Origin: Arthrobacter woluwensis
GTDB lineage: Bacteria; Actinomycetota; Actinomycetes; Actinomycetales; Micrococcaceae
Reading direction: 5' to 3'
Assembly (NCBI RefSeq): GCF_900105345.1
Contig: NZ_FNSN01000003.1
Span: 1,798,001-1,862,000 of the forward strand
DNA: 64,000 nt
Each line of letters begins with the position of its first letter. The stretch's first letter is position 1. The position numbers were made by a program, and so were the translations under genes. Below the pieces are notes generated by a model. It was not told where the DNA came from, ran no database searches, and was given only the letters and a program-made list of their open reading frames with translations. Positions 1 to 64,000 of this stretch are shown piece by piece.

Positions 1-368
<368 letters not shown>

Positions 369-435
369 GGGGGAGTCTCCTGGGGGTCGAGGGGGTGTAG
401 TCGAGGTGGTGGGTGGCGAGCCTGGTGGTGCCGGC

Positions 436-696
436 TCAGCCGTAGATCATGCGGCGCAGCTGCCGGACCGAGAGGTCGGGCGCCGCGAAGGGACGGTCCT
501 TGAGTTCGGCCGCGATGAGTTCGAACGCTTGGGTGTTGCGGGTGCCGTGGACCTGCAGTTCCGCGTGACGGCGGCGGACGTAACTGTCGACGGTCTCGGA
601 GTGCACCGCGAGGACGTCCTCGATCACCCGAGCCGCAACGGATTCGGGCAGGCCCGTGGAACCGGCGATCCGGCGGATGAGGTCGTGGTCAGGCAT
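436..696 (-). CDS. Conserved-looking small protein of unknown function (86 aa)
   Basis: I do not recognise this family. From ATG 696 the protein begins [19 protein letters not shown] and ends RQLRRMIYG; it is soluble, predicted helical and rich in Arg, Glu and Ala, without signal peptide or membrane segment. A longer in-frame start (777) would run through the two palindromes upstream, so 696 is preferred. It lies just behind glmS in the same direction, but the 67-base gap and its own palindromic upstream region suggest separate control. The stretch [17 protein letters not shown] could form a helix-turn-helix-like unit, which is only a guess. Confidence 0.7.
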
Positions 697-736
697 ACAG
701 GGAGTATTGCCCTCTTCGGGGTCGAGTGGCAAAAAT

Positions 737-754
737 CTGCCCGAATTCGGGCAG
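737..754. promoter_or_regulatory. Perfect 18-bp palindrome upstream of the 86-aa gene
   Basis: CTGCCCGAATTCGGGCAG is identical to its own reverse complement, with no spacer. It sits about 40 bases upstream of the minus-strand gene starting at 696. Symmetry without a loop fits a dimeric repressor operator better than an RNA hairpin. The binding protein is unknown. Confidence 0.45.
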
Positions 755-763
755 GAAACGACC

Positions 764-778
764 ATTGGTGGCACCAAT
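764..778. promoter_or_regulatory. Inverted repeat ATTGGT-N3-ACCAAT
   Basis: Two perfect 6-base arms (764-769 and 773-778) around GGC, nine bases beyond the 18-bp palindrome and on the promoter side of the 86-aa gene. It may be a second operator or part of the same regulatory site; function is inferred from position only. Confidence 0.35.
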
Positions 779-833
779 CGCTCGTGTGAGGGGCCAGGGC
801 CGAGAAGTTCTGGCGGGAGTGTGCGGAACGCGA

Positions 834-870
834 GATGCCCGGGCCTCCGGTGAAAGGAGGCCCGGGCATC
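834..870 (-). terminator. Hairpin terminator behind tRNA-Arg
   Basis: Perfect 15-base arms, 834-848 and 856-870, with a 7-base loop. It lies immediately downstream of the minus-strand tRNA-Arg. No U-tract follows. Confidence 0.7.
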
Positions 871-879
871 CGGGCTGGG

Positions 880-952
880 TGCCCCTGGAGGGAGTCGAAC
901 CCCCGACCGTCGGATTAGAAGGCCGCTGCTCTATCCACTGAGCTACAGGGGC
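880..952 (-). tRNA. tRNA-Arg (anticodon TCT)
   Basis: Seven-base acceptor stem GCCCCTG/CAGGGGC, D arm GCTC...GAGC, anticodon loop CTTCTAA giving TCT (decodes AGA; AGG by wobble), and a T arm with loop TTCGACT. It is 73 bases with discriminator A and no encoded CCA. The anticodon stem appears to contain two mismatched positions (GCGGC against TCCGA), which is weaker than usual. Confidence 0.93.
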
Positions 953-1104
953 CGGTCCGGGTAACCCCGGCGGCCCATCGAGTCTACCCCGAAGTTGTGG
1001 AGGGCCTGTTGCGTGAGGTGTCCACATACGGGGAAGCGCCGGTCCGGAGCGGGCCGCACTGGCCCAGGCTGGAGTCATCGATTCAGCACGAGAAAGGAAC
1101 GACC

Positions 1105-1695
1105 ATGGCAGACATCATCACGGTGCGGGGCTTAGTGGCCGGGGACGTCCGGCCCGGGACCACCAACGGCGGCGTCAACACGGCGAACTTCCGTCTGGGC
1201 TCCACGGACCGGCATTACGACAGGGCCACGCAGCAGTGGGTGGACGGGGACACCAACTGGTTCACAGTTCAGGCCTATCGCCAGTTGGCGGGGAACATCG
1301 CGGGCAGCGTCAAGAAGGGCCAGCGCGTGGTGGTCATGGGCCGCCTCAAGCTCCGTCAGTGGGAACGGGATGGGAGGGTCTACAACGTCGCCCAGATCGA
1401 CGCGGAGAGCATCGGCCACGACCTCAGTTGGGGGACGGCGAACTATCAGAGGAGCGTCGCGCAGCAGCCTGCGAACCGTGAACCCGAGGCCGGAACTCCC
1501 GGGGCCGGGACTCAGGCGGCACGTGAGGAGGTGGTCCTGGTCGAAGGGCAGCGCGTGGACCCGGAAACCGGCGAGTTCCTCGACGACCGGCAGGCTGACA
1601 CGCCAAGCGGCGGGGACGACGAGGGGCGGGCGGGAGGTCAGCTCGGCGTGGTGCGTGATGTCGAGGAGACCGACCGCTACCCCGAGGCGGCCTGA
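1105..1695 (+). CDS. Single-stranded DNA-binding protein, SsbB-like paralogue
   Basis: Binds single-stranded DNA through an OB fold. From ATG 1105, with ribosome-binding site GAAAGGA at 1092-1098, the 196-residue protein has the SSB-like stretches TANFRLGST, NWFTVQAYRQLA and KKGQRVVVMGRLK in the first ~110 residues. The C-terminal half is acidic and ends DRYPEAA, without the Gly-rich linker and DDDIPF-type tip through which the housekeeping SSB recruits repair and replication proteins. This and its isolated location, away from any rpsF-rpsR context, suggest a secondary SSB, possibly for DNA uptake or recombination. Confidence 0.85.
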   Translation: MADIITVRGLVAGDVRPGTTNGGVNTANFRLGSTDRHYDRATQQWVDGDTNWFTVQAYRQLAGNIAGSVKKGQRVVVMGRLKLRQWERDGRVYNVAQIDAESIGHDLSWGTANYQRSVAQQPANREPEAGTPGAGTQAAREEVVLVEGQRVDPETGEFLDDRQADTPSGGDDEGRAGGQLGVVRDVEETDRYPEAA

Positions 1696-1776
1696 GCGCC
1701 CTGGCAATGAGGTATCCGGGGCGGCGGAGGCGCGATCCCGGCATCTTGACGGGGTGGCATGGCACAATAACGCCTG

Positions 1777-2319
1777 ATGAAGCCCTCCGCCGCCGCCCCG
1801 CATTCCTCCTTCCGCGAGCCCGTACTCCACCGTGCGTGGTCCGAGTCCGACGTGCAGCGCGGCGGTCATTCCCGCCGCCTCCTGGCGGCCGGAGCCGTGA
1901 GCCTGGGTCTCCTCCTGAGCGCCTGCAGTTCCCCGGCCCCGGCGCCGGTGGAGCCGGGGTCCCCGGCGACGACGGCGGGTGCGGGCTCCGGCGCCACGCC
2001 GAACCCTGCTGAACAAGCGCGGCAGAAGGTGGAGGCTTCGGTGGAGAAGAGCCTCAAGGGGGTCTCCAAGCCGTCCACGGACGCGGTCCGCAAGGCGATG
2101 CAGGCGGCGGTGGGCCCGGGAGTGACGGTGGAGGTCAGCAACTCGGTCACTCCGACCGGGCTGGAGGCCGATGCCGTGGTCGCCGCTGCCGTGGTGGTTC
2201 CCAAGAACTGCGTGTTCGTCTATCTCCGTGAGGGGACCGTCAGCAGCAAAACGCTGCCGACGCTGAGCAACGGCAAGTGCTTCATCGGAGATCAGGGCGC
2301 TCCCCGGGCCGGGTCCTGA
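1777..2319 (+). CDS. Putative lipoprotein of unknown function
   Basis: An exported lipoprotein by sequence: Arg-Arg, a hydrophobic stretch LLAAGAVSLGLL and a lipobox LLSAC whose Cys (residue 50 from ATG 1777) would be lipidated and anchored outside the membrane. The mature part is Ala/Pro/Ser-rich at first, then a compact domain of ~110 residues containing two Cys (KNC and GKC) that could form a disulfide. The 30 residues before the signal are long; GTG 1852 would give a more usual signal peptide. The gene stands alone ahead of ettA. I cannot name the domain with confidence. Confidence 0.75.
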   Translation: MKPSAAAPHSSFREPVLHRAWSESDVQRGGHSRRLLAAGAVSLGLLLSACSSPAPAPVEPGSPATTAGAGSGATPNPAEQARQKVEASVEKSLKGVSKPSTDAVRKAMQAAVGPGVTVEVSNSVTPTGLEADAVVAAAVVVPKNCVFVYLREGTVSSKTLPTLSNGKCFIGDQGAPRAGS

Positions 2320-2445
2320 GCACCGCAGGCGACGCGGCAGACGCGGTGGTCCACCGGGTGAGAGCCGCCCGGACCGCGGAGCCGGTGCGGGGCGGTCCGG
2401 AGAACGAATAGGACTTCGGTGCGCCCACGCACTAGATTTAAGGTC

Positions 2446-4128
2446 ATGGCGGAATTCATTTACACGATGACCAAGGCTCGCAAGGCCGTTGGTGACAAGG
2501 TCATTCTCGATGACGTCAGCATGTCGTTCTTCCCCGGTGCCAAAATCGGTGTCGTGGGCCCGAACGGTGCTGGTAAGTCGACCATCCTCAAGATCATGGC
2601 CGGACTGGACACCCCCTCCAACGGTGAGGCCCGGCTCAGCCCCGGTTATACCGTGGGCATCCTTCTCCAGGAGCCTCCTCTGAACGAGGAGAAGACCGTT
2701 CTGGGCAACGTCCAGGAAGGTGCCGCTGAGATCTACTCCAAGGTCCAGCGCTTCAACGAGATCTCCGAAGAGATGGCCAATCCCGATGCGGATTACGACG
2801 CCCTCCTCGAAGAGATGGGCAAGCTGCAGGAGGCCATCGACGCCGCCAACGCCTGGGACCTGGACTCCCAGCTGGAGCAGGCCATGGACGCGCTGCGCTG
2901 CCCGCCGGGTGACGCCGACGTGACCGTCCTCTCCGGTGGTGAGCGCCGCCGTGTCGCGCTCTGCAAGCTCCTGCTGCAGAAGCCCGACCTCCTCCTGCTC
3001 GATGAGCCCACCAACCACCTGGACGCCGAGAGCGTGCTGTGGCTGGAACAGCACCTCAGCAACTACGAAGGCGCCGTCCTCGCGGTCACCCACGATCGCT
3101 ACTTCCTGGACCACGTCGCCCAGTGGATCTGTGAAGTCGACCGCGGACGTCTCTACCCGTACGAGGGCAACTACTCCACGTACCTGGAGAAGAAGCGCGC
3201 CCGTCTGGAAGTCCAGGGCAAGAAGGACGCCAAGATGGCCAAGCGCCTGGCCGAGGAACTGGACTGGGTCCGCTCCAACGCCAAGGGCCGCCAGACCAAG
3301 TCCAAGGCCCGTCTCGCCCGCTACGAGGAGATGGCAGCCGAGGCCGAGCGCACCCGCAAGCTCGACTTCGAAGAGATCCAGATCCCGCCGGGACCGCGCC
3401 TGGGCAACCTGGTCATCGAGGCCGAGAACCTGCGCAAGGGCTTCGACGACCGCGTCCTGATCGACGGCCTGACGTTCTCCCTGCCCCGCAACGGCATCGT
3501 CGGTGTCATCGGCCCCAACGGTGTCGGCAAGTCCACGCTCTTCAAGACCATCGTCGGCCTGGAGCCCCTGGACGGCGGCGAGCTCAAGATCGGTGACACG
3601 GTCAAGATCTCCTACGTCGACCAGAGCCGTGGCGGCATCGACCCGGAGAAGACCCTCTTCGAGGTCGTCTCCGACGGTCTGGACTTCATCCAGGTAGGCC
3701 AGGTCGAGATGCCGTCCCGCGCCTACGTGGCTGCCTTCGGCTTCAAGGGCCCGGACCAGCAGAAGAAGGCCGGCGTGCTGTCCGGCGGTGAGCGCAACCG
3801 CCTGAACCTGGCGCTCACCCTCAAGCAGGGTGGCAACGTCCTGCTCCTCGATGAGCCCACCAACGACCTCGATGTCGAGACCCTCAGCAGCCTCGAGAAC
3901 GCGCTGCTGGAGTTCCCCGGCTGCGCCGTCGTCGTCAGCCACGACCGCTGGTTCCTGGACCGAGTGGCCACGCACATCCTGGCCTACGAGGGCACCGAGG
4001 AAGACCCGGCCAACTGGTACTGGTTCGAAGGCAACTTCGAGTCCTACGAGGCCAACAAGGTCGACCGTCTGGGCGCCGAAGCGGCGCGTCCGCATCGCGT
4101 GACGCACCGCCGCCTGACCCGCGACTGA
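2446..4128 (+). CDS. ettA: Energy-dependent translational throttle protein EttA (ABC-F ATPase)
   Basis: An ABC-F ATPase that binds the ribosomal E site and gates entry into elongation according to the ATP/ADP ratio; soluble, no membrane domain. The 560 residues carry two nucleotide-binding domains: Walker A GPNGAGKS and GPNGVGKS, signatures LSGGERRRVAL and LSGGERNRLNL, and Walker B LLLLDEPTNHLD and VLLLDEPTNDLD, joined by a basic linker. The C-terminus HRRLTRD is typical of EttA, separating it from Uup and YheS types. Start chosen at ATG 2446 (MAEFIYTMTKARK). Confidence 0.95.
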   Translation: MAEFIYTMTKARKAVGDKVILDDVSMSFFPGAKIGVVGPNGAGKSTILKIMAGLDTPSNGEARLSPGYTVGILLQEPPLNEEKTVLGNVQEGAAEIYSKVQRFNEISEEMANPDADYDALLEEMGKLQEAIDAANAWDLDSQLEQAMDALRCPPGDADVTVLSGGERRRVALCKLLLQKPDLLLLDEPTNHLDAESVLWLEQHLSNYEGAVLAVTHDRYFLDHVAQWICEVDRGRLYPYEGNYSTYLEKKRARLEVQGKKDAKMAKRLAEELDWVRSNAKGRQTKSKARLARYEEMAAEAERTRKLDFEEIQIPPGPRLGNLVIEAENLRKGFDDRVLIDGLTFSLPRNGIVGVIGPNGVGKSTLFKTIVGLEPLDGGELKIGDTVKISYVDQSRGGIDPEKTLFEVVSDGLDFIQVGQVEMPSRAYVAAFGFKGPDQQKKAGVLSGGERNRLNLALTLKQGGNVLLLDEPTNDLDVETLSSLENALLEFPGCAVVVSHDRWFLDRVATHILAYEGTEEDPANWYWFEGNFESYEANKVDRLGAEAARPHRVTHRRLTRD

Positions 4129-4202
4129 TCGGGACAGACCTGGCGGGTCGGCTGGCCGGTTGACCTGACCAGAGCACAGCGCGGCTGACCAAGAGACAGC
4201 GC

Positions 4203-4254
4203 AACGGCGAGGGCCGACGACCGCGGGAGACCGCCGTCGTCGGCCCTCGCCGTT
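4203..4254. terminator. Bidirectional hairpin between convergent ettA and tesB
   Basis: Perfect 19-base arms (4203-4221 and 4236-4254) around a 14-base loop, placed between two genes that converge. It can serve both strands. No clear U-tract on either side. Confidence 0.75.
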
Positions 4255-4289
4255 TCCGGGTCAAGACCGGGGAGGACGAGTACTGCGCC

Positions 4290-5216
4290 CTACAGCTCGG
4301 GGACGCGGACCATGCCCTCCTGGGCGACGGAGGCCACGAGGACACCGTTCCGGTCGTAGATCCGGCCCTGCGCGAGCCCGCGGGAGTTTTGTGCGCTGGG
4401 GGAGTCCTGCACGTAGAGAAGCCATTCGTCGGCGCGGACCGGTCGGTGCCACCACATGGCGTGGTCCAGGCTGGCGACGCTCATCCCGGGATTGCTCCAG
4501 GCCAGGGAATGCCTGCGCAGGATCGACTCCAGCAGCGTGTAGTCACTCGCATAGGCGAGGGCGGCGCGGTGCAGCGCGGGGTCGTCAGGCAGGGTGTCGA
4601 AGGTCTTCATCCATACGGCGTTCCGAGCGCCGGCCTGCGGATCGGCGCTCAGGTAGAGCGGAGCATCGATGTGCCGGATGTCGAACGCCCGCTCGAAGGC
4701 CCAATACCGGGCCACCGGATGGTCGATCCCGGCGAGCAGCTCGGCGGTGGATGGGAGGGACTCCGGGTCCGGCATGCCCTCGGGCATCGGCTGGAAGTGG
4801 TCCACGCCCTCGTCCTCCGTCTGGAAGGACGCGATCATCGACAGGATCGGCACGCCGCCTTGGTAAGCATGCACGCGGCGCGCGGAGAAGGAGCGGCCGT
4901 CCCGCAGGCGCTGAACTCCGAACGTGATGGGCTCCTGCGAATCACCGGCCCGGAGGAAGTACCCGTGCATCGAGTGGACGGCTCGTTCCGGATCGACCGT
5001 GCGGCCGGCGGCCATGAGGGACTGCGCCAGGACCTGCCCGCCGAACACGCGGCTGCGAGGCTGCTCGTGCACCGGCCCGACGAAGATGTCCTCGTCCGTC
5101 CTGATGCCGTTGAAGTCATCCAGTTCCAGCAGTTTCAGCAGTTCCTGAGTGGCCTTCCGGCCGGTCTCCTGAGGGTCCGGAACGGCAGGGGTCGGACGAT
5201 CATGCGCGGCAGTCAT
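4290..5216 (-). CDS. tesB: Acyl-CoA thioesterase II
   Basis: Hydrolyses acyl-CoA to free fatty acid and CoA. The 308-residue protein is a double hot-dog enzyme of normal family length. The N-terminal domain has RVFGGQVLAQSL and HSMHGYFLRAGD; the C-terminal domain has ALAYASDYTLLES, SLDHAMWWHRP and AQNSRGLAQG, which hold the conserved Asp, Ser/Thr and Gln positions of the E. coli enzyme. It is divergent from another hot-dog thioesterase (5362) across 145 bases. Confidence 0.93.
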   Translation of the reverse strand: MTAAHDRPTPAVPDPQETGRKATQELLKLLELDDFNGIRTDEDIFVGPVHEQPRSRVFGGQVLAQSLMAAGRTVDPERAVHSMHGYFLRAGDSQEPITFGVQRLRDGRSFSARRVHAYQGGVPILSMIASFQTEDEGVDHFQPMPEGMPDPESLPSTAELLAGIDHPVARYWAFERAFDIRHIDAPLYLSADPQAGARNAVWMKTFDTLPDDPALHRAALAYASDYTLLESILRRHSLAWSNPGMSVASLDHAMWWHRPVRADEWLLYVQDSPSAQNSRGLAQGRIYDRNGVLVASVAQEGMVRVPEL

Positions 5217-5361
5217 GGAGCTGACTTTACTCAGTGTCTTCCAGCCGGCTCAACCGAGAGTCTGGTGACATTCGGGCGGTCATCGCCCGGGCTTCGTCCG
5301 CGGTCGCCGCCGGTGCCGCACGAGGACCTGACCTGCCGGCCGATCTGGAAGAATCTCCCTC

Positions 5362-5844
5362 ATGACAGAACGTCCCGGCCTGAGTTTCCCCGTCCAGATC
5401 CGCTTCGGCGACATCGACAGCTACGGCCACGTGAACAACGTGATCTACCTCAGCTACCTCGAGGATGCCCGTGTCCAGCTGATCCACCGGGCGCTGGGAG
5501 AGGATGCGGGGGCGGGCGCCGCGGAGGAGGACTCGTTCCACGATCTGGTGGGCGTGGAGAACTTCACCCTGGTGGCGCGGCATGAGATCGAATACGTCAA
5601 GCCGCTGCTCTTCCGCACCGATCCGGTGCACGTCAACATCTGGGTCACGGGTATCGGCGGGTCCAGTTTCGACTTCGGGTACGAGGTCGCGGAACCGGAC
5701 GGCTCAGCCGTGTACGCGCTCGCCGCGTCGTCCATGGTCCTGGTCAACCGCGACAGCGGCGTGCCCGTCCGGCTGAGCCCGGCTCAGCGGCACGCGCTCG
5801 AACAGTGGAAAGGCGAGGCGGTGCCGTTCCGCCGTCGTCGCTGA
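5362..5844 (+). CDS. Acyl-CoA thioesterase, 4-hydroxybenzoyl-CoA thioesterase (YbgC) type
   Basis: A single hot-dog-fold protein of 160 residues. The diagnostic N-terminal motif is FGDIDSYGHVNN followed by YLSYLEDAR; its Asp and Tyr/His positions match the catalytic region of 4HBT-type thioesterases. The substrate cannot be told from sequence. It lies head-to-head with tesB, so the two may share regulation, but nothing else nearby points to a pathway. Confidence 0.88.
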   Translation: MTERPGLSFPVQIRFGDIDSYGHVNNVIYLSYLEDARVQLIHRALGEDAGAGAAEEDSFHDLVGVENFTLVARHEIEYVKPLLFRTDPVHVNIWVTGIGGSSFDFGYEVAEPDGSAVYALAASSMVLVNRDSGVPVRLSPAQRHALEQWKGEAVPFRRRR

Positions 5845-5948
5845 CCGGCAGTCCGGAGGGATTCGCAGCGGTGACGGCAGGACCCGGCGATTGAGGCATA
5901 TGACACAGCGCGCCCCTCGGCGGCGCGGGCGCGAGTAAAGTCGATGAG

Positions 5949-6659
5949 GTGCAAGCACCCACCCTTTTCCGTCCGGAACAGCTCGATTTCAGCGACGCCC
6001 GGGACCTCGCCGACCTGAAGAACTTCGTGACGCGCGCCAAGTCGATCCAGGATTCGGGGATCCGGCTGCAAGCCGCGGGTCCGGTCCTCCTGGCGTCGGT
6101 CTGCGTGCTGCGTCCCGCGCTGCTGGGCGAGTCGACGCCGACCGTCCTGGGTCTCCGCACGGTCGCCCTGGCCGCTCCCGCGGAGCTCGATGTCACCGTC
6201 CCGCTCGCGGCGATCCTCGACCGGGTCGCGCGGCAGCCGGAGGCGTCCCACCTGGAGATCCCGCCGACCACGGTCCGTGAGTCGTGGGCCGGTGTCGGGG
6301 TGCCTCGGGGGCCGTGGGAGCCGGTGGCGACGGTGCCCGGCGCCGCCCTGAGGGACGTGGCAGAGGAAGGCATCCGCCGCGTGGCGGGCATCCTGCCGGA
6401 CAGTCCGGGTGCGCTGATCGTCAACAACGCCCGCGCGAGCGTCTGGGGTGAGCCGTTCACGGCGCCGTGGACCGTGCAGCAGGGCGAGGCGGGGGAGTCC
6501 GCCGCCGGACTGCCGCGTGGCGCGGCCTTCGCGGCGCATGCGCTCGGTTTCCTGACCGACGACGCCGACGCCACCCTCTTCCGTCACGGCACCTGGTGGC
6601 GGCTGAGCACGCCCGCCGGCCACGTGCTGGTGCGGCGCCCCGCCAGCCTGCTCGGTTGA
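5949..6659 (+). CDS. Unrecognised cytoplasmic protein (236 aa)
   Basis: I do not recognise the family. It begins MQAPTLFRPEQLDFSDARDL, has an N-terminal helix-rich part followed by a long mixed region, and ends TPAGHVLVRRPASLLG. No signal peptide or transmembrane stretch is evident. The GTG start at 5949 is supported by a -10-like TAAAGT at 5936-5941 seven bases upstream, meaning a leaderless mRNA. The coding region has normal actinobacterial codon bias and no overlapping better frame. Confidence 0.75.
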   Translation: MQAPTLFRPEQLDFSDARDLADLKNFVTRAKSIQDSGIRLQAAGPVLLASVCVLRPALLGESTPTVLGLRTVALAAPAELDVTVPLAAILDRVARQPEASHLEIPPTTVRESWAGVGVPRGPWEPVATVPGAALRDVAEEGIRRVAGILPDSPGALIVNNARASVWGEPFTAPWTVQQGEAGESAAGLPRGAAFAAHALGFLTDDADATLFRHGTWWRLSTPAGHVLVRRPASLLG

Positions 6660-6906
6660 TCCTTCCCGACAGGGTTCACCCGGTTCACGGATGCCTCTTA
6701 CGAATGCAGGGGAGCGCCGCAGCGGTGATCCTTGCGGCTACCTGCACTTGTCCCTCACGCCTAGCCCCGCTGTGACTGTGGATGTGACGGCGCCCACACT
6801 AGCTTGACTACCGGTCTCAGCTCCACGCGCTCAGCCAAGCGTGTGGAGGTGGGCGCCGCGTCCGGGCAAGAGGTCCGGTGCTATTGGGCGAAAGGTACGT
6901 CAAACA

Positions 6907-9900
6907 ATGAGTAGGACAAGGAACGATCGTTGGCGCCATATCGGCGTCTGCACAGTGGCGGCGCTGGGCGTCAGCATCTTGCTGGCACCCGGAGCAGAGG
7001 CATCGCTTCGAACGAAGCCTGAGCAAATGGTCACCAGCCAAGGCGAGAATGGCTTCACGGAGGGGCGATACATCGTGGTGCTCGCCGAGAAACCGGCGGC
7101 GAGCTATGACGGGGGATTGCCTGGACTTCCTGCGACCCGTCCCGCCAAAGGGCAGAAAATGGACGCCCGAAGCGCCGATGTTCAGCGGTACCGACATCAT
7201 CTGCAGTCGGCGCAGAACCAGGTGGCCCACCGCGAGGGTATCGCCATTAAGAAGAGCTTCTCCACCGCTATCAATGCCTTTACGGCGCACTTGAGCGTCG
7301 AACAGGCGAGTCGGCTCGCCAAAGACCCCCAGGTCCTGTCCGTTGCTGCCGACGGGCAAGCCGCGCCTGCCTATTCGACCCTGGACTATTTGAAGGTCGA
7401 CGGGCCGGACGGTCTCTGGCAGAAGCAGTTCCAAGGCGCAGCCGCCGCAGGCAAGGGCGTGGTGGTGGGCGTCATCGATTCGGGGTACACCCCGTCGAAC
7501 CCCTTCTTCAGGGGCGAAGAAGTCAAAAGCCTGGGCGGCAAGACGCCGGTAGTGGGTGAGCCCTATCGGACCGACGAGGGTGAGATTCAGATGCTCAAGT
7601 CGGACGGTGGAACGTTTAGTGGTGACTGCCAAGCCGGTCAAGGATTCGCCGGGACCGAATGCAACTCGAAGGTGATTTCCGCCCGTTACTTTCCTGATGA
7701 ATACCTGAACGATGTGCCGCCGGAACACCGTGCCCCTGAGGAGCTGTTGTCGCCTGTTGACGTTGGCGGGCACGGATCTCACACGGCTAGCACGGCGGCG
7801 GGGAATGCCGCTGTTCGAACCACTCTGGGCGGTCGGGACATGGGCGTGACCGGTGGAGTCGCGCCTGGAGCCAAACTCGCGATTTACAAGACGTGTTGGC
7901 AGGACGACGACCCGGACACCGGCGGGTGTTATTACTCTTCCGCGGTGGCCGCGATCGATCAGGCGATCCTCGACGGGGTGGACGTCCTCAACTATTCGAT
8001 CAGTGGATTCACTGACACCACGAGTGATCCTGTCTCCCTGGCATTTCTATCGGCCGTCTCAGCAGGGATCTTCGTCTCGGCCGCTGGCAGCAACAATGGC
8101 CCCGGAGCGGGGACGATCGCTCACGGCGCACCCTGGCTGACCACCGTGGCCGCCAGCACGTTCACGGGACAGCTGCAAGGCACCGTGGAGTTTGCGGACG
8201 GCACGAAGTTTCGTGGTGCCAGCATCATGGCGCATAGCGTTCCAGACACCAAGATTCTCTTGGGGGCCGATGCCCCCTCGGGTTCCGGAAACGCGACGTA
8301 TTGTGCCCCTGGGAGCTTAGCCCCAGATGTTGTGAAGGGAACGATCGTGGTGTGTGATCGGGGAGGCGACGTGGACCGGGTGGTCAAGAGCGCCGAGGTC
8401 AAAAGGGCTGGCGGCGCGGGAATGGTCCTGGTCAATCTCAGCGAGGGTACCGAGGATACGGATCAGCACGCGGTTCCGTCGGTCCACATCAACATCCCCG
8501 ATAGTTTGGCGCTCAAACAAAAGGTCGAGAAGAATCCCGGAATCGAGGCTCGACTGGTCGACCACGACACCACGGGACTGCCAGTAGCTCCGCAGCCACA
8601 GATTGCGGGATTCTCCTCCCGCGGGCCTCTTCTGACGGCAGGGTCTGACCTCCTTAAGCCCGACCTCGCGGCCCCGGGAGTGAACGTTCTGGCAGCGATC
8701 TCGCCCATCGCCTCAGGTGGGGCCCAGTTCGGCATGATGTCGGGAACTTCCATGGCAGCCCCGCACGTGGCCGGATTTGCAGCACTGGCCCTGTCGAAAC
8801 ACCCTGACTGGTCTCCTGCCACGATCAAGTCGGCTCTCATGACTACTGCCACCGACATCAGAAATGCCGATGGCAGCCGGAATGGCGACTTGTTCGCCAC
8901 TGGTTCGGGCGAAGTCAATCCTGCGGGTTATCTGGCGCCGGGTCTCGTCTATGACGCGGGTCAGGACGACTACTTGGGGTACCTGCAGGGGCAAGGCCTG
9001 AACTTGGGTATAGAGGGCTTGAAGAGCATCGCGGCGCGCGACATGAACGTTCCATCGTTTGCCGTCGGTTCGTTCGCGGGTTCCGTGGAGGTCACCCGCA
9101 CGGTGACTGCGCTGACACCCGGCATCTTCCGGGCACGTGCAGACGTTCCCGGCATCAGGGTGACCATCTCTCCGAGTGTGCTGAACTTCGACGCTGCCGG
9201 GCAGAAGAAGAGTTTCAAGGTTCGCTTCGAGAGCACGGGCACAAACCTGGGGAAGTTCACGATGGGCCACATCGTGTGGGAAGGGGCGGGCCACAAAGTG
9301 ACCTCACCGGTCGCCGTCCGCGCCGAGTCCCTTCAGGTGGCGTCAGAGCTGAATTTCAGTAGCGCCGACGGCGACGGACGGGCCTCTGTGCCCTTCACCG
9401 GCGGAGTTTCAGGAGCTGTCAAGGCGAGGATGGAAGGTCTCGCCAAGGCCGACGCCAGACCAGTCGAGTTGGTGCCAGGCCCTGTCGCCGAGCAACAGGA
9501 CGCCTCCAATGCCGTCACGACGGTGACCGTAGCCCCGGGAGCTCCGCTCGCGAAGTTCGCCGTGGTGTCCTCCAGTAGTTCAGCGGACTTCGACCTGACG
9601 GTCCGTGGCCCGGATGGAAAGGAGCGCGTGGCGTCGACGTCGTCTGCCAGCGAGAGCATTGTCTGGCCGGATCCCGCGCCGGGGGAGTACACCGTCATGA
9701 CGAACCTGTACGCCAGCCCCGATGGAGCGAAGACCAAGGCTTCGCTGGAAGCGACGGTGCTCGGCGTTGACGAGCATGTGGCGACCATCGAGCCTTCTCC
9801 GCTCGCGGTACGGACGGGCCAGAAATCCAGCTTCGACGTGAAATGGTCGGGTCTGGCCCCGGGCTCCTATCTTGGCCGGGTGTCCTACGACGGTTCCAGC

Positions 9901-9948
9901 CATCCCACCCTGGTCGATCTGAGGATTACCGACCCCGCGCAGGGATGA
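6907..9948 (+). CDS. Secreted subtilisin-family serine protease (S8) with PA domain
   Basis: A large extracellular protease (1013 residues). ATG 6907 gives a signal peptide ending APGAEA-S. An inhibitor I9-type propeptide follows (GRYIVVLAEKP ... VLSVAADG). The catalytic triad is complete: Asp191 in GVIDSGY, His289 in GGHGSHTAST, Ser615 in SGTSMAAPHVAG. A PA insert (KGTIVVCDRGGD ... GAGMVLVN) lies between His and Ser, as in plant and streptomycete subtilases. The ~350 C-terminal residues look like beta-sandwich (Fn3-like) domains without an LPXTG anchor. Codon use appears slightly less GC-rich than the neighbours. No protease inhibitor or exporter is adjacent. Confidence 0.93.
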   Translation: MSRTRNDRWRHIGVCTVAALGVSILLAPGAEASLRTKPEQMVTSQGENGFTEGRYIVVLAEKPAASYDGGLPGLPATRPAKGQKMDARSADVQRYRHHLQSAQNQVAHREGIAIKKSFSTAINAFTAHLSVEQASRLAKDPQVLSVAADGQAAPAYSTLDYLKVDGPDGLWQKQFQGAAAAGKGVVVGVIDSGYTPSNPFFRGEEVKSLGGKTPVVGEPYRTDEGEIQMLKSDGGTFSGDCQAGQGFAGTECNSKVISARYFPDEYLNDVPPEHRAPEELLSPVDVGGHGSHTASTAAGNAAVRTTLGGRDMGVTGGVAPGAKLAIYKTCWQDDDPDTGGCYYSSAVAAIDQAILDGVDVLNYSISGFTDTTSDPVSLAFLSAVSAGIFVSAAGSNNGPGAGTIAHGAPWLTTVAASTFTGQLQGTVEFADGTKFRGASIMAHSVPDTKILLGADAPSGSGNATYCAPGSLAPDVVKGTIVVCDRGGDVDRVVKSAEVKRAGGAGMVLVNLSEGTEDTDQHAVPSVHINIPDSLALKQKVEKNPGIEARLVDHDTTGLPVAPQPQIAGFSSRGPLLTAGSDLLKPDLAAPGVNVLAAISPIASGGAQFGMMSGTSMAAPHVAGFAALALSKHPDWSPATIKSALMTTATDIRNADGSRNGDLFATGSGEVNPAGYLAPGLVYDAGQDDYLGYLQGQGLNLGIEGLKSIAARDMNVPSFAVGSFAGSVEVTRTVTALTPGIFRARADVPGIRVTISPSVLNFDAAGQKKSFKVRFESTGTNLGKFTMGHIVWEGAGHKVTSPVAVRAESLQVASELNFSSADGDGRASVPFTGGVSGAVKARMEGLAKADARPVELVPGPVAEQQDASNAVTTVTVAPGAPLAKFAVVSSSSSADFDLTVRGPDGKERVASTSSASESIVWPDPAPGEYTVMTNLYASPDGAKTKASLEATVLGVDEHVATIEPSPLAVRTGQKSSFDVKWSGLAPGSYLGRVSYDGSSHPTLVDLRITDPAQG

Positions 9949-9963
9949 GGTGACCCTCCGTTT

Positions 9964-10009
9964 CCTGCGCCGTGCCGTAGTGAGGGCAACCCTCCCGGCC
10001 CGGCGCAGG
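9964..10009. terminator. Nested hairpin between the subtilase and glbO
   Basis: Outer arms CCTGCGCCG (9964-9972) and CGGCGCAGG (10001-10009) enclose an inner GAGGG/CCCTC stem (9982-9986, 9990-9994). It lies between convergent genes and probably terminates both. Confidence 0.55.
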
Positions 10010-10077
10010 GTAGGAGGCCAAACGGGTTCCGCAAGTACGGAATCCGATGCTGCGGCCCGGCCCTGGAACTCTGCGGC

Positions 10078-10515
10078 CTAACCCGGCGTGTTGACCAGCG
10101 AGTGGGCGGCGCGTTCCATGTAGTCCCAGAGCGTCGCCTCGTGCAGGGGCGGCAGCTCGAGGGCGTCCACGGCCGTGCGCATGTGCAGGAGCCAGCGGTC
10201 ACGGGCCTCCGCCGTCACGGTGAAGGGGAAGTGCCGCATCCGCAGGCGGGGGTGACCGCGCTCCTGGCTGTAGGTGTTCGGCCCGCCCCAGTACTGCTCG
10301 AAGAACATCGTGAGCCGGTGCTTCGCGGGGCCGAGGTCCTCCTCGGGGTACATCGGCCGGAGCAGCTCGTCCTGGGCCACGCCCTCGTAGAACACGTCGA
10401 CCAGCTTCACGAACGTCTCGTGACCGCCGATCAGCTCGTAGAAGCTGTCCGTGTAGGTGGGCTGCGAGAACGGGTCGTTGCGCATGAGCTGTGGACGCTC
10501 CTCGGGGTTGACCAT
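10078..10515 (-). CDS. glbO: Truncated haemoglobin, group II (GlbO type)
   Basis: A haem protein (145 residues) that binds oxygen and handles reactive oxygen or nitrogen species. Group II features are visible: FYEGVA with the B10 Tyr, EQYWGGP, RGHPRLRMRHFPF with the proximal His, and a Trp at the G8 position (DRWLLHM). The C-terminus AHSLVNTPG also resembles mycobacterial GlbO. The start at 10515 lies four bases after the mscS stop, so the two form an operon. Confidence 0.92.
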   Translation of the reverse strand: MVNPEERPQLMRNDPFSQPTYTDSFYELIGGHETFVKLVDVFYEGVAQDELLRPMYPEEDLGPAKHRLTMFFEQYWGGPNTYSQERGHPRLRMRHFPFTVTAEARDRWLLHMRTAVDALELPPLHEATLWDYMERAAHSLVNTPG

Positions 10516-10519
10516 GCGC

Positions 10520-11161
10520 TTACTGTCCTTCTTCCGTGCCGGAGGGGGTCTCTGCGGGGACGTAGTTGCCCTGCGAGCGGTTCCCCACCCTCATGATCTC
10601 ACCATTGCGCAGGTACCAGATGGTGCCGTCGTCGCCCTCGACCTTGGTGATCCGCAGTCCTACGGCCTTCACGACGCCTTCGACCTCACTGGTCACGATC
10701 CGGTCCCCGATGCCGTACTGGTCCTCGAGGCTGATGAAGATGCCGGCGAGGTAGTCCCGGATGAGCTGCTGGGAGCCGAAGCCGATCGCGATGCCCACCA
10801 CGCCGACGCTCGCCAGGAGCGGCGCGATGTCCACGCCGAACGCCTTGAGGACGTAGAACACGACGATCACGGAGATCACCACCGTGGTCACACTCGTCAG
10901 CAGGGAGCCGATCGTCTTGGCCCGCTGCTCGCGGCGCTGGCTCTCCAGGGCCTGCAGCGCCGGAGCCACCCAGCGGAAGCGCTCCTTCTTCAGGAACGTG
11001 ATGCCCTGGGCGATCCGCTTGGTGACCTTGCGGATCAAGAAGGTCGCCAGCGCCCAGATCAGCACTCCGACCGCGATCACGATCGCCACTTCGAGAAAAT
11101 CGACGGACGCTCCCGTCATCACGATCGCCGCCTGCTCACTGCTGCCTGTCTTGAATGCCAC
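10520..11161 (-). CDS. Small-conductance mechanosensitive channel (MscS family)
   Basis: A membrane channel that opens under tension to release solutes. In 213 residues there are three hydrophobic segments: ~18-40, ~80-100 and the pore helix ASVGVVGIAIGFGSQQ, followed by the MscS beta domain with LEDQYGIGDRI and EVEGVVKAVGLR. It is short, lacking the large C-terminal cage of E. coli MscS, as is common in actinobacteria. First gene of a pair with glbO. Confidence 0.9.
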   Translation of the reverse strand: MAFKTGSSEQAAIVMTGASVDFLEVAIVIAVGVLIWALATFLIRKVTKRIAQGITFLKKERFRWVAPALQALESQRREQRAKTIGSLLTSVTTVVISVIVVFYVLKAFGVDIAPLLASVGVVGIAIGFGSQQLIRDYLAGIFISLEDQYGIGDRIVTSEVEGVVKAVGLRITKVEGDDGTIWYLRNGEIMRVGNRSQGNYVPAETPSGTEEGQ

Positions 11162-11247
11162 TCGGGTCCTTTCCTCGCCGTACGTGTCGATCTCTGCCGT
11201 GGGCGGAAGCCATGGCCCTCACCACCCTAGCGCCGTAGCCTGAACGC

Positions 11248-12231
11248 ATGCGCATAGCGATCCTCGGTGGCACCGCATTCCTCTCGTCCGAACAGGCCCG
11301 CCAGGCCGTCGCCGCGGGCCACGAGGTCCACCTCGTCGCCCGAGGGGAGAGCGGAGCGGCCCCGGACGGCGCCCACTGGCACCGGGCCGACCGGGAGGCG
11401 GGAGCCGCCGCCCTGGACGGGCTCACGGGGGACTTCGACGCCGTCGTGGACGTGACACGCCAGCCGCACCATGCGGCTTGGGCGCTGGAAGCCCTGGCGG
11501 ACCGAGCGGCGCACTGGACCCTGGTGTCGAGCTGCTCCGTCTACGCCGCGCATGACGTGCCGGAGGCCGACGAGACGGCGGACGTGCTCGATCCGCTCCC
11601 GGCCGGCGCGCCGATGGCCTCCATGGAGGAGTACGGTCCGGCGAAGGTCCGCTGCGAGCTGGAGGTCCTGGACGCCCTCTCGGAGCGCGCCCACATCAGC
11701 CGGCCCGGCCTCCTGGTGGGCCCAGGTGACCCGAGCGATCGGTTCGGCTACTGGCCCGCGCGCTTGTCCCGGGGAGGCCGCGTGCTGCTGCCCCGAGGAG
11801 AGCGCTCAAACGTGCAGTACCTGGACGTCCGGGATTACGCCGCCTTCCTGCTGACCGCCGCAGAACGGCGACTGGCGGGCACGTTCAATGCGGTCGGCGC
11901 GTCCCGGCCCTGGGTGGACGAGGTCGCCGAGTGGCTCCGTGTCTCAGGGTTCGACGGTGAACCGGCCGTCGCCGAGGACGCCTGGCTGGATGAGCAGGGA
12001 GTCGCTCCGTGGGCCGGTCCCGGGTCGTTGCCCGTCTGGCTTCCCGCCGGCTACGAGGGGTTCATGACGCGCACCGCCTCGGGAGCCGTCGCCTCCGGTC
12101 TGCGGCAGCGTCCGCTCGAAGAGACCTGGGCCGACACCCTCGAGTGGGAGCGGCGGCAGGGTCTCGACCGGGAGCGGAAGGCAGGGCTCAGCGGGGCCCG
12201 GGAGGCTGAGCTGCTGGGACTGCTGCGGTAG
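11248..12231 (+). CDS. NAD-dependent epimerase/dehydratase-type reductase
   Basis: A 327-residue extended SDR. The Rossmann motif is GGTAFLSSEQA at the N-terminus, atypical of GxxGxxG. A YxxxK pair (YGPAK) lies near residue 130 after STVY-like SSCSVY. The reaction is unknown; relatives act on nucleotide sugars or reduce small carbonyl compounds. ATG 11248 is six bases after a -10-like TAGCCT (11236-11241), suggesting leaderless translation. Confidence 0.85.
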   Translation: MRIAILGGTAFLSSEQARQAVAAGHEVHLVARGESGAAPDGAHWHRADREAGAAALDGLTGDFDAVVDVTRQPHHAAWALEALADRAAHWTLVSSCSVYAAHDVPEADETADVLDPLPAGAPMASMEEYGPAKVRCELEVLDALSERAHISRPGLLVGPGDPSDRFGYWPARLSRGGRVLLPRGERSNVQYLDVRDYAAFLLTAAERRLAGTFNAVGASRPWVDEVAEWLRVSGFDGEPAVAEDAWLDEQGVAPWAGPGSLPVWLPAGYEGFMTRTASGAVASGLRQRPLEETWADTLEWERRQGLDRERKAGLSGAREAELLGLLR

Positions 12232-12290
12232 ACGCGGCCGGTCTTTACCGGGTGTGCGTCCCGCCAGGGAGGGGATGAGCAGGCGGGCCG

Positions 12291-12761
12291 TCAGGCCTGG
12301 GCACTCGGTTCGTGATGCACCGGGAAGTTCACGCTGTTCGCGATGAAGCACAGGCGGTTGGCCTCGCGGTGCAGTTCGTCGGCGAGCTCGCGGTGCGCGG
12401 GATCCGCCACCGTGACCTCGGGGTGCAGGGTGACCTCCTCGAACTGGCCGCTGCCGTCGCGGTTCAGCCGCATCGTCCCCGTGGCGTGATCGCGGTACGC
12501 CGTGACGGTCACGCCATGCTGGACCGCCACGTGGAGGTACGACAGCATGTGGCACTGCGCCAGTGCGGTGAGCAGGAGCTGCTCGGGGTTGTACCGCTCG
12601 GCGTCGCCGTGGAAGGTCGGGTCCGCCGAGCCGGGCAGCGGCGGCAGCCCGGGCAGCTGGACGGTGTGATCCCGCGAGTAGGCACGGTAGGAACTCGTGC
12701 CCGTCCCGAGGTTCCCGGTCCAGTCCACGGTCACGTCGTAATGATGCAGGTCGATGGCCAT
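12291..12761 (-). CDS. OsmC/Ohr family peroxiredoxin
   Basis: Thiol-dependent reduction of organic hydroperoxides. The 156-residue protein has the two family Cys in the expected contexts, ALAQCHMLSYL and ANRLCFIANS, and the Glu/Arg-bearing N-terminal strands. The C-terminus SVNFPVHHEP agrees with the family. It is a stand-alone gene upstream of the pepN terminator, in the same direction. Confidence 0.9.
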   Translation of the reverse strand: MAIDLHHYDVTVDWTGNLGTGTSSYRAYSRDHTVQLPGLPPLPGSADPTFHGDAERYNPEQLLLTALAQCHMLSYLHVAVQHGVTVTAYRDHATGTMRLNRDGSGQFEEVTLHPEVTVADPAHRELADELHREANRLCFIANSVNFPVHHEPSAQA

Positions 12762-12840
12762 GTGCTCAGCCTAATGCCGCGCTGGGCGAGCCGTGCTTGC
12801 CCAGGCCGTTCGGACTGTCCGGATGAGGACGGCGGGGACG

Positions 12841-12886
12841 ACGACGGCGGGCGGCCCACTCGCGTGAGTGGCCCACCCGCCGTCGT
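12841..12886 (-). terminator. Terminator of pepN
   Basis: Outer arms ACGACGGCGGG (12841-12851) and CCCGCCGTCGT (12876-12886), with an inner CCACTC/GAGTGG stem. It begins 44 bases after the pepN stop and shows no U-tract. Confidence 0.65.
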
Positions 12887-12929
12887 CGGGGCTGCTGTGG
12901 CGGCTCCGCCGCTCAGGTCACCGCCGGGA

Positions 12930-15491
12930 TCAGACGTCCGCGGCCTGTGCCCGGAGTGCGCGCTCCACGGCGTCCCGGTTCTCCAGAAGAGTGCGTCGCA
13001 GCGCGGCGCTGTCCTCATCGAGGGTCTCCAGGAACGCGTTGGTGCGGTCCACCGTCTGCTGGGTCGTCTGGTAGGACGGGTACAGGCCGACGAGGATCTG
13101 CTGCGCGAGGGCCAGCGTGCGGCTCTTCACGATCCCGGGGACGGCCTCGAAGAACTTCTCCGCGTACGGAGCCAGGAGAGCCGCGTCATGCACGCGGGTG
13201 AAGCCCGACACCGCGGAACCCTGGATCGCGTTGGACAGCTTGCCGTCCACTACGATCTCCTGCCACGCCGCGGCCTTGGCCTCGGGAGTGGCGATGGCGG
13301 CCTTGGCCAGCGCCGCGGAGTTCTGGCCGTTCGCGGTGTTGTCGCGCTCCAGCTCGGCGTCGATCTCGGCCTGCGCGGCGCGTCCGCCGACCACGAGCGA
13401 GGTCAGCAGCTCCCAGCGGAGATCCTGCTCCACGGCGAGGCCGGGGATCTCCCGGGTGCCGTCGAGGATCTCGGCCACGCAGTCCAGCTGAGCCTGGCTG
13501 CGGGCGTGCAGCGCGAAGGCCTTGATGAACTGGAGCTGGCTGTCGCTGCCCGGCGCCGCGTTCTCGGCGAGCTCCAGGAGGGCGTCCGCCGCCTCGATGA
13601 TGGCCTGCTCGCGGTGCTCCGGGGCCACGTAGAAGTTCAGCGTGGTGGCCAGCTGGCGCAGCTGGATCAGCACCACGGACGAGTCCGTCTCGGCTCCGAT
13701 GTTGTTCAGGAGCAGCTGCAGGTACTGACGGGCCGGCACCTCGGCGTCCCGGGCGGCGTCCCAGGCGGAGGCCCACACGAGGGTGCGGGGGAGGGACTCG
13801 GCGAACGCGGAGAGGTGTTCCTGCGCATAGCTCCAGGACGCCGGGTCGAGCCGGACCTTGGTGTACGCGAGGTCGTCGTCGTTGATCAGGATGAGTCCGT
13901 CGTGCGGCGTGCCCACCAGCTCCGGGACCTCGGTGCGCTCGCCGTCGACGTCCAGTTCCAGACGGCGCGTGCGCACCAGCCGGCCTTCGGCGTCCAGCGA
14001 GTACAGGCCGATGGCCAGGCGGTGCGGACGGAGGGTCGGGTGATCCTCGGGCGCGGTCTGCACCAGCGTGAAGGACGTGATGACGCCGGCCGCGTCGAGC
14101 TCCAGCTCGGGCTTGATGGTGTTCACGCCGGCGGTCTCCAGCCAGAGCTTGCCCCAGTCGCCCAGATCGCGCCCGCTGGCGGCTTCCAGCTCGACCAGCA
14201 GGTCGTTCAGGACCGTGTTCTTCCAGGCGTGCTTGGCGAAGTAGGCGCGCACGCCCGCCATGAACTCCTCCTGGCCCACCCAGGCCACGAGCTGACGGAG
14301 CACCGAGGCGCCCTTGGCGTAGGTGATGCCGTCGAAGTTGACCTCGACGTCCGCGAGGTCGTTGATCGCGGCGAAGATCGGGTGCGTGCTGGGCAACTGA
14401 TCCTGGCGGTAGGCCCAGGACTTCTCCACCGAGGCGAACGTGGTCCAGGCGTTGGTGAAGGCGGTGTTCTCCACGGCCGCCAGGTGGGACATGTACTCGG
14501 CGAAGGACTCGTTGAGCCAGAGGTCGTTCCACCAGCGCATGGTGACCAGGTCACCGAACCACATGTGGGCGAGTTCGTGCAGCACGGTGATCGCGCGGCG
14601 CTCCACCTGGGCCTGGGGGACCTGTCCGCGGAAGACGTAGCCCTCCAGGATGGTCACGGCTCCGGCGTTCTCCATGGCGCCCGCGTTGAACTCGGGGACG
14701 AAGAGCTGGTCGTACTTCTCGAACGGGTACGGGATGCCGAACTGCTGTTCGAAGAACTCGAAGCCCTGGCGGGTCAGCTCGAAGATGTTGTCCGCGTCGA
14801 GGTACTGCATGAGGGACTTGCGGGCGAAGACGCCGAGCGGGATGGTCCGGCCCTCGGAGTTGACAAGTTCGCTGCGCACCGACTGGTACGGGCCGGCGAT
14901 CAGGGCGGTGACGTAGGAGGAGAGCCGCGGTGTGGGGGTGAAGCTCCACAGCGAGCGGGCGCCACCGTCCTCGCCTGCGGGCTGTGGCACGGGGACCGGG
15001 GTGGGGGAGTTCGAGACCAGGTCCCAGTGGGCGGGAGCCGTCACGTTGAACGTGAAGGTCGCCTTGAGGTCAGGCTGCTCGAAGACGGCGAACATGCGGC
15101 GCGAATCCGGAACCTCGAACTGCGTGTAGAGGTACACCTCGCCGTCGACGGGATCCACGAAGCGGTGCAGACCCTCGCCGGTGTTCATGTAAGGGTTCTC
15201 GGCGACCACGGTGAGGACGTTCTCGGCGGCCAGGCCGTCGAGCTGGATCCGCACGCCGTCGGAGACCTGGGCAGGATCGAGATCCGCGCCGTTGAGGATC
15301 ACCTGGGAGACCGAGTCGGTCACCGCGTCGATGAAGGTGGAGGCGCCGTCCTTGGCCGTGAAGCGCACCGTGGTGGTGCTGCCGAAGACCCGATCGCCCC
15401 TGGTGAGGTCCAGGTCCACCGTGTAGGAGTCAACAGAAAGGAGCGCTGAGCGCTCCTCGGCTTCCGCTCGGGTGAGATTCATTCCTGGCAA
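12930..15491 (-). CDS. pepN: Aminopeptidase N (M1 metallopeptidase)
   Basis: A cytoplasmic zinc aminopeptidase that removes N-terminal residues in peptide turnover (853 residues). The exopeptidase motif GAMEN is near residue 270. The zinc motif HELAH is near 305, followed by the distal ligand in NESFAEY. The C-terminal ERAP1-like helical domain is present. Start: TTG 15491 is chosen over ATG 15482 because GAAAGG lies eight bases upstream and MPGMNLTRAEA resembles the MPGTNLTREEA beginning I know from other actinobacterial PepN proteins. It is divergent from the membrane protein at 15568. Confidence 0.95.
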   Translation of the reverse strand: MPGMNLTRAEAEERSALLSVDSYTVDLDLTRGDRVFGSTTTVRFTAKDGASTFIDAVTDSVSQVILNGADLDPAQVSDGVRIQLDGLAAENVLTVVAENPYMNTGEGLHRFVDPVDGEVYLYTQFEVPDSRRMFAVFEQPDLKATFTFNVTAPAHWDLVSNSPTPVPVPQPAGEDGGARSLWSFTPTPRLSSYVTALIAGPYQSVRSELVNSEGRTIPLGVFARKSLMQYLDADNIFELTRQGFEFFEQQFGIPYPFEKYDQLFVPEFNAGAMENAGAVTILEGYVFRGQVPQAQVERRAITVLHELAHMWFGDLVTMRWWNDLWLNESFAEYMSHLAAVENTAFTNAWTTFASVEKSWAYRQDQLPSTHPIFAAINDLADVEVNFDGITYAKGASVLRQLVAWVGQEEFMAGVRAYFAKHAWKNTVLNDLLVELEAASGRDLGDWGKLWLETAGVNTIKPELELDAAGVITSFTLVQTAPEDHPTLRPHRLAIGLYSLDAEGRLVRTRRLELDVDGERTEVPELVGTPHDGLILINDDDLAYTKVRLDPASWSYAQEHLSAFAESLPRTLVWASAWDAARDAEVPARQYLQLLLNNIGAETDSSVVLIQLRQLATTLNFYVAPEHREQAIIEAADALLELAENAAPGSDSQLQFIKAFALHARSQAQLDCVAEILDGTREIPGLAVEQDLRWELLTSLVVGGRAAQAEIDAELERDNTANGQNSAALAKAAIATPEAKAAAWQEIVVDGKLSNAIQGSAVSGFTRVHDAALLAPYAEKFFEAVPGIVKSRTLALAQQILVGLYPSYQTTQQTVDRTNAFLETLDEDSAALRRTLLENRDAVERALRAQAADV

Positions 15492-15567
15492 GTTCTGCGC
15501 CTTTCCCTGGGGCTGATGGTGAGGAGCGCCACCTTTGGCGCCACTTTGAAGCTAGTGTTTCACAACT

Positions 15568-16623
15568 ATGCCCGCTGACCGCTCCTCTCCGCCAGAGGGT
15601 AGCGTGAAGAACATGCGCGGTGCTGAAGGAGACGAAACACGACGTCGGCGTGACGGGGTGGTCGACTGGCGGACCCTGCGCTTCGCGGTCGGCTTCCCGG
15701 TGGTCCTGGCCGGCGCGTTCTGGCTGGCCGTGCAGGCGGTCGCGCGCCGCCTGCCCACGCCCGTGGCGTTCCGCTGGGAGAGTCAGGGCGGCGTGGCGTT
15801 CACGGACCTCGCCGGCTACCTGACGATGGCGGTCCTCCTGATCATCGTCCCCACATTGCCGTTCCTCGTGGCCTCCGGCCTGACGAACCTCCCCGTGCTG
15901 ATGCGGCGGATCATGCTCTCCGCCGGCATCACCCTGAGCCTGTTCCTCTGCACGGTGGCCGCAGCCGGACTCGCCGGCCAGTTCGACGTCGCGGACGCCC
16001 GGAACTCCCATGTGGACAACCTGGTCCTCCTGCTGGGCACCGGCGGCGCCCTCGGTCTCGGTCTGCTGGTCCATTACGTGTACACCCCGCTCGCCCAATG
16101 GGACCCCCGCGACGACCGTGCCTTGCAGCGGGAGCTGCAGGCGCTGGAGCATCCGGAACTGGCCGCCGTGGACGCGGCGGTCTGGGCCCGTCCCCGCACC
16201 TCGGTGCTCGTCATGACCGGCCTCCTCGGCGTCTTCCCCGCGGCCCTCGTGAGCATCGTGAATCCGTGGCTTGCCCTGGTGCTCCTGGTGCTGGCCGTGG
16301 CCGCCGCGGCACTCCTCATCCTGCGGATCCGCCTGAGCCGGGACGGGCTCTCGCTGCGTCTGGGTGGGTTCCTGCCCGTGTGCCGGATCTCCGCGGGGGA
16401 CATCCGAGGCGCCGAGGCACTCGAGGCGACTGCCGCCGACTACGGCGGCTGGGGGCCGAGGACGGGGGAGCGCGGCCGCAGCTTCCTCGTGGCGAGCGGG
16501 CCCGCCGTCGTCGTGCTGCCGGCGACGGGCAGCGGCCATCCGGCGGTGACGTTCTCCGCCCCGGATCAGGAGACGGCGGAGCGGCTCGCAGCCGCGCTGC
16601 GCAGCCTCGCCCGGCCCGCGTAA
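15568..16623 (+). CDS. Integral membrane protein with DUF1648-like layout
   Basis: Six or so hydrophobic segments in 351 residues. An N-terminal segment FPVVLAGAFWLAVQAVA is followed by LPTPVAFRWESQGG, which resembles the start of DUF1648 proteins. Three further segments come before residue ~170, then a pair near 220-255, and a C-terminal soluble PH-like tail that begins RIRLSRDGLSLR. Function unknown. Two starts are possible: ATG 15568 behind TAGTGT, or ATG 15613 exactly seven bases after TAGCGT (15600-15605), a good leaderless arrangement. It shares a short divergent promoter region with pepN. Confidence 0.8.
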   Translation: MPADRSSPPEGSVKNMRGAEGDETRRRRDGVVDWRTLRFAVGFPVVLAGAFWLAVQAVARRLPTPVAFRWESQGGVAFTDLAGYLTMAVLLIIVPTLPFLVASGLTNLPVLMRRIMLSAGITLSLFLCTVAAAGLAGQFDVADARNSHVDNLVLLLGTGGALGLGLLVHYVYTPLAQWDPRDDRALQRELQALEHPELAAVDAAVWARPRTSVLVMTGLLGVFPAALVSIVNPWLALVLLVLAVAAAALLILRIRLSRDGLSLRLGGFLPVCRISAGDIRGAEALEATAADYGGWGPRTGERGRSFLVASGPAVVVLPATGSGHPAVTFSAPDQETAERLAAALRSLARPA

Positions 16624-16686
16624 CGTGCGCGCGGGACGGTAGGGTGGAGAGGACCGATCCCTCCTCAGAATTCCCCGGAGACCCAC

Positions 16687-17181
16687 GTGACCGACACTGC
16701 CGTCAAGCCCCGCGTCCACATCGCCACCGACCACGCCGGAATGGAGCTGAGCGCCTACCTGGTGAAGCACCTGACCGAGCAGGGTTACGAGGTCATCGAC
16801 CACGGCCCCACCGAGTATGACGCGCTCGATGACTACCCGGGCTTCTGCATCAACGCGGCGCAGGCCGTCGTCGCCGACCAGGCCGCGGGTGTCCACGCTC
16901 TCGGCATCGTCCTGGGCGGCTCCGGCAACGGCGAGCAGATCGCCGCGAACAAGGTGAAGGGCGTCCGTGCGGCGCTCGCCTGGAACGACTCCACGGCCCG
17001 TCTGGCCCGTGAGCACAACGACGCCAATGTGGTCGCCGTCGGCGGCCGCCAGCACAGTGTCGAAGAGGCCGCCGCGCTGATCGACGCCTTCCTCACCGAG
17101 CCGTTCAGCAACGACGAGCGCCACGTCCGCCGCATCGGCAAGATCGCCCACTATGAAGAGACGGGCGAGGTCCTGGCCTAG
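16687..17181 (+). CDS. rpiB: Ribose-5-phosphate isomerase B
   Basis: Interconverts ribulose-5-phosphate and ribose-5-phosphate in the pentose phosphate pathway. The 164-residue protein has the RpiB phosphate and active-site motifs IATDHAGMELS, GIVLGGSGNGEQ and the EHNDANVVAVGGR stretch. The active-site base position is typical of the actinobacterial enzymes (Glu rather than Cys: GGSGNGE). GTG start at 16687. Its stop codon overlaps the GTG start of the DNA glycosylase gene by one base. Confidence 0.94.
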   Translation: MTDTAVKPRVHIATDHAGMELSAYLVKHLTEQGYEVIDHGPTEYDALDDYPGFCINAAQAVVADQAAGVHALGIVLGGSGNGEQIAANKVKGVRAALAWNDSTARLAREHNDANVVAVGGRQHSVEEAAALIDAFLTEPFSNDERHVRRIGKIAHYEETGEVLA

Positions 17182-18071
17182 TGCCTGAAGGGCATTCGGT
17201 CAGGCGACTGGCCATCCAGTTCCACGACGTCTTCGCCGGTCAGCGCCTCGCGGTGAGCAGCCCTCAGGGGCGGTTCGCCGCGGGCGCTGCCCTGCTTGAC
17301 GGGCGTCGCCTGCTGTCCTCCGAGGCACATGGGAAGCAGCTGTTCCTCGGCTTCGAGGGAGACCTCTGGCTGCACGTGCACCTCGGCCTGTATGGCGCTT
17401 GGGAGTTCGGCGGCGACGAGACCTTCACGGGCGCTTCGAGCATCGGCGCCCCGCGACGGATCGGTGAACGCGAAGTCGCCGATAGTGGCGAGGACGTCTA
17501 CACCGGCCCTCCGGCGCCCGTCGGCGCCGTCCGCGTCCGCCTCGTGAGCGAGCACGGCTGGGCGGACCTGCGGGGCGCGAGCCGCTGCGACGCCGCCACC
17601 GGCCCGGACGTTGCGGCCGCGCGTGCCAAGCTCGGCCCGGACCCGCTGCACCGCGGACTTCCCGGCCATGAGCGCGACGGCGAGGAGTTCGCCCGCCGCC
17701 TGAGGTCCCGTCGCACGTCGGTGGGACAGCTCCTGATGGACCAGGGCGTGGTGGCCGGCATCGGCAACATCTATCGCGCCGAGCTGCTGTTCCGCGCCGG
17801 GATCGATCCGGCGCGCCCCGGCACGTCCCTCAGTGCCGACGAGGCCGCCGGGCTCTGGGCCGATGCGGAGCGCCTCCTGGCCGACGGTGTGCGGGACGGC
17901 CGGATCATCACGACGGAGCCGGGCACCTGGTCGGGTTCACTGCCCGAGGAGCATGAGGCGTTCTCCGTCTACCAGCACCAGGGCAGTCCGTGCCCGCGCT
18001 GCGGCACGGCCATCGCTCTCCGCGAACTGGCCGGGCGCAAACTGTACTGGTGCCCGGGCTGCCAGCACTGA
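17181..18071 (+). CDS. nei: Formamidopyrimidine-DNA glycosylase/endonuclease VIII family protein (Nei-type)
   Basis: Excises oxidised bases and cleaves the abasic site. The mature protein starts Pro2-Glu3 (MPEGHSVRRLA), the catalytic Schiff-base residues of the family. The helix-two-turn-helix is GIGNIYRAELLF. A C-terminal zinc finger has CPRC and CPGC pairs. The length, 296, is usual. GTG 17181 overlaps the rpiB stop (TAG/GTG sharing one base), implying translational coupling. The MPEGH start places it with Nei rather than Fpg. Confidence 0.92.
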   Translation: MPEGHSVRRLAIQFHDVFAGQRLAVSSPQGRFAAGAALLDGRRLLSSEAHGKQLFLGFEGDLWLHVHLGLYGAWEFGGDETFTGASSIGAPRRIGEREVADSGEDVYTGPPAPVGAVRVRLVSEHGWADLRGASRCDAATGPDVAAARAKLGPDPLHRGLPGHERDGEEFARRLRSRRTSVGQLLMDQGVVAGIGNIYRAELLFRAGIDPARPGTSLSADEAAGLWADAERLLADGVRDGRIITTEPGTWSGSLPEEHEAFSVYQHQGSPCPRCGTAIALRELAGRKLYWCPGCQH

Positions 18072-18088
18072 ATCGCCGGCTCCATCGT

Positions 18089-18145
18089 TGTGTGCTCAGT
18101 TGTTGCGGGTGTTCAGCCGCTACACCCGCAACAACTGAGCACACA
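18089..18145. repeat. 24-bp perfect inverted repeat (REP-like hairpin)
   Basis: Arms 18089-18112 and 18122-18145 are exact reverse complements, starting TGTGTGCTCAGTTG, with a 9-base loop. It is only moderately GC-rich, unlike the other hairpins in the window. It lies 18 bases after the nei stop, so it may act as a terminator, but its length and composition suggest a dispersed palindromic repeat. Confidence 0.7.
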
Positions 18146-18180
18146 GCGGGGAGACCAGCACATAAGCCGACCATCCGGGC

Positions 18181-18215
18181 ATTAAAAATGCCCCGGTTCG
18201 CGTGAACCGGGGCAT
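18181..18215 (-). terminator. Intrinsic terminator of tRNA-Gly
   Basis: Perfect 12-base arms (18188-18199 and 18204-18215) with loop GCGT. Read on the minus strand the stem is followed by TTTTTAAT, a true U-tract, directly after the tRNA-Gly gene. Confidence 0.88.
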
Positions 18216-18221
18216 CGGGAG

Positions 18222-18292
18222 AGGGGACGACGGGAATCGAACCCGCGTAATCAGTTTGGAAGACTGAGGCTCTACCATTGAGCTACGTCCCC
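18222..18292 (-). tRNA. tRNA-Gly (anticodon TCC)
   Basis: 71 bases, the usual length for tRNA-Gly. The acceptor stem is GGGGACG/CGTCCCC, the D arm AGCTC...GAGC, the anticodon loop CTTCCAA (TCC) and the T loop TTCGATT. No CCA is encoded. Confidence 0.95.
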
Positions 18293-18364
18293 GTTGCGCG
18301 TTTGAGCTTACAGGCGAGCCGGGACGATCGCAAAACGGGGCTTGCCCAGGTGCGCCGAACCCGA

Positions 18365-18396
18365 TTTAGGGAATGCGTCACGGTGGCCTATAGACT
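18365..18396 (+). promoter_or_regulatory. Candidate promoter of tRNA-Pro
   Basis: TTTAGG (18365-18370) and TATAGA (18389-18394) are separated by 18 bases. Transcription would start about ten bases before the tRNA. The -35 match is weak. Confidence 0.4.
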
Positions 18397-18410
18397 GTCA
18401 TCTGCACTTA

Positions 18411-18485
18411 CGGGGTGTAGCTCAGCTTGGCTAGAGCGCCTGCTTTGGGAGCAGGAAGTCGCAGGTTCAAATCCTGTCACCCCGA
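18411..18485 (+). tRNA. tRNA-Pro (anticodon TGG)
   Basis: The acceptor stem is CGGGGTG/CACCCCG with discriminator A, the D arm AGCTC...GAGC, the anticodon loop TTTGGGA-type context with TGG, and the T loop TTCAAAT. It is 75 bases, without encoded CCA. Confidence 0.95.
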
Positions 18486-18572
18486 CTCTGCGCACACATC
18501 TGCCATCGGTGCGTTCACAGCAATCCGGCGGCGCAGAACTGAATCCAGACACCAATCAGGAGAACGAACGCC

Positions 18573-19925
18573 GTGAAGAGCGCTGTCGAGAACCTTTCGC
18601 CCACCCGGGTCAAGCTCAATGTCGAGGTCCCCTTCGAGGAGCTGAAGCCCAGCATTGACGAGGCGTACAAGACCATCGCCTCCCAGATCCAGGTCCCGGG
18701 CTTCCGCAAGGGCAAGGTTCCGTCCAAGCTGGTCGACCAGCGTGTCGGTCGTGGCTACGTCCTCGAGACCGCCATCAACGATGGCCTCAACGGCTGGTAC
18801 CAGCAGGCCGTGGCCGAGACGGAGATCCGCCCACTGAGCCGTCCCGAGGTCGAGATCACCGAGGTCCCGGACCCCTCCGCCACCGATGGTGAGCTGAAGT
18901 TCCAGGTCGAGGTGGACGTCCGTCCCGAGGTCGAGCTGCCCGACTACGCCGGCATCAAGGTCGAGGTCGCCGCCGCAGAGGCGAGCGAAGCCGACGTCGA
19001 CAAGGCTCTTGAGGATCTGCGCAGCCGTTTCGGCACCCTCGTGGCCGCCGACCGTCCGGCCGCCGACGATGACTTCATCACGATCGACATCGCCGCCAGC
19101 ATCGACGGCGAAGAGGTCGACAGCGCGAGCGGTCTGTCCTACCAGGTCGGCTCCGGCACCATGCTGGAAGGCCTCGACGAGGCCGTCACCGGCCTGTCCG
19201 TCGACGAGGACGCCGTCTTCGACACCACCCTGGTGGGCGGCGAGCACGCCGGCGCCAAGGCCCAGGTCAAGGTCGTTCTCAAGAGCGTCAAGGTCCGCGA
19301 ACTGCCGAAGGCCGATGACGACTTCGCTCAGCTGGCCTCCGAGTTCGACACCATCGCCGAACTCCGTGAGGACCTGGCCAAGCAGGCCGCCGAGGGCAAG
19401 CTCATGGAGCAGGGCGTCGAGGCCCGCGACAAGGTCCTGGACAAGCTCGTCGAGCTGATCTCCGTGCCGGTCCCCGAGTCCGTCATTGAAGAGCAGATCG
19501 AGCAGCACTTCTCCCCGGAGAACAACCACGCCGGTGAGGACCACGACACCGAGGAGCACCGCGCCGAGGTCAAGGCCAACTCCGAGCGTGCGTTCCAGAA
19601 CGAGATCATCCTTGACGCCATCGCGGACAAGGAAGAGGTCGGCGTCTCCCAGAACGAGCTCATCGACTACCTGGTGACCACCGCTTCGCAGTACGGCATG
19701 GAGCCGAACCAGTTCGCCCAGATCCTCGACCAGGCCGGCCAGGTGCCGCTCATGGTCGCCGAGGTCCGCCGCCGCAAGGCTCTGGCCGTCGTGCTGGGCC
19801 AGGCCGAGGTCGTCGACTCCGAGGGCAAGGCCGTGGACCTGAGCGACTTCGTCAAGGGTCGCGACGAGCTCGAAGCCGAAGCCGCCGAAGAGGGCGCCGA
19901 GGAAGCCGCTGACGCCAAGGCGTAA
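18573..19925 (+). CDS. tig: Trigger factor
   Basis: Ribosome-bound chaperone and peptidyl-prolyl isomerase that meets nascent chains. The N-terminal domain contains the ribosome-docking signature GFRKGK (residues ~44-49). An FKBP-type domain occupies about 155-240, and the C-terminal helical domain ends in an acidic Ala/Glu tail. It is 450 residues, from GTG 18573. It precedes clpP1-clpP2-clpX, a conserved actinobacterial order linking folding and proteolysis. Confidence 0.96.
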
Positions 19926-19934
19926 GCATTCCGA

Positions 19935-19956
19935 CGACGGCGGGCTGCCGCCGTCG
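19935..19956 (+). terminator. Short hairpin after tig
   Basis: CGACGGCGG (19935-19943) and CCGCCGTCG (19948-19956) around a four-base loop, ten bases past the tig stop. The first of two tandem hairpins. Confidence 0.55.
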
Positions 19957-19970
19957 CACGCTGCATGACA

Positions 19971-20010
19971 CGAAGGACCGCCGGAGGAACATTCCTCCGG
20001 CGGTCCTTCG
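19971..20010 (+). terminator. Strong hairpin between tig and clpP1
   Basis: Perfect 19-base arms (19971-19989 and 19992-20010). It probably ends the tig transcript, leaving clpP1-clpP2 to its own promoter. No U-tract. Confidence 0.7.
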
Positions 20011-20030
20011 CGTTGTGCAGCCACCGGCCC

Positions 20031-20048
20031 GGTGCGCCTAAAGCGAAC
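20031..20048. promoter_or_regulatory. ClgR-type operator upstream of clpP1
   Basis: CGCCTAAAGCGAAC (20035-20048) fits the CGCYNANRGCGWWS core of the ClgR motif known from Corynebacterium, though the two outer W positions at the 5' side do not match. ClgR activates clpP1P2 in several actinobacteria. The box is centred roughly 59 bases before the start site expected from TAGTGT (20087-20092), a normal place for an activator. Confidence 0.6.
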
Positions 20049-20142
20049 AGGGCCGTTTTGGCGAACAACGGCCCGCCGAAAACGGTTAGTGTCCAAGTAA
20101 CCGAAATCCGTTTGCGGCCATCCACGAAAGAGGTAGGCAACC

Positions 20143-20763
20143 ATGTCACAGCAAACACCGGCACCGCGCATGGCGAGCGTTGACCCTGCGGCGCAGGACA
20201 ACTACATCTACAATCGCCTGCTCAAGGAGCGCATCATCTGGCTCGGCTCGGAGGTGCGTGACGAGAACGCCAACGCCATCTGCTCCCAGCTGCTGCTCCT
20301 GTCGGCAGAGGACCCCGAGAAGGACATCTACCTCTACATCAACTCACCTGGCGGTTCCGTCACGGCGGGCATGGCGATCTACGACACCATGCAGTTCATC
20401 CCGAACGATGTGGTGACGGTGGCGACCGGTCTGGCCGCCTCCATGGGTCAGTTCCTCCTCTCCTCGGGCACGAAGGGCAAGCGCTACGCCACCCCGAACG
20501 CCCGCATCCTGATGCACCAGCCTTCGGGCGGCATCGGCGGCACGGCCTCGGACATCAAGATCCAGGCCGAGCTCATCCTCCACATGAAGAAGGTCATGGC
20601 GGAACTCACCGCCGAGCAGACCGGTCAGAGCGTGGAGACCATCCTCAAGGACAACGACCGGGACAAGTGGTTCACGGCGAAGGAAGGCCTGGAATACGGC
20701 TTCTTCGACAAGATCGCCGAGCACGCGGCCTCCGTGCCGGGCGGCGGCGGAACCAACAAGTAA
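20143..20763 (+). CDS. clpP1: ATP-dependent Clp protease proteolytic subunit 1
   Basis: Serine peptidase subunit of the Clp complex, fed by ClpX or ClpC. It is 206 residues with a complete triad: Ser100 in GLAASMGQ, His125 in LMHQPSGG, and Asp170 in ILKDNDRD. Ribosome-binding site GAGGTAGG precedes ATG 20143. In actinobacteria ClpP1 and ClpP2 form a mixed tetradecamer; clpP2 follows after 30 bases in the same operon. Likely activated by ClgR through the box at 20031-20048. Confidence 0.97.
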
Positions 20764-20793
20764 CATCGGACCGATTCGCAAGGAGTCACAGAC

Positions 20794-21453
20794 ATGAACT
20801 ACAACTTCGGTTGGTCCGCGGGAAACCTGCCCAACAACCGCTACGTCCTGCCCCAGTTCGAGGAGCGCACGCCGTACGGCTTCAAGCGCCAGGACCCGTA
20901 CACCAAGCTGTTCGAGGATCGCATCATCTTCCTGGGCGTCCAGGTCGATGACGCCTCGGCCGATGACATCATGGCGCAGCTGCTCGTGCTCGAGTCGACC
21001 GACCCGGAACGGGACATCACGCTCTACATCAACTCCCCGGGTGGGTCGTTCACGGCGATGACCGCGATCTACGACACCATGCAGTACATCCGCCCGGAGA
21101 TCCAGACGGTCTGCCTCGGCCAGGCGGCCAGCGCCGCCGCGGTCCTGCTGGCGGCCGGAACCCCCGGAAAGCGCCTGGCCCTGCCGAACGCCCGTGTCCT
21201 GATCCACCAGCCCGCCCTCTCCGGCGGCCAGGGCGGACAGGCCTCCGACCTGGAGATCCAGGCCAACGAGGTCATGCGGATGCGGTCCTGGCTGGAGGAG
21301 ACGCTGGCTCAGCACTCGGGCCGCACGCCCGAGCAGCTGAACAACGACATCGAGCGCGACAAGATCCTGACCGCCGCCGAGGCTGTGGAATACGGCCTGG
21401 TGGACCAGGTGCTTGATTCCCGCAAGGTGAAGAAGGTCGCGATCACGCGCTGA
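20794..21453 (+). CDS. clpP2: ATP-dependent Clp protease proteolytic subunit 2
   Basis: Second ClpP of the hetero-oligomeric protease, 219 residues. The triad is Ser113 in GQAASAAAV, His138 in LIHQPALSG, and Asp185 in LNNDIERDK. The N-terminal ~15 residues ([17 protein letters not shown]) are a propeptide that is normally processed. Operon with clpP1; closed by the hairpin at 21472-21501. Confidence 0.97.
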
Positions 21454-21471
21454 TCCTCAGCGCAGCCGGAA

Positions 21472-21501
21472 GTCGCCGGGGCAATTATTTGCCCCGGCGA
21501 C
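21472..21501 (+). terminator. Terminator of clpP1-clpP2
   Basis: Perfect 13-base arms (21472-21484 and 21489-21501) around TTAT, followed by the pyrimidine-rich GTCTGTCTT. It separates clpP2 from clpX. Confidence 0.8.
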
Positions 21502-21603
21502 GTCTGTCTTCGGCCAAAGTGTCGGAGCCCTGACTTAGAGTGGAAATACGACTGGAGCCCGGAGACACACCGTTCCCGGGTGGGCGACGAAGGGAAGTCC
21601 CTC

Positions 21604-22881
21604 ATGGCTCGGATTGGTGAGAGCACGGACCTGCTCAAATGCTCCTTCTGCGGAAAGAGCCAGAAGCAGGTGCGCAAGCTCATCGCAGGTCCCGGGGTGT
21701 ACATCTGTGACGAGTGCATCGAGCTCTGCAACGAGATCATCGAAGAGGAGCTGGCGGAGGTCAAGGACCTCGGCCCCATGGAGCTGCCCAAGCCCCGCGA
21801 GATCTTCGACTTCCTCCAGCAGTACGTCATCGGCCAGGAGCCGGCCAAGCGTGCGCTCTCCGTCGCCGTCTACAACCACTACAAGCGCATCCGGTCCGGG
21901 GCTTCCGGCACGGCGCTGGGGGAGGGCCTCGACGAGGTCGAGGTGGCCAAGTCCAATGTCCTGCTCGTCGGCCCCACCGGCTGTGGCAAGACCTATCTGG
22001 CACAGACACTCGCCAAGCGTCTCAACGTCCCGTTCGCGGTGGCCGACGCGACAGCCCTGACGGAGGCCGGGTACGTGGGCGAGGATGTCGAGAACATCCT
22101 CCTCAAGCTCATTCAGGCCGCCGACTATGACGTCAAGAAGGCCGAACACGGCATCATCTACATCGACGAGATCGACAAGATCTCCCGGAAGAGCGAGAAC
22201 CCTTCCATCACGCGGGACGTCTCCGGTGAGGGCGTTCAGCAGGCTCTTCTCAAGATCCTGGAGGGGACCGTGGCCAGCGTGCCGCCGCAGGGCGGCCGCA
22301 AGCACCCGCACCAGGAGTTCATCCAGATCGACACGACCAATGTGCTCTTCATCGTGGCCGGCGCCTTCGCCGGCCTGGAGGAGATCATCGGCTCGCGGGC
22401 GGGGAAGAAGGGCATCGGCTTCGGTGCTCCGCTGCATTCCGCCGAGGACCACACGGACAACTACGCGGACGTCCTTCCGGAGGACCTGCTGAAGTTCGGT
22501 CTGATCCCCGAGTTCATCGGGCGCCTGCCGGTCATTACGAGCGTCTCCCATCTGGACCGCCCCGCGCTCATCCAGATCCTCACCGAGCCGCGTAACGCGC
22601 TGACGAAGCAGTACCAGAAGATGTTCCACCTCGACGGCGTGGAACTCGAGTTCGAGCAGGAAGCGCTGGACGCGATCGCGGACCAGGCCCTGGAGCGCGG
22701 CACCGGAGCCCGGGGTCTGCGGGCCATCCTCGAGGAAGTCCTGCTGCCGATCATGTTCGATCTGCCCAGCCGCGAGGATGTGGCCACCGTGGTCATCACC
22801 AAGGACGTGGTCACGGACAAGGCCGAACCCACCATCATCAGTCACGAAGTCCGGGCCAAGCGCCGGAACAAGTCCGCCTGA
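21604..22881 (+). CDS. clpX: ATP-dependent Clp protease ATP-binding subunit ClpX
   Basis: AAA+ unfoldase that delivers substrates to ClpP. The N-terminal zinc-binding domain has two Cys pairs (CSFC, CDEC) at ~13-40; the Walker A is GPTGCGKT near 120, with Walker [11 protein letters not shown] and pore loop GYVGED. It is 425 residues, the usual length. ATG 21604 is chosen over an upstream GTG (21580) because GAAGGGAAG lies just before it. Separated from clpP2 by a terminator, so probably with its own promoter. Confidence 0.97.
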
Positions 22882-22931
22882 TCCCCGTCGTCCTGACTCG
22901 AACACCCCCCGTACAGCAAGGAGCACTTTCA

Positions 22932-23537
22932 GTGGAACAGCAGCGCGCCGATTTCTGGTTCGATCCCGTATGCCCCTTCGCGTGGGTGACCAGTCGCTGG
23001 ATCGGCGAGGTGGAAGAGGTCCGTCCCATCACGGTCCAGTGGCACGTCATGAGCCTTTCGGTGCTGAACGAAGGCCGCGACCTCCCCGAGAACTACCGGG
23101 CACTCATGGACCAGGCCTGGGGCCCGGTCCGAGTGATCATCGCGGCGAGCCAGCAGCACGGCGAGCAGTACATCAAGCCGCTCTACGACGCCATGGGCAC
23201 CGAGATCCACAACAACGGCAACAAGGATTACCCCGCCGTCGTCGCCAAGGCTCTGGCCGAGGTGGGGCTCCCCGCCGAGCTGGCCGCGGCCGGTGAGAGC
23301 GATGCCTATGACGAGGCGCTCCGTGCCTCCCACGAGGACGGGATCTCCCGCGTGGGCCAGGACGTCGGGACCCCTGTGGTGGCCTTCAACGGCACGGCCT
23401 TCTTCGGGCCGGTCATGACCCGTATCCCGCGTGGCGAGGAAGCCGGGCGCATCTGGGACGCCGCCGTCACGCTCGGTGGGTACCCGCACTTCTTCGAGCT
23501 CAAGCGCAGCCGGACCGAAAGTCCCGAATTCGACTGA
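22932..23537 (+). CDS. DsbA-fold protein of the mycothiol-dependent nitroreductase (Rv2466c) family
   Basis: A thioredoxin-fold oxidoreductase with helical insert, 201 residues, starting GTG 22932. The N-terminus FWFDPVCPFAW places the active-site motif at Cys14. The mycobacterial protein has Cys-Pro-Trp-Cys; here it reads Cys-Pro-Phe-Ala, so the resolving Cys is absent and only a monothiol, mycothiol-dependent mechanism would work. The GTPVVAFNG cis-Pro loop is intact. It sits 50 bases after clpX, possibly in the same transcript. Confidence 0.88.
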   Translation: MEQQRADFWFDPVCPFAWVTSRWIGEVEEVRPITVQWHVMSLSVLNEGRDLPENYRALMDQAWGPVRVIIAASQQHGEQYIKPLYDAMGTEIHNNGNKDYPAVVAKALAEVGLPAELAAAGESDAYDEALRASHEDGISRVGQDVGTPVVAFNGTAFFGPVMTRIPRGEEAGRIWDAAVTLGGYPHFFELKRSRTESPEFD

Positions 23538-23552
23538 TCCCGTGCCCTGACG

Positions 23553-24440
23553 CTACTTCAGGAAGCGTGAGGTCCGGCGGTCCGCGAGGATCTTCCCGTT
23601 CGTCTGACAGGTGGGGCAGTACTGCAGTGCCCGGTCGGCGAAGGAGACTTCGCGGACCGTGTCACCGCACACCGGGCACGCCTGGCCTGCCCGGCCGTGG
23701 ACGCGCATGCCACCCCTCTTGGCGTCCTTGAGCAGCTCCGGCGGCTTACCGGAGGCGGCCGCCACGGCCTCACCGAGAACCTGCTCGACGGCGGTGAAGA
23801 TGCGGGAGCGTTCGTCCTCGTCCAGTGACTTGGCGATGGCGAAAGGCGAGATCCTCGCGGCGTGCAGGATCTCGTCACTGTAGGCGTTGCCGATGCCCGC
23901 GATCACGGACTGGTTCCGCAGCAGCCCCTTGATCTGTTGCGAGCTGCCCTCGATGATGCCGTCCAGCACGTCCTGTGTGAAGCCGGGGTCGAGTGGATCC
24001 GGCCCCAGACCGGCGATGCCCGGAACCTCTGAAGGATCGCGGACCACGTACACCGCCAGGCTCTTCCGGGTGCCGGCCTCCGTGAGGTCGAAACCGACGT
24101 GCGTTGCCGGTTGCCCGTCCCGGGCGGGCACTGAGAACGAGAGCCGCGCGGCGATCGGACCGGATCCGGGCCGAAGCGGTTTCGACGAGGGGCTCTCGGT
24201 ATAGCGGAGCCAGCCCGCCTTGGCCAGGTGGAAGACGAAGTGGAGCCCCTCGACGTCGAGATCCAGGAACTTCCCGTGCCGTGCGACGCCCGTGACGGTC
24301 TTGCCCTCCAGCGCTGAGTACGGGGGATCCGCCGTCTTCAGCACCGCGAACGAGGTGATCCTGACGGAGTCCACGACGGATCCTCGTAGCTTGTCGTCCA
24401 GGAAGGCCCGCAGCCCCGTGATCTCTGGCAGTTCCGGCAT
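23553..24440 (-). CDS. Formamidopyrimidine-DNA glycosylase family protein
   Basis: Base-excision repair enzyme for oxidised purines or pyrimidines, 295 residues. MPELPEITG gives the catalytic Pro2-Glu3. The helix-two-turn-helix GIGNAYSDEIL and a C-terminal zinc finger (CPVC ... CPTC) are present. ATG 24440 was chosen because it places Pro next to Met1. It converges with the DsbA-fold gene across 15 bases. This is the second Fpg/Nei protein in the window; its exact specificity cannot be read. Confidence 0.92.
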   Translation of the reverse strand: MPELPEITGLRAFLDDKLRGSVVDSVRITSFAVLKTADPPYSALEGKTVTGVARHGKFLDLDVEGLHFVFHLAKAGWLRYTESPSSKPLRPGSGPIAARLSFSVPARDGQPATHVGFDLTEAGTRKSLAVYVVRDPSEVPGIAGLGPDPLDPGFTQDVLDGIIEGSSQQIKGLLRNQSVIAGIGNAYSDEILHAARISPFAIAKSLDEDERSRIFTAVEQVLGEAVAAASGKPPELLKDAKRGGMRVHGRAGQACPVCGDTVREVSFADRALQYCPTCQTNGKILADRRTSRFLK

Positions 24441-24563
24441 GCCACTACTGTGCCACACGGCGCCGCACCGCGCCCGGCGCGTGGTGCGGTCGCTCCGTGG
24501 GCGCGGCCCCAGGGGCTGGAAACCGAGGGCTGGAATCACATCGGAGTAGTTCTTCCGGAGGTC

Positions 24564-24592
24564 TTGTCCCGCCCAGTGGACAGGATCACAAT
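24564..24592 (+). promoter_or_regulatory. Candidate promoter for a free-standing RNA
   Basis: TTGTCC (24564-24569) and CACAAT (24587-24592) are separated by exactly 17 bases on the plus strand. No plus-strand protein gene follows; a hairpin terminator does, about 210 bases downstream. Confidence 0.4.
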
Positions 24593-24598
24593 GGTGAG

Positions 24599-24804
24599 TA
24601 CCACTCCGCAAGGAGAGGACGCGGAAGCCAGAGATTCAGAGATGAGGGACCCTGACGCAGCCATCGGCGAAGTCGGGAACTCGCCGCCAGTGACGAGGCG
24701 GGAAGACCTGAAGATCCGAGGATTCCGCCAGACTGCCGGTCCGTCACCAGGCAGCCGAAAGTCGAAGCCCCACCGACGGCAACACGCCGATGGGGCTTCC
24801 CCTT
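24599..24804 (+). ncRNA. Candidate structured non-coding RNA
   Basis: The 398-base gap between fpg and rsgA holds no convincing protein gene but has a sequence with RNA character. It contains a GCAA tetraloop hairpin (CTCC/GGAG, 24604-24615), a GGCGA/TCGCC stem (24666-24685), a CTGCCGGT stem with one bulge (24733-24754) and a closing terminator hairpin (24764-24799) followed by CCCCTTT. A promoter-like pair lies at the right distance upstream. I do not recognise it as tmRNA, RNase P, SRP or a known riboswitch. It could instead be the long 3' end of rsgA on the other strand. Confidence 0.4.
24764..24799. terminator. Hairpin downstream of rsgA
   Basis: GAAGCCCCA (24764-24772) and TGGGGCTTC (24791-24799) with an inner CGGC/GCCG stem. 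It can terminate rsgA on the minus strand; on the plus strand it is followed by CCCCTTT and would end the candidate RNA. Confidence 0.7.
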
Positions 24805-24838
24805 TGCCCGGAACAGGTCAGCTCCTGATCCCGCCGGT

Positions 24839-25951
24839 TCAGCGACGACGGTCGCGATTCTTCGCGAGCCCCCGTTCCTTGGCGAAGGCCCGGTGCTGAT
24901 GAGCCATCGACTTCATCTGGGCCAGCCGTTCGGAGCGCAGCCTCGCGTCTGTGCGGGCCGCCATGCGTTCCGCCTCCCGCTGGAGTTTCCGGTAGCTCTG
25001 CAGCCGGCGCTCGGTGAGAGTGCCCTCAGAGATCGCCGCCTGCACGGCGCACCCTGGTTCGGTCGTGTGGGCGCAATCCGAGAACCTGCACTGCGCGGCC
25101 AGATCCTCCAGGTCCGAGAAGGCATCGCTCACCCCCTCCTCGGAGCCGGTGACCCCTGCGGACCGCAGCCCGGGAGTGTCCAGGAGCACGCCGCCGTCGG
25201 GCATGGGCAGCAGCTCCCTCCACGCGGTGGTGTGCCGGCCCTTGCCGTCGACGGCGCGCACCTCTCCCGTGGCCAGAAGGTCGGCGCCCAGCAGACGGTT
25301 GCCCAGAGTGGACTTTCCGGCGCCGGACGGTCCGATCAACGCCACGGTGCCGCTGATCGCGGCGCGGAGTTCGTCCACGCCCGCCTCGGTCTCGGCGCTC
25401 GTGGCGACGACCCGGACACCGAGGGCCACCGGTCCCAGTTCCTCGAGTGCCGTTTCCGGATCCGGATGCGTGTCGGCTTTCGTCAGCGCGACGACGGGTG
25501 TGGCGCCCGAAGCCCAGGCAAGGGCCAGGAGCCGCTCCGTTCGGGAATGCCGGAGCGGGCTCGCGAGCGACACCGCCACCACGACGGTGTCGACGTTCGC
25601 GGCGAGTGCCTGTTCCTGGGAGTCGCCGCCCGCCGTCGCCCGGGCCAGCAGCGTCCGGCGCGGCAGCACGGAACCCAGGTGGGCCGCCGTCGAGCTCGTG
25701 GCAGGGACCATGGAGATCCAGTCTCCCGTGGTCGGCCAGAGTCCGTGGCCGACGCCCGGGGAGCCGAGGAGGTGGACCCGGCCCGGTCCGTGAGCGGTGA
25801 TGACCTCGCAGAGGCCGCGTTCGGCCCGCAGGACCCGGGCGGGAGAAGTCCCTGGATCGGCGAGCTGGGTGAAGGTTTCATGCCACTCCGGGTCCCAGCC
25901 GTGGGCGCGGAGCAGTGGGGATTCTGAGGTTTCGTGCAGTGAAGAAGTCAC
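24839..25951 (-). CDS. rsgA: Ribosome small subunit-dependent GTPase RsgA
   Basis: A circularly permuted GTPase that assists late 30S maturation. In 370 residues the order is OB-like N-terminal domain, then G4 TKAD before G1 GPSGAGKS (~residue 210) and G3 LLDTPGLRS, the permutation typical of the family. A zinc motif follows (CRFSDCAHTTEPGC). The start is GTG 25951 with GAAAGAG upstream. It is transcribed away from valS; a 23-codon ORF with a strong ribosome-binding site lies in its leader. Confidence 0.94.
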   Translation of the reverse strand: MTSSLHETSESPLLRAHGWDPEWHETFTQLADPGTSPARVLRAERGLCEVITAHGPGRVHLLGSPGVGHGLWPTTGDWISMVPATSSTAAHLGSVLPRRTLLARATAGGDSQEQALAANVDTVVVAVSLASPLRHSRTERLLALAWASGATPVVALTKADTHPDPETALEELGPVALGVRVVATSAETEAGVDELRAAISGTVALIGPSGAGKSTLGNRLLGADLLATGEVRAVDGKGRHTTAWRELLPMPDGGVLLDTPGLRSAGVTGSEEGVSDAFSDLEDLAAQCRFSDCAHTTEPGCAVQAAISEGTLTERRLQSYRKLQREAERMAARTDARLRSERLAQMKSMAHQHRAFAKERGLAKNRDRRR

Positions 25952-26050
25952 AGTGGAGACTCTTTCGTGGGGGTCTCCTGCCGCAGCTTGTGGCGCGGCG
26001 CGGTGCGTCCCGGACGGACGGAGTGCGGACGGCGCGCAGAGGAATGCGGC

Positions 26051-26122
26051 TCAGGCGGAGACGGGGGAGGTGTGGAATGTCGAAGCGTCGCCGGGCATGG
26101 CGACAGTGAACGTGACAGTCAT
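26051..26122 (-). CDS. Possible 23-residue leader peptide upstream of rsgA
   Basis: ATG 26122 is preceded, seven bases away, by the complete Shine-Dalgarno AAGGAGG (26130-26136), the strongest in the region. The frame encodes MTVTFTVAMPGDAS and nine more residues, then TGA. The ORF ends 99 bases before rsgA. A TATGCT hexamer upstream (near 26185) could be its -10. It is too short to prove by coding statistics; the perfect ribosome-binding site is the main argument. Confidence 0.45.
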   Translation of the reverse strand: MTVTFTVAMPGDASTFHTSPVSA

Positions 26123-26195
26123 GGTCACACCTCCTTCGGCGTCTCGGGCAGGCGGTCGGAGCGCCTGAATGTGAAGCAACCCTAGCATAACGCCG

Positions 26196-26230
26196 AAGGG
26201 GTGGTCCCGGAAGATCCGGGACCACCCCTT
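26196..26230 (-). terminator. Terminator of gluQRS-valS
   Basis: Perfect 15-base arms (26196-26210 and 26216-26230) around AAGAT, 45 bases past the valS stop. Confidence 0.78.
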
Positions 26231-26275
26231 TCGATGTCACGGCACCTTGTGCCGCGACTCAGCCATGCGATCGAC

Positions 26276-28891
26276 TCAAGCCTGCGCCGGCGCCTCGGCC
26301 GGAGCCAGCTCGACGTCGCTGACCGTGAGCTCGCCGTCGGCTGCCACCAGGGAGACCTCGCGGGCGTTCGCTGCGGCCTTCAGATCGGCGAGGCCGGCCT
26401 CGAGCTGCGCGATCCGCGCGGCGGGGCCGGAGACTGTCGCCTGGAGGACCTCGGTGCGCTGCTTGACCTTCGCCTCGGACTTCGCCTTGCGGAGACCGGA
26501 GAGGGCCTCGCCGACCGTGGCGAGCAGCGTGACGTCGCCGTCGATGCCCTCCAGCGGTGCCGGCCACGCGGCGCGGTGCACGGACCCGGTGCGCCACCAG
26601 CTCCACACCTCTTCGGTCGCGAACGGCAGGAACGGTGCGAAGAGGCGGAGGAGGGCGTCCAGCGTGGTCGCCAGCGCGGCCAAAACCGAAGCCTGTCCTT
26701 CCTCGCCCTGAGCACCGTAGGCACGGTCCTTGATGAGCTCGAGGTAGTCATCCGTGAATTGCCAGAAGAAGGACTCCGTCACCTGCAGGGCGCGGGCGTA
26801 GTCGTACTTCTCGAAGGCGTCGGTGGCCTGGCGGACCACCTCGGCGAGCTGGGTCAGCAGCCCGCGGTCCAGGGCGTTGGTCAGCACCGCGCTGTCGGCC
26901 GTCAGCACCGAGGCTTCCGTGGCGCCGAGGTTCAGGACGAACTTGGACGCGTTGAGCAGCTTGATGGCCAGGCGGCGGCCGATCTTCATCTGGGCGATCT
27001 CGTACGCGGTGTCCGCGCCGAGCTTGGCGGAGGAGGCCCAGTAGCGGACGGCGTCCGACCCGAACTCCTCGAGGACGGCGGTGGGGACCACCACATTGCC
27101 CTTGGACTTGGACATCTTCTTGCGGTCCGGGTCCAGGATCCAGCCGGAGATGGCGGCATGCTTCCACGGCGCCACGTCCTGCAGGGCGTCGGCGCGGACC
27201 ACCGAGGAGAACAGCCAGGTGCGGATGATGTCGTGGCCCTGCGGGCGGAGGTCGAACGGGAACACCTTGGCGAAGAGCTCCTCGTCGCGGCTCCAGCCGC
27301 CCACGATCTGCGGGGTCAGCGCGGAGGTGGCCCACGTGTCCAGGACGTCGGCGTCGCCGATGAAACCGCCGGGCACGCCGCGCTGATCCTCGCTGTAGCC
27401 GGGGGCCGCGTCGGCGGCAGGGTCCACCGGGAGCATGTCGTCCGTCGGAACGATCGGGGACTCGTAGTCCGGGTTGCCCTCGGAGTCCAGTGCATACCAG
27501 ACCGGCACGGGAACGCCGAAGAAGCGCTGGCGGGAGACCAGCCAGTCGCCGTTGAGGCCCTCGATCCAGTTCTCGTAGCGGGACCGCATGAAGGCCGGGT
27601 GGAAGTCGATCTCCCGGCCACGCTGGATGAGGCGCTCGCGGCGGTCCTCATCGCGGCCGCCGTTGCGGATGTACCACTGACGGCTCGTCACCACTTCGAG
27701 CGGCTTGTCGCCCTTTTCGAAGAAGTTCACGGCGTGCATGATCTTCTTCGGCTCTCCGTCCAGAAGGTCCTGCTCGCGGAGCATCTCGACCACGGCCTCC
27801 TTCGCGGAGAACGCGGTCTTGCCGGCGATCCGCTCGTAGGCTTCACGGCCGGCGTCGGTGGTGATCCATTCGGGGGTCTCCGCGAGGACACGACCGTCGC
27901 GGCCGATGATCGCGCGGGTCGGCAGCTGAAGTTCGCGCCACCAGGTGACGTCGGTCAGGTCGCCGAAGGTGCAGACCATGGCGATGCCGGAGCCCTTGTC
28001 GGCCTTGGCCAGCGGGTGGGCTTTGACCTCGACCTCGACGCCGAAGAGCGGCGACGTGACCTTCTTGCCGAACAGCGGCTGGTAGCGCTCGTCGTCCGGG
28101 TTCGCCACGAGGGCGGCGCAGGCGGCGAGCAGCTCGGGACGGGTGGTCTCGATGAAGATCTTCTCGCCGTCCTCGGTGAAGAACGGGTACCGGTGGTACG
28201 CGCCGGCGACTTCGCGGTCCTCGAGCTCCGCCTGGGCCACGGCGGTCCGGAACGTCACGTCCCAGAGGGTCGGGGCCTCGGCCAGGTAGGCGTCACCTGC
28301 GGCGTGGTTCTCCAGGAAGGCGCGCTGGGAGACGGCGCGCGAGGCGTCATCGATGGTGCGGTAGGTCATGTCCCAGTCCACGGAGAGTCCGAGGGTCTTG
28401 AACAGGTGCTCGAAGATCTTCTCATCCTCGACGGCCAGACGCTCACACAGCTCGATGAAGTTGCGACGGGACACGACGTCCCAGTCACGCTGGTTCTTCG
28501 CGGGCTCGGCCGGGGGCTGGTAGCCCTCCTGGTACGGGATGGCCGGATCGCAGCGGACGCCGTAGTAGTTCTGGACGCGGCGCTCGGTGGGCAGACCGTT
28601 GTCGTCCCAGCCCATCGGGTAGAAGACGTTCTTCCCCTGCATGCGCTGGTAGCGCGCGAGGACGTCGGTCTGGGTGAAGGAGAACATGTGGCCCACGTGC
28701 AGCGAGCCGGAAGCGGTGGGAGGGGGAGTGTCGATCGAGTAGACCTCACCCCGGGTGGTGTCCTGCTGGAACTTGTAGGTCCCCTCGGCCAGCCAGCGCT
28801 CGGTGAGCTTGGCTTCCAGGCCTTCGAGGGCCGGCTTGTCGGGAACGGTGGTGGCTTCGGGCGTGTCTGTACCCTGCGTCGCGTCAGTCAT
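26276..28891 (-). CDS. valS: Valyl-tRNA synthetase
   Basis: Charges tRNA-Val; class I synthetase with editing domain. The 871-residue protein has PPPTASGSLHVGHM (HIGH motif, ~residue 65) and DRKKMSKSKGN (KMSKS, ~590), with the CP1 editing domain between and a C-terminal tRNA-binding coiled coil. ATG 28891 is used; the alternative upstream Met adds ten unrelated residues. It follows gluQRS by 38 bases and is probably cotranscribed. No T-box is visible before it. Confidence 0.97.
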   Translation of the reverse strand: MTDATQGTDTPEATTVPDKPALEGLEAKLTERWLAEGTYKFQQDTTRGEVYSIDTPPPTASGSLHVGHMFSFTQTDVLARYQRMQGKNVFYPMGWDDNGLPTERRVQNYYGVRCDPAIPYQEGYQPPAEPAKNQRDWDVVSRRNFIELCERLAVEDEKIFEHLFKTLGLSVDWDMTYRTIDDASRAVSQRAFLENHAAGDAYLAEAPTLWDVTFRTAVAQAELEDREVAGAYHRYPFFTEDGEKIFIETTRPELLAACAALVANPDDERYQPLFGKKVTSPLFGVEVEVKAHPLAKADKGSGIAMVCTFGDLTDVTWWRELQLPTRAIIGRDGRVLAETPEWITTDAGREAYERIAGKTAFSAKEAVVEMLREQDLLDGEPKKIMHAVNFFEKGDKPLEVVTSRQWYIRNGGRDEDRRERLIQRGREIDFHPAFMRSRYENWIEGLNGDWLVSRQRFFGVPVPVWYALDSEGNPDYESPIVPTDDMLPVDPAADAAPGYSEDQRGVPGGFIGDADVLDTWATSALTPQIVGGWSRDEELFAKVFPFDLRPQGHDIIRTWLFSSVVRADALQDVAPWKHAAISGWILDPDRKKMSKSKGNVVVPTAVLEEFGSDAVRYWASSAKLGADTAYEIAQMKIGRRLAIKLLNASKFVLNLGATEASVLTADSAVLTNALDRGLLTQLAEVVRQATDAFEKYDYARALQVTESFFWQFTDDYLELIKDRAYGAQGEEGQASVLAALATTLDALLRLFAPFLPFATEEVWSWWRTGSVHRAAWPAPLEGIDGDVTLLATVGEALSGLRKAKSEAKVKQRTEVLQATVSGPAARIAQLEAGLADLKAAANAREVSLVAADGELTVSDVELAPAEAPAQA

Positions 28892-28929
28892 GGGAGCAAT
28901 TCTTTCATGCCTGGTGCGCACCGAGGTCC

Positions 28930-29838
28930 TCAGCCGGATGTGCCGCGGCCCAGTGTGCCGCGGAACACCCAGGGTTCGCGGGAGAGCCGTTCGGGGTCGA
29001 AGGCCGCCAGGGCGTTCTCCAGGCCGCCACCCGGCAGGCCCAGCGATTGCAGCAGCGTGTCGCGGACCTCCTCCGCGCCCCAGCCTGCCGCTGCCAGATC
29101 GCTGAGCGTCACCGCGCCGTCGCGCTTGGCGAGTCTTTTGCCCTCCGGCCCCAGGACGAGCGGCACATGGGCGTACGACGGCGGAGCGTGGCCCAGCGTG
29201 CGCGCCAGGCGGATCTGGGTGGGCGTGGAGGCGAGCAGATCGTCGCCGCGCACCACCTGGTCGACACCCTGGTCGGCGTCGTCGACCACGACCGCCAGGT
29301 TGTAGGCGATGGCGCCGTCGTTCCGGCGCAGGACCACGTCGTCCACCGGGCCCACGTAGTCGCCCGCCACGGCATCGGTGAAGCGCTCCGTGCCGCCCCC
29401 GGAACGGAAGCGCAGCGCGGCCGGGCGTTCACGGCGCCGCTCCTCGCGTTCAGCAGCACTCAGGTTCCGGCAGGTGCCGGGATAGAGGGAGATCGCGCCG
29501 TGCGCCGCGGAGGTCGCCTCGGCGATGTCACGGCGGGTGCAGAAGCACTCGAAAGTGCGCCCGTCGCGGATGAGCGTTTCCAGGGCGGCTTCGTGAAGCC
29601 CTCCGCGTTCTGACTGTCGGACCGCGGGCCCGTCCCAGGTCACGCCCACGGCCTCGAGGTCACGGAGCTGTGACTCTTCGGCCCGGGCGCGGACCCTGTC
29701 CAAGTCCTCCACCCGCAGGAGGAAGCGGCGGTTCGTGGTGCGGGCGAAAAGCCAGGCCAGCAAGGCGGTGCGAAGGTTGCCCAGATGCAGGTCCCCGCTG
29801 GGGGACGGGGCGTAACGGCCGGCATCGGAAGAGTTCAC
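28930..29838 (-). CDS. gluQRS: Glutamyl-Q tRNA(Asp) synthetase
   Basis: Glutamylates queuosine at the wobble base of tRNA-Asp. It is a GluRS catalytic core without anticodon-binding domain, as the 302-residue length shows. Motifs: YAPSPSGDLHLGN, zinc ligands CFC ... YPGTC, and KRLAKRDGA in place of KMSKS. Start: GTG 29838 lies six bases after TACAGT (29845-29850), a leaderless arrangement, and is preferred to ATG 29889. First gene of the pair with valS. Confidence 0.93.
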   Translation of the reverse strand: MNSSDAGRYAPSPSGDLHLGNLRTALLAWLFARTTNRRFLLRVEDLDRVRARAEESQLRDLEAVGVTWDGPAVRQSERGGLHEAALETLIRDGRTFECFCTRRDIAEATSAAHGAISLYPGTCRNLSAAEREERRRERPAALRFRSGGGTERFTDAVAGDYVGPVDDVVLRRNDGAIAYNLAVVVDDADQGVDQVVRGDDLLASTPTQIRLARTLGHAPPSYAHVPLVLGPEGKRLAKRDGAVTLSDLAAAGWGAEEVRDTLLQSLGLPGGGLENALAAFDPERLSREPWVFRGTLGRGTSG

Positions 29839-30121
29839 GGAGCCACTGTAACCGGCCCGGCGCACGCCGCGCGGGTACACTCCGACCATGGCCGTTCATC
29901 GGGGGAGCAGGGGAATGGCGCCAGGAGGATCAGTGAGCCGGCGCGCGGTGCTGGTCACGAACTCAGTGGGCAGCGGATGACGTTCACCGTGACGGTGTCC
30001 TGACCAGAGCGCCGGGTCCGCCTGGGCAGTTGACGGAACCTCGCAGGTCGTAGACCGGCTGGTTGTCCACATAGAGACCTTCACTCGGGTCGCCATGGAT
30101 CCGCGGTGCCTAGCATGAACC

Positions 30122-30493
30122 ATGACGAATCAGCAGCTTGGACAATTGACCACCGCCCGGATCTACGACGAGCCCGTCGAAGGCCGGTATCGCATCCTCG
30201 TGGACCGGCTCTGGCCGCGCGGGGTGAGCAAGGAGAAGGCCGCACTGGACGAATGGCTCAAGGACATCGCTCCCTCCGGTCCGCTCCGAACGGAGTTCGC
30301 TCACATGGCCTCCCGCTTCGAGGAGTTCACGGCGCTGTACCGGGAGGAACTTGATGAGCACCCGGTTCCGGTGGACCACGTGGTCGGACTCCTGCGCGAG
30401 GGCCGGGATGTCGAGTTGCTCTACGCGGCGAAGGACCGCGAGATCAATCACGCCCAGGTGCTGCGCTCGTATCTGCTGGAACATCTGGAGTGA
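30122..30493 (+). CDS. DUF488 family protein (YeaO-like)
   Basis: A 123-residue protein with the DUF488 hallmarks YRILVDRLWPRGVSKEKA and LLYAAKDREINHAQVL. The biochemical role of this family is unsettled. ATG 30122 is five bases after TAGCAT (30111-30116), so translation may be leaderless. It stands alone between gluQRS and a GNAT gene. Confidence 0.88.
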   Translation: MTNQQLGQLTTARIYDEPVEGRYRILVDRLWPRGVSKEKAALDEWLKDIAPSGPLRTEFAHMASRFEEFTALYREELDEHPVPVDHVVGLLREGRDVELLYAAKDREINHAQVLRSYLLEHLE

Positions 30494-30556
30494 GACGCGT
30501 CCGGTGCGACGGTTCGAGTGGGAGGGCCAGAGACGGACGGGACCCGCCGCCTTATG

Positions 30557-31090
30557 TCACGGACGAGGCCGAGGAAACTCCATGGCCATGACGGTCCGGC
30601 CCGGCCCGGCATCCTCCAGAGGACCTGAATCCCCGTGATCATCCGGGCCCTGCGCCATGCCGAGTTTCTCCGCCACCCGCCGGGATGCCAGATTTTCCGG
30701 GTGGATGATCGCGACGAGTTCCTGAGCTCCGAGCACGTCCTGGGCGAAGTTCCGGCACGCCTGAGCAGCCTCGGTGGCCAGACCGCGGCCCTGGAACTCA
30801 GGCACGACGTGGTAACCCACCTCGAGCCGGGGCTGCCCGTTGACCCGCTGCCACGTGAGACCGCAATCGCCGACGAAGACGCCGTCGTGGTTCTCCACGA
30901 TCCAGAGTCCGTGACCGAGCTCGCGGTAGTTGCGCTGGTTCCATTCGATCCACGCGAGCGCCTCGGGCCTGGTCTTCGGGCGGGGGTAGAACTCCATCAC
31001 CGCTGGATCGCCGAGGAGGCGAGCCATCACGTCGAGATCCGAGGGGGTCATTTCCCGGAAACGGAGGCGCGACGTGGGGGAGGGCAGCAT
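30557..31090 (-). CDS. GNAT family N-acetyltransferase
   Basis: Acetyl-CoA-dependent transferase of the RimJ-like group, 177 residues. The opening TSRLRFREMTPSDLD and acetyl-CoA loop EFQGRGLATEA (Q-x-x-G-x-G/A) are clear, followed by NLASRRVAEKLGM. The acceptor is unknown. It converges with the DUF488 gene. Confidence 0.9.
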   Translation of the reverse strand: MLPSPTSRLRFREMTPSDLDVMARLLGDPAVMEFYPRPKTRPEALAWIEWNQRNYRELGHGLWIVENHDGVFVGDCGLTWQRVNGQPRLEVGYHVVPEFQGRGLATEAAQACRNFAQDVLGAQELVAIIHPENLASRRVAEKLGMAQGPDDHGDSGPLEDAGPGRTVMAMEFPRPRP

Positions 31091-31292
31091 TCGTCCACTC
31101 TAGACCGGGGGGCTCCGTGAGGCGTCGGGTATCCCGGGTAAGGATGTTCGCCTCGTGAGAGAGGGGTGTCCCCTCGTGCGGGCTGGAGTAGCGTCGAACG
31201 AAAGCCGTGCCGGGCACGTCTTCTGGAGCAGCGCGGCCCGTCGGTGAGAGGACAGGGCCGGTACCGGTCGGCATTCGACAGAAGGAGATCTC

Positions 31293-32303
31293 ATGGCATG
31301 GCACTGGATCGCATCGGCATGGGGAAGCCCCGAAGGATGGGAATTCAGGGAATACGCTCCCACGAAGCCAGGGCCCGGCGAAGTGACGATCGCCGTGCGG
31401 GCAGCCGGGGTGAACCCAGCCGATGCCAAGCACGTCGCCGCGCCGCGCCCGGGCCAGCAGCTGCCGGTCGCCATCGGCTACGAGGTCGCCGGCACTGTCG
31501 TGGCGGTGGGTCCAGGTGCGACGGCGGTGACCGGCCCCGTGTCCGTCGGCGATGAAGTGCTCGCCTTCCGGGTCCGTGGCGGCTATGCCACGGAGCTCAC
31601 CGTGCCGGCCGAGAAAGTCCTGCACCGTCCGGCGTCGCTTGACGTCGAGGAGGCCGCGAACCTCCTCCTGGCCGGAACGACCGCGGCGGAGATGCTTCAC
31701 ACGGTCGGCGCCACCGCCGGCGAGACGATCCTGCTGCATGGGGCGTCCGGCGCCGTCGGTTCCATCGTCCTTCAGCTCGCGGCGCTGCGGGGCATCACCG
31801 TGATCGGCACGGCGAGTGAGGCCCGGGCGGAGGACGTCCGGGCACTCGGCGGGATCCCGGTCGCGTACGGCACGGGGTTGCGCGACCGGGTCGAGGAGGC
31901 GATCCGTTCCCTCCGCCGCTCCGGAATCGATGCCGCTCTGGACGCCGCAGGGACCGACGAAGCCGTCGAGGTGTCGTTGTCCCTCGTGTCCGACCGGCAG
32001 CGGATCGTCACCGTCGCCGCACCACGGCAGGCGGAGGACCACGGATTCCCGGCGCTCGCCGGCACCAAGCCCGAGAGTGCGGCGTTCCGGGATGCGGCCC
32101 GCGAGGACCTGGTGACGCTCGCAGGCCGGGGTCTGCTGCGCGTCCCGTTGAGCCGCAGCTACCCGTTGTCCGAGGCTCCGGAGGCTCACCGCTTCCTGTC
32201 CACGGGCCATCCTGGCGGAAAACTGACGCTCGTTCCCGGCCCGGAATCGGGCGTCACGGAAGCTCATGCCGGGTCACACGACCGCTCCGGGAGTGACCTC
32301 TGA
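31293..32303 (+). CDS. NADP-dependent quinone oxidoreductase-like protein (zinc-free MDR)
   Basis: Medium-chain reductase of the quinone oxidoreductase branch, 336 residues. The N-terminal GroES-like domain has AAGVNPADAKH and GYEVAGTVVAVG. The Rossmann domain has HGASGAVGSIVLQLA. Zinc-ligand Cys residues of alcohol dehydrogenases are absent. Ribosome-binding site AGAAGGAGA precedes ATG 31293. The substrate is unknown; no pathway context. Confidence 0.9.
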   Translation: MAWHWIASAWGSPEGWEFREYAPTKPGPGEVTIAVRAAGVNPADAKHVAAPRPGQQLPVAIGYEVAGTVVAVGPGATAVTGPVSVGDEVLAFRVRGGYATELTVPAEKVLHRPASLDVEEAANLLLAGTTAAEMLHTVGATAGETILLHGASGAVGSIVLQLAALRGITVIGTASEARAEDVRALGGIPVAYGTGLRDRVEEAIRSLRRSGIDAALDAAGTDEAVEVSLSLVSDRQRIVTVAAPRQAEDHGFPALAGTKPESAAFRDAAREDLVTLAGRGLLRVPLSRSYPLSEAPEAHRFLSTGHPGGKLTLVPGPESGVTEAHAGSHDRSGSDL

Positions 32304-32447
32304 TGTCCTCCGCTTAACCGGCACGTCGCACGGTTGAGCTGAAAGTCGGCGGGCCTTTCACCGGGCCAAAAACCCCGGTAGACACGGGGTACGGCCCGTT
32401 CCATCGCGGGTCCGTTGACCTTCAGACGACCGAAAGGACGGCACGTG

Positions 32448-33476
32448 ATGAGCACCATCGCCGCCACCAAACTTGATTTCACTCCCTTGAGCGCTCGCAT
32501 CGGGGCCGAGATCCGCGGGCTCGACCTCAGCGGCGATCTCGACCCGGACACCGTGACCCAGATCCGCGAAGCCCTCAATCGCCACAAGGCCCTGGTGTTC
32601 CGCGAAGCGAACATCCTCACCGATGAGGACCAGGTCCGTTTCGCCAGTCACTTCGGCCCGCTGACCAAGGCGCACCCGACCGTCGCGTCCGTGGAAGGCG
32701 AGGAGAACGTCCTTCCCGTGGACAGCGAGAACGGCTCCGCCAACACCTGGCACACCGACGTCACCTTCGTGCTGAACCCGCCTCAGGCCTCCACCCTCCG
32801 CAGCATCGAGGTGCCGGCCTACGGCGGAGAGACCCTGATCGCGACCACTGAAGGCGCCTACCGTGACCTCCCCGAGGAACTGCGGCGCTTCGCGAACACC
32901 CTCTGGGCCATCCACACCAACGACTACGACTACTCGGTCCCGAAGAACCTGGAGCACGCGACCGCGGAGGAACGCCGCAAGGAGTTCACCCGGGTCCACT
33001 TCGAGACCGCGCATCCCGTGGTCCGCGTCCACCCGCTGACCGGCGAGCACGGCCTCTTCATCGGCGGCTTCGCCCAGCGGCTCCGGATCGTCGGACTGTC
33101 CAACACCGAGTCCCGTGACATCCTGCGCCTGCTGCAGGCGTACGTGACCCGTCCGGAGAACGTCGTCCGGGTGACCTGGGAACCGAATCAGGTGGTCCTT
33201 TTCGACAACCGCATCACTCAGCACTACGCGCCGGACAACTACGATTCCCAGCCGCGTAGGCTCAACCGCGTCACGATCGCCGGCGACATCCCCGTCGGCG
33301 TGGACGGCACGGTGAGCCAGTCGCTCCAGGGCGACTCCTCGGTGTACTCCGTGATCGCCCCGGTGGACGGCGGGCAGCACGGTGTCCCCGCGTCGACCGG
33401 AGCGCCCGTCGCCCCCGGAGGACATGAGACACCCGTGCAGCAGCCTGATCAGGGGAGTACTCGACATGACGCGTGA
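32448..33476 (+). CDS. TauD/TfdA family Fe(II)/2-oxoglutarate dioxygenase
   Basis: Oxidises a sulfonate, alkyl sulfate or similar substrate with 2-oxoglutarate as cosubstrate. The iron ligands HTD (in NTWHTDVTF) and the distal His in RITQHYAPDNYD are present, and the 2-oxoglutarate Arg lies in PRRLNRVT. It is 342 residues, with a ~50-residue C-terminal extension of Gly/Pro/Gln beyond the usual TauD length. ATG 32448 follows GAAAGGA. No sulfonate transporter is adjacent, so the substrate is open. Confidence 0.92.
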   Translation: MSTIAATKLDFTPLSARIGAEIRGLDLSGDLDPDTVTQIREALNRHKALVFREANILTDEDQVRFASHFGPLTKAHPTVASVEGEENVLPVDSENGSANTWHTDVTFVLNPPQASTLRSIEVPAYGGETLIATTEGAYRDLPEELRRFANTLWAIHTNDYDYSVPKNLEHATAEERRKEFTRVHFETAHPVVRVHPLTGEHGLFIGGFAQRLRIVGLSNTESRDILRLLQAYVTRPENVVRVTWEPNQVVLFDNRITQHYAPDNYDSQPRRLNRVTIAGDIPVGVDGTVSQSLQGDSSVYSVIAPVDGGQHGVPASTGAPVAPGGHETPVQQPDQGSTRHDA

Positions 33477-33529
33477 CAGCGACTGTCCGGGTGACTGTCA
33501 GGAGTCTTGCGACGGTTTGAGGAACGGTG

Positions 33530-33561
33530 GGAGGTGGAAGGGAGAACGCCCTTCCACCTCC
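33530..33561 (+). terminator. Terminator of the TauD-family gene
   Basis: GGAGGTGGAAGGG (33530-33542) pairs exactly with 33549-33561. Confidence 0.75.
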
Positions 33562-33575
33562 GTCGTCTCCGGCCC

Positions 33576-33609
33576 CTCCGGGCCTGCTTCCGTCGCAGGC
33601 CTTCCGGAG
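33576..33609 (+). terminator. Second hairpin downstream of the TauD-family gene
   Basis: CTCCGG-GCCTGC (33576-33587) pairs with GCAGGC (33595-33600) and CCGGAG (33604-33609), with three unpaired bases on the right side. A tandem back-up to the stem at 33530. Confidence 0.5.
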
Positions 33610-33658
33610 CGAAGGCCGCTGTGACACGGCTCTTCCCGACGCCGGTTAAAGTGGTGCC

Positions 33659-34435
33659 ATGACGCTCCAGAACTCCCAGACCCCTCGAACAGCCCTCGTC
33701 ACGGGAGCCAGCACCGGCATCGGCGAGGCGACCGCCCGCCGGCTGAGTGCGGAGGGCTGGAAGGTCTACGCCGTCGCACGCCGTGCGGACCGCCTCGAGG
33801 CGCTCGCTCAGGAGACCGGCGTCGTTCCGCTCACGGCCGACATCAGCGAGGACGCCGACGTCGCGCGTCTCGTGGAGACGGTGACCGCCGACGGTGGCAT
33901 CGACACGCTGATCAACGTCGCCGGAGGCGCTCGCGGCGCGGACCGGGTGGCGGACGCGGACATCGACGACTGGGAGTGGATGTACCGGGTCAACGTCCTG
34001 GGCACCCTCAAGCTCACGAAGGCGTTCCTGCCGCTGCTGCGCGCTCACGGCCGCGGCACGGTCCTCAACGTCACGTCCACCGCCGGTCACGTCGCCTACG
34101 AGGGCGGCGCCGGGTACAACGCCGCAAAATTCGGCCAGGCGGCGCTCAACGACGCGCTCCGCCTGGAAGAGGCCGAGCACAACATCCGTGTCATCGAGAT
34201 CGCCCCCGGTCTGGTGCAGACCGAGGAGTTCGCCCTCCGCCGCCTCGGTGACGCCGAAGCCGCTGCGAAGGTCTACGCGGGCGTCGAAGAACCCCTGGTG
34301 GCCGAGGACGTCGCGGACGTCATCACCTACGCCGTCCAGGCGCCGCACCATGTGAATCTCGCTCATGTGACCATCCGCCCCGTGGCTCAGCCTGCGGCCC
34401 ACAAGCTTCTGCGCGGCCCGCTCGGCGCCAACTAA
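33659..34435 (+). CDS. Short-chain dehydrogenase/reductase
   Basis: Classical SDR of 258 residues with cofactor motif TGASTGIGEA, NVAGG, catalytic Ser region NVTSTAG and YNAAK. The Arg pair in VARRADR suggests NADP(H) preference. It resembles the YdfG group of serine/3-hydroxy acid dehydrogenases, but the substrate is not certain. ATG 33659 is six bases after TAAAGT (33647-33652), a leaderless layout. Closed by a UUCG-capped hairpin before the ileS leader. Confidence 0.88.
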   Translation: MTLQNSQTPRTALVTGASTGIGEATARRLSAEGWKVYAVARRADRLEALAQETGVVPLTADISEDADVARLVETVTADGGIDTLINVAGGARGADRVADADIDDWEWMYRVNVLGTLKLTKAFLPLLRAHGRGTVLNVTSTAGHVAYEGGAGYNAAKFGQAALNDALRLEEAEHNIRVIEIAPGLVQTEEFALRRLGDAEAAAKVYAGVEEPLVAEDVADVITYAVQAPHHVNLAHVTIRPVAQPAAHKLLRGPLGAN

Positions 34436-34444
34436 GGACTGGAT

Positions 34445-34468
34445 GCGGGTCCGGTTCGCCGGGCCCGC
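34445..34468 (+). terminator. UUCG-capped hairpin between the SDR gene and the ileS leader
   Basis: GCGGGTCCGG (34445-34454), loop TTCG, then CCGGGCCCGC (34459-34468) with one G-U pair. The loop is the very stable UUCG tetraloop. Confidence 0.7.
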
Positions 34469-34495
34469 ACCCCCTTGCCGAATCCGCTAAACTGG

Positions 34496-34770
34496 ACACA
34501 AAGCTTCGACCCGGCCATCACCGGTGAGCTTCCGGAAGAAATCCCGTCCCGGCGCCGTCGTGCGCCAGGAGCAGCGGGAGAGTAGAACCGGACGGTCGTG
34601 CCCGTCACAGCGCACCAATGAGCGGTCGTCCGTCCGCAGCAGCGGGAGGACGGCAAGCGGGGTGGTACCGCGCCACCTGTCCCCAGCGGCAGGGAAGCGT
34701 CCTCGCGGAGTCGCACCGCGCCCCTGTGGGCACAGTGCGCCGACACGCAGCGAAACGCCAGGATGCCACA
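34496..34770 (+). promoter_or_regulatory. Translational T-box riboswitch controlling ileS
   Basis: A tRNA-Ile-sensing leader. A TAAACT hexamer (34488-34493) would start the RNA near 34500. Stem I is very short: CCGG (34511-34514) and CCGG (34521-34524) flank CCATCA, whose ATC (34517-34519) is an Ile codon and the likely specifier. AGAGTAGAACCGGACGG follows as the stem II S-turn. The T-box GGGGTGGTACCGCG is at 34659-34672, with TGG (34663-34665) to pair with the tRNA CCA end. CGTCCT (34698-34703) can pair with AGGACG (34647-34652). Alternatively GCGTCCT (34697-34703) can pair with AGGATGC (34760-34766), which contains the Shine-Dalgarno sequence. This switch at the ribosome-binding site fits the actinobacterial translational class. 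Confidence 0.9.
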
Positions 34771-37700
34771 GTGACCATCTACCCCAAGGTCTCCTCCAGC
34801 GAGGACCGCACCGTCTCCGCCTCCGTCCGCTTCCCCGAGATCGAGAAGCGGATCCTCAAGTACTGGGATGAGGACGGCACCTTCCAGGCCAGCATCGACC
34901 AGCGGGACGCCGGCGTCGATGGCAGCAACGAGTTCGTCTTCTACGACGGACCTCCCTTCGCCAACGGCCTGCCGCACTACGGCCACCTCCTCACCGGTTA
35001 CGCCAAGGACCTCGTCGGTCGCTACCAGACGCAGCGCGGCAAGCGCGTGGAGCGCCGCTTCGGCTGGGACACGCATGGCCTGCCCGCCGAGCTGGAGGCT
35101 ATGAAGCAGCTGGGCATGACCGACAAGACCCAGATCGCCGCCATGGGCATCGACAAGTTCAATGATGCCTGCCGCGCCTCCGTGATGAAGTACGCGGACG
35201 AGTGGAAGGACTACGTCCGGGCCCAGGCTCGCTGGGTCGACTTCGAGCACGACTACAAGACGCTCAACGTCGAGTACATGGAGTCCGTGATCTGGGCCTT
35301 CAAGCAGCTCCACGAGAAGGGCCTGACGTACAACGGCTACCGCGTCCTCCCGTACTGCTGGAAGGACGAGACGCCGCTGTCCAACCATGAACTCCGCATG
35401 GATGACGACGTCTACAAGAACCGCCAGGACCAGACCGTCACCGTCACGTTCCCGCTGGTCGCGGGGGAGAACCCGCTGTCCCGTGACCTCGACGGTGTCC
35501 TCGCTCTCGCCTGGACGACCACCCCCTGGACGCTGCCCACGAACGCCGCGCTCGCCGTCGGGCCGGAGATCCAGTACGCCGTTGTGCCGATGGGTCCGAA
35601 CGGCGTCAAGGCCTCCGACGTCCCCGACGGTTCCCGCTTCCTGATCGCCCAGGACCTCCTGGGCGGCTACGCCAAGGATCTGGGATACGACGACGCCGCT
35701 GCCGCCGTCGCAGCGGTCACCGCCACCTACGCGGGCGCCCAGCTCGAGGGCATCGGCTACCAGCGCCTCTGGGACGACTTCGCGGACGCCGAGAAGTACG
35801 GCACCGAGAACGCATGGCGCATCCTCGTGGCCGACTACGTCACCACCACCGACGGCACCGGTCTGGTCCACCAGGCTCCCGCCTACGGTGAGGACGACCA
35901 GAAGGTGTGCGAGGCCGCCGGGATCCCCGTGGTGCTCTCCGTGGACGAGGGCGCCAAGTTCCTGCCGCTCTTCAAGCACGGCGAGCTGGCCGACATCGCG
36001 GGCCTGCAGGTCTTCGAGGCCAACAAGCCGATCACGCAGCACCTCAAGGCCCAGGGCCGCCTGGTCCGCCAGGCGAGCTACGAGCACAGCTACCCGCACT
36101 GCTGGCGCTGCCGCAACCCCCTGATCTACCGCGCCGTGTCCTCCTGGTACGTCTCCGTGACGACCTTCAAGGAGCGCATGGTCGAGCTCAACCAGGAGAT
36201 CAACTGGATCCCCGGCAACGTCAAGGACGGCCAGTTCGGCAAGTGGCTCGAGAACGCCCGCGACTGGTCGATCTCCCGCAACCGCTTCTGGGGCAGCCCC
36301 ATCCCGGTCTGGGAATGTGACGGCGAGGAGTGCGAGCACCGCGAGGTCTACGGCTCGCTGGCGGAGATGCAGGCCGCTTTCGGCCGCCTGCCCGTCAACC
36401 ACCAGGGCGAGACCGATCTGCACCGTCCCTTCATCGACGAGCTGACCCGGGTGCACGAAGGCTGCGGCGGCACGCTGCGCCGTGTGGAGGATGTGCTGGA
36501 CGTCTGGTTCGACTCCGGCTCCATGCCGTACGGCCAGGTCCACTACCCGTTCGAGAACGAGGAGTGGTTCAACACCCACAACCCGGCGGACTTCATCGTC
36601 GAGTACATCGGACAGACCCGCGGCTGGTTCTACATGCTGCACATCCTGTCCACCGCGCTCTTCGACCGCCCGGCCTTCCGCAACGTCATCAGCCATGGCA
36701 TCGTGCTGGGCTCCGACGGGCAGAAGATGTCCAAGAGCCTGCGCAACTACCCGGACGTGTCCGAGGTGCTCGATCGCGACGGATCCGACGCGATGCGCTG
36801 GTTCCTCATGTCCAGCCCGATCCTCCGCGGCGGCAACCTGGTGGTCACCGAGCAGGGCATCCGTGACGGTGTGCGCCAGGTGCTGCTCCCGCTGTGGAAC
36901 GTGTACAGCTTCTTCTCGCTCTACACGAACACCGCGAACGGCGGTCAGGGCTACGAGGCGAAGCTCCGTTACGACGGCTACAGCGACGAGCTGGACCGTT
37001 ACCTGCTCGCCAACACCGGCGCCCTGGTGACGACGGTCCGGGAGTCGCTGGACTCGTACGACATCTCCGATGCGTGTGACGCCCTGCGCGAGTACCTGGA
37101 CATGCTCACCAACTGGTACGTGCGCCGCAGCCGCCAGCGCTTCTTCGACGAGAACACGGACGCCTTCGACGCCCTCTACACGGCCCTGGAGACCGTGACG
37201 CGCGCCGCCGCGCCGCTCCTGCCTCTCGTGGCGGAGGAGATCTGGCGGGGCCTCACCGGCGGCCGGTCCGTGCACCTCACGGATTACCCGGACGCCGGGC
37301 TGTTCCCGCAGGACGACGAGCTGGTGGCGGCTATGGACCGCGTGCAGCAGATCTGCTCCACGGGATCCTCGCTGCGGAAGGCCGCCAAGCTGCGCGTGCG
37401 CCTGCCGCTGCAGGAGCTGACCGTGGTGGCGCCCGGCGGAGCGTCGCTGGAGGCATTCGCCGGCGTCGTCGCCGATGAGCTGAACGTGCGCAAGGTCCGT
37501 GTCCTGGATGCCGAGTCGGCCTCCCCGGAGGAGTTCGGCATCGAGCAGAAGCTCGTGGTCAACGCCCGTGCCGCCGGCCCGCGCCTCGGCAAGAACGTCC
37601 AGCTGGCCATCAAGGCCAGCAAGTCGGGCGATTGGTCCGTGGGCGACGACGGCGTGGTGACTGCGGGCGGGCTCGCCCTCGAGCCGCACGAGTACGCCCT

Positions 37701-38031
37701 GGAGACGGTCGTGGCCGAGTCGGAGGATGCCGGCTCCCGCGCCGCCGCGGTCCTGCCCGGCGGTGGGTTCGTGGTGCTCAACACCGAGGTGACCCCGGAA
37801 CTGGAGGCCGAAGGTGTGGCCCGTGACATCGTCCGCGCCATCCAGCAGGCCCGTAAGGACGCCGGCCTGGAGGTCTCCGACCGGATCCGCACCCGCGTCG
37901 GCGCCGATCAGGCGACGGTGGACGCCCTTGAGGCGCACCGCGAACTGGTCAAGGGTGAGACCCTGAGCCTGGAGCTGGATCTGGCGACCGCCGATGAGCT
38001 GACCGTGACCGTGGAGAAGGTGGAAGCATGA
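34771..38031 (+). CDS. ileS: Isoleucyl-tRNA synthetase
   Basis: Charges tRNA-Ile, with editing of valine. It is 1086 residues, the eukaryote-like length found in many actinobacteria. The HIGH motif lies in [16 protein letters not shown] (~residue 68) and the KMSKS in [12 protein letters not shown] (~652). The start GTG 34771 has CAGGA seven bases upstream, inside the T-box sequestrator; an upstream ATG in this region is out of frame. The stop overlaps the folC start (ATGA). Confidence 0.97.
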
Positions 38032-39389
38032 GCGACGAATTCTCGGTGGAGAGCGTCTACGCCGAACTGCTGGGCCGCGCGCCGGAGAACAAGATGGAGC
38101 CGCGCCTGGCCCCCCTGTTCCGGGCGATGGAGGTGCTGGGTGAGCCGAACAAGGCGTGCCCCATCATCCACATCACCGGCACCAATGGGAAGACCAGCAC
38201 GGCCCGCATGATCGAGCAGGGGCTGATCGCCCACGGGCTCAGCACCGGGCGGTACACCAGCCCGCACCTGTCCAAGGTGACCGAGCGCATCAGCATCAAC
38301 GGCGAGCCGGTCAGCGACGAGACCTTCGTGCGGATCTGGGACGAGATCCGCCCGTACCTCGCGATCGTCGACGCCGAGCTGGAGGCTGACGATCAACCGC
38401 GCCTGACGTACTTCGAGTGCCTGACCATCCTCGGCTACGCCGTCTTCGCGGATCAGCCCGTGGACGTCGCGGTCATCGAGGTGGGCCTGGGCGGCATCAC
38501 CGACGCCACGAATGTGGGCGACGGCGCCGTCTCCGTGGTCACCCCGATCTCGCTGGACCACACGGATCTGCTGGGCGACACCACGGGCGAGATCGCGGTC
38601 GAGAAGGCCGGGATCATCAAGCCCGGCGGCTTCCTCGTCAGCGCCGTCCAGCCGCGCGATGCGGCCCAGGTCCTCCTGGAGAAGGCCCAGGAAGTGGGCG
38701 TCCCGTTCCGCTTCGAGGGCGTGGAGTTCGGTGTGGAATCCCGTGCCGTGGCCGTCGGTGGGCAGATGCTCGACATCCAGGGCCTGGCCGGCCGCTACGA
38801 CGAGGTCTTTCTCCCGCTGCACGGCGCCCACCAGGCGGAGAACGCCGCCGTGGCCGTCGCCTCGCTCGAGGCGTTCTTCGGTGGGGGAGAGCGCGAGCTC
38901 GATCCCGAGGTGCTGCGCGAGGCGTTCCTGAACGTCACTTCGCCCGGCCGTCTCGAGGTGGTCCGCACCGCTCCGACCATCATCGTCGACGCGGCGCACA
39001 ACCCGGACGGCATCCGCGCCTCGGCCGAGTCCATCCAGGAGGCCTTCAACTTCAGCAAGCTCGTCGTTGTCCTGGGCGTCCTTCAGGAGAAGGACGCCGC
39101 CGAGATCCTCAACCAGCTCAAGGAATCCCTGGGCGACCTGGCCGAGGAGATCTGTCTGACCCAGTCCACCTCGCCGCGCGCGATCCCCGCAGGGGAGCTG
39201 GCCGAGCTGGCCGTCGATCTGGGCTGGGGTGAGGAGAACGTCCACATCTCCGAGAAGCTCGACGACGCCATCGAATGGGCCGTGGCCCGTTCCGAGGCTA
39301 ACGATGATCTGAGCGGAGGCGTCCTCATCACGGGTTCGATCACCGTCGTCGCGGAGGCCCGCATCCTGCTCCAGGCGAAGGGGGCGTGA
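38028..39389 (+). CDS. folC: Folylpolyglutamate synthase/dihydrofolate synthase
   Basis: Adds glutamate to dihydropteroate and to folates, a Mur-ligase-type ATP enzyme (453 residues). P-loop [13 protein letters not shown] near residue 50, followed by [23 protein letters not shown], and the C-terminal DAAHNPDG motif. Overlaps ileS by four bases (ATGA), so it is translated in coupling and falls under the T-box transcript. Confidence 0.95.
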
Positions 39390-39391
39390 AC

Positions 39392-39829
39392 ATGGCGAAA
39401 CTGACCCGCGCGCAGCGGGAATGGCGGCCCGGCACCCCGAAGAAGGCCCGCTCGACCAAGGTCACCTTCGCCTCGACGGTGCTGGTGCTCGAAGCGTTCG
39501 TGATGTTCTTCGCGGCGCTGGTGGTCTTCGGCCTCCGCAAGAGCGAGCCGATCGCCCCGGTGCTGCTGGGTGTCGGCATCGGCCTGGCCGTGCTGATGGT
39601 GCTCTCCTGCGCCTTCCTGCAGAAGAAGTGGGGCTATGGCCTGGGCTGGGGCATCCAGCTCCTGCTGATCCTCACCGGCTTCCTCGAGTCCACCATGTTC
39701 GTGATCGGCGTCCTGTTCGCCATCACCTGGTGGTACGGTCTCCGGGCCGGCGGGCGGATCGACCGGGAGCAGCGTGAGCGTGCCGCTGAGCAGGCCCGCT
39801 GGGAAGCCGAGCACCCGGACGAGGCCTGA
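39392..39829 (+). CDS. DUF4233 family membrane protein
   Basis: A 145-residue integral membrane protein with four hydrophobic stretches (VLVLEAFVMFFAALVVFGL, APVLLGVGIGLAVLMVL, GIQLLLILTGFL, FVIGVLFAITWW), a basic N-terminus and an acidic C-terminus. It is a regular neighbour of folC and ndk in actinobacteria; function unknown. AAGGGGG six bases ahead supports ATG 39392; an alternative GTG (39386) overlaps the folC stop. Confidence 0.88.
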   Translation: MAKLTRAQREWRPGTPKKARSTKVTFASTVLVLEAFVMFFAALVVFGLRKSEPIAPVLLGVGIGLAVLMVLSCAFLQKKWGYGLGWGIQLLLILTGFLESTMFVIGVLFAITWWYGLRAGGRIDREQRERAAEQARWEAEHPDEA

Positions 39830-39902
39830 CCCGCCGTCGTCGGCCGGCCTGGCGACAACCTAGAATCGTTACCGAACCAACCATCTCTTTTTGGGAGCAG
39901 TA

Positions 39903-40316
39903 GTGAGCATTGAGCGCACCCTCGTCCTCGTCAAGCCTGACGGCGTTCAGCGGCAGCTGACTGGCGCCATCCTGGCCCGCATCGAAGCCAAGGGTTACAC
40001 CCTGGCCGCCTTGAAGAAGCTCGACGCCGGCCGCGAGCTGCTCGAGCAGCACTACGCCGAGCACGAAGGCAAGCCCTTCTACGAGCCGCTGCTCGAATTC
40101 ATGCAGTCCGGCCCGGTCGTTGCGGCCGTCGTCGAGGGCGATCGCGTGATCGAGGGCTTCCGTTCACTGGCCGGGACCACCGATCCCACCACGGCCGCTC
40201 CGGGCACCATCCGCGGTGACTTCGGTCGCGATTGGGGCGTGGCGGTTCAGCAGAACCTCGTGCACGGCTCCGACTCGGTCGAGTCTGCCGAGCGTGAGAT
40301 CGCCATCTGGTTCTGA
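39903..40316 (+). CDS. ndk: Nucleoside diphosphate kinase
   Basis: Transfers the terminal phosphate between nucleoside triphosphates and diphosphates through a phosphohistidine. The 137-residue protein starts [17 protein letters not shown]; the active His is in [16 protein letters not shown], near residue 121. GTG 39903 is chosen as family-consistent, with GGGAG ahead. It ends in a strong hairpin shared with the convergent VKOR gene. Confidence 0.96.
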
Positions 40317-40334
40317 GAACGGCGGCTTAAACCA

Positions 40335-40370
40335 CGAAGCCGGTCCAGGAATTCTCCTGGACCGGCTTCG
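40335..40370. terminator. Bidirectional terminator between ndk and the VKOR gene
   Basis: Perfect 16-base arms (40335-40350 and 40355-40370) around ATTC, between convergent genes; followed by CCGTTTCC on the plus strand. Confidence 0.82.
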
Positions 40371-40385
40371 CCGTTTCCTGTGGAC

Positions 40386-41027
40386 TCACATGGTGGAGCC
40401 GAAGAACACCCCGCTGAAGCGGATCAGGATCGAGGCGATGACGCCGATGTAGAGCAGCGCCACGAGCGGCCAGGCGAAATCGCCGACGGACTTCCGGAAC
40501 TTCTCCGGGACGGGGATGACCCCGTGGACGATGTTCCGCACCGTCACCCAGACGAACATGGGGATCATCATGGCCCAGACGATCATGCAGAACGGGCACA
40601 GGATGCCGATGGCGTAGAGGGCCTGGGACCACAGCCAGCAGACGAACGCGAAGCCGAGGGTCACACCCGTCTGGAGGCCGAGCCAGTACCAGCGCGCGAA
40701 GCGGGCGCCGGACAGCAGAGCCATGGCGGTCGTGATGATGACCGGGAACGCCACGATGCCGATGAACATGTTCGGGAACCCGAACACCGAACTCTGCGCG
40801 GTCTGCATGACCTGGCCACAGGAGATCCACGGGTTGATGTCGCAGATGGTGGCGTGGTTCTTGTCCTGCAGCACTTCCAGTTTCTCGATGACGAGCCACC
40901 ACGACGCGATGAAGCCGACGACGCCGGTCACGAGCAGGAGCCAGGCGAAAGGGCGGTGCCGGGTCATGAGGGGAAGCGCCTTCTCCTCCTGGTGCTGGGT
41001 GGGAGTGCCTCCCGCGGCGGTACTCAT
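40386..41027 (-). CDS. Vitamin K epoxide reductase family protein (VKOR)
   Basis: Membrane oxidoreductase that reoxidises a DsbA-like partner using menaquinone, supporting disulfide formation outside the cell. The 213-residue protein has about five hydrophobic segments. The loop Cys pair is seen in ATICDINPWISCGQV and the active-site CxxC in GILCPFCMIVW. ATG 41027 begins MSTAAGGTPTQHQEEK. A TACAAT -10 element is present at 41067-41072 on the minus strand. No fused thioredoxin domain is present. Confidence 0.93.
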   Translation of the reverse strand: MSTAAGGTPTQHQEEKALPLMTRHRPFAWLLLVTGVVGFIASWWLVIEKLEVLQDKNHATICDINPWISCGQVMQTAQSSVFGFPNMFIGIVAFPVIITTAMALLSGARFARWYWLGLQTGVTLGFAFVCWLWSQALYAIGILCPFCMIVWAMMIPMFVWVTVRNIVHGVIPVPEKFRKSVGDFAWPLVALLYIGVIASILIRFSGVFFGSTM

Positions 41028-41066
41028 GCGCTGGCGTGTCCTTTCGATAAGACCGGTATGCCGCCG

Positions 41067-41072
41067 ATTGTA
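41067..41072 (-). promoter_or_regulatory. -10 element of the VKOR gene
   Basis: TACAAT on the minus strand, one base from the consensus, about 40 bases before the VKOR start; I could not place a convincing -35. Confidence 0.45.
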
Positions 41073-41484
41073 ACCATGGGACCTCCGGAAAAACTCCGAG
41101 CACAGCGCCACGGTGCGGGAAAGCCGGTTCTCGGGCTTTTGTGGGATGATGGGTACGGCTGGGCCCGGTCCACACCCGGAGCCCTGGCCCAGTGTGATGC
41201 CCGCAAGATCCACGTGATGCGTCGGGTGCCCGATCACCGGAGGGATGCTTCGTCGCTTCCCGGCCCGGAACCAGGCACCCTGAAGCCACTGTGGCACCTG
41301 GCCGTAGTCCTTACGGCGGGTTCCAGGCTCCACTGGCCCGAGCCGGCCGTGGTCCTCGCGTAGAGCAGAGGCACGCAGCCGCCGGGTACCTACTGACTTT
41401 CGTCGGTGCCTGAGGGTGCTGACTTCGTGAAACGCCTCGCGCGGGACCGGGTGTGGGGGCTCCCGTCGGGCGGGAATGTTGACC
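41073..41484 (+). other. Long untranslated region upstream of rne
   Basis: About 410 bases without a convincing gene. Several inverted repeats are visible: TGGGCC/GGCCCA around 41159-41190, and GTGAT...CGGG-TG-CCCG-ATCAC at about 41214-41240. It is likely a structured 5' leader of the RNase E mRNA. No clear promoter could be placed. Confidence 0.5.
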
Positions 41485-44400
41485 ATGGATTCCGAAAATC
41501 TCCCCGCAGGGGAAGCAACGAACGCAGAAACGAATTCCACGGAGGCGGCGAAGAAGCCCGCCAGGTCGCGACGCCGTATCGCGTCCGCCCCGGCCGGCGC
41601 GCCGGCTCCCGTGGCCGAGGCTCCGGCCGCACCTGAGGCTCCCGCGGCCGAGGCCGGGGAAGCCCCCGCGAAGACCACCACGCGACGTCGTCCGTCCCGG
41701 GCGAAGGCCGCCGTTGCGGAAGAGCCCGCCACGGCCGCACCGGTCGCCGAGACCGCCGCCGCGAACACTGAAGCCCCCGTATCGGAGGCGCCCACGACGG
41801 CTGCACCTGCGAAGGCGCCGGCCCGCAAGCGCGCGCCCCGCAAGGCCACCGCTCCGACGGCATCGCCCGAGCCCCGTGCCGAGACTGAGCCGGCTCCGGC
41901 GGCCGTGGAGGTCCCGGCCACCGAGGCGCCCGCGGCCGAAGCCCCCGCCGCCAAGACCTCCACCCGGAAGGCGCCGGCCCGGCGCCGCAAGGCGACCGAT
42001 GCCGCGGCTCAGCAGACGGCGCCGACCGAGGACGCCGCTCCGGCTGAAGTCGCGGAGACCGCGGCCGCCGACGTTCCGGCGCAGGAGACCAAGGACCAGG
42101 ATTCCAAGAGCCAGGATTCCAAAACCCAGGGCACGCGTTCCTCGCGTGGCCGCAATCAGGCCGACCGGTCCAAGGGCGCGCGCGCCGAGGGTGGCCGGTC
42201 TCAGAATTCCCGGAGCCGTAACTCCCGATCGCAGAACGCCTCCGCGGCCGCCACGGACCGCGCCGCCGAGCGGCAGACTGCCGCGCCTGCTCCCGAAGAG
42301 ACCTCCGCGCCGGTGCGCCGCCGCCGGGTGAGCAAGTACAAGGCCGCGCCGCAGGCGGTCGAGGCCGAGGTCACCGAGCCGGCCGTGGCCGCTCAGGAAT
42401 CCGATGCGCCCGTCCACGCCGCCGAGCCGGCCGAGGCCGTGCTGATCGTCGCCACCGAGCCTGCACCCGCCGAGGAGGAGGCTGCTGCCGAGAAGGCCGT
42501 GGAGCCCGCGGCCGAGGAGTCCGCGGCGGAGGAGACCACTGAAGAGACCTCCTCGGTCTCGAGCCTCTTCCTGGCCCCCGCCGATGTGACGTCCGTGCTC
42601 TTCCACGCTCCTGATCTGTCGCTGGCCTTCCCGGAAGGCGAGGAGACCGGGGACGCCGAGGACGAGGACGATTCCACCGAGGGCACGGGCAGCCGCTCGC
42701 GCCGCCGCCGTCGCGGCCGTTCGCGTGGCCGCAGCGGCGAAGTCGCTGAGGAGGGGTCGCAGACCGAGGAAGCCACGGAGGAGAACGACGGCGTGACGTC
42801 GCGCCGCCGTCGTCGTCGCCGCCGCGGCGATCAGGACCTTGAACTGACCGGCGGGCTGGACGACGATCCGCCCAACACCGTCACCCGGGTCCGTGCGCCG
42901 CGCACGCCGTCGGAGACCGTCAACAACAAGGTCGCCAGCGTGAAGGGCTCCACCCGTCTGGAGGCCAAGAAGCAGCGTCGCCGCGAGTCCCGTGAGTCGG
43001 GCCGTCGTCGTCAGGTCATCACCGAGGCCGAGTTCCTCGCACGCCGCGAGTCCGTGGACCGCCAGATGGTGGTCCGTCAGAAGGACGACCGTATCCAGAT
43101 CGCCGTCCTGGAGGACGGCGTGCTCGCCGAGCACTTCGTCTCCAAGACCCAGCAGGACTCCCTGATCGGCAACGTGTACCTGGGCAAGGTCCAGAACGTG
43201 CTGCCGAGCATGGAAGCCGCCTTCGTCGACATCGGGCGCGGCCGCAACGCCGTGCTGTACGCCGGTGAGGTCAACTGGGACAGCGTCTCCCTGGAGGGCA
43301 AGCCGCGCCGCATCGAGAACGCGCTGAAGTCGGGTGACTCCGTGCTGGTCCAGGTCAGCAAGGACCCGATCGGCCACAAGGGCGCCCGCCTGACCAGCCA
43401 GATCTCGCTGCCGGGCCGCTACCTGGTCTACGTGCCGGGCGGCTCCATGACGGGCATCTCGCGCAAGCTGCCCGACGTCGAGCGCAACCGCCTCAAGCGG
43501 ATCCTCAAGGACCGTCTGCCGGAGAACGCCGGCGTGATCGTCCGCACCGCGGCGGAAGGCGCCTCGGAGGAGGAGCTGACCAACGACATCAACCGCCTCC
43601 GCGCTCTCTGGGAGTCCATCGAATCCCAGACCGGCTCCACCAAGGTGCTGGCGCCCGAGCTGCTCTACGGCGAGCCGGACCTGACCATCAAGGTGGTCCG
43701 CGACGTCTTCAACGAGGACTTCTCGAAGCTGATCGTCTCCGGTGAAGAGGCGTGGGACACCATCGAGGCCTACGTGACCTACGTGGCCCCGGATCTCGTG
43801 GGCCGCCTGGAGAAGTGGACCGACGCGAAGGACATCTTCTCCGCGTGGCGTATCGACGAGCAGATCCACAAGGCGCTGGACCGCAAGGTCTTCCTGCCGT
43901 CCGGTGGCTCGCTCGTGATCGACCGGACCGAAGCCATGACCGTGGTCGACGTCAACACCGGCAAGTTCACGGGCAGCGGTGGCAACCTCGAGGAGACCGT
44001 CACCAAGAACAACCTGGAGGCGGCCGAGGAGGTCGTGCGCCAGCTCCGTCTGCGGGACATCGGCGGCATCATCGTGATCGACTTCATCGACATGGTGCTC
44101 GAATCCAACCGTGACCTCGTGCTCCGTCGCCTGGTCGAGTGCCTGGGCCGGGACCGGACCAAGCACCAGGTGGCCGAGGTGACCTCGCTGGGCCTCGTCC
44201 AGATGACCCGCAAGCGGATGGGCACCGGCCTCCTCGAGGTCTTCGGTGAGCAGTGCGAGCACTGCGCCGGACGCGGCGTCATCACGCACGATGAGCCGCT
44301 GGACACCCGCCGTCCGACCGGCCACTTCGAACACCAGCACGGGGTGCGGCCGGAGACCCCGCAGCAGCCGAGCGGCCGTTCGGAGCGCAAGCGCCGCCGC

Positions 44401-45078
44401 GGACGCTCCAACGCCGCGGCCACCGAGGAGACTTCCGCGCAGCAGCCGGCTCCGGAGCACGACGACGAGGACAAGGCCGCGAAGGCCGCCGCCACCCGTG
44501 CGGTCCTGGCGAACATCGCTGCCGCGGCTCACGCCGCGCATTCCCACGACGGCGAACACGGTCATGAAGGAGCCGAGGACGATCAGACGGATCGCCCCGC
44601 GGCCGTCCTGACCATCGGTGGTGAAGTGGTCGAGCTGCCCCTTGGCCAGGCCGAGGAGCCCGTTCAGGAGCCGGCGCCCGTGCTGAGCCTGGACGCCCTG
44701 GCCGCGGCCTTCGACAGCATCGGTGGCCCGTCGGCTCCCGCTGCCGCCGCGCCGGTCCAGGAGACCACGCCGGTGCAAGAAGCCGCACCGGTTCAGGAAC
44801 CGGTCGCCGAGCAGGTCGCTCCTGCCGGGGCCCGCGAAGAGAAGGCCCCGGAGGAGAAGGCCCCCGAGGCCAAGCGTCCCGCGCGTCGTCCTCGTGCCTC
44901 CCGCCGGGCACAGAGCGCCGTCGGCGCCTCAGACGTCCAGCAGGTGGAGGTGACCGCGGCTCAGGAGAGCGGGTCCGTCCGCAGGGCGTCGGTGCAGGCC
45001 GAGCAGTCCCGGGACAAGGGTCCCAGCGGCGAGGAGCCGTTGGTGCTCGGCGTGGGAGTGCCCGCATCTGAGCTGTGA
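41485..45078 (+). CDS. rne: Ribonuclease E/G
   Basis: Endoribonuclease that starts mRNA decay and processes stable RNA. It is 1197 residues, with the catalytic core in the middle. An Ala/Pro/Glu-rich disordered N-terminal half (~1-500, with basic Arg clusters) precedes the S1 domain (~530-620). Catalytic Asp822 (VVDVNTGKF) and Asp866 (IVIDFIDM) have the spacing of the E. coli pair. The zinc-link CEHC lies near 923, and a second low-complexity tail follows. This layout is typical of actinobacteria. ATG 41485 (MDSENLPAG) is preferred to ATG 41476 for spacing. Confidence 0.95.
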   Translation: MDSENLPAGEATNAETNSTEAAKKPARSRRRIASAPAGAPAPVAEAPAAPEAPAAEAGEAPAKTTTRRRPSRAKAAVAEEPATAAPVAETAAANTEAPVSEAPTTAAPAKAPARKRAPRKATAPTASPEPRAETEPAPAAVEVPATEAPAAEAPAAKTSTRKAPARRRKATDAAAQQTAPTEDAAPAEVAETAAADVPAQETKDQDSKSQDSKTQGTRSSRGRNQADRSKGARAEGGRSQNSRSRNSRSQNASAAATDRAAERQTAAPAPEETSAPVRRRRVSKYKAAPQAVEAEVTEPAVAAQESDAPVHAAEPAEAVLIVATEPAPAEEEAAAEKAVEPAAEESAAEETTEETSSVSSLFLAPADVTSVLFHAPDLSLAFPEGEETGDAEDEDDSTEGTGSRSRRRRRGRSRGRSGEVAEEGSQTEEATEENDGVTSRRRRRRRRGDQDLELTGGLDDDPPNTVTRVRAPRTPSETVNNKVASVKGSTRLEAKKQRRRESRESGRRRQVITEAEFLARRESVDRQMVVRQKDDRIQIAVLEDGVLAEHFVSKTQQDSLIGNVYLGKVQNVLPSMEAAFVDIGRGRNAVLYAGEVNWDSVSLEGKPRRIENALKSGDSVLVQVSKDPIGHKGARLTSQISLPGRYLVYVPGGSMTGISRKLPDVERNRLKRILKDRLPENAGVIVRTAAEGASEEELTNDINRLRALWESIESQTGSTKVLAPELLYGEPDLTIKVVRDVFNEDFSKLIVSGEEAWDTIEAYVTYVAPDLVGRLEKWTDAKDIFSAWRIDEQIHKALDRKVFLPSGGSLVIDRTEAMTVVDVNTGKFTGSGGNLEETVTKNNLEAAEEVVRQLRLRDIGGIIVIDFIDMVLESNRDLVLRRLVECLGRDRTKHQVAEVTSLGLVQMTRKRMGTGLLEVFGEQCEHCAGRGVITHDEPLDTRRPTGHFEHQHGVRPETPQQPSGRSERKRRRGRSNAAATEETSAQQPAPEHDDEDKAAKAAATRAVLANIAAAAHAAHSHDGEHGHEGAEDDQTDRPAAVLTIGGEVVELPLGQAEEPVQEPAPVLSLDALAAAFDSIGGPSAPAAAAPVQETTPVQEAAPVQEPVAEQVAPAGAREEKAPEEKAPEAKRPARRPRASRRAQSAVGASDVQQVEVTAAQESGSVRRASVQAEQSRDKGPSGEEPLVLGVGVPASEL

Positions 45079-45120
45079 GTCCAGCCGTCCTCGGACGGCA
45101 TGTGACTGGTGAAGCACCTG

Positions 45121-45158
45121 ACAGGAGGGGGCGTGGCGAAAGCCGCGCCCCCTCCTGT
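45121..45158 (+). terminator. Terminator of rne
   Basis: A 17-base stem (45121-45137 with 45142-45158, one G-U pair) closed by GAAA and followed by ATTACATT. Confidence 0.82.
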
Positions 45159-45195
45159 ATTACATTGGTGGCACATCCCCGATTGGAGTTCCGCC

Positions 45196-46743
45196 ATGAC
45201 CCGTGTCCCCGTCGCATCGTCGCTCCTGCCGGCGGAGGCCCCGCCCCGGCCCCGGGTGCTCAGCATCGCCGGATCCGATCCGAGCGGGGGAGCGGGCATC
45301 CAGGCGGATCTCAAGAGCATCGCGGCCAACGGCGGCTACGGCATGGCGGCGATCACGGCGCTGACGGCCCAGAACACCCGCGGCGTCCGTGGGGTGCACG
45401 TCCCGCCCGTGGAGTTTCTGACGCAGCAGCTCGAGGCGGTCAGCGATGACATCACCGTCGACGCGGTGAAGATCGGCATGCTCGGCAATACCGCGGTCAT
45501 CGACACCGTCAGCTCGTGGCTGGAACGGCATCGGCCGCCGGTCGTGGTCCTGGATCCGGTCATGGTGGCGAGCAGTGGGGACCGGCTCTTGGACGCCGCA
45601 GCGGAGGCCGCCTTGGAGCGCCTCCTCGGCCTGGCCGACGTCGTGACCCCCAACATCCCTGAACTGGCCGTGCTGCTGGGGGAGAGCCCGGCCTCCGATT
45701 GGGAGTCGGCCCTGGAACAGGGGAAGCGCCTCGCCGCCGCCCACGGGGTGGCCGTGCTGGTCAAGGGCGGTCACCTGGAGGGCGAGACGGCCTGGGATGC
45801 CCTCGTGGATCTGAGCGGCCGCTCGGTGTCCGATGTGACGGTGTTCGAGGGACCCCGCGTGGCGACGGAGAACACGCACGGCACAGGCTGCTCGCTGTCC
45901 TCGGCGGTGGCCACACTCCTCGGAGCCGGGCTCGACCCGGAGCACGCCGTGCGGCAGGCGAAGTCGTGGCTCCTCGAAGCCATCCGGACCTCGTCGGAGC
46001 TCCAGGTGGGCCACGGCCACGGACCGGTGAACCACTTCCACCACGGCGTTCTCGCGGGCGCCCGGAGCCAGGCGGCGTACGCCGGCGAACTCTGGTCCAC
46101 GGCCGCTGCGGATCTGGAACGCATCCATGCCCTGCCTTTCATCGAGCAGCTGGGGGCGGGAAGCCTGGCGGAGGCGGACTTCGCCTACTATCTGGCACAG
46201 GACGCCCTGTACCTCAATGCCTACTCGCGCGTGCTGGCCGCTGCGAGCATGCTGGCCCCCACGGAGGCGGAGCAGGCATTCTGGGCCAAGGGCGCCCGGG
46301 AATGCCTCGAGGTGGAGGCCGAACTGCACCGCACCTGGCTCGTCGGCCGGGAGGTCAGCCTGACGCAGGGGCCAGAGACGCGCCAGTACGTGGACCACCT
46401 GCTCGCGCGCGCCGCCGAGGGCGACTACGCCGTCCTGGTCGCCGCCGTCCTGCCCTGCTACTGGCTCTACGCCGAGGTGGGGGCCACCTTGTTCCGCGCC
46501 TTCGAGGAGGCGGGGGCGCCGGACAGCCACCCCTACGCGGTCTGGCTCCGCAGCTACTCGGACCCTGCCTTCGCCGAGTCCACCCGCCAGGCCATCGCCT
46601 GGACCGCTCAGGCGGCCCGGCAGGCCGACCCGGCCCGCTGGGCACGGATGCAGGAGGCCTTCGCGGTGTCCTCCGGCTTCGAGGTGGACTTCTTTGACGC
46701 GCCGCGCCGACGTGGTCCGCGGAGTGCGTCCGGCATCCGCTAG
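45196..46743 (+). CDS. thiD: ThiD-TenA fusion: hydroxymethylpyrimidine/phosphomethylpyrimidine kinase with aminopyrimidine hydrolase domain
   Basis: Thiamine pyrimidine branch. Residues ~20-275 are ThiD: RVLSIAGSDPSGGAGIQADLK, VLDPVMVASSGD and the ATP-binding NTHGTGCSLSSA. Residues ~290-505 are TenA: FIEQLGAGSL, FAYYLAQDALYL and LPCYWLYAEVG with the active Cys. TenA salvages aminopyrimidine from degraded thiamine, which ThiD then phosphorylates, so the fusion joins salvage to synthesis. ATG 45196; 515 residues. No TPP riboswitch is evident in the short gap after the rne terminator. Confidence 0.93.
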   Translation: MTRVPVASSLLPAEAPPRPRVLSIAGSDPSGGAGIQADLKSIAANGGYGMAAITALTAQNTRGVRGVHVPPVEFLTQQLEAVSDDITVDAVKIGMLGNTAVIDTVSSWLERHRPPVVVLDPVMVASSGDRLLDAAAEAALERLLGLADVVTPNIPELAVLLGESPASDWESALEQGKRLAAAHGVAVLVKGGHLEGETAWDALVDLSGRSVSDVTVFEGPRVATENTHGTGCSLSSAVATLLGAGLDPEHAVRQAKSWLLEAIRTSSELQVGHGHGPVNHFHHGVLAGARSQAAYAGELWSTAAADLERIHALPFIEQLGAGSLAEADFAYYLAQDALYLNAYSRVLAAASMLAPTEAEQAFWAKGARECLEVEAELHRTWLVGREVSLTQGPETRQYVDHLLARAAEGDYAVLVAAVLPCYWLYAEVGATLFRAFEEAGAPDSHPYAVWLRSYSDPAFAESTRQAIAWTAQAARQADPARWARMQEAFAVSSGFEVDFFDAPRRRGPRSASGIR

Positions 46744-46752
46744 ACTTGAATG

Positions 46753-47029
46753 TCGGGAAAGGCGCCACGTGGGTCATACCACGTCCGGTGCCCTGTGGAC
46801 CAGCCTCATTTGCAGCGAGGGTGAGGACTAGCGTAAGCTAGACCTTCGGTGCTAACGCCAACCCATGGGTATTGCGGGAAGATCCTGAAGAGGAATCGCC
46901 CGGACTCCTTTATCGGGCCCTTATCGTGGGGTCCGACGGCGCAGAGGCACAGCCAGGACCTGATGGGGGATTTCCCTCTGGTCCGGCACGCAAACTTAGT
47001 AAGAATCGTCGAGAGAAGTGAGTTCCCAA
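46753..47029 (+). promoter_or_regulatory. Long structured leader of rplU-rpmA
   Basis: TAGACT at 46741-46746 would start a ~277-base leader. Visible stems include GGCGCCACGTGG with CCACGTCCGGTGCC (46761-46792), CTAGC-GTAA-GCTAG (about 46828-46841), GCCCG/CGGGC (46898-46918) and GGACC/GGTCC enclosing GGGGA/TTCCC (46956-46984). Such length is unusual for this window and suggests ribosomal-protein feedback. The binding partner is unknown. Confidence 0.5.
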
Positions 47030-47338
47030 GTGGTGTACGCGATTGTCCGCGCCGGCGGCCGTCAAGAAAAGGTCTCGGTTGGAGACTTCGTAACCCTGAA
47101 CCGCGTCGCCGGTGAAGTGGGTGGCACCATCGAGCTGCCTGCCCTCCTGCTGGTGGATGGTGACAAGCTCACCACGAAGGCTGCCGATCTGGCCAAGGTC
47201 AAGGTCACTGCCGAGATCCTGGAAGACCTGCGCGGCAAGAAGATCGTCATCCAGAAGTACAAGAACAAGACCGGTTACAAGAAGCGTCAGGGTCACCGTC
47301 AGGAACTGACCCGCGTCAAGATCACCGGCATCAAGTAA
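47030..47338 (+). CDS. rplU: 50S ribosomal protein L21
   Basis: Large-subunit protein that contacts 23S rRNA. The 102-residue protein starts [15 protein letters not shown] from GTG 47030, and the C-terminal part [18 protein letters not shown] is typical. An upstream in-frame GTG (47018) would add four residues not found in the family. Followed after 44 bases by rpmA. Confidence 0.97.
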
Positions 47339-47382
47339 GACCCTTCACGGGATTACTTCTACCTAGAAGGCAGGCATAAGGC

Positions 47383-47643
47383 ATGGCACATAAGAAGGGC
47401 GCGAGTTCCACTCGCAACGGTCGCGATTCGAACGCTCAGTACCTCGGTGTGAAGCGCTTCGGTGGTCAGGTCGTCTCCGCTGGTGAGATCCTGGTCCGTC
47501 AGCGTGGCACCCACTTCCACCCCGGCAACGGCGTGGGCCGTGGCAAGGACGACACCCTGTTCGCCCTCACGCCCGGTGCTGTCGAGTTCGGCACCCGCCG
47601 TGGACGCCGCGTGGTCAACGTGGTGGCCGCAGCCGCTGAGTGA
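47383..47643 (+). CDS. rpmA: 50S ribosomal protein L27
   Basis: Near the peptidyl-transferase centre. The 86-residue protein begins [17 protein letters not shown] directly, so it needs no N-terminal processing of the firmicute kind. Operon with rplU; ended by the hairpin at 47660-47688. Confidence 0.97.
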
Positions 47644-47659
47644 TCAGTCGCACACTTTG

Positions 47660-47688
47660 GATGGGGCGGGCCTGAGGCCCGCCCCATC
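47660..47688 (+). terminator. Terminator of rplU-rpmA
   Basis: Perfect 13-base arms (47660-47672 and 47676-47688) around TGA, followed by GGCGTTT. Confidence 0.82.
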
Positions 47689-47787
47689 GGCGTTTAACAT
47701 CCGGGCCAGGCCCTGGCCGGGATCATAGAATCATTCTGGAAGCCGCGCGTCGACGCGGATCTTCGACAGCAGAACAAAGGAGAACCA

Positions 47788-49398
47788 GTGGCGAGCTTTG
47801 TGGACCGTGTGGTCCTGCACGTCTCCGGCGGCAATGGGGGACACGGTTGTGTCTCCGTCCATCGGGAGAAGTTCAAGCCACTGGGTGGTCCCGACGGCGG
47901 CAACGGCGGCAACGGCGGAGACGTGGTGCTCCGGGTCGATCCACAGGTCACCACTCTCCTCGAGTACCACCACTCGCCGCACCGCCACGCCGGCAACGGC
48001 GGTCCCGGCATGGGTGACTGGCGCGGCGGCAAGGCCGGCGAAACCCTCGTGCTCTCCGTCCCCGAGGGCACGGTCGTCAAGGACCGCGACGGCGCCGTGC
48101 TGGCCGACCTGGTGGAGCCCGGCACCGAGTTCATCGCCGCGGCCGGCGGCATCGGCGGCCTGGGCAACTCCTCGCTCGCTTCACAGCGCCGCAAGGCACC
48201 CGGCTTCGCCCTTCTCGGCATCGAGGGGGAGCAGCGGGACATCGTCCTGGAGCTGAAATCGATCGCCGACGTCGCGCTGGTCGGGTTCCCGTCCGCCGGC
48301 AAGTCGAGCCTCATCGCGGCCATGTCCGCCGCGCGCCCGAAGATCGCGGACTACCCCTTCACCACCCTGGTCCCGAACCTCGGCGTCGTGCAGGCCGGCG
48401 ACGTCCGATTCACCATCGCCGATGTGCCCGGACTGATCGAAGGCGCGAGCGAAGGCAAGGGCCTGGGCCACAACTTCCTCCGTCACGTCGAGCGCTGCGC
48501 GGCGATCGTGCACGTGCTGGACTGCGGATCCCTGGAGTCCGATCGTGATCCCCTGAGCGATCTGGACATCATCGAACGGGAACTCGAGCGCTACGCGGTG
48601 GACATGGCGTACGGTGACGGCGAGGTCATCCCCCTCAACGAGCGTCCCCGCATCGTCGCACTGAACAAGGTCGACCTGCCCGACGGCAAGGACATGGCCG
48701 AGTTCGTGCGCCCCGATCTGGAGGCCCGCGGCTACCGCGTCTTCGAGGTGTCCGCCACCAGCCACGAGGGTCTCCGCGCCCTCGGCTTCGCGATGGCCGA
48801 GCTGGTCCAGGAGGCCCGTGACCGGATCGCCGTCGCCCCGCCCGTGGTGGCCCCGACCGTCCTGCGTCCGCGCGCCGTCAACGAGACCGGGTTCGTCATC
48901 CGCCGCGAGGAACGCAATCTGGAACCGCTGTTTCGTGTCCGCGGTGAGAAGCCCGAGCGCTGGGTCAAGCAGACCGACTTCGAGAACGAGGAGGCCATCG
49001 GCTACCTCGCGGACCGCCTGGCGAAGCTCGGCGTGGAGACGGAACTCTTCAAGATGGGCGCCAAGCCCGGCGACACCGTGGTGATCGGTGACGACAACGG
49101 AGTGGTGTTCGACTGGGAGCCGACCATGGCCGCCGGCGCCGAACTGCTCGCGTCCCCGCGTGGCACGGACATCCGCATCGCCGATGCCGAGACCAGCTCG
49201 CGTCCGACCCGTGCCCAGAAGCGCGAGGAGCAGCAGGAGCGCCGCGATGCCAAGGCCGCCGCCCGCGCCGAGCTGGAAGCGGAACGCAAGGCCGGTATCT
49301 GGACCGAGTCCTCGCAGCGCCGCCGGCAGGACAAGGCAGCCGCCGTCGAACGTGACATCCTCTCCGCCGAAGGCCTGGGTGACGAGGACGAGGCATGA
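47788..49398 (+). CDS. obgE: GTPase Obg/CgtA
   Basis: GTPase of 50S assembly and stress control. It is 536 residues: a Gly-rich Obg domain (1-160, [16 protein letters not shown]), a G domain with [20 protein letters not shown] and NKVD, a C-terminal OCT domain (~345-430), and an actinobacterial charged tail. Start GTG 47788 with AAAGGAGAA ahead. The stop overlaps the proB start (ATGA). Confidence 0.96.
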
Positions 49399-50528
49399 GC
49401 CTCGCACCGCTCACACAGGAGGGCCGCGCCGTCCTGCGTGACGCCAAGCGCGTGGTGGTCAAGGTGGGTTCCTCCTCGCTGACCAGCATCCAGGGCGGGA
49501 TCTCCGAGGAATCGGTGCTCGCCCTCGTGGAGGCTCTGGCGGAGCGCCGCAACGGCGGCACCGAGGTGATCCTCGTGTCCTCAGGCGCGATCGCCGCGGG
49601 TCTGGCCCCGCTGGGACTGGCGCGCCGCCCCCGGGATCTGGCCACTCAGCAGGCCGCGGCAAGCGTGGGGCAGGGGCGGCTCATGTCGCGCTACACCCAG
49701 GCGTTCTCGGTGCACGGGATCACCGTCAGCCAGGTGCTGCTCACCGCGGAAGACCTGGTGCGCCGCACGCAGCACGCCAACGCCTTCCGGGCACTGGACC
49801 GGCTGCTGAATCTCGGCGTGGTGCCGATCGTCAACGAGAACGACACCGTGGCGACCCATGAGATCCGCTTCGGTGACAACGACCGGCTCGCCGCGCTCGT
49901 GGCGCACCTCGTGCGGGCCGATGCGCTGCTGTTGCTCTCCGACGTCGACTCCGTGTACGACGGTCCGCCGAAGGACGGCGCGCGCCGCATCGCCGAGGTC
50001 CGCGTCCCGGAGGACCTGGCCGGCGTCGTGGTCGGGAGCGCCGGCAAAGCGGGTGTCGGCACCGGGGGCATGGCCACGAAGGTGCAGGCTGCGAGCATCG
50101 CGGCCGGGTCCGGCATCCCCGCGCTCGTGACGTCCACGGCCAACGCCCAGGCCGCCCTGCGGGGTGAGGACGTGGGGACGTGGTTCTCCGTCCAAGGCGA
50201 CCGCAAGCCCATTCGTCTGCTGTGGCTGGCGCATCTGGCGACGGCGCGTGGTGAGATCGTGCTCGACGACGGCGCGGTGCGGGCCGTGACGCGGAACCAC
50301 CGCTCGCTCCTGCCCGCGGGGATCACCGCCGTGCGTGGCGAGTTCGAGGCCGGCGACCCGGTGGATCTGCTCGATCCCGCCGGTACCGTGGTGGCCCGTG
50401 GGCTCGTGAACTACTCCGTGGAGGAGCTGCCCCGGATGCTCGGGCGGTCCACCAAGGAGCTGGCGCGCGAGCTGGGCCACGAATATGAACGCGAAGTGGT
50501 TCATGTTGACGACCTGGTCGTCCTCTGA
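49395..50528 (+). CDS. proB: Glutamate 5-kinase
   Basis: First step of proline synthesis: phosphorylates glutamate. It is 377 residues with an amino acid kinase domain ([40 protein letters not shown]) and a C-terminal PUA domain (~285-370). Overlaps obg by four bases, so translation is coupled; proA follows after 26 bases. Confidence 0.96.
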
Positions 50529-50554
50529 GGCGGACACTGGCCTAAACTTGTCGC

Positions 50555-51859
50555 ATGACTGACACCGCTCTTACCACCGGCCTCGACGACGCGCAGCTGC
50601 ACGACGTCGAGGCCGCGGTCCACGCGATCGCCGACCGGGCACGCACCGCGTCCCGCCGGATCGCCCGTGCCACCCGGGCACGGAAGGACGAAGCGCTGCG
50701 AGCGATCGCCGCGGCCCTTCTGGAGCACGAGCCACGCATCCTGGCCGCGAACGCCCAGGATGTCGAGCGCGGCCGGGGCAACGGCACGTCCAAGGCGATG
50801 CTGGACCGCCTGAGCCTGACTCCCGCGCGCATCCAGGGCCTCGCCGACGCCCTGGAGAACCTCGCCTCCCAGCCCGATCCCGTGGGGACCGTGGTCCGTG
50901 GCCAGACCCTCCCGAACGGCCTGCGCCTGCGCCAGGTCAACGTGCCCATGGGCGTGGTGGCCGCCATCTATGAGGCCCGCCCCAACGTGACCGTGGACAT
51001 CGCCGGACTCGCGCTCAAGGCCGGGAACGCCGTGATCCTCCGAGGCGGTTCCGCTGCCGCCAGTACCAACGAGGCGCTCGTGGAGGTCCTGCGGGATGCC
51101 CTGGACTCCGTCGGCCTGCCCGCGGACGCCATCCAGACCATCGACGCCTACGGCCGCGAGGGCGCCAATGTGCTCATGCGGGCGCGTGGGCGTGTGGACG
51201 TCCTCATCCCGCGCGGCGGCCGGGAGCTCATCCAGACCGTGGTGCAGAACTCCGCCGTCCCCGTCATCGAGACGGGCGAGGGCAATGTGCACATCTACAT
51301 CGACGAGTCGGCCTCCGAGGACATGGCCGTCGAGATCCTGCTCAACGCCAAGACCCAGCGTCCGAGTGTCTGCAACACCGTGGAGACCCTTCTGGCGCAC
51401 TCGCACTCGACCGTGCTGCCCGCGGTGGCACGTGCCCTGCGCGACGCCGGCGTGCGGCTCCACGTCGACGGCCGGGTCGCAGCGCTGCTGCCCCCGGGCG
51501 AGGACGTCTCGGCCGCCACGGACGAGGACTGGGGCACGGAGTACATGGACCTGGACCTCGCCGTGGCGATGGTGGACACCCTCGACGAGGCGCTGGAGCA
51601 CATCCGCACCTGGAGCACGGGCCACACTGAAGCGATCCTGACGAACGATCTGCGCAACGCGGAGAGGTTCATCGCGGAGATCGATTCCGCCGCGGTGATC
51701 GTGAACGCCTCCACCCGTTTCACGGACGGCGGCGAGTTCGGGCTGGGCGCCGAGGTGGGCATCTCCACGCAGAAGCTCCACGCCCGTGGGCCGATGGGTC
51801 TGGGGGAGCTGACCACCACCAAGTGGATCGTCCAGGGTGAAGGGCAGACCCGCGCCTGA
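50555..51859 (+). CDS. proA: Glutamate-5-semialdehyde dehydrogenase
   Basis: Reduces glutamyl-5-phosphate to the semialdehyde. The 434-residue protein shows PMGVVAAIYEARPNVT, the catalytic Cys in QRPSVCNTVETLL, and the C-terminal GLGAEVGISTQKLHARGP. It follows proB, but TAAACT (50543-50548) lies exactly six bases before ATG, so an additional leaderless transcript is likely. Confidence 0.96.
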   Translation: MTDTALTTGLDDAQLHDVEAAVHAIADRARTASRRIARATRARKDEALRAIAAALLEHEPRILAANAQDVERGRGNGTSKAMLDRLSLTPARIQGLADALENLASQPDPVGTVVRGQTLPNGLRLRQVNVPMGVVAAIYEARPNVTVDIAGLALKAGNAVILRGGSAAASTNEALVEVLRDALDSVGLPADAIQTIDAYGREGANVLMRARGRVDVLIPRGGRELIQTVVQNSAVPVIETGEGNVHIYIDESASEDMAVEILLNAKTQRPSVCNTVETLLAHSHSTVLPAVARALRDAGVRLHVDGRVAALLPPGEDVSAATDEDWGTEYMDLDLAVAMVDTLDEALEHIRTWSTGHTEAILTNDLRNAERFIAEIDSAAVIVNASTRFTDGGEFGLGAEVGISTQKLHARGPMGLGELTTTKWIVQGEGQTRA

Positions 51860-51947
51860 GTGCGGGTAGGATTGAACAACGTCACGGCGGCAGCGTCGCT
51901 GGTCGCCCCCGGATTGATCCGGGAAGAAGCACTGTGAAGGGAACACC

Positions 51948-52190
51948 ATGTTGGCTCAGCTGGCCACCACTGCAATCCAAGCAGCCGCCGAGGGCGGCCA
52001 CGAGGAGCTCGCTCCGCTGATCGCCCCGCCGTTCGTGGTGGGCGGCGTGATGATGGCGATCCTGCTGGTGCTTCTCTTCGTCACGGTGTCCTACAGCAAT
52101 CTGGGCAACCGCCACGATGCTGTCGAGGAGCACGCTGATCCGCACCGTCAGCACACCAACAAGCACGATCACAGCCACCAGGGACACTGA
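51948..52190 (+). CDS. Small membrane protein with His-rich tail
   Basis: 80 residues: a hydrophobic segment [20 protein letters not shown] (~30-49), a short soluble N-terminus, and a C-terminal tail with eight His in about 25 residues (ending HDHSHQGH). Possibly metal-binding; no function known to me. AAGGGA precedes ATG 51948. Its stop is next to the apparent nadD start. Confidence 0.75.
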
Positions 52191-52191
52191 C

Positions 52192-52857
52192 ATTCCCAGC
52201 GGCACCCAGGAGCCGCGCCGTCACCGTCTCGGGGTGATGGGCGGCACCTTTGATCCGATCCACCATGGGCACTTGGTGGCCGCCAGTGAGGTGGCCGCCA
52301 AGTTCCATTTGGACGAAGTGGTCTTCGTCCCCACCGGCGAGCCCTGGCAGAAAGCCAAAAAGAAGGTCAGCCCGGCGGAGCACCGTTATCTCATGACGGT
52401 GATCGCCACGGCCTCGAATCCGCGCTTCACCGTCAGCCGAGTCGACATCGACCGTGCAGGTCCCACCTACACGATCGACACGCTCCGGGATCTCCACCGT
52501 CTGCGTCCGGGCTCCGACCTGTTCTTCATCACGGGTGCCGACGCCATGGCCCAGATCGTCTCCTGGAAGGACTCCGACGAACTCTGGAAGCTGGCTCACT
52601 TCGTGGGCGTCACCCGGCCCGGGCACGAACTCGACGCCCTGGGCCGTGAGGATGTCAGCCTCCTGGAGGTGCCTGCCATGGCGATCTCCTCCACGGATTG
52701 CCGAGCCCGCGTGGCCGAGGGAAATCCGGTGTGGTACCTCGTGCCGGACGGTGTTGTGCAGTACATTGCCAAGTACGGCCTGTACGAACGCGATGCGGCA
52801 TCTTCCGTCCCGGGGAACCCTGGCGTGCTGCCGTCCGTTCCTTCACGGGGACGCTGA
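52192..52857 (+). CDS. nadD: Nicotinate-nucleotide adenylyltransferase
   Basis: Makes deamido-NAD from nicotinate mononucleotide. Motifs: [13 protein letters not shown] (nucleotidyltransferase HxGH), the SWKDSDELW region and the C-terminal [10 protein letters not shown] (ISSTxxR). The start is unclear. The first beta strand (RLGVMGG) needs residues before GTG 52234/ATG 52237. The only later-than-stop candidate is ATT 52192, with AGGGA ten bases upstream. ATG 52117 would overlap the previous gene by 73 bases. ATT is used here (221 residues). Confidence 0.9.
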
Positions 52858-52926
52858 ACACTTGAACGGCGGGGCGGGCCTTTCGCGGGCACCCCGCACC
52901 ATTGAACGGAACTGGATGATTAACTG

Positions 52927-54534
52927 ATGAGTCAGGAAGAGCAGCCTTTCCGCACACGACGAGAACTGCGTGAGGCGCGCGAGCGGGCAACGGTGCAGAC
53001 CACCGCTGCGGTTTCGCCGACTCCTGACGCTCAGCAGGACAGGACCACGGGAAGCGGCGCAGGCGCGCCCGCGGCTGACAAGTCTGTCCGGACTCCGGAG
53101 GTGAGCGGGCACACCGCCCCTCCCACAGGTCGCACGCGCCGCGTGGCCGAAGGGCCGATCGACGCCGAACCCGTGCGCACCGAACGCAGCTCGCAGCTGC
53201 GGGCGCGGGACCGCGCCGCCCTCCGGGCCATCAAGGACCTCGCGGAGAAGGAAGAACAGCTCAGCGGTGGCACGCCCACCCGCCGGCAGCGCCGGCTCCA
53301 GGAACTGGCTCTCGAGACGAGGCAGCGGTCCGTGGTGCCGATGCCACCGTCCGACGGCGCCGGGCCCGGACAAGGCGGCACGGGCGGTCAGGTTTCAGGC
53401 CAGGCCGGCCAGGGACGCGAGGGGTCCGAGGGTACAGGGCGTCCCGCCATGGGCGTCAGCCTCGGCCCGGTCCCTGGCACCGGAGCGGTGCGGGTCGTCC
53501 CGAAGAGCGCGGGGGAGCCCCTTCCCGAGGACATGAGCCTCGAGGAGGCTCTGGCGGAGCGTGAGCGGTTCACCGCCCAGGCGCAGGAATACTTCGCGAA
53601 ACTCGCCGAGAACCCCGGCGCGGCTCCCGGGGAAGTGGATCAGGACGTCCTGGCCGAGCAGATCGCCATGGCGGAACGCGCCGCGATCCTCAACCAGCGC
53701 GCGCAGCGCAGGGAAGAGCTCGCTCGGGAGGCGGAGAACGCCAAGGCCGGCCACAAGCCTTCCTTCGCCCCGGCCACCGCCCACAATCTCGGGACCGTGT
53801 CCCGGGAGGAGACGGTCGAGGTGCCCGGCGTGGCCCACCCCGTCATCAAGGCTCCGACCACTCAGGTCCAGATCCCGGTGCCGTCCCGCAAGCCGCAGAA
53901 GCCGGCCGTCGCGCCGGCGGTTCCTGGTCCGGGCGAGGAACCGGCTCCCGAGACGGTCCACGTGCAGAGGGTGCCCGCGCCGGCGGCGGAGCCCGTCGAC
54001 CCGGAGGCCGGGACGACGACGTCGGCAGCTCAGCCGGAGGCGTCCGCGCCGGTTTCGGCGAACCACGGGAAGAAGGGCGGCAAGGGGCGCAAGCCTGGAC
54101 GGCGCGCTCAGCTGCTGGCCCAGGCGGAGGCCCTCGCCAGCGCCGGCGAGGCAGAGGGGGAGGCGGCCGGCGTCGTCGTCCCGGCGGCTGATGCTCCGGC
54201 CCCGGAGACGCAGAATCTCGGCAAGGTCTTCACCCCGACGGTTCCGGTGGCCGCGCCCGTGACGGTGGCGGAGCCGGCGCCCGCGCCGCGCGATGCGGAC
54301 CGGCAGAAGCCCGTCAAGCCCGCGGCCGCTCCGCAGGCTCCTCAGAGCGCCGTGGCCGTGGAATCGCGTCCTGTGGCCGCACGGGACGCGCATGGTCTGG
54401 ACCCGCTGGACGTGGGCACGGCGGGCGTGCATGTCGCCGCACGGCTGCGGCTGTTGTACTGGGGTGTGCTGGCGCTGGGCGGCGTGGCGCTGGTGGTCGG
54501 TGTGATCCTGGCCATCTCCGCCGGTGGCCGCTGA
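52927..54534 (+). CDS. Large low-complexity protein with one C-terminal membrane segment
   Basis: 535 residues with an Arg/Glu-rich N-terminus (MSQEEQPFRTRRELREARER), long Pro/Ala/Gly-rich and coiled charged regions, and a single transmembrane helix near the C-terminus (LLYWGVLALGGVALVVGVIL). No signal peptide, so it is probably a tail-anchored cytoplasmic protein. No recognisable domain. It sits between nadD and rsfS; the RTRRELREAR motif recalls membrane-associated actinobacterial proteins near division or wall genes, but no function can be assigned. Confidence 0.78.
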   Translation: MSQEEQPFRTRRELREARERATVQTTAAVSPTPDAQQDRTTGSGAGAPAADKSVRTPEVSGHTAPPTGRTRRVAEGPIDAEPVRTERSSQLRARDRAALRAIKDLAEKEEQLSGGTPTRRQRRLQELALETRQRSVVPMPPSDGAGPGQGGTGGQVSGQAGQGREGSEGTGRPAMGVSLGPVPGTGAVRVVPKSAGEPLPEDMSLEEALAERERFTAQAQEYFAKLAENPGAAPGEVDQDVLAEQIAMAERAAILNQRAQRREELAREAENAKAGHKPSFAPATAHNLGTVSREETVEVPGVAHPVIKAPTTQVQIPVPSRKPQKPAVAPAVPGPGEEPAPETVHVQRVPAPAAEPVDPEAGTTTSAAQPEASAPVSANHGKKGGKGRKPGRRAQLLAQAEALASAGEAEGEAAGVVVPAADAPAPETQNLGKVFTPTVPVAAPVTVAEPAPAPRDADRQKPVKPAAAPQAPQSAVAVESRPVAARDAHGLDPLDVGTAGVHVAARLRLLYWGVLALGGVALVVGVILAISAGGR

Positions 54535-54602
54535 GCGCAGGGACTAGAATTGAATGATGCTGGCATCCGTCCAGCGGCAACTGTGTGTGACAAAGGAGAC
54601 CT

Positions 54603-55004
54603 GTGAGCGCTAGCTCTTCCGCGATTGAAACGGCCCGACTGATCGGCAAGGCAGCTGATGACAAGCAGGCCGAGGAGATCCTGGCTCTGGACGTCAGTGA
54701 GCGCATGCCGTTCTCGGACATCTTCGTCATCGCCTCCGCCGCGTCCGAACGGCAGGTCAAGTCCATCGCCGACGAGATCGAGGAGCAGCTGATCGCCAGC
54801 GGCCGCAAGATCCTCCGTCAGGAAGGCCGCGCTGCCGGCCGGTGGATCCTCCTGGACTTCTCCGATGTGATCGTGCACGTCCAGCACGGCGAAGAGCGTG
54901 TCTTCTACGCGCTGGAACGCCTCTGGCAGGACTGCCCCGTGGTCGACCTGGGTCTTCCGGAGCATTCCGCCGCCGCGAGCGATGAGGACGAAGCCAGCGC
55001 CTGA
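54603..55004 (+). CDS. rsfS: Ribosomal silencing factor RsfS
   Basis: Binds L14 and blocks subunit joining in starvation (133 residues). Family features: ILALDVSERMPFSDIFVIASA, the strand GRWILLDFSDVIVHVQH and FYALERLW. GTG 54603 with AAAGGAGA ahead. The nadD-rsfS pairing is widespread in bacteria. The acidic end ASDEDEASA is typical of actinobacteria. Confidence 0.95.
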   Translation: MSASSSAIETARLIGKAADDKQAEEILALDVSERMPFSDIFVIASAASERQVKSIADEIEEQLIASGRKILRQEGRAAGRWILLDFSDVIVHVQHGEERVFYALERLWQDCPVVDLGLPEHSAAASDEDEASA

Positions 55005-55105
55005 ACGGCCTGCTGATTTGCTGCTCATCCGGCTGATGGTCTACACTGAATGAGTTGCCCCGGCCGGGAAAGCACGCTGAAACGGCGGGGTGGACAAGTG
55101 AATAT

Positions 55106-55178
55106 GGGGGTATGGCGCAGTTGGTAGCGCGTCTGCATGGCATGCAGAAGGTCAGGGGTTCGAATCCCCTTACCTCCA
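55106..55178 (+). tRNA. tRNA-Ala (anticodon GGC)
   Basis: 73 bases. The acceptor stem GGGGGTA/TACCTCC contains the G3-U70 pair that marks tRNA-Ala. Anticodon loop ATGGCAT, T loop TTCGAAT, discriminator A, no CCA. It marks the border between the conserved block and the accessory region. Confidence 0.96.
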
Positions 55179-55183
55179 CAGAT

Positions 55184-55211
55184 GAAGGGCCGGTCGAGAG
55201 ACCGGCCCTTC
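55184..55211 (+). terminator. Terminator of tRNA-Ala
   Basis: Perfect 12-base arms (55184-55195 and 55200-55211), loop GAGA, then CGGCGTT. Confidence 0.8.
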
Positions 55212-55282
55212 GGCGTTCCCGGGGTCGGGTCCCGGAATACAGGGGTCTTGCGCAGTGCGCCCCGGCCGCGAAGACTGAAGAC

Positions 55283-55657
55283 ATGATCGGAAGCCTGAGT
55301 GGAATCGTCATCGACTGCCCTGACCCCCGCGCCCTCGCACCCTTCTACGAGGCGCTGCTGGGTGCCTCGAGGACCTATGAGGACGAGGAGTGGATCTCGC
55401 TGGATCTGGGACCGGGTCTGCCGTCCCTGGACCTGCAGCGGACCGACAAGTTCCACGCTCCGGACTGGACCTCGGGGGATCCTGCTCAGCAGCTGCACCT
55501 GGATGTCCGGGTGGCGGATTTCGAGGAGGGCGAAGCGGCCGTTCTGGCGGCCGGGGCCACCCTGCTGGAGGGGTCGGAGGACCACCCGGGGTTCCGCGTC
55601 TACGCCGATCCCGTGGGACATCCCTTCTGCCTGGTCCGGCCGCGAAGCGACGGCTGA
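55283..55657 (+). CDS. VOC family protein (glyoxalase/bleomycin-resistance fold)
   Basis: 124 residues with one pair of beta-alpha-beta-beta-beta modules: GIVIDCPDPRALAPFYEALLG at the start and QQLHLDVRVADFEEGEAAV in the middle, ending FRVYADPVGHPFCLV. Metal-ligand positions are plausible (His, Glu), but the substrate is unknown. ATG 55283 is used; an earlier start would run through tRNA-Ala. Converges with the 275-aa gene across ten bases. Confidence 0.88.
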   Translation: MIGSLSGIVIDCPDPRALAPFYEALLGASRTYEDEEWISLDLGPGLPSLDLQRTDKFHAPDWTSGDPAQQLHLDVRVADFEEGEAAVLAAGATLLEGSEDHPGFRVYADPVGHPFCLVRPRSDG

Positions 55658-55667
55658 GGAACTGCGG

Positions 55668-56495
55668 TCAGACGTCTCCGTCAGCCTGGGCCAGAGCATT
55701 GGTGAAGTCATGAGCCTCGCTGCAGACCAGGAAACTGACCGTCTCCACGGCATCGTCGACCAGTTCCGGGTAGGCGGCCCTGACCGCCGCCCGGGCCGAC
55801 TCTTTGATGCGGTTCCACTCGCGCCGTCTCCGTTCACCCTGTTCACCGGCCTCCCAGCCCGGTGACATCGGCAGGCCCGCGGTCGCGCGTTCGGCGACGG
55901 CGATGACTTCGAGGACTTGCGGCAGGAGCTCGGGTGCGACGGCGGAGGAGTGGCGCGCGGGCGTCTTCCCTCCCTGCGCGTAGCGTCCCGTGTACCTGAG
56001 CAGCGCTGCGTCGAGGGGACCGAGCGTGACGCCCCGCTCCGCGCGGCGCTGATCGGCGTCGTACTCCCACATGCGGTTCCAATCGGAGTACTGCGTGGCC
56101 GTCTGGACGGCGTCGGTGACCCTGCCGTGTTCGAGCAGGGGGACGTCGGCGCCTTGCGCGACCAGCTGTCGTTTGTCCCATGGGATGCGGCGGAACAGCG
56201 CGTCGATCTCGTGGGGTTTTCCGAAGAGGATGGGATCCAGCAGCGCCGTTGCTGCCCGGGTGTTGAGCGCGCCCTTGATCCCGGCGTCGTAGCAGAGCGG
56301 CAGGAAAGCGCTCCAGAGCAGGAGGTGACGCTCCAGATCGTGCTCGATGACCTCGAGCTGAGCCTCGGTGAGGGGAATGGTGAACTCCCGTGGGTCATGG
56401 TTGGCATCGGCTCCACCCACGATCCGGAGCCTGAGATCGCCGCCTTCGCGGATGGCCGTCGGCATCCACGGGTCCCTGCTGAAGACGACGGTCAT
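55668..56495 (-). CDS. Protein of unknown function (275 aa), possible DUF6357 member, putative signalling target
   Basis: I am not sure of the family; the start MTVVFSRDPWMPTAIREGG and ADANHDPREFTIPLTEAQL remind me of DUF6357, tentatively. It is soluble and mostly helical, with no signal or membrane segment. GAGGAGG gives a strong ribosome-binding site before ATG 56495. Its promoter (56655-56683) is flanked by two palindromes of the type bound by gamma-butyrolactone receptors, and the receptor gene lies 1.2 kb away. That arrangement suggests it is an output of the signalling cassette; what it does is unknown. Confidence 0.75.
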   Translation of the reverse strand: MTVVFSRDPWMPTAIREGGDLRLRIVGGADANHDPREFTIPLTEAQLEVIEHDLERHLLLWSAFLPLCYDAGIKGALNTRAATALLDPILFGKPHEIDALFRRIPWDKRQLVAQGADVPLLEHGRVTDAVQTATQYSDWNRMWEYDADQRRAERGVTLGPLDAALLRYTGRYAQGGKTPARHSSAVAPELLPQVLEVIAVAERATAGLPMSPGWEAGEQGERRRREWNRIKESARAAVRAAYPELVDDAVETVSFLVCSEAHDFTNALAQADGDV

Positions 56496-56570
56496 CGGGT
56501 CCTCCTCGTGGTGCGGGCCGGGGGAGCGGTCGGCGGGTACAGCAAACCCCGGAGACGGCCCTTAAAGCAA

Positions 56571-56595
56571 GAGGTGCGGCCAGTGACCGCACCTC
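56571..56595 (-). terminator. Hairpin in the leader of the 275-aa gene
   Basis: GAGGTGCGG/CCGCACCTC (56571-56579 with 56587-56595), followed on the minus strand by TTGCTTT. It may end the epimerase-like transcript or act as an attenuator inside the 275-aa gene's leader. Confidence 0.5.
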
Positions 56596-56619
56596 CCCCC
56601 AATCCAGCTTCGCTGACAG

Positions 56620-56639
56620 ATCAACCGAGCTCGGTTGGT
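56620..56639. promoter_or_regulatory. ARE-like operator 2 (downstream of the promoter)
   Basis: The core CAACCGAGCTCGGTTG (56622-56637) is a perfect 16-bp palindrome, and the 20-bp span is symmetric except at one pair. It carries the ACCG...CGGT half-sites of autoregulatory elements bound by ArpA/ScbR receptors. It lies just downstream of the predicted start site (~56648). Confidence 0.55.
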
Positions 56640-56654
56640 GGTATCAACACGTCC

Positions 56655-56683
56655 AGTCTATTCCTGGACCAAGAAGTAAACAA
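56655..56683 (-). promoter_or_regulatory. Predicted promoter of the 275-aa gene
   Basis: On the minus strand TTGTTT (56678-56683) and TAGACT (56655-56660) are separated by exactly 17 bases. Both sides carry ACCG/CGGT palindromes, the upstream one overlapping the -35 by two bases. Confidence 0.55.
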
Positions 56684-56699
56684 ACCGTTCAGCCGGTTT
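56682..56699. promoter_or_regulatory. ARE-like operator 1 (over the -35)
   Basis: AAACCG (56682-56687) and CGGTTT (56694-56699) with a six-base spacer. A repressor here would cover the -35 element. Specificity for the nearby receptor is inferred. Confidence 0.5.
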
Positions 56700-56719
56700 T
56701 TCGCCCCATGATCGTATTG

Positions 56720-57691
56720 TTATCCCTCGGTGATCTTCGTCCGATACCAGTCCCATTCGTCGGCATCCGGTGAGGGGACGGCGGTAGAATTCCACCCCGT
56801 GGCGTCGCGAAGCGCTGCTCCCGCATACCAGTGGTCCCGCGTGACCAGGTCCACTTGATGAGCGGTGAATCCGGCCTCCGTCAGGGCGTCGCGCCCCACG
56901 GCCTCGGGCCCGAACGCGGGTGCGGGGAGGCGCAATGCCGCGGAGACTTCGGTGATCAGCTCCGCTGCAGTGACCGGTCGGGATCCGACGGCATGAAAGG
57001 CCCGCCCGTGGTTTTCTGGTGAAAGGGCCAGGCGGGCAGCCATTTGCCCCAGTTCTTTCACGCCGATGACGGATAACAATGCCGACCCATCGCCTGGCCA
57101 GATCCCGGTTCGCAGCATTTTCACCAGGCCTGGAATGAACCATTGGTCGCCGGCGCCGAAAACCAGATTCGGCCTGATGACGGTGCCTCCGCTGTCGAGG
57201 ACCATGCGGTCGGCTTCAGCTCGTGCGGCACTGACGGGAGACCGCGGAGAATAGGTGCCGTCCACTTCCGTGATCCCCCGGTGCGGACCGCTTCCGTACA
57301 CGCTCGTGGTGCTGAGGTACACGAAGCGGTCGACACCGAGTCGGCGGCATTCCGCCAGGAGGTTCGCCGTGCCCTGACGATTGACCTCGTCCGCCAGCCG
57401 TGGATCCTTGCCGACGTAGGAGGCGGCGTGGATCACCACGTCGACGCCGCGCAGCGCCTCTGCGAGGCTGTGAGGGTCCCCGAGGTCGCCGGGGACGGTG
57501 ATACCGTGTGGGGCGAGGGGATGCTCCGCCGGTTTCCGTGACAGCACGGTGAGCCCGACGCCCTCGGAGCCGAAGAGTGAAGCCGCGATCCGGCTTCCGA
57601 CGAAGCCCGTGGAACCCACCAGGAGGATCGCCGTCGGACGATCCACATCCCGGTGCGCCGTCTTGCCCGTCCCGGCGGTTGGGTCTTTCAT
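56720..57691 (-). CDS. NAD-dependent epimerase/dehydratase-like protein of the butyrolactone cassette (GblE type)
   Basis: Extended SDR of 323 residues, placed head-to-head with the receptor gene. The cofactor loop VGSTGFVGSR and the STTSVYGSG strand are intact. At the place of the catalytic YxxxK pair the sequence reads VSAAR, so Tyr and Lys are both replaced; it may reduce or bind substrate by another mechanism. In Rhodococcus the gblA/gblR cluster contains an epimerase-like gblE. ATG 57691 is chosen; the preceding codons are not family-like. AGGAGG lies further upstream than ideal (14 bases). Confidence 0.88.
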   Translation of the reverse strand: MKDPTAGTGKTAHRDVDRPTAILLVGSTGFVGSRIAASLFGSEGVGLTVLSRKPAEHPLAPHGITVPGDLGDPHSLAEALRGVDVVIHAASYVGKDPRLADEVNRQGTANLLAECRRLGVDRFVYLSTTSVYGSGPHRGITEVDGTYSPRSPVSAARAEADRMVLDSGGTVIRPNLVFGAGDQWFIPGLVKMLRTGIWPGDGSALLSVIGVKELGQMAARLALSPENHGRAFHAVGSRPVTAAELITEVSAALRLPAPAFGPEAVGRDALTEAGFTAHQVDLVTRDHWYAGAALRDATGWNSTAVPSPDADEWDWYRTKITEG

Positions 57692-57739
57692 AGAGACAAG
57701 TATTCCTCCTGACCCCACGACGAAAGGTTCTCCTCCGCA

Positions 57740-58363
57740 ATGCAGCAGCGGGCCATCGAAACCCGGAGTTCCGTCATCGAAGGTGCTTCGAAGGTTTTTG
57801 AAAGCGCTGGATACGGCAACGCCAGCCTCAGTGAGATCTCCACGCAGTCGGAGGTCACCAAAGGCGCGTTGTATTTCCATTTCAAGTCGAAGGAGGAGAT
57901 CGCCCTCGCGGTGATCGAAGCCCAGCACACCCGGTCGCGCGACGCCGGGGACAAGGTCACAGCCCTCGGGCGGAAGGCGCTGCCCACCATCATCGAACTC
58001 TGCCGGGTGTTCGGTCAGCAGCTGCTCGACGACGTCGTGGTCAGGGCGGGGATCCGCCTCACCTTCGAAGCCTCCGCCTTCGACGCCGACGTCACCGGGC
58101 CGTACCAGGACTGGATCGACACCATGGCCTTTCTGGCGGCCCAGGCTCAGTCCGAGGGCGATATCCGTGACGACGTCGACGCGGCCGATTTCGCACGGTA
58201 CCTGGTGGCGTGCTTCACCGGAGTACAGATGGTCTCCAATGTCTTGACGGGACGCGCGGATGTCATGGAGAGGATCCGTCAGATGTGGGCCTTCATGCTG
58301 CCTGCCATCGCCACGGATCCCCGGCGCTGGGACACTCACGAGCTGTTCGCCCCTCAGCTGTAG
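57740..58363 (+). CDS. TetR-family gamma-butyrolactone receptor (ArpA/ScbR type)
   Basis: A DNA-binding repressor released by a butyrolactone signal. The 207-residue protein has the N-terminal helix-turn-helix SEISTQSEVTKGALYFHFKS, matching ScbR/ArpA closely (VTKGALYFHF). A Trp in PYQDWIDTM sits where the ligand-pocket Trp of CprB/ArpA lies, so it is probably a true receptor rather than a pseudo-receptor. It is divergent from the epimerase-like gene (48 bases) and overlaps the synthase gene by ten bases at the 3' ends. Likely binds the ARE-like sites at 56620-56699. Confidence 0.92.
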   Translation: MQQRAIETRSSVIEGASKVFESAGYGNASLSEISTQSEVTKGALYFHFKSKEEIALAVIEAQHTRSRDAGDKVTALGRKALPTIIELCRVFGQQLLDDVVVRAGIRLTFEASAFDADVTGPYQDWIDTMAFLAAQAQSEGDIRDDVDAADFARYLVACFTGVQMVSNVLTGRADVMERIRQMWAFMLPAIATDPRRWDTHELFAPQL

Positions 58364-59283
58364 AGGCCTCGGAACGACATCAAGGTGGTGTCGCCCGCCG
58401 TGATGTCGACGTGGGCGGTTCCGTCGCCGAGGCTCACCACGGTGACGGCCGCTTGATACCAGAGCTCCACGATGTGGTGGAACTCTGCGGTGAAACCGTG
58501 CAGATCGACGTCGGGCCTGCCCGCTGCCACGCGGATCGCCTGGCGTGCGGCCTCCACCAGGAGCATGCCTGGGACGTGGTCGAGAGGATGGTCGAAGAAC
58601 ACGGGGTGGGCGATGTCCACCACCAAAGGCCAGGTGGACGGCTCCCGGGAGGCTCCCAGCACCACGTGCCGCCCATCCCGGTGGCCCACGTGTGCGCCCT
58701 TGAGGGCGCGCGCCGGGCGTGGTCCCGGCGGCTCGGGCGAGACTTGGGACCGGAAGCGCTGGTAGGTCCGCGCATCCAGGATCCGTGCGGCGGCCGAGCC
58801 GGTTCCGATCCTGAGGTTTCCGGACATGAAGCGCGCCGAGACCTCCAGCGAGGTGAAGACGCCGGCTCGTTCCTGGGACCGGATCACCTCCAGGCCGACG
58901 ATCACCTCGGTAGGTCGTCGGGGGTCACGGTCGAAGGGCGAGACCTCCAGAGCGAGGTGCGGCATGAGAAACTTGCGGTCCAGGGGGACACCGCTGCTGT
59001 GAGCGAGCAGGATCACGGACTGCCGAAGGGTCTCGGCGAGGAGCATGGAATCGGTGGGGCCGCCGGGTCCACGGTAGAAGACATGCCAGCGGGGCCATTG
59101 AGCGCCCACGACGAAGTGATTCTCGTCCAGCCGCTGGATCTCCGTCAGCAGGACCTCCGACAATGAGGTCTTGTGGACGAGCTCCCGCGGCACGGTGGCA
59201 GAGAAGTCAAGATGTCGGCCCCCGGCGTCCTGCTGGAGGCCGGCCGTTCCCATCGGTCTCCCAGCCGTGGAATAAGCCGCCAT
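58354..59283 (-). CDS. AfsA/ScbA-family gamma-butyrolactone synthase
   Basis: Condenses a beta-ketoacyl chain with dihydroxyacetone phosphate, the committed step of A-factor-type signals. The 309-residue protein has two AfsA hot-dog repeats. Repeat 1 has ELVHKTSLSEVLLT, QWPRWHVFYRG and AETLRQS; repeat 2 has WPLVVDIAHPVFFDHPLDH, VPGMLLVEAARQA. These are the classic signatures, with both conserved Glu. ATG 59283 has AGGGGG six bases upstream; a TTG at 59313 is an alternative. Its 3' end overlaps the receptor gene antisense, so each transcript could interfere with the other. Confidence 0.95.
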   Translation of the reverse strand: MAAYSTAGRPMGTAGLQQDAGGRHLDFSATVPRELVHKTSLSEVLLTEIQRLDENHFVVGAQWPRWHVFYRGPGGPTDSMLLAETLRQSVILLAHSSGVPLDRKFLMPHLALEVSPFDRDPRRPTEVIVGLEVIRSQERAGVFTSLEVSARFMSGNLRIGTGSAAARILDARTYQRFRSQVSPEPPGPRPARALKGAHVGHRDGRHVVLGASREPSTWPLVVDIAHPVFFDHPLDHVPGMLLVEAARQAIRVAAGRPDVDLHGFTAEFHHIVELWYQAAVTVVSLGDGTAHVDITAGDTTLMSFRGLYS

Positions 59284-59351
59284 GATGCGCCCCCTCGTGG
59301 CTTGATGGTACAACTCCGCGGCGCTCCCGGGGAGGGGCCGCCGTGAAATGA

Positions 59352-59389
59352 CAGGGGCGGTGCACCGGCGAACCGGTGCACCGCCCCTG
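59352..59389 (-). terminator. Terminator of the aldehyde dehydrogenase gene
   Basis: Perfect 17-base arms (59352-59368 and 59373-59389) around CGAA, 17 bases beyond the stop at 59407 and directly upstream of the AfsA-family gene. Confidence 0.8.
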
Positions 59390-59406
59390 AACCGGGATCG
59401 ACGTGA

Positions 59407-60798
59407 TCAGTTGGCCACGAAGTACAGGCGCTTGTTCACGAACTCGTCCATGCCCAGCGGGCCCAGCTCGCGGCCGAAACCGGAGCGCTTGACGCCGCCG
59501 AACGGCAGCTCTGCGCCCTCACCCGCGGGGGTGTTGACGTTGGCCATGCCGACCTGGAGCTTGTCCGCGATCTGGCGGGCGCGGTCCTCGTCCTTCGCGA
59601 ACACGGCGCCGCCGAGGCCGAACGGGGTGTTGTTGGCCAGTTCGAGGGCTTCGTCATCGCTCGTGACCTTGTAGACCACGGCCACGGGGCCGAACAGCTC
59701 CTCCTGGAAGGCGCGCATGTCCGGGGTGACGCCCGTGAGGACGGCGGGGGAGTAGTACGCGCTGTCGCCCTCGGCCAGGACGCCGCCGGCGTGCAGGGTC
59801 GCACCCTTGGCGACGGCGTCCTGCACCTGGGCGTCGAGGTCCTCTGCCGCCCGGCGCGAGGACATGGGGCCGTAGGAGTTCTCGCCCGGCTCCAGCGGGT
59901 CGGCCGGCTTGACGGCCTTGGCCAGCTCGGTCAGCTCGGAGACGAAGTCGTCGAAGATGTCCTCCATGACGATCATGCGCTTGTTGGAGTTGCAGGCCTG
60001 ACCCGTGTTGTAGATGCGGGTGCCCCACGCGGTGGCGGCGGCTTCCTTGATGTCATCGGAATCCAGGATCACGTACGGATCGGAGCCGCCGAGTTCCAGC
60101 ACGGCCTTCTTGAGGGCCTTGCCGGCCTGGGCGCCGATGATGGCGCCGGCCCGCTCGGAACCGGTCAGCGAGACGCCCTGGATGCGCGGGTCCTCGATGA
60201 TCGTGGAGATCTGATCGTGCGTGGCGAACACGTTGACGTAGGCGCCCTCGGGGACACCGGCGTCACGGAAGATCTGCTCGATGGCCAGTGCGGACCGTGG
60301 GCAGGACTCGGCGTGCTTCAGGAGCACCGTGTTGCCGAGCACGAGGTTCGGGCCGGCGAAACGTGCCACCTGGTAGTACGGGAAGTTCCACGGCATGATG
60401 CCCAGCAGCGGACCGATCGGCAGGCGCTGGATGACGGCCTTGCCATCGGCGAGGGTCGGGACCTCCTGGTCCGCGACGAAGGCCGGGCCGTGCTCGGCGT
60501 AGTAGCCGACGATCGCGCTGGAGAACTCGGCCTCCTCCACACCCTCGTGGAACGGCTTGCCCATCTCCGTGGCGGCGATGCGGGCGAGCTCCTCCTTGCG
60601 CTCCTCGAACAGTTCGGCGGCGCGCTGCACGACGGCGGCGCGCTCCTCGATCGTCCGCGATCCCCAGTCCTCGTAGGCGGTCTGGGCCTTGGTCAGCGCA
60701 TCCTGCACCTCGGCATCGGTGGAGAAGGGGAACTCCTCCACGACCTCGCCGGTGGCAGGGTTGGTGACCCGGTAGCCCTGTTTTGTGGTCGTCGCCAT
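59407..60798 (-). CDS. Aldehyde dehydrogenase, succinate-semialdehyde dehydrogenase (NADP) type
   Basis: Oxidises an aldehyde to an acid, 463 residues. PWNFPYYQVAR, VSLTGSERAG, catalytic Glu in LELGGSDPYV, and catalytic Cys in NTGQACNSNKR are present; the shortened N-terminus and GVKRSGFGRELG end fit the GabD/YneI branch that acts on succinate semialdehyde. The neighbouring ThDP decarboxylase would release an amino-acid-derived aldehyde, which this enzyme or a later step could use. A TTGGGA-N16-TATAGT promoter lies about 235 bases upstream. Confidence 0.9.
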   Translation of the reverse strand: MATTTKQGYRVTNPATGEVVEEFPFSTDAEVQDALTKAQTAYEDWGSRTIEERAAVVQRAAELFEERKEELARIAATEMGKPFHEGVEEAEFSSAIVGYYAEHGPAFVADQEVPTLADGKAVIQRLPIGPLLGIMPWNFPYYQVARFAGPNLVLGNTVLLKHAESCPRSALAIEQIFRDAGVPEGAYVNVFATHDQISTIIEDPRIQGVSLTGSERAGAIIGAQAGKALKKAVLELGGSDPYVILDSDDIKEAAATAWGTRIYNTGQACNSNKRMIVMEDIFDDFVSELTELAKAVKPADPLEPGENSYGPMSSRRAAEDLDAQVQDAVAKGATLHAGGVLAEGDSAYYSPAVLTGVTPDMRAFQEELFGPVAVVYKVTSDDEALELANNTPFGLGGAVFAKDEDRARQIADKLQVGMANVNTPAGEGAELPFGGVKRSGFGRELGPLGMDEFVNKRLYFVAN

Positions 60799-61231
60799 TG
60801 AACGTGTCCTTTTCGCTTCAGCTACGAGGTCCGGTGGGAACCGGACCTAATTTTCTACACGCATTCATTTTCCACTGGCAGGCGCGGTTCGGCCAGCCCC
60901 TGCCGGTCTTGCGGACGCCGTGCCTCACGAGCCTATCCCCGCGCGCCCCCTGAATGCGAAGGATTGCGTGGGGCCGGAAGACATCGCCCGCGAAGGGTCT
61001 GTGACTCCGGCCACAAGGTCTGATGAGTAAATACTATAGTTCCAGATGATTTATTCCCAAGGCCTGTGCCCGGAAGTCGGTGCGCGGGCTGCTCTGGTCC
61101 CGGGGCGGGACTGTTGCTAGCCTGCCAAGTGTCCTGTGAGGACGCTCACGAAGCCGTCCCACGTCAGCTCGGGGCCTGCGGATCGGCACGAACCGTCCGG
61201 GGCCCCGCCTTCCCCTCAAGGAGCCGGGTCC
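60799..61231. other. Intergenic region with AT-rich promoter patch
   Basis: About 430 bases between divergent genes. Nothing coding is visible. An AT-rich patch at 61021-61056 holds the candidate promoter below. TAGCCT near 61115 might serve the plus-strand SDR gene, whose ribosome-binding site AAGGAG is at 61217-61222. Confidence 0.5.
61033..61060 (-). promoter_or_regulatory. Candidate promoter of the aldehyde dehydrogenase gene
   Basis: On the minus strand TTGGGA (61055-61060) and TATAGT (61033-61038) with a 16-base spacer, in the most AT-rich stretch of the neighbourhood. Confidence 0.4.
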
Positions 61232-61987
61232 ATGGAACTCACCGCCACAGCAGCCCTCGTCACCGGAGGGGCCTCCGGCCTCGGAGCGGCCACGGCGGCC
61301 GCTCTCGTGGAGCGTGGGGCCCGAGTCTTCGCCCTGGACCTCCCGCAGCAACTGGAGCGCGTTCCGGCGCCCGACGGCGTGACCTTCATCCCCGCCGACG
61401 TGACTGACGCGGCTCAGGTCCAGGCCGCCGTCGAGCAGGCCAGCGCTGAGCTGCCGCTCCGCACCGTGGTGAACTGTGCGGGGATCGCCCCGAGCCGCCG
61501 GATCCTCGGCCGGAACGGCGTTCACGACCCCCAGCTGTTCGCCACGGTGCTCAACGTCAACCTCCTCGGGACCTTCACCGTCCTCGCCTATGCGGCTGAA
61601 GCGATCGCCGCCACGGCCCCGGACGACGACGGCCAGCGCGGCGTCATCATCAACACAGCCTCCGTCGCCGCGTACGAAGGCCAGATCGGCCAGGTGGCGT
61701 ATTCCGCGTCCAAGGCCGGCGTCGTGGGCATGACCCTGCCCGCGGCCCGCGACCTGGCACGGCACGGGATCCGGGTCTGCACCATCGCCCCCGGGATCGT
61801 GGACACCCCCATGCTCGCCACGGTGAGCGAGGAGTACCGGGCGGGCCTCGCCGCGAGCGTGCCCTTCCCGCAGCGGCTCTGCCGCCCCGAGGAGTACGCC
61901 CGCCTGGTGACCATGATCGTCGAGCACGACTACCTCAACGGCGAGACCCTCCGGATGGATGGCGCCCTCAGGATGGCTCCGCAGTAG
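61232..61987 (+). CDS. Short-chain dehydrogenase, 3-hydroxyacyl-CoA dehydrogenase type 2-like
   Basis: Classical SDR of 251 residues: TGGASGLGAAT cofactor motif with ALDLP (Asp, suggesting NAD), NCAGIAPS, Ser in INTASVAAYEG and YSASK. The sequence VAAYEGQIGQVAYSASKAG is typical of HSD17B10/type 2 hydroxyacyl-CoA dehydrogenases, so oxidation of a short branched hydroxyacyl-CoA is likely. ATG 61232 with AAGGAG nine bases upstream. Divergent from the aldehyde dehydrogenase gene and convergent with the ThDP enzyme. Confidence 0.9.
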   Translation: MELTATAALVTGGASGLGAATAAALVERGARVFALDLPQQLERVPAPDGVTFIPADVTDAAQVQAAVEQASAELPLRTVVNCAGIAPSRRILGRNGVHDPQLFATVLNVNLLGTFTVLAYAAEAIAATAPDDDGQRGVIINTASVAAYEGQIGQVAYSASKAGVVGMTLPAARDLARHGIRVCTIAPGIVDTPMLATVSEEYRAGLAASVPFPQRLCRPEEYARLVTMIVEHDYLNGETLRMDGALRMAPQ

Positions 61988-61995
61988 TCGGCGCG

Positions 61996-62024
61996 GGTTC
62001 CGGGGCGGCGCCGCCCCGGGAACC
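61996..62024. terminator. Hairpin between convergent SDR and ThDP-enzyme genes
   Basis: A perfect palindrome CGGGGCGGCGCCGCCCCG (62001-62018) extended by GGTTC/GAACC arms with one extra G. It serves both strands. Confidence 0.65.
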
Positions 62025-62029
62025 GTGGC

Positions 62030-63754
62030 TCAGCCCTCAGCGTTCGCCGGAGATTCCCCGTCCTGGAGGGCGTCGCTGAAAATGCCGAGCGGCACGTGGA
62101 CGAGCTGGACGCCTCCCGCGGCGAGAGCTTGCTCGACAGCGGGCCGTACCTCCGCGGGGTCGCTCACCGAGACTCCGTGGCCCCCGAAGGCCGTGGCGAG
62201 CGCCGCCCAGTCCGGCTGGCGCAGGTCGACACCCACCGGAGCGATCCCACGGTCCGCCTCGTTCTGTTTGATCTCGGCGTAGCCGCCGTTGTCGACGCAC
62301 ACCACCACGAGGTCCAGGCCCTGCTCGACCGCCGTGGCGAACTCCTGCACCGCGAACATGAGGGCGCCGTCGCCCACCACGGCCACCACGGGGCGCTCCG
62401 GGGCCGCGACCTTGGCGCCGATGGCCGCCGGCAGCCCGTAGCCGAGCGTGGCGTACGCCGGGGTGTACAGGAACGAGTGCGGTTCGTCCTGGGGGATGAA
62501 GGTGGACGTGCCGAAGTAGGTGATCTGCGAGGAGTCGCCGGCGATGATCGTGTCCGCCGGGACCGCGGCCTGGATCTCGCACGCCAGGGCGGCGAGGTCC
62601 GGGGCCATCGCGCGGCCGGTGTCCTTCAGCTCTGCTCGCAGTGCGCTCAGACGTGTCGTCAGGCCGGAGCCTCGCGGGTCCGGGTCCGTGAGGGCGGCGG
62701 TCGCCGCTTCCGAGAGCGCGCTCCGCACCGCCTCGAACAGCTGCGGGAGCACCGCCGCGCTGTGCCCCACCAGCCGGACGTCCGCGCTCAGGTTCGTGTC
62801 CATCTGGCGTTCCAGGATGTCCACTCGGATCACGGTGCCGCGGGGCGCCACGTCGCCACCCCAGAGTTCGGCCTCGCCGACTTTGGAGCCCACGACCAGC
62901 AGGACGTCCGCGTCGTTGCAGAGGGCCTGTGCCGCGGGAAGACGGATGTCGGAGCCGAGGGAGAGCGGATGGGATTCGGGGAGAGCGCCCTTCCCGTTCA
63001 GCGTCGTGACCACGGGAGCCGGCAGGGCTTCCGCCACGGCGCGCAGAGCGCCGCGGCCGGGCAGCGAGCCGCCGCCGGCCAGAACGACCGGGCGGGCCGC
63101 GCCGGCGAGCAGCCGCGCGGCGGTGGCGACGGCGTCGTCGTCCGCGGGGGAGGGGGCCGGTGCAGGGCGTGCGGCGAGCAGCCGGCTGCTCAGCGCGGCG
63201 GGACTTTCCAGCACGTCGAGCGGCACCTCGAGGTGGACCGGGCGCGGACGGGTGCCGCGGAACAGCGCGAAGGCCCGGTGGATCGCCTCCACGGCCTCCT
63301 TGGCGGACGTGGCGCGCAGGCTCCACTCGACGATCGCCCCGGCGGCCGCCGTCGAATCCTTCGTCTCGTGCAGCGCTCCACGGTCCGCGAACTCGTCGCC
63401 CAGCGCCGGACCGGGGGAGAGCAGGAGGAGGGGGCGGGACTCGCAATAGGCGGTGCCGGCCGCTGAGAGGGCGTTGAGCAGACCCGGGCCTGAGGTCGTG
63501 ATGACGACGCCGGGCAGCCCGGTCTGCTGGGCCCAGCCGTCGGCGGCATACCCGGCGCCCTGCTCGTGGCGGCTCGTCACGGGGTGGATGCCCAGGGGCG
63601 CCAGGTGCCGGTAGAACTCGAGATTGTGGGTGCCGGGGATGCCGAAGACGGTGTCGATGCCGTAGTTGCTGAGTGTCGTCATGATCGCGAGGCCGGCGTT
63701 GGCGTAGGGGCCGGACTCGATCGGCTGCTGTTCGGGGGAGGTGATGGTGTTCAT
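62030..63754 (-). CDS. ThDP-dependent 2-oxo acid decarboxylase-like enzyme (5-guanidino-2-oxopentanoate decarboxylase-like)
   Basis: A three-domain thiamine-diphosphate enzyme of 574 residues. Catalytic Glu in SRHEQGAGYAADG, the TSGPGLLN loop, and the ThDP-binding GDGALMF...NGGY motif are visible. The opening VFGIPGTHNLEFYR resembles the arginine-catabolic decarboxylase AruI more than acetolactate synthase, and no small subunit is nearby. Substrate assignment is tentative. It starts three bases after the stop of the upstream amidohydrolase, so the two form an operon. Confidence 0.82.
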   Translation of the reverse strand: MNTITSPEQQPIESGPYANAGLAIMTTLSNYGIDTVFGIPGTHNLEFYRHLAPLGIHPVTSRHEQGAGYAADGWAQQTGLPGVVITTSGPGLLNALSAAGTAYCESRPLLLLSPGPALGDEFADRGALHETKDSTAAAGAIVEWSLRATSAKEAVEAIHRAFALFRGTRPRPVHLEVPLDVLESPAALSSRLLAARPAPAPSPADDDAVATAARLLAGAARPVVLAGGGSLPGRGALRAVAEALPAPVVTTLNGKGALPESHPLSLGSDIRLPAAQALCNDADVLLVVGSKVGEAELWGGDVAPRGTVIRVDILERQMDTNLSADVRLVGHSAAVLPQLFEAVRSALSEAATAALTDPDPRGSGLTTRLSALRAELKDTGRAMAPDLAALACEIQAAVPADTIIAGDSSQITYFGTSTFIPQDEPHSFLYTPAYATLGYGLPAAIGAKVAAPERPVVAVVGDGALMFAVQEFATAVEQGLDLVVVCVDNGGYAEIKQNEADRGIAPVGVDLRQPDWAALATAFGGHGVSVSDPAEVRPAVEQALAAGGVQLVHVPLGIFSDALQDGESPANAEG

Positions 63755-63757
63755 GTC

Positions 63758-64000
63758 TCAGTCCTGGGTCGCGTGCTGTGCGGGGAAGGCGATGGAGGTT
63801 CCGGCGAGGAAGCGGCGCCGCCCGTCCACCCAGGTCTGCAGGACCTGGATCCGGGCGATGTCCTCCTCGGGGACCGTGAGCGGGTCGGCGGACAGCACCG
63901 CGAAGTCGGCCCGCTTGCCGACCGCGAGGGACCCGAGATCGGTCTCCCGTCCGATCGCCCGGGCGGCCGTCAGGGTGTGCGCCTTCAGGGCCTCTTCACG
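63758..64000 (-). CDS. Amidohydrolase family protein, C-terminal end (cut by window edge)
   Basis: The last 80 residues of a metal-dependent hydrolase: EALKAHTLTAARAIG, LGSLAVGKRADFAVLSADP and VDGRRRFLAG. These are typical of the YtcJ-like amidohydrolase 3 group, in which this part returns to the composite beta-sandwich domain. The catalytic centre lies beyond the window. It is the upstream partner of the ThDP decarboxylase in one operon and may release its substrate from an amide. Confidence 0.85.
   Translation of the reverse strand, partial: REEALKAHTLTAARAIGRETDLGSLAVGKRADFAVLSADPLTVPEEDIARIQVLQTWVDGRRRFLAGTSIAFPAQHATQD

Follow-up and report, generated by a model that had tools for sequence, protein, structure and literature searches.

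Which promoter would a butyrolactone receptor act on in the soil family Micrococcaceae, for which our literature search found no experimentally proven butyrolactone system? In the accessible parts of the literature, such receptors act on the promoters of their own cluster and on regulatory or antibiotic genes. The question is raised by a gblA-gblR-gblE cassette of Arthrobacter woluwensis, contained in the 64,000-nucleotide stretch of DNA analysed here (the window). The features of this locus (Table 1) point to a gamma-butyrolactone (GBL) circuit with a small RNA as its direct output, in which the receptor would repress the RNA and the signal would release it, and we regard this reading as probable.

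Table 1. Features of the gbl locus, in window coordinates
Feature	Position	Strand	Remarks
gblA	58354..59283	-	Predicted AfsA/ScbA-type gamma-butyrolactone synthase, 309 aa, two hot-dog repeats
gblR	57740..58363	+	Predicted ScbR-family TetR receptor, 207 aa
gblE	56720..57691	-	Predicted NAD-dependent epimerase-like SDR, 323 aa; N-terminal start uncertain
ARE-type operator AAACCGGCTGAACGGTTT	56682..56699	-	Predicted GblR site, exact match to PMC7480387 consensus
-35-like hexamer TTGTTT	56678..56683	-	Overlaps ARE by 2 bp
-10-like hexamer TAGACT	56655..56660	-	17 bp from -35
Predicted small RNA, ~90 nt	56558..56648	-	Covariance model R1 and fold; start estimated ~7 nt past -10, end placed past hairpin
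5' stem-loop (SL1)	56612..56648	-	Fold; contains near-palindrome 56620-56639
G-run	56595..56600	-	Predicted unpaired 5' bulge in consensus
Inner hairpin GAGGTGCGGTC-ACTG-GCCGCACCTC	56571..56595	-	
DUF6357 gene	55668..56495	-	PF19884, 341 bits; downstream of RNA, same direction

The original prediction described the trio as a complete signalling cassette, and open frames for all three genes were recovered at the places it gave, longer starts being also possible for gblA and gblE. Both proteins that it proposed to compare with curated families exceed the cut-offs of NCBIfam equivalogs. The putative AfsA-family synthase scores 245.7 bits against NF041195 (ScbA/BarX GBL synthase; cut-off 200) and 109.5 bits, in 2 stretches, against Pfam AfsA (PF03756), and bears the two announced signatures, VHKTSLSEVLLT and FFDHPLDHVPGM. 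In an alignment of 21 rows, one of which (L019) was left unread, its motifs SEVLLT, ETLRQ and FFDHPLDHVPGMLLVEAARQA line up with the rows from Streptomyces, Micromonospora and Rhodococcus, and its hot-dog motifs have the Glu and Arg-Gln residues found in the Streptomyces homologues. We take these residues to be catalytic; a literature search for ScbA active-site residues found nothing relevant. The TetR protein scores 209.4 bits against NF041196 (ScbR family; cut-off 150) and contains the Pfam TetR_N and TetR_C domains, its best solved relatives being 6srn/7ky1, 5xaz, AvaR1 (6wp7) and CprB (1ui5). It has the expected VTKGALYFHF helix and the Trp, W125, which presumably belongs to the ligand pocket and is found in 41 of 41 aligned receptors; the recognition helix reads T-K-GALYFHF in 37 of these and T-R-GALYFHF in 4 (G063, G256a, G256b, G240). 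The gene proposed as an epimerase-like SDR matches Pfam Epimerase (PF01370, 87.4 bits). The whole genome contains one AfsA gene and, at E <= 1e-20, one ScbR-family gene, and none of the later pathway reductases (GblC/BprA, GblD) is encoded inside the trio.

The divergent orientation of gblR and gblE and the tail-to-tail overlap of gblR and gblA, which measures 10 bp, are as described, and this layout recurs in related Micrococcaceae, in Micromonospora and Frigoribacterium, and on a Rhodococcus plasmid. The parallel drawn with Rhodococcus holds for pDF01 of Rhodococcus sp. p52, where the three genes have equal order, gblA and gblR are convergent and gblR and gblE divergent; a gblE homologue occupies the equal place in the Arthrobacter, Micromonospora, Frigoribacterium and p52 loci. 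According to the accessible part of PMC5735094, most rhodococci have gblR flanked by gblA and gblE in opposite orientation, and R. jostii RHA1 is linked to a 6-dehydro-SCB2-like lactone. The window nevertheless differs from the Rhodococcus plasmid loci: GblA is 38-41% identical to the listed plasmid homologues, two of the three plasmid loci (L113, L115) gave no gblE match, and the G-run RNA of the window type is absent from all three as read. In most of the Streptomyces loci read, receptor-like genes flank the synthase left and right in a different orientation, and no gblE match lies above threshold. The gene order had been called unusual, which is true with respect to Streptomyces; its novelty is rejected, because the same order and orientation are widespread in other genera. 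The curated family models, the common signature residues and the common layout support the assignment of gblA-gblR-gblE to a GBL-type cassette of synthase, receptor and epimerase, and the trio itself is an already known type of system.

The new part is the ARE-fronted predicted small RNA past gblE. None of the elements at 56558-56699 (ARE, promoter, RNA) is mentioned in the original prediction. The ARE begins 20 bp past the gblE stop and is the single match in the 3.86-Mb genome to the consensus AAACNGNNNNNNCNGTTT, drawn from the Streptomyces SfbR/SfbR2 operators in the accessible part of PMC7480387. The window thus resembles the ScbA/ScbR and SfbR systems in its equivalog-level synthase and receptor and in an operator that fits the SfbR/SfbR2 consensus. 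In S. filipinensis, as far as the same part of that source goes, the AREs lie before genes belonging to the GBL cluster, whereas the only exact ARE of A. woluwensis precedes the predicted RNA and not gblA or gblR. An ARE before the synthase or receptor gene is the S. filipinensis arrangement and not a strict requirement; in the window, none of the three gbl promoters has one within one mismatch. Within that limit there is none either in the two distinct gblA-gblE loci without gblR between them (L018, identical to L098, and L103). Many relatives also share an ARE-like site in front of acpP, to which nothing in this genome corresponds exactly; it was set aside as probably the operator of another regulator.

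Conservation of the operator and promoter-like sequence was followed in 36 RNA loci, namely 16 with gblE, 16 more found with the RNA model (24 ARE-bearing of 30 fetched, minus 8 repeats of the first 16), and L171, L212, L234 and L235. Six of the 30 model matches, without ARE and judged terminators, were excluded, as were cassettes without the RNA (L017, L018, L019, L025 and others); L009 and L117 are duplicates. The ARE is exact in 25 of the 36 loci and has one mismatch in the other 11, accompanied by a G-run and by -35-like and -10-like hexamers spaced 17 bp apart; several -35 spellings were allowed, and spacings of 16 and 18 bp were tried after 17. The first 16 loci, all with gblE, conform to the strict form, TTGTT(T/C) with 17 bp.

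Could the locus be a plain Streptomyces-like GBL quorum circuit, with GblR repressing gblA and itself, the stem-loop serving as gblE terminator and the ARE occurring by chance? ARE matches per genome are indeed at chance level (one here and one with a reversed-pattern control), so that what speaks for a functional operator is its position and its conservation. Moreover, the short AAACCG...CGGTTT repeat followed by T-rich sequence is terminator-like, and R1 also matches terminators (L142, L144, L147, L148, L151 and L152 among the 30 loci; L255 and L256). Such a circuit is nonetheless quite unlikely, in view of the gbl promoters devoid of ARE, the constancy of hexamers and spacing across the compared loci while the spacer sequence varies, and the retention of ARE, promoter and RNA next to the receptor at loci that lack gblE or have a broken copy. 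In G345 (E 1.7e-36) and G256b (5e-17), pieces of broken gblE lie between the receptor and the ARE-RNA, and G002 and G003 have weak N-terminal traces; these remnants were spotted by eye and then assessed with tblastn, which found none in G063, G148, G322b, G358, G240 and G371.

A small RNA as direct output is further favoured by the RNA itself. R1, which was built with the window sequence in it, has one significant match in this genome, and the fold has a z of -4.28. The outer-stem structure was specified by hand and then tested against controls: it scores 6.52, against 4.60 (sd 0.22) with swapped partners, and 0 of 300 swaps scored as high. On alignment A1 the covariation score was reached by 0 of 500 shuffles; both-side pair changes were not clearly above shuffles (26/500) and further pair types were not above them (274/500). 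Sliding the partners by -1 gave both-side changes in 12 pairs and 22 cells versus 10 and 21, with 42% of cells pairing versus 88%. RNAalifold on A1 paired the G-run in place of the outer stem. In the window this stem is weak (5 pairs, one G-U), and the minimum-energy fold does not present it in its consensus form. Compensatory base changes support a structured bacterial small RNA. Over the RNA, no Rfam 15 family gave a match, whether in the window (E up to 5) or at 7 related loci (E up to 1), and the two-stem RNA past gblE looks like an apparently undescribed small RNA gene. A coding gene was rejected, as no shared start codon was seen by eye and the distance from -10 to G-run (42-75 nt) varies without a step of three. 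The unpaired seed of the RNA is the short G-run, of 5-7 G in the 36 loci, which were found partly by it. A 6C RNA (RF01066) as its partner was rejected, none having matched in the genome among the 150 of 2085 first-look candidates scored, and CCTCCCCCC matches in the window the other strand of the RNA itself and nothing else.

The ARE promoter might instead drive the gene downstream, here DUF6357, the RNA being its 5' leader and perhaps an attenuator. A DUF6357-like gene does follow closely in the same direction in this genome, G002 and G003, and read-through from the RNA into DUF6357 is possible in the window. In G001, of the same genus, the nearest long frame past the RNA is on the opposite strand, and at other loci tRNA-Ala comes next, or a gene at a distance of 331 nt; a DUF6357-like gene was found in neither G001 nor the other loci read. 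As the 12 loci read have no common downstream partner, a leader of one conserved gene was dropped, and a promoter serving the downstream gene is very unlikely. DUF6357 is a neighbour of the RNA, not a conserved partner.

How widely RNA and receptor travel together was assessed at 75 receptor loci, comprising 74 of the 76 places above the NF041196 cut-off and G071 below it; the two left out, both of G110, are near-copies of G093. ARE and G-run RNA lie on the upstream side of the receptor at 27 of these loci, in 26 genomes. The loose G-run pattern also occurs at 5 receptor loci without adjacent ARE (G007b, G036a, G036b, G264, G314b). In the tree, the receptors linked to the RNA group into a single clade (35 of 37 rows, support 99/85); since L029 equals G256a, and L017, L019 and L025 are at about zero distance from G381a, G384 and G093a, the 35 RNA rows represent about 34 distinct receptors. 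The RNA is missing or has a degenerate hairpin in clade members G371 and G240, and at one RNA locus (G368, L161) it lies far from its receptor. An order-wide search of 297 genomes with R1 (E <= 1e-4) yielded two matches beyond the family, each a plain terminator lacking an ARE; G133 (E 1.6e-4) falls beyond that cut-off and is not counted. Receptor, ARE and RNA appear to be the conserved core, with a variable synthase and epimerase.

Seventeen of the 26 pair-bearing genomes have no adjacent synthase and 13 no NF041195 match at all. These 13, and the Streptomyces pseudo-receptors that bind antibiotics according to the accessible part of PMC7480387, speak for a clade that answers another small molecule, gblA and gblE being passengers in some lineages. 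We hold this to be unlikely, because W125 and R106 do not vary among 29 receptors of the clade and 12 outside it and because orphan receptors are intermixed with cassette-borne ones in parts of the clade.

In the GBL circuit that we propose, GblA, with GblE and unlinked enzymes, would make a GBL-type lactone, as its family suggests. Without lactone, GblR would bind the ARE overlapping the -35 and block the promoter, operator and promoter being predicted from sequence and conservation. Lactone filling the pocket around W125 would make GblR let go, allowing transcription of the RNA, whose predicted structure of two stem-loops and an exposed G-run is supported by covariation; the G-run may then, speculatively, contact a protein or C-rich targets. 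A GBL locus with non-coding RNA has a precedent in S. coelicolor, where the accessible part of PMC3765725 describes antisense RNAs arising from the overlapping 5' ends of scbA/scbR or inside scbA, whereas the window RNA is predicted to be intergenic and structured and has its own promoter-like sequence, which contains an ARE.

As synthase and epimerase come and go, some species would keep the listening half alone, and such orphan receivers may listen without speaking. We lean, by a little, towards ARE-controlled small RNAs being a new family and the direct output of the Micrococcaceae receptor clade, the pair forming a separable listening module that would make eavesdroppers of species that keep it after losing, or never having had, the synthase. 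Close relatives with speaker and listener, or with listener alone, offer a natural comparison. If true, a conserved small RNA as linked target would mean that quorum sensing in this soil family has at its core an RNA regulator under the control of the signal.

The gamma-butyrolactone cassette foreseen by the original prediction, comprising an AfsA/ScbA-type synthase (gblA), a ScbR-family TetR receptor (gblR) and an epimerase-like SDR (gblE), is present as first described, and the synthase and receptor both pass the cut-offs of their curated families (see table). The signature residues of GblA and GblR also align with those of Streptomyces, Micromonospora and Rhodococcus relatives; all 41 aligned receptors share W125 and the recognition helix T-K/R-GALYFHF. 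By sequence, the closest solved structures to GblR are the TetR regulator 6srn/7ky1, the deposited gamma-butyrolactone receptor 5xaz, AvaR1 and CprB. Genome searches revealed a single AfsA gene and, at E <= 1e-20, a single ScbR-family gene.

Features of the cassette region in the window
Feature	Position	Strand	Evidence or description
gblE	56720-57691	minus	Epimerase-family SDR
gblR	57740-58363	plus	ScbR equivalog, 209.4 bits (cut-off 150)
gblA	58354-59283	minus	NCBIfam equivalog ScbA/BarX, 245.7 bits (cut-off 200); two Pfam AfsA stretches
ARE	56682-56699		20 bp beyond gblE stop
gblR-gblE intergenic region	57692-57739		-10-like AATACT/GATACT 7 bp before an ATG
Inverted repeat	59350-59385		strong; between aldehyde dehydrogenase gene and gblA; probably terminator of the former

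The -10-like hexamer of the intergenic region recurs at the same place in loci L006-L016, and its position makes gblE look leaderless; in several Arthrobacter loci, the ATG behind it starts a short frame that stops close to the probable gblE start.

The arrangement of convergent gblA-gblR and divergent gblR-gblE was also found in Arthrobacter-type loci, Micromonospora (L030, L042), Frigoribacterium (L057), a Renibacterium-labelled MAG (L025) and the annotated Rhodococcus plasmid pDF01. In most rhodococci, according to PMC5735094, gblA and gblE flank an oppositely oriented gblR. Because the layout recurs elsewhere, most rhodococci included, the cassette is a new member of an already known kind. 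The listed GblA homologues from Rhodococcus plasmids are 38-41% identical to that of the window, and no gblE match was found at L113 and L115, two further plasmid loci of this genus. Within the Micrococcaceae, the ScbA model matches 27 of 395 genomes, which belong to 8 of the 31 genera; 19 genomes score above the cut-off, among them two of the four of the window's genus. Variants occur as well: gblE directly follows gblA, with no receptor in between, in L018 (= L098) and L103 (= L210), a receptor lying on a different contig in the former (G232) and, in the latter (G210), one outside the RNA-linked clade described below ~0.8 kb past gblE. At ~7139-7833, loci L006-L008 carry a second TetR gene, 27-28% identical and transcribed divergently to gblA; a palindromic site lies upstream of it and an ARE match beyond its end. 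In G375 and G345, too, a weaker ScbR-model gene adjoins the first.

The autoregulatory element (ARE), the predicted GblR operator, was sought genome-wide as AAACNGNNNNNNCNGTTT, following the receptor consensus AAACVGNNBVNNCSGTTT of S. filipinensis (PMC7480387). The only genome match lies past gblE and satisfies the stricter published form too; no ARE within one mismatch was found in the promoters of gblA, gblR or gblE in the window. The match count by itself proves nothing, since the reversed pattern also has one genome match and counts over 22 genomes are close to this control; support for a putative operator comes from position and conservation. The 11 included loci from genus g30 all have an ARE site (exact or one mismatch) 648-663 bp from the receptor start, around the receptor gene end, and in some cassettes (G159, G322a, G381a) a site with one mismatch precedes gblA. 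Many relatives keep another ARE-like palindrome (AAACCGTAACCGCGGTTT or close to it) just upstream of an acpP-like gene, named by eye, near the middle of L251-L254; a fatty-acid regulator may use it as its operator.

Read on the minus strand, the ARE shares bases with a -35-like TTGTTT, and 17 bp separate this hexamer from TAGACT. Sixteen loci with gblE keep the strict form TTGTT(T/C)-17-TANNNN, and in all but one of them the -10 is of TA(G/C) type. Among 36 compared RNA loci, 25 have an exact ARE and 11 an ARE with a single mismatch, the -35-like hexamer is TTGTTT/C (23), TTGGTT (8) or TTTGTT (5) with TANNNT 17 bp away, and downstream stand 5-7 consecutive G, 42-75 nt from the -10. As loci without ARE were excluded beforehand, these figures describe the loci kept and give no independent rate.

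The predicted RNA of ~90 nt past gblE comprises a sequence-variable 5' stem-loop, an outer stem, a 5' bulge holding the G-run and an inner hairpin. Fold z-scores of seven sequences range from -2.16 to -5.07 (window -4.28). In an alignment of 16 sequences, the paired fraction, covariation score and cells changed on both sides were each reached by none of 500 shuffles; the number of pairs with changes on both sides stands out less clearly (26/500) and further pair types do not exceed shuffles (274/500). When partners are shifted by -1, both-side changes are just as numerous, yet only 42% of cells pair versus 88%. Because its register shifts between clades, the outer stem was tested apart on 30 sequences: its best-pairing score of 6.52 compares with 4.60 (sd 0.22) when partners were swapped between sequences, none of 300 being as high, and with 3.73 (sd 0.19, 100 rounds) for shuffled flanks. 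In the window this stem is GAAGC/GCTTT only and is not in that form in the minimum-energy fold. Rfam gave no family match over the RNA in the window and seven related loci.

Downstream of the RNA, the window's genome (G000), G002 and G003 have a DUF6357-like gene and G001 an opposite-strand frame; tRNA-Ala stands there in L006, L012, G345 and 14 loci with a receptor-RNA pair and no synthase, and in L029 the next gene, peptidase-like, is at a distance of 331 nt. These differing neighbours argue for a free-standing RNA, although read-through into DUF6357 is possible in the window. What the sequences show is the genes, the operator match, the promoter-like spacing, a conserved RNA structure, the linkage between receptor and RNA, and the occurrence of this pair without a synthase; lactone production, binding and release by GblR, and transcription are inferred, and action of the RNA through its G-run is speculative. 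The nearest known case, antisense RNA at scbA/scbR of S. coelicolor (PMC3765725), differs in kind. Among the literature matches listed on butyrolactone systems in Arthrobacter and Micrococcaceae, on Arthrobacter small RNAs and on butyrolactone receptors together with small RNAs, none reports such an RNA or a proven butyrolactone system in this family; in the available part of PMC4748050, Arthrobacter appears for LuxR-type evidence only.

The covariance model of the RNA matched 43 of 395 family genomes (E <= 0.01), once in the window's genome. Thirty matches were fetched as loci, 24 with an ARE (exact or one mismatch), several of these without gblA or gblE, and six being look-alike terminators. 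ScbR receptors exceed the cut-off in 67 of 395 genomes, and 27 of 75 receptor loci, in 26 genomes, have ARE and G-run RNA on the receptor's upstream side, at 86-105 bp from its start (14 loci), 244-245 bp (G002, G003, of the window's genus), 446-493 bp (G256b, G345) or 1.03-1.12 kb with gblE between (9 loci). The ARE-RNA pair was found at none of the other family receptor loci examined; a loose G-run pattern also matches five without adjoining ARE (G007b, G036a, G036b, G264, G314b). Of 103 receptor rows in a maximum-likelihood tree, the 35 RNA-linked ones fall into a single clade of 37 rows (support 99/85), the exceptions being G371, where no RNA was seen, and G240, whose one-mismatch ARE and promoter precede a degenerate hairpin. 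Among the RNA loci found, L161 of G368, a genome whose cassette is L247, is alone in lying far from its receptor; it keeps a one-mismatch ARE and promoter-like hexamers.

The receptor-RNA pair also exists without the synthase. In the 26 pair-bearing genomes, a synthase adjoins the receptor in nine, four have a match to the synthase model NF041195 elsewhere (G322, G378, G381 and, below cut-off, G002), and 13 gave no match at E <= 0.001. In 14 synthase-less loci (L158-L160, L162-L169, L212, L234, L235), a tRNA-Ala(GGC) gene flanks the pair on either side, the two tRNA genes being mostly ~1.1 kb apart (~5.4 kb for L163 and L168), which looks like the insertion of an islet at a tRNA gene. Between receptor and ARE-RNA, G345 retains N- and C-terminal gblE fragments (E 1.7e-36) and G256b a broken gblE (E 5e-17), while G002 and G003 show weak N-terminal traces (30-32 bits); no gblA match adjoins the receptor-ARE-RNA in lineages with such remnants. 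In these lineages, loss of the epimerase gene has left the receptor, ARE and RNA in place.
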